Shown here: in pieces, positions 1 to 64,000 of the stretch
Numbering within the stretch: position 1 is the stretch's first letter
How the letters are laid out: each line of letters begins with the position of its first letter
Assembly (NCBI RefSeq): GCF_963678975.1
Contig: NC_089279.1
Span: 31,398,660-31,462,659, forward strand
Direction: 5' to 3'
DNA from: Dysidea avara
Taxonomy: Eukaryota; Porifera; Demospongiae; Dictyoceratida; Dysideidae
Length of the DNA: 64,000 nt
The notes under the pieces: generated by a model
The model's database searches: none
The model's input: the letters and a program-made list of their open reading frames with translations, nothing else
Told to the model about the DNA's origin: nothing
Translations under genes and position numbers: made by a program

Positions 1-2348
1 TCTTGATACTAATATAAAGGAGATCAATATACCCTAATAAAGTAGTTCCCTAAAACACCTAAAATCCCACTAAAAAGGTGCCTCCTCCACAAGACCTATT
101 GAGGTAGGTAGATTTGGAATTATAGTGCTAGATACAATAGACATAGAAAAAATTTATTTGTACAGCAACTGCCCTGAAAACTGAATTTGTAGCCATAACT
201 TTCATTTGCATATATAGGCCTATAATGCTCACTATGAATTGACAAGTCAACCAAGTTATATACAGTTTTAGACCTGCATTTATACTTGTGTAAACAAAGT
301 ATTAAGGAATTTTAAATGAAGAAATGATGATTTTGATTACACCTACTGCATTGTACATGATCCTTTAAGCTATTTATCTGCATGCTTTAGTTGCAAACTA
401 GACTGCAATTTGCTGAGACGGTCACATATGCACATATGTTGACAATTCGTATGTTTCTAAACAGTTTTTACAACCAACTGTCTGACTTTAAAGATGAAGA
501 ACTGATCATGGACTAACAACTAACATTATTGATAGTCATAAGAGATGCCTGCATGTAATTTAACTACTGATAAAATGTATACAGAGAATATTTATAGTTA
601 ACGTAATAGTAGAATGAGTTACATGTATATTGCAATTCACACATTACAGTACATGTATGTTCCTGAGTGATCATTCCACGCTTATAGGGTAGTGTTCTGG
701 GGTAATGCTAAATTGTGTTGTTATCAGCACATCCTTTAACTATATGTAACCATTGTGGCCTGTAAGAATGGCAAAAACTACACCCCTATCACATAGCAGG
801 TCTTATCAATAGAACTGATATCTTGATTCTGAATCTTGTATAATGAAGCCAATTAAATGTAGAATATGGCCTGAAAATTTTGAACATATGTACTACTATG
901 TGGCTGCTTGGTGCAGCTCCAACTTAATCTCATATATAAAACTATTCTCCTTTACTCTTCCACTGTGTAACGATAGTAATGATACATGGTACTAGAATAC
1001 TACAGTCATGCATGAGATCAAGGAAAAATGGCCTCAACATTGTCAACAATGAGGTGGCTTTATTATTGTGTACACCTTAGCTATGTTATAGGGACTTCTG
1101 CAGTACACGACAATAAAGTCATGCATGTAAGGATGTGCAAAATAAATGTATGCCTACAAGGCTACATAGCTATCCTTTAGTGCTAGGTAAAGTTTTTAGG
1201 TTGACATATCTTAAGTCCTTTTCAAAAATGAGTACATAAATGCAATCCTGCCTGTAACTATTGCATAGCAACATTATGTACACTCATAACCTAAAAATCA
1301 ATGTAATGTAAATACAGTTATAAAAGTATCTACATGGACTTTTAATGATAGAAGTTAAGATACGTATGTTATAATATTATTATATAATGCAAGATCACAG
1401 CAAATCAGAGTTCAGAAGTATGAGTATGATATATACTTAGGATAACAAATATATGGTGTTACACAGTAAATTTCTTTATTAATTGTATTTTATAGTTATT
1501 TATATAATCTTCATTTAGTGAACTCTTCCTACCAGACTGCGACATGATCAATACAGGTAATATCGGGAGTTAATATATTCATAGGGGAGAGTGACTACAT
1601 GGTGGTATAATTATATGGTCTGTACAAAAGCACTGCTGTAAGTTCTGATCATATCAAGAGTAAAATACTCTTGAACATATGTACACCACTATCCTGCTTC
1701 CAAAGAACTGTTGATGAGGTCAGCCTTCCTTCTAAGAGAAGCCTGTGGTGTTATTTGCAATTGCAGTGGAGCCTTTACTCAGTAATATTATATGCACTGA
1801 ACCCTAAAATCAATAATAACTTAACAAGAGTAAATAATAAAAGTGAGACAATGAAGTTAGACACTCTCTTTATTGTTTACTCTTGATAGTATTATAGTAT
1901 AAATCGTCAAGAGTTAATAATAGTGAAGAGAGAAGGTATAACACTGCATAGGCCTTATAAAATGATCCTGAGAGAGTGACTCACTCCCAAACTGGAGTTA
2001 GACACTCTGATGGTGGTGAGAGTGTGTAACACTGCATCCTGAGAAATTCAAAGGAATCTTTTCTGCTAATTTGTAGTATTCTCTATAGGTGAAGATTGTT
2101 TTAATTACCTAACACTGTATAGGCCTGAATAACTGAAATGATCTTCAGAGGTGTAAAATGTTTACAAGTAAATGTGATGATTGTACACTGAGAGCTCCCT
2201 CTACTATTATTAGCTAACTCCTGATATCATAAATCATGTATTACTTCAAATTCATGCATGTGAAGATTAAAATAAAAAGGTCAGTCTCAATCTGCATGTA
2301 CATGACACTGAAAGTTTGAAACTAACTTATCACTGTGTATGGATATAG
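1..2348. other. Gene-free AT-rich stretch
   Basis: No coding exon, RNA gene or complete mobile element was recognised on either strand. Open frames are short and look like chance. Copy A of the transporter family needs a first exon somewhere upstream of 6022, and I looked here for its conserved HNAIGTG and FPYAFWAF-like segments without success. Between about 1650 and 2040 there are several short direct and inverted copies of an 'aagagtaaa / tttactctt' motif, probably eroded repeat. Confidence 0.5.
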
Positions 2349-2738
2349 CTATAGTATGTTCACGTTGAGCTGAATCCTCAAAAACATTTAATAACTCATG
2401 GATGCAATTACACACGATCTTGAAATTTGGCTCATTTGTAGTGCTGCTTGACCCGCTAAAAATATTTCAAAATCTTTTTGTTCAAATGTTTGACATAATA
2501 TTTACAGCCAATCAAAATTTTCACAATACATTTCCTATGGGGAAGCCATATAAGTACAGTGTCCATTACAGCCCTTTCCTGAACTTGTAATGGACCCAAA
2601 CCGTACGTGTCTATTGTTGACACCTTCGCTGTTACCAATAATCATCTGGTTGGCTGAAATGTTAACTCTGTTGGGAAAAAATTCACATTTAATTTTTAGC
2701 TGTTTTTCAGGATTCAGCTCAACGTGAACATACTATAG
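2349..2738. mobile_element. MITE-like element with 37-bp terminal inverted repeats
   Basis: The first 37 bases (starting CTATAGTATGTTCACG) and the last 37 bases are inverted copies with a single mismatch. The interior of about 315 bp shows no transposase coding. This is the structure of a non-autonomous DNA transposon. I could not settle the target duplication, so no superfamily is assigned. Confidence 0.75.
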
Positions 2739-3245
2739 CCACACCAATAGCTACACTGCAAATTTTACACCACAGCCAGTGGTGCTCAGGCAGCCTTTTA
2801 CAAAGTATTTCCCATGTATCAGGCAGGATCAGACAGCTCAATATGCTTATACTAATTCAGTCAAATTGTTACCAAATTGCATGTATCTTAGAAGTCTAAG
2901 TTTGCAAAAAATGTTGTGGGAGTGAGGGTTCAGGTCCCCTTGAGATAGAGCATACATGCATGCTCGGGACCTTGTGCTTTGCATAATGCATATACTAGCA
3001 GATGTATCAACCAGTTACCACCTCTTCTCCCTACTTTAAATGCACTTGTTAGCACCCCTCTGTAAAATTCTAGATCTGCTATTAGATATAATTAAAATAG
3101 ATGTTGGTTAAAATAGTCTTAATAGTGATAGAAGAATATACATCTGACTGCTCTATTAGATAGTATTATCAAGTATGTAAATAATTGGTTGCTGGAGTAC
3201 CTCCCCCAAGATCTACCACTGTAGCTAACTATATCACATTATTAC

Positions 3246-3900
3246 AAGTCTATATCATAATGGCAAAGGTCTATGTCATAATGAAAAAGTCTATATCACA
3301 ATGGCAAAGGTCTATGTCATAATGAAAAAAGTCTATATCACAATGGCAAAGGTCTATGTCATAATGGTAAAAGTCTATATCACAATGGCAAAGGTCTATG
3401 TCATAATGAAAAAGTCTATATCACAATGGCAAAGGTCTATGTCATAATGAAAAAGTCTATATCACAATGGCAAAGGTCTATGTCATAATGAAAAAAGTCT
3501 ATATCACAATGGCAAAGGTCTATGTCATAATGGTAAAAGTCTATATCACAATGGCAAAGGGTTATGTCATAATGGTAAAAGTCTATATCACAATGGCAAA
3601 GGTCTATGTCATAATGGAAAAGTCTATATCACAATGGCAAAGGTCTATGTCATAATGGTAAAAGTCTATGTCATAATGGCAAAGGTCTATGTCATAATGA
3701 AAAAAGTCTATATCATAATGGCAAAGATCTATGTCATAATGGTAAAAGTCTATATCACAATGGCAAAGGTCTATGTCATTATGGAAAAGTCTATATCACA
3801 ATGGCAAAGGTCTATGTCATTATGGAAAAGTCTATATCACAATGGCAAAGGTCTATGTCATTATGGTAAATGTCTATATCACAATCTCATAATGGCAATG
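3246..3900. repeat. Minisatellite, 41-42 bp unit, about 16 copies
   Basis: Tandem units alternate two similar half-units, 'atggcaaaggtctatgtcata' type and 'atgaaaaagtctatatcaca' type, so there is also an inner period near 20 bp. Several units are exactly 42 bp, which keeps one frame open and gives a repetitive peptide of the type MAKVYVIMKKVYIT. With no flanking gene or conserved start I treat this as a by-product of the repeat, not a gene. Small indels between units point to slippage or unequal exchange. Confidence 0.9.
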
Positions 3901-4115
3901 CTGCATGATTATGGTATCATATAGTCTATATCTAAGTATACATACTTATCATGATGACAACTACTGTGTATATCACATGCAATAGAAGCATCACACTATT
4001 AATAATAACAAGGTTGTAATTATAAGCAACATCACCATTACCCTGCAGCCCACCACACCATGATAGTCTACCTCAATAGTGTAAATATATGGCATAATTA
4101 TGGCACTAATCACCC

Positions 4116-5070
4116 TTCATAGTTGTCGGCTATGTTCAACCTGTTACACAGCAGTACTTATTATTGTTATTAAATGCTATCCAAAGCCTGTGAATACAGG
4201 GAGTCAAAAACGAATCAAGAACTGTTCGAAAAGCACCTCTACAATTAAAATAGCCACTATAAAAAATACAGATGATTTCCGTTATGAAGAGAAGCCATCA
4301 CATGTTACCACCAAATCAACACTTTTCGCTGTCAGTAAAGTAGTGATGGGCGATACCAGGATTTTCAGAACGATACGATGATTGGTCGATATTGATACTT
4401 TTCAATACTATATTGTAACATTAATTTGCATGGGTAAATTGCTGGTTTTCTTGCTATATGGCTATACACAATGAGGATTTTTCTGCCCACATACTCAGAG
4501 TAAGTGATTTGAAAGTTGCTGAAGGTAATGGAAAGCTACAATCAACTATTAAATAAGCTTAAAAAAAGTAAATTCAGATCACGTGATATATCATATTGAA
4601 ATATCAAAATCTGAAAAATATATCAATGCTTTTCGATATTGGCAAATATCAAACAATACGATATAATATTGATATATCGCCCAACACTACAGCAAAGATG
4701 AATGGGACACAAAGGAGGACACTGGTAAGTTCATGAAGAATGCATTGTGTGTACTGCGGTGTGCCAAAAGGCACCCCTTGAGCCGAAGCGACATCAAACA
4801 GTGAAAAAATCAAGCCTGTAGCCTTAGCCTTGTCAAGTTATGCTTGTCTGAAGGCATCAGTTACTCAGCCAGTCAGTAGAATATTCTGTTAAATAATTTT
4901 TTTTTTAATTCTGTTGAAAGCGTTTTGAGTTGATTTGAAGGCTTGTTTGGGCTTAGTTTTGCCTAACCAATACTGCCTTGTCATCATCAGGGAAAATTGT
5001 GGCTGGTTTTCGGGTGATGTTATTTTGTGGGCTACGCCTACTCCTTTGTGGTCCCTACTATACAGTATGA
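4116..5070 (+). repeat. Dispersed repeat family R1, copy 1 (interrupted)
   Basis: It matches 7763-8303 over most of its length, including a shared open stretch (KNTDDF, then SKDEWDTKED, ending in a stop after K-Q). A tail runs through 'gggcttagttttgcctaacc'. It is split at 4341-4689 by a hAT-type MITE. A 3' fragment recurs at about 40842-41045. No known protein is recognised. It may be the decayed end of a retroposon or a long MITE. Confidence 0.75.
4341..4689. mobile_element. hAT-type MITE inserted in repeat R1
   Basis: The terminal inverted repeats are TAGTGATGGGCGATA and, inverted, TAGTGTTGGGCGATA. The element is flanked by cagtaaag (4333-4340) and cagcaaag (4690-4697), an 8-bp target duplication with one change. 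The uninterrupted R1 copy at about 7910 confirms the empty site. The interior is AT-rich with many 'gatat' steps and no coding. TIR sequence and 8-bp duplication are typical of the hAT superfamily. Confidence 0.85.
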
Positions 5071-6021
5071 TATGATGGCCTGCTTTTACAGTGTTTTGCA
5101 GCATTTCATTCAATAATGAAAAAAGGTAATCAAGTTTGTTATAGCTAGCTGTAGACTGACCAATAAATATTCATTCTAGCTCATACTAGCTGACATCATA
5201 CAGCTACATTTCACCTCAGTGTAACATGTTAAATTAGTATATGTCTTCTCAATAATCTCAAGTGAATCTCTAGCAATGTTGTATCTAGCAAAGTCTCTTA
5301 GCTATTATAACTTGATTTATTCTTTTAATCAGAGATGACATTATTAGCCAATAAATGATTGTTCTTGTACCCTGTAAATTTATAATAGTAGCAGAAAGCC
5401 TCTCAGCATTGAATCAAAATACAGCTAGCTGTGCATGCCCGGCTGACTGGCTTGAAATTCTCTCAACTGCCAGAGGTGCTGGAAAAATTTGCCATGTCAT
5501 GCATGCACGTGCAGTGTGTACATGTATATGCTACCTAGATTGTAAATATGTGTGCATGTGTGCATGCATTACATGCATGGCCATTTCACCATAATGGTAT
5601 TCGTTATTACTACTGGAAGGACTTCTTCAAACAACCCCCCTGCCAAATGTGGGTGTAACTTCACAAACCAGTGACCCACAAACAAAAGGAAGAAGGTATT
5701 CTGAGAAAAGACATGCGTATATGTGAGCCAGTCTGAGACTGCTTTGTCAGCCTACTGCTGCTGCATAGCACAATTATGTGGTAAAGATTTGAGTTGTTTC
5801 ATTTAAGACATTGGAAGTTATGAGTCATTCAAACTTGGATATCTATAAGACCTTTGTCAGACCAGGTCACATATGCATGCATTACCACAGATATTAACTG
5901 TATATGTAAGATCTATACACTAGCAATTTAACCCTGTGTATTTGTGTTGTAATACTGTTTTCATTGTGTAAGAGAAGATTTACATTTACAATAAACTTTA
6001 CATGATATCTACTTGTATCAG
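5071..6021. other. Gene-free stretch upstream of transporter copy A
   Basis: No exon resembling the first exon of copies B or C is visible. The stretch is AT-rich and otherwise unremarkable. It ends in an apparent splice acceptor (cttgtatcag) just before the first recognisable exon of copy A. Confidence 0.5.
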
Positions 6022-6728
6022 ATACTCCTAATCTTTGTGGCTCCTAGTTTATTGATAATGGCACAAGGTGCTGAAGTGACTGAATCCAGGACATACCAAG
6101 ATGTTGTTTCTCACCTTTGTGGTCCACTTATTGGAAACCTTTGCCAGTTATTACTAATAATAATACCATTTGGAGCCAGCACTGGTACACTAGTATTCAT
6201 TAGTGATCAACTGATTGATAGTATGTTGTTTGTTAAGTATATTATGATAAAACTAATGTTTAAATAAAGCAACACAATAAAATTGTAACTTGAATACAAG
6301 CCCATTGTAATGCATTCAAATTTCACTTCATTGTCTATAAATATTATATGCTATACCTGTTTTTTTTTTTTAGGGACCATGCCCTTTCTAATCTTTCGCT
6401 ATTTTGTCTTGATTCTGTTCGTAATTTGTATTTAGTTTTACTAACCCACTGACCTTATACTATTGGCAGTTTCATCTGTAGACCAACTAGGTGAAGTTGT
6501 CTAATAATTTAATGTTATTCTCTGCTTGATTTTACAGTGTCCAGTGCATTCTCATTACACAATGGAAAACGTTTATCAGAGGAGTGGTATTTTGATCGTC
6601 GAGTTTCTACCCCATTATTATCCATTGTGTTCATATTACCATTATTGATGTTGAAGAATATTGGATCTCTCAGCTATACCAGGTTAGTTATATAATGAGA
6701 TTTAGCTCATCTTTACTTAGAAATTTAG

Positions 6729-6762
<34 letters not shown>

Positions 6763-9700
6763 ACATAAATTAATGTGATTGGATTTGCAAAAAGAGGTCT
6801 TCCACACACATCCAATTTTGACAAACTTGGAAAACCATAACTTAGTGCTCAATAAACATAAAGGCCTAAAATTTTTAGCAAAAACTAAGCTGTGTTGGTG
6901 CTCAGGGGCGTATTTAGGGGGTTTCCTGGAGTTCCAGAAACCCTTGAATTTCAATTTGTGGTTTTGCAGTCAATACACCAGCCTACCTTAGTTTGACAGC
7001 ACAAATATATCCAATGAATTTAAAATGGAGTAGGGCAGTTTGTTATAGTGCAATAGGAAAGTAATATTGATTTCTCAAGGGTGGATGAAGGAAGAACAAG
7101 GGTAGCCATGCACTGAAGTATCTGTATTAAGATCAAGATACTCTAATAGAGCAGTCAGATGTACATTGGAACCTTGATTATCCGAACACTGATTAACCGA
7201 ACCCTTGGTTATCCAAACACCAAACTGACTGCTCAATTAGGTTATTTTGTCAACAAGTGTATGCTTTATTAGAGTAGTTGAGCAAAGGTCTGCATATAAA
7301 TGTATGGCTGTTCAATTTTACATATATGAACACCCTTCCCCCCCAATTAGTTCAGATAATCAAGGTTCCACTGTATTCAAATTAAGCAGTCAATACTACT
7401 CTAATAGAACATTCATAATGGAACAAGTACACAAAAATTTTTGGAATTTTCAACCAGAGTAGGGACCATAATACATCGATAAAAAGTACTGAAAGAAACT
7501 AAAGAAACTGGAGTAGTGCACAATGTTAAATCATAGTAAAACAATAAGAAGTGTTATATCCCTACTGTGCTATGGAAATGCATAGTAGGGATATAACACT
7601 TCTTCTTGTTTTACTGTGATTTAATATCATGCACTACTCCAGCTTGTTTTAGTACTTTTTATCGATGTGTTATGGTCCCACTCTAGTTGAAAATTCCTTT
7701 TTGTGTGTGTACTTGTTTGTTAACTTTTTTTTGCAAATAATTATTATTCCATTTCACTTCATTGTCAGCTATGTTCAAATTGTTACACAGCATTACGAAT
7801 CAAAAACTGTTTGAAAAGCACCTCTGCAGCCACTACGAAAAATACGGACGATTTCCATTACGAAGGGAAGCCATCACGTGCTACCGCCAAATTGACACTT
7901 TTCATTGTCAGCAAAGATGAATGGGACACAAAGGAGGACACTAGTAAGTCCATGAAGAATGCATTGTACATACTGCGGTATGCCAAAAGGCACCTCTCGG
8001 GTCGAAGCAACGTCAAACAATGAAAAAATCAAGCCCATAGCCTTAGCCGTTATCATGTTATGCTTTTCTGAAGGCATCAGTCAGTCAGTTACTCAGTCAG
8101 TCATTCACTAGAAAATTCCATTAAATATTTTTTTAAATTCCGTAGCAACTTGAAAGCATTTCAGGTTGATCTCAGGACTTGTTTGGGCTTAGTTTTGCCT
8201 AACCAATACTGCCATCTGGGAAAAGTTAGGCTGGTTTTTGGGTGATGTTTTTTTCATGGGTTACTCCTACTCCTTTGTGGTCCCTACTATACACTACTAT
8301 CGTACTGTATGATACAATATTAAAAAATAACAATGATTTAACAGCTAAATCTTAAATCATTGAGAATTTTCCCAGATATGTTCTTAGATCACTACAAAAC
8401 CTGGCAAGCCATATGCATAATGTTAGGACTCATAATTATATATTGTTTATAGAATTCATGAAAATGTGAAATTACTAAAATTTTAAAGGTTAAAATCTGT
8501 CAACAACTGGAGGTTGCACCCTCAGATTCTATACATCTATACATATACCTCACTACCACTGAAATCTGGAACCACCTTGTAAAATCCTGGATACATCCCT
8601 GGTGCTTACTACCAACCAAATTTCAAGTCAACAACTTTTTCTAATTTGACATTATGAATCATCAAAGCTGTTAATTTGAATATGTGTAGAAGACCTCTTT
8701 TCATAAATTTGGTGACAAATGTTAGTTGTTACCAAATACTCTAATAGAGCATACACTTAATAGACCTGTTGTAGCCTAACCTTTGCGTTCTTTCATATAG
8801 TTTAATTGGATTTGCTTCATCGCTGTACGTTATGGTTGTTATTATAGTAAAGTATACCATAATTGATGATGACTATTTGAATTGTAAGAAAGATAGAGAT
8901 AATAAAAAGTAAATATATATTTTGGAAAACTTTATTGAGATTATTTTTATTCAGGGATTGTCACACATTCTGGACAGTTGGTGCTATCTCATATTCCATT
9001 ATATGTACTGCTTATATGGTAAGTGATTTTTGATTTTATGATACCCCAACTGAAACTTTGATGGAAGAAAAGATTATATGAATTAATATGAGACATCAAC
9101 ATTCAATTCATCAATCCTCAATAAATCCTTTAAAAGGGATATTTAAATTTGTAATTATGTGATTGTTTTGCCAACATGCAGTTTGCCAACATGCAGTTTG
9201 CCAACATGCAGTTTGCCAACATGCAGTTTACCAACACTGGTGGAGTAAGGAATTGTCAACCTTTCTTCTGTCAAAGTTCCTTGTTCTACATACAGTAGCA
9301 TGTGTGTACTTTTTAAAAAAAGTTTCTTACAGTGTCATGCTACTGCTGTTCCAGTATACTTTGGACTAAAGAGACGTTCTGTTAAGAAATTTAGTTTAGT
9401 TGTTATTACAGTGATGTCATCGTGTTTGATAGTGTACAGTGTTACTGGACTATTTGGTTATCTCACATTTAATAGTAGAGTTTGTATCAGTGGAGATGTC
9501 CTACGTAACTATTGTCCTAGAGACATTCCCATCAGTATAGCCAGAATAATGATAGTGGTGTCACTGATTACACTGTATCCCCTCTCTTGTTATATTGGCA
9601 GGTAAGAAATTATATAGTATGCATTGATGTGGGCGGTATTGAAAAATAGCAAACGGTATACCTTCCATAAAAAGTATCACGGTATTAATGTGAAAGCCAT

Positions 9701-11312
9701 TGGTATTAAAGTAACTGCCATTTACCTCAACAAAAGCACCAAATACCCATGGTAGCTCAGCAAACCTCAGGTACAAATTACCACAAACAAACTAGTTTAC
9801 ATAGTTTGGTTAGCTGACTACATCAGCCTGCCTACAAACATTGTCACATGTCTGGTTACCTTCTAAATATGGGATGAAACAAGCCCACAGGGAGGCCATA
9901 GTGCCCAGACAGTATGGCGGTATTAAAAAAAACAGGCGGTATCAAAACTGGTATGACTTAAATATCACAGATTACTAACAATACTGGTAGCTCTAATGAG
10001 CAAAGACACACTTTACAATACAAACTAGAATTACAGTGCAGAATTCATGCACTACTTATTTCCACAGTCGCCGCCCCATTGTTGCTCAAGCTGTGCCTCT
10101 CTGGGCTTATATGTTTAACAAAGAGGTGTGGTCATAAAAAGGTGCCAGGGAGTCAGAAACATGTATCAATTAAGCAACAATAAAAACGGGTAGTTTGAGG
10201 ACCAAAACCATTAATAAAGTCAGGCACGGTACCTTTCAGATGTTAAAGTAAGTTTTAAGGAAGTAATTTAAATTTTGCATTCATAAACCAGCTGTACAGA
10301 AATGTCTTCCCGTTATTCTTTTTCAGCAAATCCCAAGTATTGATAAAGTATGACAACAAGGTTGTATTTCATTACTTGATGCAGTATTACAGTGCTCAGA
10401 AACACCTTTGCCCTACATTCGATCTTTTTGCCCTACACATATCCACCGGGTTTACATTGCACAAAAATGATGTAATATAGAGTCATGTCTGAGGTCTGGT
10501 GTGGTGAAATTAGTACAAAACCCTCTGTGAATGTGGAACTTTGTCTTTTAGTCAATTCCAAGCCCTCTGTAGGAGCTGTGAGGTATGGTGTTGGCTATTG
10601 GCTTCCCACAGACTTCCTCATTCATTATCGCGCCTTATCAATTGCTCACACACCAGCCCCTGTGAGAGCACGTGTGTTATAGCAATCCCACGGAAAATAA
10701 TCTAACTAGGAAAACACACAAGAGTATTTGTATGCACTTTGTTTTAATAGCTTACAAAATAGCTCTGCTTGTTTCATGTGCATACTACAAGCCGTAGGGA
10801 ATCACAGTTACTCAAAAATTCAGATCACATTATAGCATAGCAGGTTTTCCTCAGTGGGTCATGCACATAATTTGTGCTCTTTAATTCACTATGTAGGTTA
10901 GCTCTGGATACGTTTCTGGTGGAGTTGGTGGGACATAAATGGACATTAATCAAATCTCATGACACAGCTAGAGCTCGACTAGAAGCAGTTGGATGGTTTT
11001 CACTTTCTGTTCTCCTTGCTTCGTTCACCCCTGATGTTCTAATACTAATAAGACCCTTTGGTGGTGCAACAGCAATGTTCATGATAACATTCCCCGGTAA
11101 TTAATTATTGCTATTGGCTATGTATTCATAGCATTATTTCAGGGTTGTGTCTACTAAATCTCCTACAGAACAACTTGGTACAGATCACATCACAACTACT
11201 GAGACTGTTACTATACATTGTGGCCACAACATATATTGCATTTGGTTGTTACATCCTTGGCAGTAGTGTGACCTACTCTATTATGTCTGAAGCCCACCTC
11301 ATATCAAAATGA
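6022..11312 (+). CDS. SLC38A7-like: SLC38A7/A8-like sodium-coupled amino-acid transporter, copy A (first exon not found)
   Basis: Multi-pass transporter of the Aa_trans (SLC32/36/38) family, expected to carry neutral amino acids such as glutamine across a plasma or lysosomal membrane (family knowledge). Seven exons: 6022-6220, 6538-6682, 8801-8908, 8955-9018, 9333-9601, 10897-11096, 11143-11312. All joins keep frame, all have GT-AG ends, and the first six exon lengths equal those of copy B. Family marks include the GDQLID helix end, FILPLLMLKNIG, CHATAVPVYFGLKRR and the YP...GR turn. The exon carrying the N-terminus and TM1 is not in the window, so the gene is either 5' truncated or starts left of base 1. 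A polyadenylation signal AATAAA lies at 11399-11404. Exon 4 and 6 flanks hold MITEs. Confidence 0.88.
7164..7373. mobile_element. Pogo/Tigger-like MITE in copy A intron
   Basis: Inverted termini of the form 'ca(t/g)tggaaccttgattatc' meet 'gataatcaaggttccactg' on the right, each next to a TA dinucleotide. The core repeats the 'ttatccgaacac' motif. A TA target and this terminal sequence suggest a non-autonomous Tc1/mariner-pogo element, with no transposase inside. Confidence 0.6.
7422..7718. mobile_element. Fold-back element, about 297 bp
   Basis: Almost the entire segment is one long palindrome. The left arm (from 'aacaagtacacaaaaa' through 'agaagtgttatatccctact') pairs with the right arm (ending 'tttttgtgtgtgtacttgtt'), with a loop of about 20 bp near 7570-7590. 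Arms of about 140 bp differ by only a few bases and small indels. It lies in the second coding intron of copy A, so its transcript would form a long hairpin. Confidence 0.8.
7763..8303 (+). repeat. Dispersed repeat family R1, copy 2
   Basis: Uninterrupted relative of 4116-5070. An open stretch at 7811-8023 parallels the other copy (KNTDDFHYEGKP, then SKDEWDTKEDTSKSMKNAL). It lies in an intron of transporter copy A. No known domain is recognised. Confidence 0.75.
9171..9235. repeat. Short tandem repeat, 15-bp unit
   Basis: Four to five copies of 'gccaacatgcagttt' sit in the intron before exon 6 of transporter copy A. The last copy is altered. Confidence 0.85.
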
Positions 11313-11829
11313 TATTAATTATTTTTGCATATATAAGTGAATGAGATGTTTCTATTGTATACGTATAATATATTATACAACTATATTTTTTAATTTTTAA
11401 TAAATTGTATTATTTTTTTTGCAGTGATTTTTAACTTATTGATATAAGTGGCTTACCCTGTACAGCTAGCTGGCAAGCATGACAGCATTGGCAGTGAAAT
11501 GATGATTTATCTCTGAATTGGATGGGTCTGCTTGTGCCCTGAAGCATACTCAATTGCAAGGGTGGCTAATTTGATAGTGCCATTTGATTATAGCACATGC
11601 AAACAGAAGGGACTGAGAAAAAGAAAATAAACTGTAGCTGAGGCAAACTTTTCTTTATAGTTCAGTATCAAGCATAGAGAACAACTATAGCTAGTACTCC
11701 TCCAATAAAAAGTTCCATTCAGCGTAGGTAACACATGCAGAGCTATACTGCACATGTTAATACCACAGCTACAGGTGTATATGTGATGTACTCGGTAGCT
11801 TCCTTGTATGCTGTATACAAGAAGCACAG
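11313..11829. other. 3' flank of copy A and spacer
   Basis: Includes the AATAAA signal at 11399-11404 followed by T-rich sequence. Nothing else recognisable. Confidence 0.5.
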
Positions 11830-13075
11830 ATTTTCAATGATAAAGTAATTGATCCTGATCACACTAGTCTATCATCTTATGATCATGATGTGGAGTGTGT
11901 GACACTATTTCTCACCTGTTCACCCCACAAGAAATGGAAGGAGCTTAATTTCTTTTCTGCAATATCTGGCCTTCGTGTGCTGTATCGTGACCTTATGCAT
12001 AGTGACATCACTATTAAAGTACTGGAGTTATCATGGAATAACCTCACCAGATCATCTTCCTTAATCAGTGATATCACCATCCACTGTAGAGTAGAAGAAT
12101 TGGTGATCAATTGTAACAGCACTATTGGAGAAGAACCTGCTCTATACAATAATATTATGTTGTCTCATCCCTCCTCAAGGCGGCTAAGACCAGTGTTGGG
12201 CAAGTTACTTTGTAAAAGTAACTAGTTACATATTACATATTACTTGCAACAAAACTATTTAGTTACAGTTACATATTACCCATAAAATAAAGTAACTGTA
12301 ATAATATTACATATTATATTACTTTGTGTCCACAGCCTTAAGCTGTCGCCTGTGAAACTACCACATTATCACGTGACATGATTGCGTTGTTGGACAATGT
12401 GCAAACCTTGGTTATAAGTAAGAAGCTGGTGAATAAGCTTCATTCAGTAGGCCTCGTTACTTCGTTGTGGTTAGGCGTTACTCAGAGGATTACTAACGAG
12501 ATTAGTAACTTCGTTACTTTTAATAATAATATTACGTCATATTAGACTCGTTACAGTAATTATATTACTTAGGTAACGCGTTACGTTTGTAAGTAAAGTA
12601 TCTTGCGTTATATTACCTGTTTTCATAGCGTATTTCGTTATATTACTTTGTCACCACAAAAGTAATAATATTACGTAACGCGTTACATAAGTAGCGCGTT
12701 ACTCCCAACACTGGCTAAGACTGTATATCTTGGGTACCAGGTTAACAGCTGCTTCAGCCATTATCCTCTTTACTGCGCTAGGAAGGGGAACAAACTGCAG
12801 CAGCTCAATTTTTCCAATAATAACATCACTGATCTGATGAAGTTTGAGATGTAATTGTTACTATACTTAACAATAACACTTCTCTGGTCAGGCTTTGGAT
12901 GAGTTACAATGAGATCAGTTCAAAAGCTGCTCAATGTCTAGTACAAGCCCTCCACAACAATGCAAGTTCTAGAACTACCTGATTACCCTAAAGATGTTAA
13001 AAAGAGAATCAGATCTTTGCAAGAAGTAATTAACCAGTACAGAGAAAGTAGAGGATGTCAAACAAAACTGGATTA
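11830..13075 (+). pseudogene. Leucine-rich-repeat (NLR-type) gene fragment, decayed
   Basis: Open stretches show LRR-like segments: VLELSWNNLT, LQQLNFSNNNITDL, then LWMSYNEISSKAAQCLVQAL. A charged tail follows (YPKDVKKRIRSLQEVINQYR). Such C-terminal LRRs are common in invertebrate NACHT-LRR proteins, many of them expanded in sponges. The frame is broken by small indels near 12178 and 12730, by stops near 12852 and 12980, and by a hAT MITE at 12191-12713. No NACHT domain or start is visible. This is a relic, not a working gene. Confidence 0.65.
12191..12713. mobile_element. hAT-type MITE with perfect 8-bp target duplication
   Basis: It begins CAGTGTTGGGCAAGTTAC and ends with the inverse CCCAACACTG. 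Both sides carry gctaagac (12183-12190 and 12714-12721), an exact 8-bp duplication. The interior is dense in 'gttac/gtaac' motifs and has no coding. These are classical marks of a non-autonomous hAT element. It interrupts the LRR relic. Confidence 0.92.
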
Positions 13076-13250
13076 ATTGCATCTAATTTTGGTCTTGTAT
13101 TACAAAGAAAATCACAGTTTCACACTCTTGCTATGGAACTACTCCAGCTGAAATGTTTGAAAAATGTGCCTGCTATACAGTGGGGAGTTGAACATGAGGC
13201 GGTTGCTTTTGAATATTACGAAAAGAGCCTTGCTACTCGTCATTGAGATC
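13050..13250 (+). pseudogene. Fragment resembling a YqaJ-type nuclease domain
   Basis: A short open stretch reads TGLIASNFGLVLQRKSQF, then about 25 residues later AIQWGVEHEAVAFEYYEK. This resembles the start of YqaJ-like recombinase or exonuclease domains carried by many animal mobile elements, where an ITASNF-like and an IQWG.EHE-like motif occur at similar spacing. Only this piece is present and it runs into a stop, so it is probably element debris. Confidence 0.45.
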
Positions 13251-13319
13251 TGAGCCTGAGGAAGTCTGGAATGGAAATCCCTTAGTAGCTTGTGCTTTTT
13301 ATATTAAAATATGAAGCAA

Positions 13320-13915
13320 AACACTTAACACTCAAGGGCAACTCAAGGAATTTTGGTGACAGGTTTCTGAATTTCTGTTGCATACACACATAAATCTAGG
13401 GGGAGTCTGGGAGCGTGCTCTCCAGGAAATTTATGTATGTACGTATGTTTTGAGATTGAATCTACATGGTGACAACTTTCACCAAAAATCTTTAAAGCTC
13501 ACATTTTAAACATATTGATTGATATAGTAGACTGTTTATGTTTGATTCTGCTGGCATAATTCTGGAGCAGGCTAAAGATTTAACAGGTGGAGCTTGTGTG
13601 AAGTTTGAAGCATGCAACAGACACACAGATGCTATCTTGCATTGGGCATGGCCTCCAGGAAAAATTTCAGGTCTCGATACGATTTTTGACTATTTTTACT
13701 GTGTCACACAAGTAGTTCAGGTAAACTAAGTAACTTTTAAAAATACAAAATGTGGCTGTTCCGTGTGGGTCTACATAGTTGACTGCTCTATTAGAGTATT
13801 TTAATCTGAACTTTTGATAGCTTAGCAAATCAATACAAAATCATGTCTGAATAATTATACTTGACCAGTTTCTGGAAACCTCAGAAACTCCCTAGATCTG
13901 CCCCCTGGACACCAG
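13320..13915. repeat. Dispersed repeat family R4, copy 1
   Basis: Shares segments with 15590-15866: 'aattttggtgacaggttt', the TGACTGCTCTATTAGAGTA motif, and 'gtttctggaaacctcagaaa' followed by 'gatctgccccc/tg'. Order and orientation are the same. No coding is recognised. Confidence 0.6.
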
Positions 13916-15083
13916 TTGGAATAAATTATTTTAAAATACAATCTAGAGCTTGCAAGTTTCCATTAACTTGCGACAAACAAACATGCACGCTAAGTGGCTT
14001 TACCACTGTATCTCAGAGAACAAATGACATATACATATCTATGTCATGTCCACATTTAAATTTCATATGAATTTAATCTATGCAGCTATAGCTACAGTGC
14101 ATCTGACGTTTGAGTTGCTGAATGCCTGCTGTCCACAGCTTCTAAAGTTTTCCACTGCATGGAAGCAATAATGGCATTGTCACAGCTGACTATACGTATA
14201 TAACCACCTCAGTTGCATGCTAAAGACTGGAATGAACTACCCCTCATGTTATGACAGAGACTTTGTAATGCACACACCTTATATAATTAGTTACACCCTC
14301 CTTTATCTTTACTTATTAATACACCTGCATGCAAGTAGGACTGTATCTTGGTTGTACTGAAGGAGTTTTGTGAGATTGATCAGTAGAAATTAAGTATTGC
14401 ATATAGTCCTAAAGAACTGGGTTAGCCAACCCATAAGCAATGCCCCCTACAATGTACAATAGCGAGATATTAAAACTCAGGATGCAGTAAAGCAAATTAT
14501 ATATATATAGCTACATGCATGTGGAGCAGCAGTTTTGTTGTCAGAGAAAAAATCTAGTTGATGCATATGTATGATGATCATAATTATTATGTTGTCAGTC
14601 AAGGAATAAGCACAGTATATGGCATTATGATAGTGTCAGATCAACTTGCAGTAGCTGATCCAGTGCATTTCTCCCACAGCTACGGGTACCTGTATAGCTA
14701 CATGGGTAAGTAGAATTATCCATTGCATGGTAACAACATTATAGGAGCTTAGTTGTAGGAGACCTGTCATTACTGCATCACCTGGAAATTACACTACTTT
14801 TGGTGGGAATGATCGGTGTGTATCAATTAGTGCTGTGCTTCGCTGTGGTCATTGCTTCAATGGTGTGATGCCATAGTGATATTTCTTTCTTTTGTGGATT
14901 ATGATTAACAATGAAATGCATTGTTAGGTGTATGCATTCCTGCACTCTCCGGCATCTACATTTTATCTTGTATTCATGTACTCATTTAAAAAATAAATGT
15001 AAATTAAAGCTATAAGCTTTATATAAAAGTTTTCACAGTATCGATAAATAAAATAATAAAAAGGTAAGTATCAAAATACTGTA
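13916..15083. other. Gene-free spacer between copies A and B
   Basis: No exon, RNA gene or well-bounded element recognised. It includes the 3' side of transporter copy B. Confidence 0.5.
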
Positions 15084-18000
15084 CTATGATATGAGGTGGG
15101 CTTCAGACATAATAGAGTAGGTCACACTACTGCCAAGGATGTAACAACCAAATGCAATATATGTTGTGGCCACAATGTATAGTAACAGTCTCAGTAGTTG
15201 TGATGTGATCTGTACCAAGTTGTTCAGTAGGAGATTTAGTAGACACAATCCTGAAATAAAAGTGCAAATACACAATACATTAAATTAAAAATAAACTACC
15301 GGGAAATGTCATCATGAACGTGGATGTTACACCACCAATGGGTCCAATCACTATTAGAACATCAGGGATGAATGAAGCAAGGATAACAGAAAGTGAAAAC
15401 CATCCAACTGTTTCTAGTCGAGCTCTAGCTGTGTCATGAGATTTGAATTCCATCCATTTGTGACCTCCTAATTCTAATAGAAATGTATCCAGAGCTGACC
15501 TAGTGATTAATAGCAATGTAAAAGAGCTCAGGTATCATATACGTATACTATATATGGGGCAAAAAATAAGGCCAAGAAAGCTGGTAAAAGTCAAGGGTGG
15601 CTCTAGGAATTTTGGTGACAGGTTTCCAAACATTTGTAGCATACTCCACTGGGAAATTTTTGAAAATTAATTTATTGCAAGATTGAATCTGGCAACAAAT
15701 CCAAATGTGACTGTTCTATTAGGGTAGTTGACTGCTCTATTAGAGTATTTCACACCTGAACTTTTGATACTTTTGCAAATTGATGCAAAATCAATTTTAA
15801 TTGCCTTAATATACTGAAACAGTTTCTGGAAACCTCAGAAACCCCCCCTGGATCTGCCCCTGAAAGTGTGTAATAGAAATGAAAAATGTGAGCTTCATGT
15901 ATCTGTAACATTGATTTTCAGGTTGTTTGTTTGCAACTGTGTGCAATGAATAGCCAATGACATTTGAGCAGTGAATATGAAGAAAGTAAATTTCTATTCA
16001 CTGCACATGCACTACATAGTCTAGGACAACCAATCTGAAACCTTGTAACTGGCAAGAAGCCAATGTGTTTCAGTTTAGCAGAGAAGGTCCAGATCTCAGC
16101 TGTTGTAGCTCCTTTAAGTTGTTGCTGGAAGATCAAATCATTACAGGGTCTAGGATTCAATAGAGTTTAATGTCATGATTGCATATCTACAGGCTTTGGC
16201 TTTCTCATACATTGGTCCATAGTGGGAAAAGTATTTACAATAAAAGACTCTTAATTGCTACGATATGGACCACTATTGTTATACTAAAGACAGGACACCT
16301 CCAAGATTAAGTTGAAGTCACACAGCCATTCTTAAGATCAAAGTTTGTCTAATTTCTCTACTTGCACAGTCAGACATGTTCCAATACAACCTTCAGCATA
16401 AATATTTACAAAGCTATAATAAATATAGCTAACCTTAAAAACCAGCCTGTGGCTACATAGCTGTAATGCATACATACATATAATCATGGTAAAAATCTGA
16501 TCCAAAACAACTGAACTGAAAACAATAGTATGCTAATCAAACAGTACATCGATATCAAAAATGCATGGTGGTCAAGAAATGAGTGCAATAGTAAATGACA
16601 TTAATACCACTACAGTCATTTTTAGCCACCACCTATTTGTGATAGCCACATTCATCCACAGCTTGGTTGGTTTAGATTAGATATATATTATCCTAACACA
16701 CTTACCTGCCTATAAAACAAATAATGGGATACAATGTGATCAGTGACACCACTATCATTATTCTGGCTATACTGATGGGAATATCTCTAGGACAATAGTT
16801 ACGTAGGACATCTCCACTGATACAAGTTCTACTATTAAATGTGAGATAACCAAATAGTCCAGTAACACTGTACACTATCAAACATGATGACATCACTGTA
16901 ATAGCAACTACACTGTATCTCTTAACAGAACGTCTCTTTAGTCCAAAGTATACTGGAACAGCAGTAGCATGACACTGAAAGATATACAGCTATAACTATA
17001 ACACTATAATTGAATGTGTGCATATTCTGTTTTGTTTTGAATCGAATTGCTTTGGTGTTGCACGGCCTGACCACTTTTATCTTTTACTGATCTGGTGAAT
17101 GCAACATAATTATGTTCTAGCTACACCCAGATTTTGATGATTGCACTGTGCTGCTTTGATTGCTGTTAAGCTGTAAGGATTGACAAAAACATTAAACATG
17201 CCATTTTAAAAGCCATCAACAAGCTTTTCTGCAGCCTCAACAATCAAGACATGCTGTGGAATCTCCAAATGCTGGAGTAGCCTAAATGTAAATCTGATAC
17301 TGTCTTCATCACATCCTGTTTTTCCTGATCCGATGACAAAAGAAAAAAGTGGTCTGGCTGAATGACACTAAAGTTACCTACCATATAAGCAGTACATATA
17401 ATGGAGAATGAGATAGCACCAACTGTCCAGGATGTGTGACAAACCCTGAATTAAATATGTAAGCAAAACCACTCAATTATGTTACTGAGAAGTTTACCCT
17501 TTATTATCACTGTCTTCTTTACAATTCAGATAGTTGTCATCAATAAGAAAATACTTCACAATGACCACAAATGCAATGTACAGTGATGAGGCGAATCCAA
17601 TCAAACTAAGAATAAAGATTATGTTATGACCACAGAACTTTGTATGGGAGAGATCAAATGAATAAACATAGTTTGAAGCACAGTTGAGGATTGTGGTGTA
17701 GCTTGTAGACTTGCTAACTGTACTTTATAAGCTTTATAGCTACAGACAGTTAGACGTCAGCAGCTTGCTGTCGAGGAATGGCACCAACATATACCTGATA
17801 TTAGTAATCAGCAACTAAGTTAGAAGAAAATTACAAATCAAAAGGTGTCTGGGATACAAGCACCACTAGGAAAGTTTCATAAAGCAGTGCCTTGCTTATG
17901 CTATATACGTATATATGAATAACGCACTCAAGCTTGGTCTTGATTCTAATATACTAATATAGCATTCAGCTTCACTTTGAGTAGCACGTGCTTCATGATT

Positions 18001-21000
18001 TATTTCCGTCAATGCTTAAGTATATACAAAAGGAACTACTTATATGATGTGTGTTCAATTAGAGTAGTACAGCTGTACCCTAGGCTCTTCTGCACAAATA
18101 GTACTAACCTGGTAAAGCTGAGAGATCCAATATTCTTCAACATCGATAATGGTAATATGAACACAATGGATAATAATGGAGTAGAAACTCGACGATCAAA
18201 ATACCACTCCTCTGATAAACGTTTTCCATTATGTAATGTGAATGCACTGGACACTGAAAAACAACACAATAAAGACATACAAGTTGATAAAAGGCACCAC
18301 AATTTATGTGAAATTATGTGTGTCACCTCCTAATGCCACTTAGAGTGAAACCTTATTAAGTATTTTATTTTAAAAATCCTACCCAGTATACTATTTGGTA
18401 TTCAAATGAGTCTTAATAATCTCAGTAGAAAACCAGCAAACCATGGGGTTCTCTTGGGCTCAGTGGATATTTGATAGTGTTTCACATAAGCTTTGTTTTG
18501 ATAGGGCTCCTTGATAAACATGTAAAACAATATTTTGCCAAAGAAATCTTACAAAACAAAGTACATATCCTGTAAGTGTGTGCCATCTAAATATCTACTG
18601 AGTCACAGTGAAACACATCATTCACTGGTTTTGTACTGTGATTACGGAGACCCACGTGAAATCTAATACGAAAGTGGCTCACAACACATGTCCCTCCACT
18701 GGAATAATTATTACTATCACATGTACCATATCACACTGCTGTATTTCTTCAGTACTAAACTAAACTTTTTGGGAGGATTGGGGTTGGGAGTGGGGAGGAG
18801 AAGTCTTTTATTCTGTGGTCCACGATGGGTAAACCATTCAACACTTTCGCACAGTTGCTATATACCAATATATACCATACAAATTTTAACATACTGTCAA
18901 TTAACTGATCACCAATCAGTACTAGTACAGCAGTATTGGCTCCAAATGGTATTATTATTAGTAGAAACTGGCAAAGTTTTCCAATAAGTGGACCACAAAG
19001 GTGAGAAACAACATCTTGGTATGTCCTGGATTCAGTCACTTCAGCACCATGTGCCATTATCAATAAACTTGGAGCCACAAAGACTAGGAGTACCTGCATG
19101 ATAGATAAGACAAAGGATTAATGATCATATGCAATCATGTACACAGAGACATGTGCACCCTTGCACACACACACTGCACACGCATGCAGACACACATGTG
19201 GGTGCACACATACGCGCGCACACGCACACGCAGACACACATGTGCGTGCACACACACAACACACACACAAAAAGCCTTCAGTTACCATGCCAGAGCTACC
19301 ATGCTGGCACAGTCAAGCCTACCAAGTGAACCAGCACTAAAACATCTGTGTGCTACTCAGGTGCTACGAGTCAGCACAGGCAATTCCTCTGGGGCAGGAT
19401 TTGTAATTAACAAAAGGCTACATCATGTCTTGCAGGTGAAAGTGTGGGCACTCGAGTCCCACCTTGACCTTAACCCATTATGTGAAACATGGACAGGTGG
19501 CATTTGCTTCCCTACTACCAGTTATCTATTGATGTAGCAGCTACTTCCCAGGTCACCAGAACGCATTAAACAGCTGAGCAATGTGAGTAAACTTTCTTGC
19601 TCCAGAAAACAACAGCAACAACAACTGGGCATCAAACCTGGAACCGTTTGATTACCAGGCCAGTGCTATAACTACTTGGCTATGTTACCTCACAACAACA
19701 ACAACAACAACACACACAGCTAAGCTGTGATAACGCTATAATACTATTACATTGTTTCATTCAAATCTGTAGAACTCTAATAGAAACCCTACCACATAAC
19801 TCTTTATAGAGGTATAGAACCTTTTTAGCTTCTGTGTATTTTAGAAGTCACATTGTTGGATCTATGAATTTTCTGAGCTAGTGGGGATCATTAAAATTTT
19901 AATTCAGAAATGGGAGATCACTTGATGTGCATAATTTATCCCTATGATAGCCCTGCTGGTTTATTGGTGGTGGCCAGGAAGTGGATGAAATGATGTCAAT
20001 TTTAAAAATTACAAACATAAATTGATTGACTATTGCAGCCATTTCTTGGTCATAATCTTTGATTTGTCAAACCTGGCTTTTGCATTTTCTAGGTAAAAAA
20101 CGTTTACAATAAACCTGCTTAGTACGTAGGGATCACAACAGTTGTTTTCAAAGGAGAATCCATGATGCACGCATGCATTGTATTTCCTACATGTGATGTG
20201 CCAAAAAAAACAGACCTCTAATAATAGTGAAAATTCAACTCCATATACAGTGCCATCCTTGTTTGAGTAACACTTGTCTGAAGGCATTTAGTTAGTTAGT
20301 CAGCTAATTATCCAACCAGTACTGCTAAGAGCTGTTAAGGTATTGTGAAATGATGGAGTTTGACTTACAAGTTAAGTTGTATAATTTGCAACCTAGTGAT
20401 CTGATTGGTCGCACCAGATTCTCATAATCTGGCACAAGTACATGATGCTGGACAGACTAGACCCTCTATTTTGTAATTGAAGGGGGAGCCTCACCAGACC
20501 AGTCAGGTTGCTGCTCTCTGCAGGCTTACATGGAGCCACGCCCACCGGAGTTGTAGTCTAGTCATGTGTCAGGCCAACCTCTTCATAAGCCATGTCCACT
20601 TTAATATCGGGATGGTAAGCAAGCACAAAGCCACACCCACTTCTAGGAAACCTGTTTTACTGTCTGAAACTTACGTGAAACCACGTCCCTTGACTGATTC
20701 TTCATATAAATATGGATCTGTGATACATATTGATATAGCAATATATCAGTTAATGAGTATCATGATACGATCGTTCAACTATTGGTAAACTACAACACTT
20801 GGAATACGTAGCAGTCCTAAAATGCAATAGGCAATGAGATCAGTTTCCCAGAGATAGTCACATACTTGTATAGCATCTACCTATCAGATGTTGCACTCAG
20901 CATACTATTTTGTTGTGTGGAAGTGGGGAAAAGAGTCTGGCATAATTCAAGCAGGTGTTAGGCTACAGATTGTTTGCACCATTCAACATTGCAACCAAAC

Positions 21001-21886
21001 CTTCTGAACTCTTGTTGTTATCTTGTTCAGCCTGCCTGCCATTTTAAGCAAGTTATAGATACAATGGTACGCAATATGCAATTGCTTAATTCATACTAGC
21101 AAGACTAAGGCCACTATTTGGTGATTTTCTGTTTTTCATCAGAAAATTCCAAATGTAGAGTGCAGGCGGGTCATTACCATTATCTTGCTACAATATAGCT
21201 AGCTAGACTTATTTTCATACCTCCATACTCTCCAGATCCTGATACTCTCTGGATAACAGGCAATTTTAACTTGGCCAACTCAACATAGCTAGTTTGGCAA
21301 CTATCCTGTTTAGACGTAGTCGTCCTTCGTCACATGATCAATTCCACTTGAGGATTGACTGTGACTTGTAAACTTCATTACACCAATCTTTCACATTCTC
21401 TTGGCTACAATGCAAAGGTAGCTACTGTATGAATGCAGCAGTCTTGAAAACTGAACTACACATCATCAATATTATTTTGAGTAATAATGGGGAAATACGT
21501 GTGGCAGTAAAAATACATGCGGAAGGGCGAATCATATAGTACGTACTTTGGCTTTACAAGCTGACAAGTCCCTGGAGAATACCATGCCTTAGTATCTTAA
21601 AAAAAAAAAAAACTACCATGCAGGAGTCCAAGAGTGAGTACAAGTACAGGTTTAGTTATACATTTACAGCTGGTGGTGTAGCACAATAATAACTCACCAG
21701 CTGAGCTGCCACTGCTTCCACAGGTCCACCAAATGCCCAAAACGCGTAGGGGAATAGCAGTATGCCAGTACCGATAGCATTGTGTGTTTGAACGAATGTT
21801 GCACTGATCAGAGAGTGTTTACCAAGCTTGGTCTTGTCATTATCGCTATTAACATCCATTATTGCTTCGTTGTGGTCTACGCCCAT
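15084..21886 (-). CDS. SLC38A7-like: SLC38A7/A8-like sodium-coupled amino-acid transporter, copy B
   Basis: Complete eight-exon gene on the minus strand, 446 residues: 21698-21886, 18895-19093, 18109-18253, 17498-17605, 17382-17445, 16706-16974, 15300-15499, 15084-15250. The first exon gives an N-terminal tail and TM1 with THNAIGTGILLFPYAFWAF, typical of the SLC38 half of the Aa_trans family. Later exons give the GDQLID segment, FDRRVSTPLLSIVFILPL, the CHATAVPVYFGLKRR loop and the final helices. Expected role is uptake or lysosomal export of neutral amino acids (family knowledge, substrate not provable here). It starts 152 bp from copy C, head to head. Its exon 6 and last exon are nearly identical in DNA to those of A and C. 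The last codon before the stop is changed (S then TAG instead of SK then TGA). Confidence 0.9.
15590..15866. repeat. Dispersed repeat family R4, copy 2
   Basis: In copy B intron 6. It shares ordered segments with 13320-13915, including two tandem copies of the TGACTG(C/T)TCTATTAG motif at 15708-15748. Confidence 0.6.
19150..19275. repeat. CA-rich low-complexity tract
   Basis: Imperfect 'cacaca/cgcaca' repeats in copy B intron 1, next to the 3' end of a SINE-like element. Confidence 0.8.
19277..19684 (-). mobile_element. tRNA-derived SINE-like element, copy 1
   Basis: Read on the minus strand, the head has a Pol III A-box-like stretch (tagccaagtagttatagcac) and, about 30 bp later, a B-box-like stretch (ggttccaggtttgatgcc). 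The body and tail match 39679-40034, for example the shared 'cctgagtag(t/c)(g/a)cacag' and 'gtgctggtt' segments. It does not fold as a functional tRNA by eye. It lies in intron 1 of copy B. Confidence 0.65.
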
Positions 21887-22038
21887 CGTTTAACACACTA
21901 CCTTGTGGCCCACCAGACTGCGTACGTTCATCAATAATCAACGCCCACGATCACGCGACCGCAAAATTAATTTATAGCTTGAGGTCTAAGGTCTCCTCGG
22001 AAGTCTCGAAGCAGTCGAAGTCCTAAAAGTCTTCTCTG
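21887..22038. promoter_or_regulatory. Presumed bidirectional promoter of transporter copies B and C
   Basis: Only 152 bp separate the two divergent start codons. The stretch is richer in CpG and GC than its surroundings (for example 'cacgatcacgcgaccgc'), as expected of a shared promoter. No TATA box is obvious. Inferred from gene arrangement and composition. Confidence 0.6.
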
Positions 22039-30555
<8,517 letters not shown>

Positions 30556-30907
30556 TATTTTTACTGACATTAATGAATGATGTTTATATTTTTATGTTAT
30601 AAATTTGTCAACTCTAAACTTGAAGAAATACTGGTATAACACATCACTAACTTTGTGAGTCATTTCAGACTGTGAGCTCTTACTACATGCGGATAATCAG
30701 TAGCTTTAAAAAACATGTATATACACTTATGCAATACGCAAGGGCCTAGGTAGTTAGGGACGCATAACGGACTAATAATATCCCATGCATTTCCATGATA
30801 TAAAATTTTTATTACAATTATTTTAATATGCGCTAATAAAAGCTAGGCGCTTATTGGTTTAAATATGGTGTAATTAGTAAACAATGTCAGAGTGGTAAGG
30901 CCGTGAA

Positions 30908-33900
30908 ATGGGGGGAAGACAAAGTAGTTCAAGTAGTGGAAGAGAATCTTCTACACAAGTTTTACCAGTTCCAGAACGGGCTACGAACAGAAACAGAACT
31001 GAAACAGCCAGTAGCAGCAGAGATTCGAGTAGAGTGAACGTTACGGATCAACCTCGGGAACAACCACGCACTGAACGAAGACATGAGAGCACTGCTAGCA
31101 GTTTGAGGGCCGCCAGAACGTCAAGACCAGCCTCAAGTTATGCGGAAGGCTCCCGTTCAGTAAGAGAACGTACCAGGGTGGTACCCCATCCGAACACTTA
31201 CAGTTCTTCAGCTCCAGCGAGTAATAATCCTCCGCTTGATATCAGTTTACTTCTTGGTGGGCTACGAGACATGGCCGTCATTGCAAGTTAGTAAATTGAG
31301 TAATTAGTGTTGTGGCTGTATACATGGTCTTGCCACTTTTTTGTGTCAATGTGTTTTAATTTGTGTAGTGTGTACCATTTGGTGGTTAAATTGACTGCCT
31401 TGAAGAATCCAATTTTATGGGTCTTGGTGTAGTAAATTTGACAAATTTTTAAAGTGCAGGTATATGATTCAAATAAATATATTGGGGCAGCGAAAAGTAA
31501 CATGGCCTGAATCTGGTTGGCTTTATATATTATGAGGTCATGAACTACACCTTAACTTTGGGTGGGATCAACTTGAGTGACCTGTATAATGATATGGTCT
31601 TACTACTGAGGTCTCATGAGATACATTGTAGCCATGTAACTTGCAAGGCCATGGTCTAAGAGGTGTCACTAGTGAGGTTTCACTAGACCAATCTTTAACA
31701 ATTGGCTATTAAACAGCACTACAGGATATTGGATAGGAATTTCACAATATTTGTGGTGTTGATCAGTTTTGTGCCACAGAAATGTGATTGTGTGCTTGAG
31801 TGGTGGTAAATGTTATTGCCATATTGTCTCGAATTACAGCCTGGGCATTTATTTCTTTCAAGCAACATTTTACCCCGGCTACTAAATGAGACCGGCAACT
31901 ATACAAGACCAGCGTTTATATACCTGACCAGCATTCACTGTCAACTTCATACCTTGGTGTTGTACTCTCCTGGACTCTCCTTGATGTTTCCCTCAGCATA
32001 TTTCATAGATTCAAGCTTAAAAGGAACTCTATAAAACCTTCACTTCATCGTTTATAACACCACCCAGAATTGTTAAAAATAATGATTGCACTAGATGTTT
32101 ATTTGAGACGCAGCGTTTATTTTTGTTATGATGCTGTATACCCTTGGTGACTAAACAAGACCAGGTGTTTATACGAGACCAACTGTAATTCGAGGCAATA
32201 TGGTAGCTAAAGAATAATACCAAGAGTACATAATAATAATATTATGTACTCTTGATAATGCCATACAGTGTGTAAAGTTCTCTCTTTTTTTTGCGAATTT
32301 ACGAACAAGTTTTAACTTACAAAACTTTCTGTTGGCAGACTGAATTTCTTGTGAGCAGAGTTTTGCCCAAACCTGTTTTTGTAACTTTACCGTAGTATCC
32401 AAAGACATGCATAGAATTATGGAGAAATCGTTCATGTCTCGCAGATTTCACAAACACGGAAATATTTATGCTGAACTCTATTTTAGCTGCTTCACAAAAA
32501 TTGGACTCCCAACAACAACCTGCTGTAAGTTATTAGATTCTGGGTATTTCACACACACCAATTAGGCCACTCCAAATAAATTCTCTGTTTCCCGTCCACC
32601 ACTTGCATCTCGTTACTGTCAGCTCTAAATATTCATATTCTTCCATTATTTTCCGGTTATTCTTGCATACTGACAGGCTCAGTAAAAGCCATCTTGAAAC
32701 AGTGTCAGCTCACGTGTCAGCTGCCTGGTATTATGCCATTATTAGCTATCAGGTCAACACAAACTTCATGTTTGTGTTATTTTTGCAACTTAAAAAGGAA
32801 GGACCAAGCCTAAGAGCATGCTTTTATACAGCTTTTTTATGGCTGTGCCAGGCAAATAATAGCTTTAAAAGCTGCCAATCTTATAGTGAAATAATGGAAA
32901 CGGACTGCCAACCCGCATGCAAGTATGCCTGAGTCCAGACCAGGAAACAGATAATTTATTTGGAGTGGCCTTATCCACAGTAGAAAAAGTCTAAACGTTA
33001 TTGGAGAGGGAAATATCTCATAACATTCAGATAGCTCAGTAACACATTGTTGGTTTGAAACAGAACCTACCAATATTTGCCACTGTTTATTAACGTATAC
33101 GTGTCAATGAATTAGCTGATTGAAAGTTAACAACTGTTTTCCTAGACAGAATTATGTTTGAAACTAAAGCAATAAAGCATGTTGGTGGGATTTATTAGTC
33201 AATCCATATTAGGAAATAGATTGTACTGTTATGTGTATCCCATGCTTCAGTTTGAAAGTGATAATCTCATGTATCAATTTCTTCTACAAATTTTATTGCT
33301 CTGTATGATGGGTGCTTCGTAATTGTTTATATAATTGTTGGCTATCTGATACACCAATGTAGAAGAGGCTTCTTCCTGCATCATATGATGTGTGTACAAT
33401 AATTGTAGACAGTTGAGCAATGCTGCCTGGTATTATGCCATTATTAGCTATCGTTCTTTTTTTATGTTGAGAGATTATGTAGTACTTTCTTGTAGCTAGC
33501 ATAGATATGTGTGACTCTTACTAGGGATTGGAAATGGTGTCATGTGCCATGTTTCAGATGTGGATGTGGTTTACACAATTTACATCGCATATACTAGTGG
33601 AGTTTTGCAGGATTTGTAAAAGGGATTAGGACCTGTGGGTATATTGTGCCACCATTCTGTGAGATTTGCTTGAAGGTTAGATTAAAGTTTGAAAGACAAA
33701 CAGCGGTGCTAGATAGCAACTGAGTTACGAGAACAGAAACACAACTGTATAATGATAGTAAGCAAATGCGTATCTAAGGAAATTCGCCTTTAAACTAGGG
33801 GTGTGATGTATAAACTGTTCTTTTAACTTCTAATGACCAAGGAGGATTTTTAATACCCATGATACCAAAACATGTGTACAGAGGCTACAGGAACAGAAAC

Positions 33901-36900
33901 CAAAACGGCATGATATAGTGAGTTCCTTCTAAAGGAGGGGCCAGTCAATAGCTTCCACCAATCCAATTTGGCTTTGCTCAACCTTACAGAACTTTCACAC
34001 TATACAAAACACTAAGTTCTCTTCACAGCAGTAGGAAGCGTAACATGCCTTGTATCATTAGTGATGTCATTTGTACAGATAGTAGTATACTGGTCTTGTG
34101 ACACTGTTTCTGATCTCTATTATGAGTAGTACATCTATTCTTGTTGGTTACAAACGTACACTATGTATTGTTACGAGGTAGCTGTAAGAAGATTTTGGAA
34201 CACATGTATACTGTATGTAGTGTGATCCACCAACTTACACACTAGAGCATTTTTTTATACTTGAACTCAAGACAAAAAGAGAGATGTTTAAAAATGTACT
34301 CTTCTATTTTCTTGATGTCTACCTTATGGCCTAAAGTTATTGACACTTTTTATTCAGGGAGAATCCCAGATGCTATACTACTACTACACTGTATGTCCTA
34401 ACATTGTAAGGTTTTGTTGTATTTATACATACAGTAATCTGGGTGTTCTGGTATTGCAGATGGATTGGATTGTGTGGTTTTGTTAAGGAGAATGAAAAGT
34501 TTTGTAGGAAGTTAGGAACTAATAAAATGGTTTTACCAATTTGTAAAAAACTTAATTGTGCTTGGCCGTTATCACAGGAAACGTTCTTTTGATCATGAAG
34601 TGTTTACTTACTGTTTTTAAACACCAACTTTAATTATGTTTACAGCTATAAGAATTAAGGTTCGTCCAAAAATAATTTTTTTTGTGCCTTCTAGCTTTTA
34701 AAAGATTTTTGATTATCACTCATAGACACTTTGTACAGGTTCTGCCTTCTGTTCACCCTCCAGGACTCAGTGTTATTAGTTTTTCACATTTGAGAAGTCA
34801 CTGTACACCTTATCCATAAGAAAGAAATTTTGATGTGACAAGCTGCTGGAGTGCATACCTCTACTCTGAAGTTTGAAGGTTATAATCATACAGTATAGTA
34901 GTACTGTATTAGCAAGAGTTTATAATATACATACTGATGAGAGTAACTTACTCTCATATACCCCTGTAGAAGGACGTATCATGAAGTTATGACTTAGCAC
35001 TTCTGAGTTCACCTGTTTTTCTTTGTATAATTAATGATGTCATATGGTATCAATTGAACGTGTAGCTAACAACGTCCCTAGCAACCAAATTAACTCCAGC
35101 TCTAAGCATTTCTCACCAAACTACAATTGTTCCTTCATGGGTTAAGATCGCTTCGTAGGCATTTCTTGCTAGGCCATTTGCGAATATGGCTATCCTGAAC
35201 ATCACGAGTGTGAAATGATGCTAACGATTCTTGCACTTTTACGGCTGTTCGTACGTCACAAACCACAACATCTTGTCATTACATCATAACTTCACGATAT
35301 ACCCTTCTACAGGGTATATGAGAGTAGGATACTCTCCTCGGTATATATATATATATATTATGTATTAGGGATCACAGAGATTTGTAATTTTCTTCATTTG
35401 TAATGCTGTGTAGTGGCTGGCTGAATGGCTACTTTACTTTTCAGTAATTGATAGTTGGGATGTGTATTCAGACGAGATCATTAATTATAGTACCATTCTT
35501 TGTTTTGATGTGATATGTGCTGGTTCACCAGTCATAACTATGTTGGATTATAGCCATAAAAGTAGTGAAACAAGGGAGGTCACCTACATACTAGTGGACA
35601 TTTAATCCATATTTCAGGTATAGGAATGTAATGTCCACTTATCTGCAGGTGTAGGCAACCTTGATCTTCTACTTGTGAAGTGCTGTATACCACCGTGTTA
35701 GTGGGTGTTTCTTTTTTGTCTGTCCCATTTTGCTATTAGCATGATACAATGGGACCTGTAGAGTATGGGCATCTTGGGAACATCATAAGCAACCTGTCCT
35801 GATTTTCCATGTCTGAGGGAGTCCCAAAAAACTGTGTATATATACAATGTTTCAGTTCTTAGTTCAAAGTCTGTGCTCTTACAGAGGCTGTGATATGTCA
35901 GTGTTGTCATGCTTAATTGATGTTTTAACAGTATGCTTTGCAGAGGGGGTGCGCATAAGAGTACATTCGTGAATTGTTGAAAATTGTGAATTTCCCTTAT
36001 AAAGAGGGGTCCTTAGTTAAGGGGTGTATAAGCTACTCGTACTGTTGATTTGAGACCTATTCAGATGTCCTTTATGAACAGGTTACTAACAATTCAAGCG
36101 CATCCTTTGTATACATTCACACCAAAGGATGCCATCTATCCCATAATTGTTTGAGTGAAACTATATACCACTTGTGAAAGTGAATCACATGCATTGATTG
36201 TAGCCTTACTTGGCAGCCACCTCCTACAATAAGACCACCTCTTTTTAGTGGCTAAATGTGCCACATTCACTTATGATTGAGGCGATGGTTTTGGTCCCAT
36301 ACATAAGTAGGCCTGTCTATTCAGTTTCTTTTAGGAAAGGGACAATGAGTCCATTTAATCTCTAGGTGTATAGCCAGCTAATACCTTGACAGTTTTTTAC
36401 ATCACGCACATATGAAGGCAGTTTTATTGAAGAAATCATGATGATCTTGTTTACGTTTACCATACCATAAACAAGCGCATGTGACACATGTACCATTGGG
36501 GATGAACTAATAATTATAAGACATTCAAAATCTCCATGAGCAGGCAAATAAGATGGTGTATAGGTTCAGTTGATTTGAGACTTGGTTTTCTGAGAAATAG
36601 CTCGAGTAAATATTTGCATATTTTTTTCTTGTATGAGTGCATCACATGCTTGGATATCTTGTATTGGAGGCTTTTATGTTATGACGTGTGTGATTCTGCA
36701 AAGAACAGCCAGTGCATCGTGATATTCTATCGTGCAACTCTGGTTTTGTAGAAAAATAATTTGTATGATTATTATTGAGATATTGAAGTTGAAAATGTAT
36801 CAATTACAAGATCTAGCAACTTTCACAGACATGTTTGTAATAGCATGATGATTTCTGAATGTTTCAGGTTCCATTGAATTTGTAATTTGCCCATCAGACT

Positions 36901-39900
36901 TTGTGGTATACATGACATGGCCACTATAATGAGGTGGTCTTATTAATGAGGTGGCTGTTTAGTAAGGTTTCAGTGTACAACAATCTTTGTTCCATGGTTC
37001 AGGTTTTACTTTTATAACTTTATACTCTGGTGAATACTACAGTAACTGGAAAGTGGAAAATCAGGACACCTCTGATTGGTCCTGTCTGTTGTCACACCTT
37101 TTGGCAGAATTTCTTATTCAAGCAATTATTTATTTTAATAGTGTGGTCTAAGCATATTGAGATAGTGAGAAATCATCAGCTGTTGCATTAAAATGATATA
37201 TATGGTTTTGCTTCAACTTCCTTGTATGGACATTATTTCACAGTCTATTGGTTGTCATACACCTGTTATGAATTCTTCAGTTAATTTGTGGTCTTCTTGG
37301 TAGACTGATATCCTTGTGTTAGTCATTTCTTGTGTAGGAAGTATACTTGATATCATTAGTACGCCTACCTTTTGGTGTGTGCGTGTGTGCACGCGCGCGT
37401 AGCGCTCGAGCGTGCAGATGTGTGTGGTGCAGTGTCACACACGCACACTGCACCACACACATCTGCACGCACTCGAGCGCTACGCGCGCGCGTGCGCACA
37501 CACACACACACACCACGATCTCACTTGTTTATTATCTGCATTATGGCAAAGTCTCAACAAACACAAATTTGATAAATGAGTGATTACACAGGAAATCTCA
37601 GTAGTCAAAATCATGTACGTACCTCTGCACCACACACATCTGCACGCACTCGAGCGCTACGCGCGCGCGTGCGCACACACACACACACACACCACGATCT
37701 CACTTGTTTATTATCTGCATTATGGCAAAGTCTCAACAAACACAAATTTGATAAATGAGTGATTACACAGGAAATCTCAGTAGTCAAAATCATGTACGTA
37801 CCTCTGCACCACACACATCTGCACGCACTCGAGCGCTACGCGCGCGCGTGCGCGCACACACACACACACACCACGATCTCACTTGTTTATTATCTGCATT
37901 ATGGCAAAGTCTCAACAAACACAAATTTGATAAATGAGTGATTACACAGGAAATCTCAGTAGTCAAAATCATGTACGTACCTCAGAATCCATATAGTCTG
38001 TTCCTCATGTACATTATAATTGGAAGAAATTGGGATTCAATTATTGTTCACCCACTGCTGTTGGTGTTCACTCAAGGATATCCTTAGTGCTAACTGTGTG
38101 GAAGTATTGTTCCTTGGGAGTATGCTGGTACACAAATCAACACCACTCACTTTTCTTCCTGTGGATCAATCTTTATCCCCTCTGGGAGATTCGCCCACCT
38201 GGCCAATGAGTATTTTATTTTACAAACCTTTTGAGTTTAGTCCAGGTGAGGGTACTTCCCAGTAGGGTGGATAGGCAATAGTGGGTACTTGGATCAGGGG
38301 CCTGGTCTGTAGAAGGAAAGACGATGTGTATGCATGATGTAAACCTTGTTGTTGGCCTACAAGAGATCCATGCCCCCAGCTTGGACTCCACACAGTTGGG
38401 GACAGGGCTGCTGCCATGAGCAACACCAACAATGACCGTGTGTGTTACACAGGTCTACCTACCATGAGGAGGTTGGCAGCATACATGCACGCATGCATTC
38501 TAAGCACCAATGTGTACAAGGTGTATGTCCAAGTGCAGACAGTTACAGTAAATATTAAACAGTAATCCTTCATCACTATTGTGTAATCCCCTTATGGCTG
38601 CTGTCACCATGGTCGATGTTATTTATTACCCAGCTAGTATAAAAGTGTCTGTTATGTCTGTGACAACATGGACAGTAGGACACTTCTAGTTTTAGGGGCA
38701 GTGTTTGTACATTAGGATGATCACACATATGTACACTTTCTCTACTATACAATGGTTTACTTCAAGTAGAAGCATAGGTGTAGACTTCAGGTCTGTATGA
38801 CATACGTACTGGTCTGTGTTATAAAGTCTTTCACACATGCAAGTGTAAGGCTTGAGGAAGGGAGTGTTTATTTCATTTTGTTTTGCCAATTGGTTTTCAT
38901 ACTGTGTAGACTCCAAGTGAAAGTGGTTACATTATAATGTATGTAGGAGGTTGAAGGCTTACAAATGACAGTGGTGATATACAGTGTCACAATACTGTGT
39001 TCTGTTCTTGGAAAGATGTAATTCGTGGAGCAAACGTAAAGGGATTTCTCTACATTGTATGTTGAGCTGAAATCACTGTCAGTAGTTGTGTACAGATATG
39101 TGCTGCCCATGGGATGACAGAAAAGGGAACAGTTGTAAAGAGTGTTTAGTAGTGTACACAAGTAGTCGAATCATTCCCTTAGAACCTGTACAAGTACTAT
39201 GGTGGTAATGATATTATCCCTAGTATATGGACAATTCCTTCTACATTGTAATCACACTACTTCAGCCTTGTTCTATATTCATTTTATTTGAGCTGAAGCA
39301 AAATATCTTCTTTTTAAATTAGTATCTGAACAGTCACTTCAATTCAGATATAACTGAAGGTTAGATACTATATAAGTCCTACTGGAATGTGTAGAAATAG
39401 GATATGTGGTACATTGTTATAATATTGGAAGTACAGTACAGTTACGTGTGTGTGGAGTATGTATTTTATTTACTATGGTAGATCATGTTACTTACAATGA
39501 ATTATCATGTACAAGAATATTACGGGTGTCACTATTGGTTAATAGGAATCAGATGTCCGGTGTGTCGAAGTCGTATTCCTATTAATTCATTTGAGAATCA
39601 CATGATGAAGTGTTTGGAACCTAAACTGTCATATAATGGTGAGTTTGTGTGTGCATATGCATGTATGTATGTGTTGCAGCATAGCCAAGTGGCTAGAGTA
39701 TCAGCCTGGTAATCGAAAGGTTCCCCGGTTATGCCAATTCGGTGTTGTTTTTGTTTCCGTGTCAAATGGAGAAGCAGCCCATAACATCAATGGGTACCTG
39801 GTGTTTACTGGGACAGCAAATGCCCAACTGTCCTTGTCTCGCTTAGTGGTGTTGGGGTTGTTGTGGAACTTTGGGTTCCGTGACCTCTCTCCATTTTACC

Positions 39901-42900
39901 GGACAGTCCTACTAGTCCTGGCCCAGGAGAATTTTCCTGCACAAGCCTCAAGTGCCTGAGTAGTGCACAGGCATACCAGTGCTGGTTTGCTGGGCGGCAA
40001 TAGCTGTGTTTCGCATGGCTGCCAAAGACTTTGCTTTGATTTATGTATGTGTTGTGTGTGTATGTATGTGCGTGCATGCTGTTTCCTGTTGTCAATATTG
40101 TTTTACTTTGTACAGTATCTCAACTGGACCATGACGCTGGAGAGTGTATCATTTGTCTAGAAGATATGGTTGTTGGTGAGAACACTTTGTGTACTGAGCA
40201 TGTGTAGTAAACAAATCATGTTGAAAGTGGTGTACTCAAGTATACCAAATGACATGGGTCTCTCAGATCCACCTTGCTCTCCAAGTATTTACAATGAAAA
40301 TAGGTGAAGCATTCTAAAAATGGACTACATCTTTGAGCAATTTATTATCTCTATGTCATCGTTAAACCAGCTGGCTATGATCCTTCCCTTGTTCTACATG
40401 ATTGGTGGATCAATACCACAGTCAACATGTACTTTAGAATAGATAGCCCTAAATGTTTTGAAAAATTGTTGGGACTCAAGAGCATTACATTATTTTTAAG
40501 AATATAGTCAGGGGAAGTTGGTCACTCTTCATAACCCTACAATTACACAACCAAAACCAAGCATTGTTCCAGGTGTAAATGCTTCTTTAACGTCTTTGAA
40601 AACAGTGTGCTGTGCTGAGAAGGCTTGTAATTGCCCTGGGATGCATCGGTATGGATATATGATCCGTCCTTTAGAATACACAAGTACAACGAGAAATAGT
40701 TCGATTAGGGATCAAAGAAATACAAAGTAGTGAAACAAGGGAGATCGCCTATACCACTTCAATCTCTACTTCAGTCTATAACCATGACTGAAGTAAGGAT
40801 TAAATTTCCACTAGTATATCTGCAGGTGTAGGCACAGTCAATCAGGCAGTCAGTCAGTAGAAAATTCCACTGAATAAATTAAAAATTGTAGCAACCTATT
40901 GAAAGTGTTTTAGATCGTATTGAAGGTACTTTTGGGCTTGGTTATACCTAACCAATACTGCCAAGGCACCATGAAGGTGTATTGTGAGGCTGGTTTTAGG
41001 GTGATATTTTTTTCATGATCCCTAATGTACGGTACTACTGTACTATATGATTAGGGATTAGGAGGTGTCAACATTTCATGAAATGATGACATACGAGTGT
41101 TCTTCCTCTGGAGTATATCATCTTCAGTTTTGAGGGCAGAAAATCTGTAATTGAGATTATTATTGGTGTGCGCTATATTGGAATGTATTTAATAAATCAA
41201 AAACTGATCATGAAATATTTGAAGCATTAGCACTCACATAGCTATCAATTAGTAGTATGGAGGTGTACAATAATTGTATGCTATTACTAGTAAATCTTGT
41301 GTGTATGTGCATAGATAGCATATTTCTGAAAGCTCACATACAAATACTACAATGATTTCAAATGTACATGGATGATTAAATACCTGTGCCTACAATAATT
41401 ACCTAGATTTAGTACTAGTCCAAAATACTTAACGTGTTCTGCCTGTCACACATTGCATCTTCTCTTTCAGGTGACTCTATTGCAAGACTACCCTGCTTGT
41501 GTGTTTATCATCAAAAGTAAGACTATAACATGTGTGACTGTCTCAGCAAAAACCCGCCTAGTTCACACAGCATGCATTTTGAGAAAAACGAAGTTCAAAA
41601 AAGAAATGGTGAATTTATGCATGTTAGTATGCAAATTTTAATCGAGCAGGAAAGGAAGTCACAAATCAATTAAACCTATACACCATCTTATTTACCTGCT
41701 CGTAGAGAGGTTGAAACTCATAGTTTATTTATTTAGCCCCAATGGTACGTGTGTTACATGTGCTTGTTTATGGTGTGGTGAACGTAAACAAGATAGTCCA
41801 GCGCCTAAGCCAAATATTTGTTCACTTTTTGATAAAAGCACCAATTTTTTTACAGAGTATATGGAGCATGCACTAAGTGTTTTAAGAAGGGGAGGCACGT
41901 AAAAAGTCCTCAGGAACACCCCTTTTTGCACCCTGACAAGAAAACTATTTGTTACTATTAAAAATCAATCGTGTTTCTATCAAGTTAACTGCTGGGCCTA
42001 GTATCATAGTAGTACAAAGCATACAGCTGGAACATATTAGCCTATTAGTAATCTATAAAAAACAAATAGTTTTTCTCACCTAGGCAGTAAACAAAATCAC
42101 TAAAATTTCCATTTGCAGGGATTCTGTTAAAGTTTTGGACCTTCAATGCTGACGATTGTGTAGTACTATGCACAAGGATCATCCTGATGTGTATCGTTTC
42201 TTTATTAAAGGGGTATAACAAAAGTTATTTAATGCTAAAGTCACAGGTGGATATCTCAACAAAAAACCATGAACTACAGCAGTTCAATTATCAAGTACAG
42301 AGCTTGAACAAAAGGTCCCTTGTCCTTATACTGGGCACCATATGAAAGGTAATTAAATTTATAGTTTAATGAAGGCAGTTGCAAGTTGTTTCAACATCTT
42401 GTTCTCAAGTTATAGCGCTTTCAATTCAGTGTAATATAGTATAAGCAAGAAAAGCACAAGGAAGTGTCATAAGGTACTTCTTAGTGCTCAAAATCTCACT
42501 TCATTGGAACCTAGCTCCTTTATGCTTATTTTGAGCATTATCACAGCACTAAGAAATACCTTAATACTCATCTGTGTGCTTTTCTTGCTTATAGTACAGT
42601 AATTATGTAAGTCAACCTCACACTAATTGCAACAAAAGCAAACTCAACAGATTTTGTTTCCTTATTATGTCCTCAATGACAGAAAAAAAGTCCTAAGGAA
42701 TCCTCGTGGGGGAACAGTGTGAAAATCATTGAAATAAAAACCCACTTCTTTGCTCCTTAATGGTTTGATGTTTTTACAGTTTTTATAGTCATATCTCAGC
42801 TAGGGTATTACTTGTATCAAAACTTATTATACCACTAAAAAGCTCTCGCAAAGATGAATCTTTTGGTACTACAATTATCACCTTAGGATAAAGTGTTAAC

Positions 42901-45900
42901 AAGTTATAATCAAATATAATTAATAATATACAGTGCTATCAAAGAGACTGTAGCAAACGCCCTTGTATGACTACTCAAGTGTGCCAATACCATTGACGTA
43001 AGATGTGTTTGTGCAGCCAGTTCTCTTGCAGTTACCACAAGCAGGAGTGCACTCATTATTGTGCTTCTTGCACGAGCATCTTAGATTACTGCAGTCAGTC
43101 TGTCAGTTGCATCTGATCACCAGCAGCAGATGTTCAGGACCAGGAGGTAGCGGTGTTTGAAGTGGCACAAACCCCTCTTCACACTCTTACCATCCCCAGT
43201 CTCTGGGATGAAGTTCTACAGCTAATCCTTTCATTCTTGAATTTGAAGGTACACGTGAAGGATGTGGTACTTTGCTGCTGCTAAAGTTGGTGATAAGGAT
43301 GCACCTTTTCACAAAACCATTTATGTCAGAGAGAATCTAGTGTGTCAGTTAACATTCCATTGTAGACTAGTGCTAGAGCTTTCTCTCCTGCATTTATCAC
43401 ATCATGTGTGGAGGCTGAATCAGAATGGAACACTTTTGCTTGCTCACGCAACATACTGCTTGCTTTGAATTTGCTAAGGGGTGTCTTTTTTTCCAATCCC
43501 ATAGAGATGTGATGTTCCCAAGAATAGCATGGATGAAGAGGATGTTGCTACAGATGTCTTGACCAAGCTTTTATTTTGCGGCTCTGATGTTCCAGATGTA
43601 AAGCTTTTTAGTGTTTTTCTTTGGCTCAAGACGAAAGAAGATGTCACGGTAGTTTAGACTTGTGTGGTAGCAGAGCAGAACAATGAGGTCAGTGTCTTTA
43701 CCAACTAGCACAGTGGTACTGGTGGTAGCAGATTGAACATCCTTCTGAACAATCAAAAGATCAGCATCTCCTGGTGCATGGTAAGTTTTGTAGTTACTTT
43801 TGTACTCAGCATGAAAATAAATTGCTGCTCATTTGTTCAGTTGGACAAAAACTGGTCCTTCTTCATTTTGATGGTCATGTTAGCAGCAACTGTCACAGTT
43901 GCACCAGCCATTCCTTTTGACTGCCTCTGATGTGTCATATCTTTTATGTTCATATTTACATAGCTATCAAATACAACTATGGCATCCTTGTACTTTCTTG
44001 CTGCATATTCTGTGTACTGGTGGCAGATGTCTTCATAATAGAACTGCGCGACCATGCATGGTATGCATTGTAGAAGTGTTCCACCATCCAGGACATACTG
44101 AATGCCATCATCTGGGTGGAATATCTGCTAGGACACCACTTTCACAGATCTTCTATTGCATCAGCAAGTGCTGGCTAACTTCTACACAGCTCATGTTTGA
44201 AGGTTAACTCCAGATCATCTGATGATTACATGACAGTAGTAAGTCTCTGATCTGAAAGAGGAGCAGAGGATCAACCTGAATCCCTCCGAAGATGACCAAA
44301 GATGACCAAAAATCTCTCCTTAGATGAAAAAATTATAGACCTGCCATTGCTTGATGTGGTTGGCATTGGCTCCTTCCTCTTGGTTGGTGTCTTTTGCTAT
44401 TTGGTGTGGGTTGAAGTATTTGCGGCAACATTGCTGATGTACTACTTCCCCAGGCATAGTACAAATGCTGTCATTCCTGGAAATACTGACCTGGTTGATG
44501 GTTGAACTATCCTTTGCTGTTCGAATAGAAGATGGGACACCTGTATCTGCAGAAGTCTTGTAGATGGTGCACAATACAGGTTGTGCATCCATTGCTGGAA
44601 TAAGAATTGAGAATATTTGAGCGAGCTGGAATACGGAATGATCAGCTTACCTTTATCTAAAAGTCTCTGGTTCATTCCCAGGTTTCAGCACCTAATCAAG
44701 ATAGACAAAGTTTGCCCTGACTTGTTCAGTTAGTTAGTAAGTATTCTTCTCATGCTATTACCAGCATTAAAAAGCCACTACAACTACTCTGCCTTATATA
44801 CCATACAATGTTGGGCCCGATCATTCTCATTGGTAGATGTGATATTTTGCGCATCCACAACATAACCTTTCTCTGCTGGTTGAAAACTCTCAAGCTCACT
44901 ATAGTACTCTGTAGCATGCAACAACATGCATAAAGGTATTACTACAGTAGTTACAGTTGCAAAACATGTACACATACAAAGAGTAAGCAAATCCAGGATA
45001 TATTTAATTATACCTCATTAACACATTTTCCTAAGGTGATAATTTTAGTAACAAAAGATTTGTCTTTGCGAGAGCTTTTTAATGGTATAATAAGTTTTGA
45101 TATAAGTAGTACCCTAGCTGAGATATGACTATAAACACTGTAAAAACATCAAACCGTTAAGGAGCAAAAAAAGTGGAGTTTTATTTTAATTGTTTTCTCA
45201 CTATTACCCCATGAGGATTCCTTAGGACTTTTTTCTGTCATTGAGGACATAATAAGGAAACTAAATCTGTTGAGTTTGCTTTTGTTGCAATTAGTGTGAG
45301 GTTGACCCAATATTCTTGGTAAAATGCCTGTACTATTATGCTATATTACACTGAATTGAAAGCGCTGTAACTTGAGAACAAGATGTTGAAACAACTTGCA
45401 ACTGCCTTCATTAAATTATAAATTTAATTACCTTTCATATGGTGCCCAGTATAAGGACAAGAGACCTTTTGTTCAAGCTCTGTGCTTGATAATTGAACTG
45501 CTGTAGTTCATGGTTTTTTGTTGAGCTATCCACCTGTGACTTTAGCATTAAATAACTTTTGTTATACCCCTTTAATAAAGAAATGATACACATCAGGATG
45601 ATCCTTGTACATAGTACTACACAATCGTCAGCATCGAAGGTCCAAAACTTTAACAGAATCCCTGCAAATAGAAATTTTAGTGATTTTGTTTACTGCCTAG
45701 GTGGGAAAACTATTTGTTTTTTTTATAGATTACTAATAGGCTATTATGTTCCAGCTGTATGCTTTGTACTGCTATGATACTAGGCCCAGCAGTTAACTTG
45801 ATAGAAACATGATTGATTTTTAATAGTAACAAATGGTTTTCTTGTCAGGGTGCAAATAGGGGTGTTCCTGAGGACTTTTTACGTGTCTCCCCTTCTTAAA

Positions 45901-46358
45901 ACACTTAGTGCACGCTCCATATACCCTGTAAAAAAATTGGTGCTTTTATCAAAAAGTGAACGATTATGTCAATTTTAAGGGCTTATGTACTGCACTAAGA
46001 TGTTCATCATTTCTTCAATAAACTTCATACGTGTATGCACGTAACCATACCTTTGTTGATCTGCCAATCCATGGTGTACATTTTAAGATGCCAACTCTGT
46101 AGCATAATGCAAATGGAAGCCCGCCCCTTCACAAAACTTTGGTGATCCATTCGTTGGACACTGTAGGTAATGCTGAGAATATAAAAAAAGTTCAGAAGTT
46201 GTGCAAGCTAGGCAGTTTTTTTGCTGAGATGGTCACGGGCTATACATGACTGTATTAAATGCTCAACATCCCTTCTTAGGTGTATAGAAAAATGGCTCAA
46301 AATTAAGCAGAGTTGTCCAGAACATCCAACTGATCTAACCACCACTGATTCCTCTTAA
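30908..46358 (+). CDS. ZNRF1/2-like: ZNRF1/2-like E3 ubiquitin-protein ligase
   Basis: Five exons, 218 residues: 30908-31286, 39546-39638, 40116-40175, 41471-41516, 46280-46358. The start MGGRQS is a typical N-myristoylation signal, as in vertebrate ZNRF1/2, and a low-complexity Ser/Arg-rich region follows to about residue 125. Exon 2 gives a zinc finger C130-x2-C133...H145-x3-C149. Exons 3-5 give the RING: C168/C171, C186/C188, H191, C194, C205 and H208, the last in the family's SCPEHP ending. It should transfer ubiquitin at endosomal or lysosomal membranes (family knowledge). Length is slightly below vertebrate ZNRF1 (about 227). Intron 1 is over 8 kb and repeat-filled. Intron 4 is almost wholly a transposon, so the RING is split across 4.8 kb. 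Its 3' end is convergent with FITM2, 162 bp apart. Confidence 0.88.
31819..32203. mobile_element. MITE-like element with 21-bp inverted termini
   Basis: Starts with ccatattgtctcgaattacag and ends with its inverse (one mismatch). The inner arms share a 'gtttat(t/a)...gagacca' motif. It is in ZNRF intron 1. No target duplication could be assigned. Confidence 0.6.
32565..32970. mobile_element. PIF/Harbinger-like MITE
   Basis: Inverted termini of about 33 bp start GGCCACTCCAAATAAATT and end with the inverse. A TTA trinucleotide flanks both sides (32562-32564 and 32971-32973). A three-base TWA target duplication is the mark of PIF/Harbinger. It has no coding and lies in ZNRF intron 1. Confidence 0.75.
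33522..34125 (+). mobile_element. Terminal-inverted-repeat element, family X, copy 1
   Basis: It matches the reverse complement of 55776-56433 along its length. Shared landmarks are 'agggattggaaatggtgtca' at the head, 'ggaacagaaac', 'tgataccaaaac' and 'ttgctcaacctta'. The right end is a diverged inverse of the left. It is in ZNRF intron 1 and no intact protein is seen. Confidence 0.7.
34939..35336. mobile_element. MITE family R3, copy 1
   Basis: Inverted termini of about 55 bp contain 'catatacccctgtagaagg', and the inverse precedes 'actctc' on the right. A second copy lies at about 63611-64000. It is in ZNRF intron 1 and non-coding. Confidence 0.75.
35572..35655 (+). repeat. Dispersed repeat R5, copy 1
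   Basis: Shares 'agtagtgaaacaagggag' and '(t/a)atctgcaggtgtaggca' with 40727-40850. It is in ZNRF intron 1. Confidence 0.55.
37372..37447. repeat. Inverted partner of the following tandem array
   Basis: This purine/pyrimidine-alternating stretch (gtgtgcacgcgcgcgtagcg) is the reverse complement of the start of the first tandem unit that follows, so the two can form a hairpin. Confidence 0.75.
37448..37982. repeat. Tandem array, three units of 177-179 bp
   Basis: Units begin at 37448, 37625 and 37804 and are nearly identical. Each has 'ctgcaccacacacatctgca', an alternating CG/CA block (gcgcgcgcgtgcgcacaca) and a unique half through 'gtctcaacaaacacaaattt'. The high identity implies recent amplification. 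It lies in ZNRF intron 1. The open frames across it are artefacts. Confidence 0.93.
39679..40034 (+). mobile_element. tRNA-derived SINE-like element, copy 2
   Basis: The head is 'atagccaagtggctagagta' (A-box-like), then 'ggttccccggttatgcc' (B-box-like) about 30 bp on. The body matches 19277-19684 on the other strand. It is in ZNRF intron 2, between the zinc-finger and first RING exons. Confidence 0.65.
40727..41045 (+). repeat. Composite of repeat R5 and the 3' part of repeat R1
   Basis: 40727-40850 resembles 35572-35655. From about 40842 the sequence continues with the R1 tail ('gggcttggttatacctaacc', then 'ggctggttttagggtgat'). It is in ZNRF intron 3. Confidence 0.6.
42442..42591. mobile_element. 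Small palindromic MITE nested in the transposon's left arm
   Basis: The termini 'taagcaagaaaagcaca' and inverse sit next to 'ta' on both sides, and an inner palindrome ('cttagtgct...agcactaag') adds a second stem. The equivalent place in the right arm lacks it, which shows insertion after the arms arose. Confidence 0.75.
42930..44592 (-). pseudogene. Broken transposon protein with Cys-rich (tesmin/TSO1-like CXC) tail
   Basis: Fragments in several minus-strand frames line up in one order. 44592-44320 (MDAQPVLCTIYK...) gives an N-terminal part. 44055-43837 contains VVFDSYVN and THQRQSKG. 43756-43571 contains TVLVGKDTDLIVLLCYH and the end KLYIWNIRAAK. The frame then goes on to ICSNILFIHAILG. 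Near 43050 a Cys cluster follows (LRCSCKKHNNECTPACGNCK), which looks like a CXC zinc domain. The acidic VGKDTDL motif resembles a metal-dependent nuclease core (inference). Similar proteins of unknown function occur in many invertebrates. Stops and frame shifts show that it is dead here. Confidence 0.55.
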
Positions 46359-46520
46359 ATTATAATTAACACTATTATTTTGTCTTGTACAAGTTGTCTT
46401 GTCCGTTCATTTGTGTTACTCCATTATTTTCACATGCCACGAGTGTAATTGTATATATAAAAATACATTGATACTTGTAGAACTACTATTTAACATTAAT
46501 ATGTACATTCACTCCTATTT

Positions 46521-47294
46521 TTAATGCTGTTCTTTAAATAGTTCTTTTGTTGTGTAGTCTGGCTTGGGTAGAAACCAGATGTTGCCATACATTATACAAT
46601 AAGTGATATACCAAGATAACACAGCTACAAGGAATCCAAGTATCTTTTCTGGCATAGTATGGAAATACAAGTTTGTTGCTAAAGTCATTATACAAGCCAG
46701 TATGATTATGAATGTTGCGTACCAACGTAACCAGTTTAAAACTGATGAAATCTTCTTGTAACGTCTTAACAAGATAGGACGATGGAGAATATTTTCAGCT
46801 TTATTCCAAGTTTGTGGTATAATTGGGATGCACTCTTCTGTAATTACAAATATGATGTAGCAAAGAAGAAATGTATGTCCTGAAATATCAAATCCATACC
46901 AAATTCCTTTATTGCTGTAACAAGGTGACTTGTGCACAAACCCAGCTTTGGAGCACGTGCCAACATTATCATCCAATATCACAAACGCTGTGGTGACTAC
47001 AAACCAGATCACGTGCGATATTACAATTCTAATACAATTCTTCACAACTCCAGCTCGAGATCCCAATTCGTATACATAAGAGGTCAGAATCACTAAAGGA
47101 ACTAGCAGTAACAGTGTCCAACCCCAGCTGAACTTCACAAAAGCTTTGTTGAGAAAGTTCTTCGGATTGTCGAAGTAGGCTGGAGGCGACAGTGACAGAG
47201 AACACAAGGTGCTACCAACTATTACAGTCACGAACAGAAACAAAATCTTGGTTTTAACGTTTGTATATAACACCAGGTTCTGACACGATTCCAT
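46521..47294 (-). CDS. FITM2: FITM2-like fat storage-inducing transmembrane protein
   Basis: Single-exon gene, 257 residues, close to vertebrate FITM2 (262). FIT proteins are ER membrane enzymes of the lipid-phosphatase type that cleave acyl-CoA and support lipid droplet budding (family knowledge). The signature FDISGHTFLLCY gives the first catalytic His (H140), and the second is H212 in YFHTMPEKILGF. About six hydrophobic helices are visible, with the conserved FVKFSWGWTLLLL segment near residues 52-63. The start is fixed by PNP1 lying head to head 121 bp away. The C-terminus ends KEQH without the vertebrate di-lysine style tail. Confidence 0.93.
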   Translation of the reverse strand: MESCQNLVLYTNVKTKILFLFVTVIVGSTLCSLSLSPPAYFDNPKNFLNKAFVKFSWGWTLLLLVPLVILTSYVYELGSRAGVVKNCIRIVISHVIWFVVTTAFVILDDNVGTCSKAGFVHKSPCYSNKGIWYGFDISGHTFLLCYIIFVITEECIPIIPQTWNKAENILHRPILLRRYKKISSVLNWLRWYATFIIILACIMTLATNLYFHTMPEKILGFLVAVLSWYITYCIMYGNIWFLPKPDYTTKELFKEQH

Positions 47295-47415
47295 CTTTCT
47301 GCCTCGCTTTTTTTGCTGAAGTTCTAATTAATGTCTTTTATGACTTACGTAAATTTCAGTAGTCTTCCGTACGGCTATTCTCACGAGATTTGTCTGATTG
47401 TGCCACGCTGAGGTG
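47295..47415. promoter_or_regulatory. Presumed bidirectional promoter of FITM2 and PNP1
   Basis: 121 bp between divergent start codons, with both 5' untranslated regions inside. A diverged copy of this interval lies at about 57372-57508 in front of PNP2, which shows it moved as a unit in the duplication. Confidence 0.6.
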
Positions 47416-49471
47416 ATGGCGGGAAGTGAAGAAGTTGTTCCTTTCGAGTATGTTCCAGAATTTGTCGTGCAGTCGCACATTAATGATGCATTTGTGTTTT
47501 CAAACTAGTTACGACTCAGTGAAGGAGGTAGCTGATTATTTGCTAACCATAACTGACGTTAGACCAAAGATCGGGATCATTTGCGGATCAGGTCTAGGTG
47601 ATTTGGCTAACCAAGTAGAGAATGCAGTGGAATTTGAGTACTCTAAAATACCAAAATTTCCCGTTAGCACTGGTGAGTGGGTCACAGCACAATACATAGT
47701 TACCTTGGTTGAAGCTGGTACGTGTGTGTGCATGCATACTGTGTATTCCAAGGCTGTTACAAGGCAGAGACACTATAGATCAGTGTAGTGTCTTATCGTT
47801 CACAAACAGCTACAACAACATCCTCTTGTTACCCAAACCAGTGGTCACTATGTGGTGCCACATGGCTTTCCTCTACAGAGGACACAACTATTGTGTTTGG
47901 TATAATTTGTGGGATAAGTGTTAATTCAAGTCTTTGTGCTTTAATGGTTTCTTCTCATACCCTTTGTCCACAAAAGCTAATGCCAAGAGTTAGTAATATC
48001 CTTTGTGTTAGCTCTTGAGTTTAAGAGGTACTAATTCTTTTTGTTGCCTTTTCCAATACAGTAGTACTATTTGTTTGTGTCACTGTGTTTTGTGCAGTTG
48101 TCGGACATGCTGGCAAGTTGATATTTGGAACAATCTCGGGTAAATCAGTTGTGTGTATGAAGGGAAGATTCCATTACTATGAAGGATACTCACCACAAAA
48201 GGTACAAGAAAGAGCTTTAACTAGGTGGTCACATTTTTCTGATTTGACATTAGATTACGATGCCAGTGAGAGTAATGAAACTATTAGGAGTTGAGATATT
48301 AATAGTAACAAATGCTGCTGGTGGATTAAACCAGAACTACAAGACTGGGGACATCATGATTATTAATGATCACATCAGTATTGTTGGTATGAGTGGGATT
48401 CACCCACTGATTGGACCTAATGATGACAAGTAAGTGGTGTGTGTAAGTGCGTGTGTGTGTGTGTACAGTCAGCACTATAAATAATAAAAGGTTTTACCAT
48501 TTTTGAGCCAGTCATTTTGTGTTGGTTATAAAGTGTATAACAAACTTACATCTTAAAAGAATTTTGGCTGCAAATACTAAAACTGGTGAGAAAATGGCCA
48601 CCTGTTATTTTCAGTTGTAGTGATGTGTATACAACGAAAGTAGTCATTAGTTTTGCAGTTATGTTTATGGGATGGTTCCTGGAATATTCAAATTTCTATT
48701 GTGCTAGGAGTTATTACATACTTGCACACTCTGTATGCATACAAAGTGCCATTCTCAACTTCAACTGCAGCAATACAGGATATGGCTTATCACAGTGTGT
48801 TCATTCTAACCTGTTTTACCTGTTGTTTTTTTTACAGGTTTGGTACCAGGTTTCCTTCTATCACATCAGCATACAATAAAGAGTTCCGTAAACTAGCAAT
48901 GGATACATGTAAAGAACTTGACATGGAGGATTACACACAGACTGGAGTCTACTTGCACCTCAGTGGTCCCTCGTACGAGACAGCAGCTGAGTGTCGCATG
49001 TTACGCGCATGGGGTTCAGATGCTGTTGGAATGAGCACTGCACCAGAAGTGGTTGTTGCTGTACACTGTGGAATGAAAGTGCTAGGTCAGCAACTGTATA
49101 AATACCGGAATTCCTACTTAGCAGCGAGTTACTGTAATTATGTGTATGCAAATTTACAATGGATATTTTAAGAATGCAAAAATTATGAAACCTTTTTCGT
49201 AGGTGGTTTGTTTGTTTTTTTCTTTTTAAATAAGGAATGTTGCAACAAGCAGAATCATGTACATTGTTTCCTGGTGTTTATAGCCACAATGTCTTCTAAT
49301 GTTACATCCCGCTTTTCAGGTTTATCACTGATCACCAACATGGTTGTGATGGACATTGACACAGAGGATGTGGAGCCGAATCACGAGGAGGTGTTGGAGA
49401 CAAGCAAGCGTAGAGCACAAGACATGCAGCAAATTGTGAAAAAAGTTATTACCAAGATGAACATATCTTAA
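47416..49471 (+). CDS. PNP: Purine nucleoside phosphorylase, copy 1 (PNP1)
   Basis: Six exons, 291 residues: 47416-47447, 47509-47672, 48098-48201, 48254-48429, 48838-49085, 49320-49471. Trimeric PNP family: splits inosine and guanosine with phosphate into base and ribose-1-phosphate in purine salvage (cytosol). Visible active-site parts: phosphate loop GSGLG (37-41), VGHAG with H69, GRFHYYEGY with R89 and H91, TNAAGG (119-124), GPSYET with E206, VGMST with M224, ITN with N248, and NHEE with H263. E206 and N248 match the residues that select 6-oxopurines in animal PNPs. Intron 3 is 52 nt. A possible polyadenylation signal ATTAAA lies at 49612. The first intron has an in-frame open reading from 47426, so an unspliced form would also be readable. 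Confidence 0.94.
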
Positions 49472-50758
49472 CCCCAACCTGTAACCTTATTAGTCTGTCA
49501 TGTGGATGTATTTTGACTGTAGTCTGTCACTCTAAGCATGATAACACTGACCTGCTTGTACGCATGTTAATGTGTATAAACCTAGAATGTGTATAAACTT
49601 AAGATAAGAGTATTAAAAGCTGTGGTCAACCTACCATTTAATCCTGCTCTCTGTGTACTCCAATAGTAGTTACATGTAGTCAGACCAGCCATGGTGCATT
49701 TATTGGTTAGTGTTAGATTTGTAATTATTAACTCCTTTCTAGAAATGACTGTTCTATTAGAGTATTTTGTCTAAGTTGTGCATTCTATTAGAGTAATTTA
49801 ACAGGGATCTGTATGTAAATGAAGACTGATTGAACACATCACGGTACCAAGGGGGTTAATTAATTGAGGGAACACTGTAGTAGAATCTTACCTGGTTAAT
49901 ACAAGTGAAAAGGCTAAAAGAGGTGTTTTCAAACACACCTAACATCCTCTAAAGGGTCTCATGTCATGAAGATTTCAGTATTAATCTCTACTTATGCTAT
50001 AGAACTACACAGTGATATAGTGACTGTATAATGCAGGTAGCAAGTCTACTGAATTTAGATCAGAAAAATAGCTGTTTGAGAGTTCTACTGTATTGTTTCT
50101 TAGAAAAACATCTTCGTAAAATAATGCCCCAGGAAGATAAAGACAAATGATGACTGAAATTTTCAGTACAAAAGGTCAAATCTGCTATGGCACTATCAAA
50201 ACATGAATGTCATTAGGAGTACAATTTATATGGAATGTTTCATGCTTTTCTCACAAATGACACATCTTTCACACTACAGCTAGCACTCTACTATATAAGT
50301 TATTAATGTAATTTTAGCTGCTCTATTGTGGAGTATGAGCATGATATAAATGTCCTTATAAAATTAATGTCTCGTAAATCCAAGTTTTGTACTTGATGGT
50401 TTTTCAAATAAATTCCAAAAATTTCTCTTGGTGAAGTTTAACTACACCTGGCTTGCATGTTCTATCCAAACTTTATTACTTGAGCAGATGTATATGCTAA
50501 AATCATTAAAATATATTTCCTTTGAAGACTCCCAAATTATTTGACCCACATTGATGCACCTAATCTTTGTGAAATTCAAATCCATTAATTTTATATACAC
50601 CTGCATGCTCACCCTATATAGTGAGCTATTATTATAGTCTCATTATTAATTTTTAGAAAGCGGATGGAAGTCCCAAATGTGATCGTGTGTGTATATCCTG
50701 CTTTAGTGAATGTGCTAGCAAGTTATATTCTATCTCAGGGAAATCATGCAGTTGTATG
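49472..50758. other. Spacer after PNP1
   Basis: 3' untranslated sequence, then AT-rich DNA with two TCTATTAGAGTA-type motifs (49746-49764 and 49781-49795). No gene recognised. Confidence 0.5.
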
Positions 50759-51519
50759 TAGGCCTGCGCCTATTATGCCGGCATAATCTTGAGAATAGCT
50801 AATAGGTCACCAATTTCGTGAGAATAATTCCGGAATAATAGGATGGTTACAAGCTAATTTTAGAATAATCGGACGACCGCGGGAATAATCGGTGGAATTA
50901 GGGGGCGAGACTCTTCTTGATTATCTAGAAGAAAGAGTTAAGCTACTACAAATGATATAAAGCTGACAGGAGTGCTGGCTGAAAGGAGCTGAAAAGCCTC
51001 TAAAAGATCAATATACTCTAACAGAACGCTCAAATACTCTAATAGAGCAGTCAGATCGTTTCATGTTAACAATCTGCAGCCAGCATCAGGGATTTAACTG
51101 CATGATTATCTGCAATTCTGAAACTTGTACATCTTATACCAGTGTATCTCCTTCAAGCCTTTGAGCATTATTATCTACCTAACTTAGTAGCTATACAGTA
51201 GTTACAGCATAGTATTATAATACACTAATAATTAAATACACTTGAACTATTACTGTGGATAGCTATTCTAACTCTGCTGTAACTATTATGGATAGAAAAA
51301 TGATGTGTAAGGTGGAATGCTTCATATATGGCTATTAATAATTCAGACAAAACTACTTATAGCAGCATCTTGAAAACTAAGCAACTAGCCACAGATATAT
51401 ACTGAATGAGAATAATTATGGAATAATACAAGAATAACAAAAAGAATAATAGGAGAATTTTTTGGGAAATTCTGGAAAGAATAATAGGTAAAATTTTGAG
51501 CATAATAGGCTCAGGCCTA
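50759..51519. mobile_element. hAT-type non-autonomous element with perfect 8-bp target duplication
   Basis: Termini TAGGCCTGCGCCTATTATGC and, inverted, TAGGCCTGAGCCTATTATGC. Exact flanking gttgtatg at 50751-50758 and 51520-51527. The interior is rich in 'gaataat' steps without coding. It carries two TACTCTAA(T/C)AGA motifs near 51013-51053. Confidence 0.9.
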
Positions 51520-51527
51520 GTTGTATG

Positions 51528-52458
51528 AAAGAAATATATTCCACTGGAAAAAAGGTACAGGGTTTATAGAGCCTATAAGTATATCAATAATTTGTAAGCT
51601 AATTATGTATATGCTTGAACATATGAACAGGTTTGCAAAAGACATCAAACATTACACCAGCATGGTTGTTTATGATAGGAACAATTTTTAAGTTTTTAAT
51701 AAAAATGTGCAAAGACGTATCAAAAAGAGAACCATGCAATATAATTATATTTCATATCACTGATTCTTAGTTTATCATCTGCACTTTATGAATTGAAATA
51801 ATCTGTCATTTACTCTAATACAATGGTCAGATTTACTCTAATAAAATGATCAATTCTTGATCTTGATTTTAAAGCATAATTTTGGTTTAGTATTATTGGC
51901 TCAGGCTTAATTAATAATTAGATTAGCAAGTTGGCTCCTCATTGATATGGAAATAATTAATTAATTATTTACCTTATAATAACAGTGAGCTAGCTATAGT
52001 TAATAATATAGCTAGACTATGTGGCTATACAGTGTTAATCTGGACACTTGTTAGTTAATGGTCTCAGATCATCCCTTTGTATATGCATGTAGCTAAACTG
52101 ACCTGCTGTACCTTTGATATAATCAGGACACTTGGTCGTTCCCATGCAAGGTGTCCTTACAGGTTTCACTGTATCAGTATCTGCTCCACTTGTTAAAACT
52201 CATTAGCCAATTACTTAACTATTAGTATTTATTTTTATAATCTGTAATTAATATTACTTAGCTATAGAGATCTACTCTATAATTGTCTTATAGTTGAGGT
52301 TTTAATTGGCATTCAATAAATAATATAGCTAGCTATATGGGAAGCCTGAGATTATCTATGATCAAATTCAAATCGTAAGTAAAAATAATACTCAGTGTAT
52401 CATCAAACAGTTTGACTGCTTTATTAGAGTAGTTTTTCGTAAAACTGTTCGTGTTCCT
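51528..52458. other. Gene-free spacer
   Basis: AT-rich. Holds motif copies at 51811-51829 and 52413-52432. Nothing else recognised. Confidence 0.5.
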
Positions 52459-52467
52459 CCGTGGAGC

Positions 52468-52516
52468 TAGTCTCGCGGCGCCCGACCCTAAAAGAGGGTC
52501 GGGCGCCGCGAGACTA
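52468..52516. mobile_element. 49-bp perfect palindrome with 9-bp target duplication (MULE-like)
   Basis: Two 22-bp arms (TAGTCTCGCGGCGCCCGACC...) pair perfectly around a 5-base loop 'aaaag'. The palindrome is flanked on both sides by ccgtggagc (52459-52467 and 52517-52525). Its TAGTCTCG ends match the element at 52954-53188, which also has a 9-bp duplication. Nine-base duplications are typical of Mutator-like elements. It lies about 72 bp upstream of the candidate PNP2 start codon. Confidence 0.8.
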
Positions 52517-52588
52517 CCGTGGAGCCTTTGTTACACGGTGGTTTCTGTACTTCGTCGGGGTAATTTTGATTGAGCTGTGCTGAAAGTG

Positions 52589-52617
52589 ATGGCAGCAAGC
52601 GAAGAGGTCCCATTCGA
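52589..52617 (+). CDS. PNP: Candidate first coding exon of PNP2
   Basis: Reads MAASEEVPFE then a GT donor (gtatgttgtg), against [10 protein letters not shown] in PNP1 exon 1. It ends in the same phase (two bases of a codon), so joining to 57591 gives GA|C and the frame FDYDSVKEI, for a 290-residue protein in total. It would need a 4.97-kb intron. The alternative is a leftover from another lost PNP copy. Confidence 0.6.
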
Positions 52618-52802
52618 GTATGTTGTGTGATTTTTTGTCGTGGTGTCCGTACAATGCAGGAATTTGTAAGTACACTATCAAAATCGATTTGACTCCCTTC
52701 GCTCTCGCCCGTGACCTGATACTCAGAAAAGATCGTTCACTTTCTATATATGGTCTGCTTATTTGGTACTGGGCAGGCAGCACTGCTAATGTTGTCCAGG
52801 GG

Positions 52803-53446
52803 TAGTCTAGTACCCAGACCGCATTTTTCCCTTTTCAAGGGGTAGTCACTACCAGTATTCCTGTAGAACCATCTGCGACCGGGATCAAAATCAAATCAAG
52901 CGATCAAGAGTTAAATTTGGAGTGAATCAAACGATCAAGACGTCCTAGAAAGTTAGTCTCGTCCTCGCAGACCCATTCTCCGGGGTGGCGCTTATCGATT
53001 AGAGATTATAAGCGCCCCCTCCGAAAGGGTCTGGTGAAATGCCCATACCATTTTTGTCCGAGAAATCGCCAATTCTGGCGAGTGATAATTGGTGTTTAAA
53101 AACTACACGAGGTGACGATTTGAGTCGGAGGGGGCGCTTATAATCTATAAGCGCCACCCCGGAGAATGGGTCTGCGAGGACGAGACTACTAGAAAGTGGT
53201 GATTAAACTAGCCCGAAACCAAAACGAGAATTTACGAAAATATGAGCTAAATTATCAAGCAATCAAGGCTATTTTTAAGGCGAAATCAAGCGATCATGGT
53301 ATATTTTCGTCGATCAAAAACCTTGATCCCGGTCGCAGATGGTTCTACAGGACTATTGGTAGTCACCACCCCTTGCTTTTGCATTTGGGTGGGTGAAAAA
53401 AAGGAAAAATGGAGCCCCCGGAAAAAGCGGCCTGGGAACGAGACTA
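52803..53446. mobile_element. MULE-like MITE (outer element of a nest)
   Basis: Termini tagtctagtacccagaccgc and, inverted, tagtctcgttcccaggccgc. Flanks gtccagggg and tcccagggg (9 bp, two mismatches). The inner arms around 52855-52900 and 53290-53360 are also inverted copies ('ctgtagaaccatctgcgacc'). The element is split by the one at 52954-53188. Confidence 0.7.
52954..53188. mobile_element. MULE-like MITE nested in the previous element
   Basis: Termini TAGTCTCGTCCTCGCAGACC and inverse, arms of about 70 bp, and exact 9-bp flanks ctagaaagt (52945-52953 and 53189-53197). No coding. Confidence 0.88.
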
Positions 53447-53496
53447 TCCCAGGGGTGTGGCTACACATTCGAGAAGGAGGCTTGGGATTATCAGAA

Positions 53497-54992
53497 CCAT
53501 CTAAGGTAGGGTCTGCAATCCGAAAAATCAACTTTTATAAATTGATCCCCCTACCATTGTGGGATGTTCATTATAGTATCCCATTGCTAGATCCACCATG
53601 AAACCGGAGGCACGATTGTTGTCTTCACAGAAATATCGATTTCAGTATTTCGCGAGACACAAATTATTTTTAAAGTTCTGTCCTCCACATAAAGGAGCGG
53701 ATAAAACTTGCTACTTATTATCTAGAGTTATTGTAGTTAAAAACTATGTACAGTAATAAGCAAATGGTACACTGGGTTCCCGGCACAGGGTTGCTTTCTT
53801 TCAAAAATCAGAAAACGAAACACGAATTTTCTAGTTCAAACTGCCCTACCAGCCAAGACAAGAAAAGCCAACTCTTCCTCATAGTGATGTGATAAGGTTG
53901 GATGCATAGTCTGTCTATGCTGTTAGTCTGGAAAGGATCTGAGACTTTTCACCATCTGGGTGAAGAGCGTCAAAATTTTCGGTCGTCATTCCACGGGATT
54001 CTCTCAATGGTACCAAAGTCCTTTTCAGTACTCCTGATGCCACACTGGTCACCTAATTTTGTTTACAATGATGATAAATGATGATCCAAAAGTTTGGTAG
54101 TAGTAGCAGTTGGTGTTTCTGTGATTTCATATGCTGCGGTATACCAGCAGCTCACCAGGAGCTCCACCCAGTTCAAATCGAAAATGAAAGCTTTTGTGCT
54201 TTTTTCGGTTTGTTTTGGGATATTTTGCAATATAATGGTGATGTAGGGTGATCTAGTAAAGATTTGAAGCTGCTGTGGAACGTGAAAGGTGAAGTCAAAT
54301 TTGAGTGATTCAGCTGCCTGCTGTGGTGCATTGCTTATAGCGAGGCGTGGAAGCTATGGATGAAATAATAATTGGTTACCGCTACTACCAGACGTCCAAG
54401 GACATCTTTTGCCATAGATTTAGTCAATAAGTAATGATTGTTGTGGCTGCAGAAGCACTGGAAATGGCTAGAAAGCGCGATACAATTCTTTAGTGCTGTA
54501 GAAAATTTTGACGCTCGTCACCCAGATGGTGAGAAGTCTCAGATCTTTTCCAAACTAACAGCATAGACAAACTATGCACCCAACCGTATCGAAACACTAT
54601 GAGGAAGAGTTGGCTTCTCTTACTCTGGGTGGTAGGGCAGTTTGAAATCGAAACTTCGTATTTCTTTGTCTGTTTTTTCAAGGAAAGCAACCCTGTGCTG
54701 GTCACACAGCAAACCATTTACTTATTACTGTGTGTACTTTTTAACTACAACAACTCTGGATATGATCTGGCTAAATAGCAAGTTTCATCAGGTCCTTTGT
54801 ATGGAGCATGAAATTTTTTAATGAAGTTTGCATCTCTTGACATACTAAAAATGATATTTCTGTGAAGACAACGATCGTGCCTCCGGTTTCGTGGTGGATC
54901 TAGCAATGGGATACTACAATGAACATCCCACAATGGTAGGGGGATTGATTTGTAAAAGTTGATCTTTCAGATTACGGACCCTATCTAAAGTT
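53497..54992. mobile_element. Long inverted-repeat (fold-back) element, arms about 490 bp
   Basis: 53497-53985 and 54502-54992 are diverged inverted copies, with landmarks 'ccctaccattgtgggatgtt', 'gcctccggttt', 'cagggttgctttctt' and 'caccatctgggtga'. The 516-bp centre has no recognised protein. Boundaries are approximate and no target duplication was found. It lies in the presumed PNP2 intron 1. Confidence 0.7.
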
Positions 54993-55028
54993 GCTGACTA
55001 TCACTATTTAAATTCTGTTCTACCCCCT

Positions 55029-55790
55029 TTGGTGTCCATCTTAACTCATAACGAATCTTTGGTCTCAGTTTTAGAAGTTCGTGATGACATGTTGGCACTT
55101 AAACAGGATGTACATTGTCCTAATTGTATTGGCGTGAGCAATAAATTTGATGATACTTATAAACAATTGACTACCTCCTTGAAGAAATGTGTAGACATAG
55201 CTTGTGAAAAAGGTGCCTCTTCCTGGCTCTCTGCTCTCCCCTAGTGTTGCACCGATAATCGGATTGGTTATCGGAAAAACCATATATCGGCTGTATTTTC
55301 TATATCGGTATCGGATCGGTATCATGTTGCAAAAAACAGCAGATAAGATATATGTATTTATTTAGAAATGCATGTTAATGTGCACCAAATGATACATTGA
55401 GTTACATCTCCTACACTAAAATGTTGTTATTACTACTTAAATGTACCGCCTGCTCTATTTGCAGCACTATAAACAAGCTAAATTATTCCTTTATAATCAA
55501 TTTTCTAGTAAAGTTTGCAGAAAGGTACCCTTGTAGTACCATATCGGATCGGCTATGTTTATTGGCTTGAAAATGTTATCCAATATCGGTTATCGGAATA
55601 TCGGCAAAATCTCATATCGGTGCAACACTACTCTCCCCATTGAGAAACATGGTTATGCCCTACACAAACGAGCATTTATTGATGCAGTTTGCTTCTATTA
55701 TGGGTAAAGACCAGCTAGTCTTCCTGCTAATTGTGTCTGTGGGGAACCTTTCACCATTGAGAATTCTTTAAGCTCACCATAGATATACGA
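55029..55790 (+). pseudogene. Retroelement-like ORF fragment, split by a hAT MITE
   Basis: Reads ...CEKGASSWLSALP, is interrupted at 55242-55630, and resumes LPIEKHGYALHKRAFIDAV, a stop, then LPANCVCGEPFTIEN. This resembles the stretch downstream of the reverse transcriptase domain in many invertebrate retroelement proteins, where a similar CxCG cluster occurs (recognised from memory, not searched). Internal stop and truncation: dead copy. Confidence 0.5.
55242..55630. mobile_element. hAT-type MITE with perfect 8-bp target duplication
   Basis: Termini TAGTGTTGCACCGATA and its inverse. Exact flanks ctctcccc at 55234-55241 and 55631-55638. The interior has repeated 'atcggt/atatcgg' and no coding. 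It interrupts the retroelement fragment. Confidence 0.92.
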
Positions 55791-56433
55791 CATTTAATAG
55801 GGATTGGAAATGGCATCACGCGCCTAGTATACTACCTGTACAATTGACGTCACTGGTTAGATGCGAGGCGCATTTCACTTGTTACCGCTTTAAAGAGCAT
55901 GAAAAGACTAACATTTCTCTTTACTGTAGACTATCAGTGTAGGTTTAGTAGAATATGAAAGTTCTCTAAGGTTGAGCAATGCAAGTTGCTTTGGTGGAAG
56001 TCACTGACTGGCCTTTCCCACAGAAGAAGCCAATCATATCGTGCTGTTTTGGTATCATTTCTACACCAAGGTATGTTTCTGTTCCTGTAGCAGCTGTGTA
56101 CACCTTCTGGTATCGACGATACATGGCTTTTTAGAACCCCTTTGGTCATTAGAATTAGACAGTATGGTTTGTAAGCCAAACCTGTAGTTTAAACGCTGCG
56201 TATTTCCTTGGTTACAACTTGGCTAGGTGTTGTTGTACCGTCGCGTTTCTGTTCTCCTAATTCTGCACAGCTGCTGTCTAGCGTAACCATTTGTCTTTCA
56301 AGCTTTAATCTAATACCAAAGCTGTGGAGCAAAGCTAGTAGGATGGTAGCACACTTCACTCTTAGGTGAAACAAGTCTATTTCTGGTGCGTGACACCATT
56401 TCCAATCCCTATTAGGAGTCGTATATCTATGGT
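55776..56433 (-). mobile_element. Terminal-inverted-repeat element, family X, copy 2
   Basis: Termini of about 50 bp ('accatagatatacgac', then 'tagggattggaaatggc/tgtca') are inverted at the two ends. Reverse complement of the family at 33522-34125. Minus-strand open stretches of 61 and 81 codons exist, but neither shows a known domain. Confidence 0.75.
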
Positions 56434-56954
56434 AACACAGAATATAATTATGTCAACCTGGTTTAAAATCTGTAACTAGTCAGTTTTAAAATGTGTTAAC
56501 CACTTTTACGATAGCTATTTAACTTCACCATGGCTCCAAATTCATGTTAATAGACTATAATAGTAAGACTGCATCATAGTGAAATTGAATTTCATCCCGG
56601 AGGCTAATTTCAGCAGTTTTTAAAAAAAATACTAATACAGTATGTTTAACCATTTGTTGTATTGGTGTAACAACTGTCTCTAAGCTGAGACGGGGATGTT
56701 GGGCAGGGGGAGGATTAGTTGAAACTAAACAAAATTTGCATTTAAATTTCGTCCCATTCATTTTACTATTTTGTTAAAATTACCTCCAGATCTCAATCAT
56801 TTCCCTGTTACTTCCAGCATTGACATTAGTATCTTCAAATTCAATTTTATCACAACTATTTTTTCGAAACTTACCTCCCAGTCTCCCCTAGTTGGTGAGG
56901 ACTCCTTTCACCCTTGTCAGCTAGTTTTATCTATGCACACTATAACCTAGCTCT
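56434..56954. other. Gene-free intronic stretch
   Basis: No recognisable exon or element. Contains 'cttacctccca' and 'ctccagatctc' low-information sequence only. Confidence 0.45.
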
Positions 56955-57372
56955 TTGTATTGTCGAAGTTGGTTGGAGGCGACAGTGACAGAGAACACAA
57001 TGTGCTAACTGTTATAGACAAAAGAGAAACAGACGTGTTGCAACATAGGCATGGTTCAGTAAAAACTTGCTGTAGCTTCAGATTTCTGGTAAAAAAATGA
57101 GGGCAAAAGTATCAAGCATTCTATTGTGAAAACCTCCCCAGAATTAGTCGCCATGGCACAAGTATGTTATACCTACTAACTCACTTTGTATTGCCAGTAG
57201 TATGATTCCTTTGCAATAGCATTTAAAAAAATTTCCTAGCATAGAGCGCATACGTTTTTTGCCCTCAAAAATGGTGTCTTGTCGTGCACACGTGGTTTTA
57301 TAGAGTGCCATGCCCTACGTAGATCACAACACACCTATAAAACACACCATGCAGGTTCTTGCATGATTCCAT
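56955..57372 (-). pseudogene. FITM2: Duplicated N-terminal fragment of FITM2
   Basis: 56963-57035 matches the FITM2 coding strand around 47170-47235 ('ggaggcgacagtgacagaga' is identical). 57345-57372 matches its start region ('gattccat' with the start codon kept). About 300 bp of unrelated sequence separates the two. It moved with PNP2 in the segmental duplication and cannot make a FIT protein. Confidence 0.75.
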
Positions 57373-57537
57373 TTTTTCGCTATGCTACATGTCTATTTTT
57401 AGGTTCTAATTAATGACCTTTATGAAAAGTTAGTAAGTTATGTAAATTTCAGTAGTTTTCTGTATATATAGCTATTCTCACAAGTCTGATTGTGCCTGCA
57501 CTGAGGTGATTGTGGGATGTGAAGACGTTCCTTTCAC
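57373..57537 (+). pseudogene. Degenerate copy of the PNP1 promoter and exon 1
   Basis: Aligned with PNP1, 'ggttctaattaatg' and 'gtaaatttcagtagt' are kept, but the start codon ATG has become ATT at 57509 and the splice donor GAGTATGT is deleted. The exon therefore cannot be used in the PNP1 manner. Confidence 0.75.
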
Positions 57538-57590
57538 ATGAATTTGTCTAACAGTCTGACATTTATAATGAATTTATGTTTTCCAACTAG

Positions 57591-59334
57591 CTATGACTCA
57601 GTGAAGGAGATAGCTGATTACTTACTAGGCTTAACTGACATTAGACCAAAGATTGGGATCATTTGTGGATCAGGTCTAGGTGGTTTGGCTACCCAAGTAG
57701 AGAATGCAGTGGAATTCGAGTATTCTAAAATACCGAAATTTCCAGTTAGCACTGGTTAGTGAGTGTACACAGTTCCCTTGCATTCATGTTCAGTGCATAA
57801 TATGTACATGTTATATGTTTGCTTTGTGTGTGTGTGTATGCGTGCATATGTGCGTGTGGGTGCGTGCATATGCATGTGTTTGTTCTACTGTGTATTCCAA
57901 GGCTGTTACAAGGCAGAGGCACTATAGATCAGTGTAGTGTCTTATCGTTCACAAACAGCTACAACAACATCCTCTTGTTACCCAAACCAGTGGTCACTAT
58001 GTGGTGCCACATGGCTTTCCTCTACAGAGGACACATAATTATTGTATTTGGTATAATAATTGGCTTTCTTCCAGCATAAAGGCTGGAATGTTAATTTTTT
58101 AAGCTGACTTTTAAAAGTTAAAAGCATATGGGAGTTACCGTAACTTTGCAGTACAGTATATTTTGAATGTGTTTTGTTAAATATCATTGCGTGCTTTGTG
58201 TTTCAGTTGTTGGACATGCTGGCAAGTTGATATTTGGAACGATCTCTGGTAAACCAGTTGTGTGTATGAAGGGAAGATTCCATTACTATGAAGGATACTC
58301 ACCACAAAAGGTAAGAGCTTACAATGCCAGATGTAGTGGCCAGAAATCGGTCTACTTTTTAGAAAATAGAAAGTAGGTTATTAATGGCTCCTCTGATGCT
58401 ATATTGGCTTTGTTGTATTTCCGTATTAGGTTACGATGCCAGTGAGAGTTATGAAACTATTAGGAGTTGAGATATTAATAGTAACAAATGCTGCTGGTGG
58501 ATTAAACCCAAACTACAAGGCTGGGGACATCATGATTATTAATGATCACATCAATAGCCTTGGTGTGACAGGAATACACCCATTGGTTGGACCCAATGAT
58601 GATAAGTGAGTGATGTGGTTTTGTAGTGTGTGCGTGCATGTCTGTGCTATCTTTTTTATCTGCTGTAATGAAGGATATGGCTTATTATCATAACATGTTT
58701 TGCAGGTTTGGTACCAGGTTTCCCTCCACCACGTCTGCCTACGCTAAAGAGTTACGTAAACTGGCAATGGATACATGTAAAGAACTTGGCATGGAGGATT
58801 TTACGCAGACTGGAGTCTACTTCTACGTTAGTGGTCCCTCATACGAGACACCAGCTGAGTGTCGTATGATACGCACATGGGGTGGAGATGCTGTTGGAAT
58901 GAGCACTGCACCAGAAGTGGTTGTTGCTGTACACTGTGGAATGAAAGTGTTAGGTGAGCAGCAGTAAATGTTCAGCATGTTTCTAATTTACAAGGACTAC
59001 TTTTTTTAAAATGTAGACAAATGGAAATGAAGTTTTTAGTTAAGACATGCTGTACACAGAATGTCCTTTGTAATGCTGTAACAGCTACTTCCTGATCAAT
59101 CTTAAAATTGTGTATATACAGCATTTTTTGTTTATAGTTGCAGTGTTCTCTAACGTTAGTACTAGTTAATCTTGTTTATCAGGTTTTTCACTGATCACCA
59201 ATGTGGTTGTGATGGACATTGACACAGATGATGCGGGGCCAAATCACGAGGAGGTGTTGGAGACAAGCAAGCGCAGAGCGCAAGATATGCAGAAACTTGT
59301 GAAAACAGTTGTTGCCAAGATGAATGTATCTTAA
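57591..59334 (+). CDS. PNP: Purine nucleoside phosphorylase, copy 2 (PNP2)
   Basis: Exons 2-6: 57591-57754, 58207-58310, 58430-58605, 58706-58953, 59183-59334. Each has exactly the length of its PNP1 partner (164, 104, 176, 248, 152). The same catalytic marks are kept: [40 protein letters not shown] and NHEE, so activity on inosine and guanosine is expected. Differences include [13 protein letters not shown] against [13 protein letters not shown]. The start is uncertain: either the exon at 52589-52617, or an ATG at 57538 (or 57568) that reads in frame through what was intron 1. It arose by tandem duplication of PNP1. Confidence 0.9.
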
Positions 59335-60876
59335 CCCCAACCTGTAACCTTCTTAGTCTGTGTGTGTGTGTGTGTGTGTATTTCAGTGTTGGACTATATA
59401 GTCTATTGCTGCAAAAAAAATTATGATAATGCTAAGTTGGATTTTTCATGTCAGGGAGTATATAGAGTGCTGAGCAATATACCGATTATTCAGGTAAACT
59501 TTTGATACTGTCTAATTTCTTGACCACCACAACAATACTGTGGATTTTAATAAGGTCTTTCACAGTATGATATTTGTATGAAGAAGAGTAAGATATGGAT
59601 TATTTTAAACCATACTGCAGTAGTCAGCTTGCCAACATAATTCTGTTTATAGTGAAAATGTTTAGTGGTCATGTTTGTGTCTATGTCTAAAAGAAGAAAT
59701 CTAAAATGACGTTTTAAATTGATATTTAGTTTTTTATACCACAATATTAAGTGGAATTATAATTATATGATCAGAATTTGCATTGGTCACATGTATTCTA
59801 ACATAAAAAAAGAGCTCAACTGTTTCAAACAGCTGGTATTGATACAGAGTGAGCTGTCATATTTTAGGTAACAAAAGCACTCTATCTCCTGTTCATAGAA
59901 AATTGCTTAAAATGATACCAATGTGAAAAATAGAAAATTAAAAAAAAAATAGAATCTAGTTGAACATTCTCTGCCTACAAAGTAGTAGATGGCCATGTAG
60001 TGCCATTTAAGTATCATTAGGCTGAAAGATACAAAAGTTTCAGATCAAAGTATGCTAACAGGGCAGTCAACTACCCTGATAAAACAGTCACATTAATTTT
60101 TTGTATGATCTGTAAGTAGCTACTGTACTTAATTTGGTAACAGTACAAATAGTCTAATTATTTCTCAGAGTGTTTTAAAACCCGAGGGCATATCCCCAGA
60201 AATGCCAGAATGTGTTTGTTGTACATGCATGTATGCGTCAACTCCACCTCTTAACTCTTCAGCCTGATACTGAAACAAGCACAAGCAACTTTAAGTGTGT
60301 GCACACAACAGGAAGTTTGGAAACCAGTCAACAATATTCCTGGAGCCACCCCATGCATGAGGTAACAAGAATATCTGTGGTTGCCACTATCAGCTAAATG
60401 TGTAACAAGTATCAACATTCAGGATCTGTTGGGATAAGTAAAACAATATCTTTTTAGTGAAACATATCTGTAGAACCTCATCTGAATTGGAGTACGGCTG
60501 AAGTTGACTGTAACAGCTATAAAGGCATGATCACTTGAGAGCAGTTTCTTCATTACGTACAAGTCTCTTTGATTTGGTGTTATGAATGTGCTAGTATAAT
60601 TTTGACTACGACTGATTTGGACATATTAAACTCAGTAAGAAAATTCCTTCTCTAAGGCCATAGGGTCTTGCATGCAAAATACTGGACTAGCAGCTTCTTT
60701 CTCTGGTTGTAAGTCCAATTTAGTTATAGCAAATCGAAGAAGGTAAATCGCAATTTTGTTTAAAAATAAATTTGGTAGATGCAAGAAATGTAGTTAATTT
60801 ATTTCACTAGAATTTCATTTATAAAAACTAGAGTATCTAAATGATGTGAAATTGATGACTAATTTGCATGCCTAAT
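59335..60876. other. Spacer between PNP2 and DOLK
   Basis: 3' flank of PNP2 with a short GT run (59359-59378), then AT-rich sequence. A degenerate 'acagggcagtcaactaccctgataaaacagtca' type motif lies near 60055. No gene recognised. Confidence 0.5.
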
Positions 60877-63500
60877 TCAGCAGAAAGTTACAAGCAGGGC
60901 AAACTGGAACAGCCCCAATATCAGGTTGTCATTCTGCTCTGTGTATGCCTCCAGTAGAGCCGTCACTGAGACCACACCCACTATCACTGGCCAATGGTGT
61001 GCCAGCATTCTGATTTGCGGATCTGTACAAAAATATACAACAGCATAATCTGTTTTTAAATAGTCTACTTGATAAGGGCAACACTTGTATACACTACCTC
61101 TATCCCAAAAATGTACGCACAGTAGCACAAAGTTGTACATGTGTTTGATACAGCAAAGACATTCTACAGTAGCAATAACTCTTGCAAGTCCTTAAGGTGA
61201 TCATTACAAGGGTGATTGTTGTATTAGAGTTACTCTGGTAGTGGTAGTTGACAATATATGACTCACCTATCAAATAGATCAACACCACAGCCACCAGTTG
61301 ACCTACTACTGCTGCCACACTTCCTTCCATTGTCTTCTGTGTACCTGTAGGGATATAATTTTCATGAAACAACTTGTAGAAACAGCAACCATGTGAACTG
61401 TTACTGCACCTGAGATAAGATAGGATGGATATGTGGGATTTAAGTGTTTTGGTAGTACAAATGGGACAATCTTTGGCAGACAACCTACTCGGAAATCCGA
61501 TGGCAACTTGGACATGAGTAAATTCATCAAAAGGTAACTGCATGATTCTATTCTGGTTTCCCTGCCTGCACAATCATTATGCGGCGATAGTCAGAAGTGC
61601 ATACGTTTTTGTTATAAAAAATCAACAACTTTATACAGTACAGTATATCAACTATGTCTGTATAGTGCACCACATTAAAAAAGTCTGGCCATCTGATCAA
61701 AAGTTTGGCGAGTTGGTAAGACCAGAATCATTATTGTGTGGTCCAAAATGTACATTGTCGAAATGCTGTCATTACAGCTGCATAGTTTGGCTGTACAAAT
61801 ACACTAAAGTTAAATTCCAGTTGCCATGTACATGTAAAACAACCACATATGCCTTGTACATGACAGTATCCATGGTAACAAACATTCAAAGGGATGCAAA
61901 AACATCTGGGTTCAAATTTTTGAGCCAGTCATAGGATTTACAGCAGTGCTCAGAAGAAATGTTTATAAAGCAACTTTTCTTCAAATAATAGTATGTTTAC
62001 AATACCAAAGTACTAGTTAGGCCTAGTACCAGTCTTATTTTCACAAAGAATGTGCTGAGCTCTAAAAACCTGTTGGGCAGGACGAACAGGTAATACTAAC
62101 TCACCTGGCCACTTGAATTTTCCCCATGTGCTACCCACTATGGCCGCCAGGGAGTCACCAAATCCAAGAGATATGACACCAGCATACAGGCTGATCTTTG
62201 GAGCTACGAAATAATAAAATTATCAACCACCAATAATTACTGAGCATCAACACTGATCAGTGAACACACATACACACAGATCAACGTGTACAAAATGATA
62301 TTATTACAGGTGATCCTCTTACATGTCATGAAGCACCCACAATTGGACTACTAGTAATACATGTAATAAAGTGATGTGTTCATATCATCATGACTACATG
62401 ACACCATTCACAGAGCACGATCCCTTTAGTGGCGAGTAACATATGCTAATTAATCTTAAGTTGAGACTTGCGATAGCCATTTACCAGTGGGACAGACCAG
62501 GTTAAATTTTTTTAACACTGTGTGCTTTTGGTCAATTATGGATAGCATGAGCAGTGTCCTTTTAGATAAATGTGTATATTTTGCGAAAATGGCAGGTTTT
62601 CACTGGCCGGTCACATATTGTCTCTGGTTACCACCGAGTGAGGTTACTAATCAAAGTTGGTGGCTGTGCTTTACACTATAAACATAACAGCTGTGCACAA
62701 ATAAGATGAACATGAAAATTTCTTATACTTACCATTGGTATAGACCCTGAGGGGATACAGCCACAGGGGTAGAGAGAAGCCAGCTAGCAGGTAGATGTGA
62801 GAGAGGATTAGTCGACCACTATCCTTTGAGTCTACAAACTCTATCAACACTTTGTGGACAGCATCTCCGATTGGCCACAGAGAGAAGAATCGAATCACCT
62901 GTGAACCAATACATGCACATGTATTACTTTGTGCATGTGTGTGCAAGGGTGTGTGTGTGTGTGTGTGTGGTGTGTGCAGTATGTTACGCTGTGGAAAGTT
63001 GACTACTAAATGTTTACTATACAAATGCAAAATGACTGTTCACTTAAAGTATTCAAGTTCTATTAGATCAGGTGTATGCTCCATTAGAGTAATTGAACAA
63101 ATCCAACTAAAAGAAGCTTGCAGCGCTACCACTGCGAGCTGATTAAATTCAACTAATGAGTGAAAAGGTATGTATATAAGGCTAAAAACATGGATACATA
63201 TGTCATGACATTTTTGCGTTACTAACGCAACAGGTCAGTGCATGTCAATGTCACACACCCAGTAAACATTTAACTATTTTACACCACACCACACACACAC
63301 ACATGCACGCACTACACAAACACATACTACACACGCACACGCACACACACACACAACACAACAACACCTCTAGTAAGATCAGCAGACACAAGGCAGACGA
63401 TGCAGCTAGTTGAAGGATGACAGGATCAAGGATGATGCCAGGTACAAAAATACAAATCATCATCAAATGAAACCACTTCCTTGATACCACTGAAGATGGA
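60877..63500 (-). CDS. DOLK: Dolichol kinase, C-terminal half (gene continues beyond the window)
   Basis: Five exons on the minus strand: 63368-63500, 62733-62898, 62105-62203, 61267-61344, 60877-61022, giving 206 codons before the stop. Dolichol kinase uses CTP to make dolichyl phosphate in the ER membrane, the carrier for N-glycosylation and GPI anchors (family knowledge). Marks in order: RKWFHLMMICIFVPGIILD, KDSGRLILSHIYLLAGFSLP, GFGDSLAAIVGSTWGK followed by KWPGTQKTMEGS (the presumed CTP-binding segment), and VSVTALLEAYTEQNDNL near the end. The first exon here starts in the middle of a codon, so the 5' exons lie right of base 64000. Introns carry CA/GT tracts. Confidence 0.9.
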
Positions 63501-63610
63501 CTGCAAGTGAACAGCATGTGAATTGTGTGTAGTATGCATTATAGCTTATATCAATACTCTTGATTTTTCTGGGATAGTTGACCATCAAGAGTTTATACAA
63601 TATACAAACT

Positions 63611-64000
63611 GAGGAGTATCATATACCGCTGTAGAAGGGCATATCGTGAAGTTATGACATAGCACTTCTGAGTTTGCCTGTTTTTCTTTGTATAATCAAT
63701 GATGTCTTTAGTTAAACATGATATTGATTGAACACGTGCCTATCAACATTGTTAGCAACCAAATTATTAACTCCAGTTCTAAGTGTTTATTGCCAAACTT
63801 CAATGGTTTCTTCATGAGTTCAGACTGCTTCATAGGCATTTCTTGTTAGGAAATTCACAAATATGGCTATCCTGACTATCATGAGTGTGGAATGGTGCTA
63901 ACGATTCTTGCAATTTTACAGCTGCTCGTACATCACTAACCACAACACTTTCTCATTATGTTCTAACTTCACGATGCACCCTTCTACAGGGGTATATGAC
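63611..64000. mobile_element. MITE family R3, copy 2 (cut by window end)
   Basis: Matches 34939-35336 over its length, with 'ctgtagaagggcatatcgtg' in the left terminus and its inverse 'cttctacaggggtatatgac' reaching the last base. It lies inside the DOLK gene, in the intron upstream of its first visible exon. Confidence 0.75.

Follow-up and report, generated by a model that had tools for sequence, protein, structure and literature searches.

Three nested mobile elements fill the RING-splitting intron of a ZNRF-like gene in Dysidea avara

Nearly all of one intron of a ZNRF1-like ubiquitin-ligase gene of the sponge Dysidea avara is transposon sequence, and the question is how many elements are present there and how they came to lie in the coding region of a RING domain. 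We analysed a stretch of 64,000 nt (contig NC_089279.1, positions 31,398,660 to 31,462,659), hereafter the window, whose own numbering is used throughout. The intron reads as nested inverted repeats around one centre, and the preliminary description saw in it one 4.7-kb transposon (41524..46244) whose outer arms had diverged more than its inner arms, perhaps by conversion between the arms. The 4.7 kb is instead made up of three nested mobile elements, called here levels 1 (outermost) to 3 (innermost): copies elsewhere in the genome have their boundaries at or near 41534, 41794, 42592, 45335, 45997 and 46236, and not at 41524 or 46244 (Table 1).

The host gene and its intron

A 51-aa RING query, assembled by hand from ZNRF-like exons 3-5, matched ZNRF1 (PDB 5ywr, E 2.7e-22), and exons 4 and 5, which the check covers, join in frame (frame 0). 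For exon 2, a 30-aa piece chosen by eye gave just PRP21_like_P in Pfam (E 0.00092, below the cut-off), so this exon remains a candidate. Searching the genome with the RING protein returned 11 candidates, with five matches, three of them exons of the ZNRF locus and the remaining two from other RING genes (42-43%); a single ZNRF1-like locus was found in this search, and no empty version of the intron in a paralogue, another haplotype or a related species.

Transposon sequence accounts for all but 60 nt of the 4763-nt intron, and both its GT and its AG lie outside all elements, which supports the earlier proposal that transposon material was inserted into a formerly short intron in the RING-coding part. 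The nest does end near the splice sites, leaving 17 nt on the donor side and 43 nt on the acceptor side instead of the roughly 7 and 35 nt first given. The residual intron, previously put at about 42 nt, comes to 47 nt when one copy of an imperfect flank repeat (CTATAACATG/CTATACATG) is dropped and to 60 nt with both; this 9-10 nt repeat has a score reached by 125 of 5000 shuffles and by 109 of 5000 random window pairs, which leaves the precise form of the empty intron uncertain. The likeness to small introns elsewhere in the window holds for the PNP-like gene, whose intron at 48202-48253 (52 nt, placed from the reading frame) is the sole one measured, but not for the preceding ZNRF intron (40176-41470), which at 1295 nt is not small.

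Table 1. Features of the intron, its flanking exons and the three nested elements (window coordinates)
Feature	Position	Strand	Remarks
ZNRF-like exon 4	41471..41516	+	46 nt, ...CVYHQ(K)
Host intron	41517..46279	+	GTAAGA...TTCTTAG, GT-AG, 4763 nt, phase 2
Intron remnant left of nest	41517..41533	+	GTAAGACTATAACATGT
Level 1, left part	41534..41793	+	begins GTGACTGTCTCAGCAAAAACCCGCCTAG; ends placed by alignment
Level-2 TSD, left copy	41791..41793	+	AGA
Level 2, left part	41794..42591	+	begins TAGTCCAGCGCCTAAGCC
Level-3 TSD, left copy	42589..42591	+	TTA
Level 3, core element	42592..45335	-	2744 nt, ends TAGTACAG...CTGTACTA; coding remnants on minus strand
Level-3 left terminal inverted repeat	42592..42918	+	best aligned stretch 42611-42918
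Broken coding region	42971..45014	-	cysteine-rich CXC-like piece and ...GDADLLIV...VLVGKDTDLIVLL...; frames interrupted
Level-3 right terminal inverted repeat	44999..45335	+	best aligned stretch 44999-45306, 91% to left
Level-3 TSD, right copy	45336..45338	+	TTA
Level 2, right part	45336..45997	+	ends TGCACTA
Level-2 TSD, right copy	45998..46000	+	AGA
Level 1, right part	46001..46236	+	ends ...GCTGAGATGGTCAC
Intron remnant right of nest	46237..46279	+	branch-like CTCAAC (by eye), pyrimidine tract, end TTCTTAG
ZNRF-like exon 5	46280..46358	+	runs to stop codon, CIEKWLKIKQSCPEHPTDLTTTDSS*

Copies, ends and empty sites of the three levels

Level 1 is an old MITE of about 0.5 kb, the window copy of which is without some 100-120 nt found in the right part of its relatives. 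Its left part has at least 39 further scored copies in the genome, 72-78% identical; among the 39, the match starts at window 41530-41533 in 22 and reaches 41791-41793, the end of the query, in 34. The family ends are GTGAC...GTCAC. For its TSD we examined 17 loci, namely nine of the 11 outer loci apart from the window's own (L036 and L040 were left out of this alignment) and eight more, and kept 16 for the permutation, as the right end of L047 was not found. An exact 4-bp TSD is present in 10 of these 16 copies with both ends and absent in six, a result equalled by 67 of 20000 permutations (for all permutation tests, the TSD letters were hand-typed from the copy alignments). The family has the TIRs and fixed-length TSD of a MITE, but in the window copy the 4-bp TSD is not in register (ATGT left, GGGC right).

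Level 2 is a young foldback MITE, with the many copies, uniform length, TIRs and fixed-length TSD of such elements. Without its insert it measures 4204 - 2744 - 3 = 1457 nt, in agreement with the 1436-1476 nt of the genome copies. These were the 20 copies, other than the window's, with the highest-scoring left arms, a choice that biases the sample; 18 had both ends, L016 and L027 being left out because theirs were not both found. An exact 3-bp TSD accompanies 15 of the 18 and is absent in three (permutation mean 1.2, maximum 8 in 20000). The genome copies are without the coding part of level 3, and the longest stop-to-stop frame listed within the window's level-2 parts has 84 aa. When positions 41524-42300 were used as a query, the 39 other first-ranked copies (best 40 of 1826) all began at query 267-271, i.e., window 41790-41794; two further short matches started at query 291. 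The corresponding empty site is found in 10 of 11 other outer-family loci, which align in one piece across the level-2 insertion point (L034 is split there), and a partial outer-family copy at window 36407-36620 is also uninterrupted at this point.

Level 3 sits in the loop of the foldback MITE. At its insertion point the sequence is GCTTATGCTATATT or GCTTATACTATATT in all 18 level-2 copies, whereas the window carries the 2744-nt core there between two copies of TTA; paralogous empty sites are, thus, present for both inner insertions. The 10 level-3 copies fetched all have identical start and end points and represent nine distinct sites, since L063/64 and L065/66 have common flanks. An exact 3-bp TSD is present in five of the 10 (4 of 20000 permutations were as good) and absent in five; L055/56 fits as a 4-bp TSD by eye. 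The junction searches of the genome covered the left junctions, with the best 40 candidates for each. Among those for the level-2/3 junction (best 40 of 245), 35 matched the core side only, four the MITE side only and one, the window itself, both, the core-side matches beginning from query 68-73 on (query 73 is window 42592). The left junctions 1/2 and 2/3 each occur once among the candidates scored (best 40 of 1826 and best 40 of 245, respectively).

The nest showed no intact transposase, and the level-3 coding region is broken in all four copies examined. Eight window fragments and four fragments of other copies gave no Pfam match at the cut-off; below it were PRMT5_C (E 0.039), HDA2-3 (E 0.083), preSET_CXC (E 0.46 and 0.22) and PMSI1 (E 0.71). 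A PDB search with one fragment gave no match up to E 5. The fragments GDADLLIV and VGKDTDLIVLL presumably resemble a PIN/XPG-type nuclease.

One insertion, two or three

To a single 4.7-kb long-armed transposon, with outer arms diverged or inner arms homogenised by gene conversion, we give virtually no probability; it is ruled out by the copy boundaries and the paralogous empty sites, as copies elsewhere in the genome end where the respective layer ends and have their own TSDs. The reading is suggested by the nested arrangement and by the match between the outermost stretches over their last ~30 nt (41534 and 46236). Inside these 30 nt, however, the observed local score was reached by 60 of 500 shuffles and the global score by 111 of 500, so there is no excess similarity further in. 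The outer stretches are part of a different, older element, not arms of the one inside it. In addition, the innermost arms (281 identical, 26 mismatched and 2 gapped columns) are more diverged than the middle arms (609, 21 and 3; 96% in the window copy). As to conversion, 19 level-2 copies give a weak sign of arm-to-arm homogenisation: six private variants occur in both arms of one element, where a uniform model would predict about 0.1, versus 103 in one arm, and in 10 of the 19, but not in nine, the two arms of a copy resemble each other more than either does, on average, its counterparts. The window copy itself has no private variant in both arms and 11 in one. The arm pattern is that of three sets of terminal repeats, not of one graded pair, so gene conversion is not needed; nested inverted repeats of differing ages can mimic a single element whose divergence changes oddly along its arms, a misreading of the raw sequence that is corrected here.

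We are highly confident that a short ZNRF intron of about 47 nt received three nested DNA-transposon insertions. It is rather unlikely that levels 2 and 3 arrived as one composite, making two insertion events in the intron and not three: they share TAGTNCAG ends and a TSD length of 3 bp, so that one transposase might mobilise the pair, but their left junction is nowhere else among the best 40 of 245 candidates, outside which a second copy could lie. Very unlikely, too, is that the outer MITE created the intron as an introner, an element type that supplies splice sites. The nest does fill nearly the whole intron, and the RING protein search revealed no element-free version; however, the outer MITE includes neither the donor GTAAGA nor the pyrimidine tract and its TTCTTAG, the flank repeat lies within the intron and does not span the exon borders, and the ends of the outer family provide no terminal AG.

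Under three insertions, an old MITE with GTGAC(C/T)GTCTCAGC-type ends would have entered the ~47-nt intron; a foldback MITE with TAGTSCAG ends would later have entered the old MITE, producing the 3-bp duplication AGA; and the 2.7-kb element, which has TAGTACAG ends and carries a dead gene, would have entered the foldback loop and duplicated TTA, either here or before the arrival of that MITE. This would make an ordered insertion series, from old MITE to young foldback MITE to core element, in a conserved gene. The boundaries, the level-2 and level-3 TSDs and their paralogous empty sites are direct observations; we infer that the elements moved by transposases supplied in trans. Judging from the sequence, splicing probably still uses the original GT and AG, undisturbed by any element.

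Relation to known systems

Academ elements have a 3-4 bp TSD, an XPG-like nuclease gene and the Academ transposase. Level 3 resembles them in its 3-bp TSD, a trait common to several superfamilies, but differs in that no transposase, helicase or Pfam-supported nuclease was found in the fragments searched, and we do not assign it to this superfamily. A literature search for Academ with XPG found nothing, one for CXC/PIN transposon proteins led nowhere, and the portion of PMC10045372 at hand does not give the TSD of Academ. For non-autonomous elements, the Repbase rule asks for TSDs of equal length and tolerates one mismatch when positions 1-11 are aligned (PMC4455052). By this rule levels 2 and 3 would not belong to the same superfamily, as TAGTGCAGTAC or TAGTCCAGCGC against TAGTACAGTAA, TAGTACAGTCA or TAGTACAGGCA leaves at least two mismatches by eye. 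Assignment to PIF/Harbinger, whose target is TWA, was also rejected, as the level-2 TSDs include CAA, ACA, ATG, ATC, TGA, CAC and TCT. The TSD length does fit the 3 bp stated in PMC2213677. There is a slim chance that levels 2 and 3 form an undescribed group of DNA transposons taking each other (here the foldback-MITE loop) as targets; its traits may be TAGTNCAG ends, 3-bp TSDs that show no preference for TWA, foldback derivatives and a gene combining CXC with a nuclease-like part.

Levels 1 and 2 are like other MITEs in their short length, multiple copies, TIRs, TSDs and similar copy lengths; level 2 differs in being nearly all inverted repeat (foldback) and in its 1.46 kb, which is long by usual MITE size. 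Nested transposon insertions are common in plant and animal genomes, and the nest is an ordinary one, clean genome clutter, with younger elements inside older ones, TSDs and paralogous empty sites. It differs in its three layers, which take up what was once a mini-intron in a conserved gene, and otherwise offers nothing new. An intron of ~47 nt has grown about a hundredfold with its splice sites kept, and the 46-nt exon 4 is now flanked by introns of 1295 and 4763 nt.

An intron holding three nested elements

The preliminary description located transposon content in the last intron of the ZNRF-like gene, and this is borne out by the intron we find, which is in phase 2 with GTAAGA and TTCTTAG ends. 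The single 4.7-kb transposon proposed there is wrong: an old outer MITE (level 1) contains a young foldback MITE (level 2), whose loop contains a core element with a decayed gene (level 3). Once the three elements are recognised, the puzzle of outer arms more diverged than inner ones dissolves. Nested MITEs within introns are a known kind of arrangement.

Positions of the features in the window
Feature	Position	Strand	Length (nt)
Tandem array	3246-3885
Partial level-1 family copy	36407-36620
179-nt tandem repeat	37448-37983
ZNRF-like exon 4 (5' of the intron)	41471-41516		46
ZNRF-like intron	41517-46279		4763
Level 1	41534-41793 and 46001-46236		496, excluding insert
Level 2, including insert	41794-45997
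Middle inverted-repeat pair	41814-42444 and 45336-45967
Level 3	42592-45335		2744
Inner inverted-repeat pair	42611-42918 and 44999-45306
ZNRF-like last exon (3' of the intron)	stop at 46358
FIT gene	46521-47327	-
PNP-like gene	47417-49471	+
Small intron of the PNP-like gene	48202-48253		52

The genome searched comprises 550.8 Mb in 108 contigs (window, G000:C8:31398660-31462659). A RING peptide of 51 aa, joined by hand from exons 3-5, has ZNRF1 (5ywr, E 2.7e-22) as its top match among 30 PDB sequences listed; in the genome it gave five matches from 11 candidates, three being exons on contig C8 inside the window and the other two belonging to two different RING proteins (42-43% identity). The very short exon 4 now has a 1295-nt intron before it and a 4763-nt one after it. 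Tail to tail with ZNRF lies a FIT (fat storage-inducing transmembrane) gene, about 160 nt separating the ZNRF stop codon from the end of the FIT frame, and a purine-nucleoside-phosphorylase-like (PNP-like) gene follows beyond it.

Boundaries of the three elements

When 41524-42300 was searched against the genome, 42 matches were listed (40 of 1826 candidates scored); the 39 first-ranked copies apart from the window itself (96-98%) start at query 267-271, and two further short matches at 291. Common to the best 20 copies, which we fetched, is window 41794-42592 joined to 45336-45997. Both ends could be located in 18 of them (1436-1476 nt), all starting with TAGTCCAGC and ending with TGCACTA; an exact 3-bp TSD flanks 15 of these 18, against a mean of 1.2 and a maximum of 8 in 20000 random reassignments of the right flanks, and the window's copy has AGA on either side.

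The centre of the same 18 copies reads GCTTATGCTATATT in 13 and GCTTATACTATATT in 5, with no insert; the window reads GCTTA-[TAGTACAG...CTGTACTA]-TTATGCTATATT at this point, with TTA on either side of level 3, and removing the insert and one TTA leaves a level 2 of 1457 nt. Many copies near full length (80-92%) are among the matches listed for 42700-45200 (40 of 144 candidates scored). The ten whose ends we fetched all start with TAGTACAG or TAGTACAA and terminate in CTGTACTA, CTGCACTA, ATGTACTA or CTGTACTG; they represent 9 distinct sites, since the level-3 copies L063/64 and L065/66 have the same flanks. Five of the ten carry an exact 3-bp TSD, a count equalled by 4 of 20000 permutations. 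With the left level-2/3 junction as query (42520-42680; 40 of 245 candidates scored), the window alone among the matches listed covers both sides, 35 matches running from query 68-73 onward only and 4 up to query 77-82 only; three further short ones sit on the hairpin partner stretch.

Minus-strand protein pieces remain in level 3, namely a cysteine-rich stretch, CSNLRCSCKKHNNECTPACGNCKRTGCTN, and a second stretch, GDADLLIVQKDVQSATTSTTVLVGKDTDLIVLLCYH. The frame is broken in all four copies read (the window, L069-L071), with a shift before the GDAD stretch at the same place by eye; this common shift suggests that the family probably multiplied with its gene already dead. Pfam returned only below-cut-off matches for the level-3 fragments (lowest E, PRMT5_C 0.039 and HDA2-3 0.083; CXC domain, 0.46 and 0.22), and a PDB search with one fragment gave no match. 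Proteins with CXC plus nuclease-like domains occur in animal mobile elements. A 3-bp TSD is presumably compatible with Academ, and we give level 3 no superfamily name.

As for level 1, the query 41517-41793 has 39 further copies at 72-78% identity among the matches listed (40 of 1352 candidates scored); 22 begin at query 14-17 and 34 extend to the query end (275-277). The flanks of level 2, once joined, align unbroken over the join with 10 of 11 level-1 loci, the exception being L034. Family members end in GTGACCGTCTCAGC... and ...GCTGAGAYGGTCAC, with variants, and measure 594-649 nt in the 16 copies, of 17, in which both ends could be located; the window's copy is without about 100-120 nt present in its relatives. 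Just outside their ends, 10 of 16 copies carry identical 4-bp flanks (ATAT 7, AATT 2, AAAT 1), a count matched by 67 of 20000 permutations because ATAT is so common. The partial copy in the window has no level-2 insert and is 79% identical across the insertion point.

Inspection of the flanks of the window's level-1 copy revealed no exact 4-bp TSD in register; they form an imperfect repeat (CTATAACATG left, CTATACATG right), and scores as high arise in 125 of 5000 shuffles and in 109 of 5000 randomly drawn pairs. With one repeat copy dropped, the intron before the nest would come to GTAAGACTATAACATG + ACTGTATTAAATGCTCAACATCCCTTCTTAG, or 47 nt, close to the 52 nt measured for a single small intron of the adjacent PNP-like gene. 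The GT and AG of the ZNRF intron fall outside all three elements, and we infer that it is still spliced.

Arm divergence and conversion

Self-comparison within the intron gives 96% for the middle inverted-repeat pair and 91% for the inner one. Beyond 41814 and 45967, the visible match between the sides is restricted to about the last 30 nt, and for 41570-41813 versus 45968-46190 the local score is reached by 60 of 500 shuffles and the global one by 111 of 500; divergence thus changes stepwise across the nest, with no smooth rise or fall.

The preliminary description had suggested conversion between the arms. We compared 19 level-2 elements chosen by similarity to the window (L009-L028 without L016 and L027, plus the window copy): mean arm identity is 0.978 inside one element, and between different elements 0.974 (left-left), 0.974 (right-right) and 0.972 (left-right). 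An element's own arms are closer to each other than either averages to its counterparts in 10 cases, and not so in 9. Private variants number 103 in a single arm and 6 in both arms of one element, where independent hits at uniform rates would yield about 0.1; this excess is a hint that arms in this family are now and then copied onto each other, though such both-arm variants could also stem from subfamily structure or from mutational hot spots, and the sample is biased by its selection. Conversion does not account for the pattern in the window, since, among the 19, arm similarity is lowest in its copy (0.959), which has 11 single-arm variants and none shared.

Elsewhere in the window, three tandem copies of the 179-nt unit, with CA and GCGC runs, match at 99%, and the other array has periods of 21, 42 and 125 nt, with 93% matches at the longer periods.
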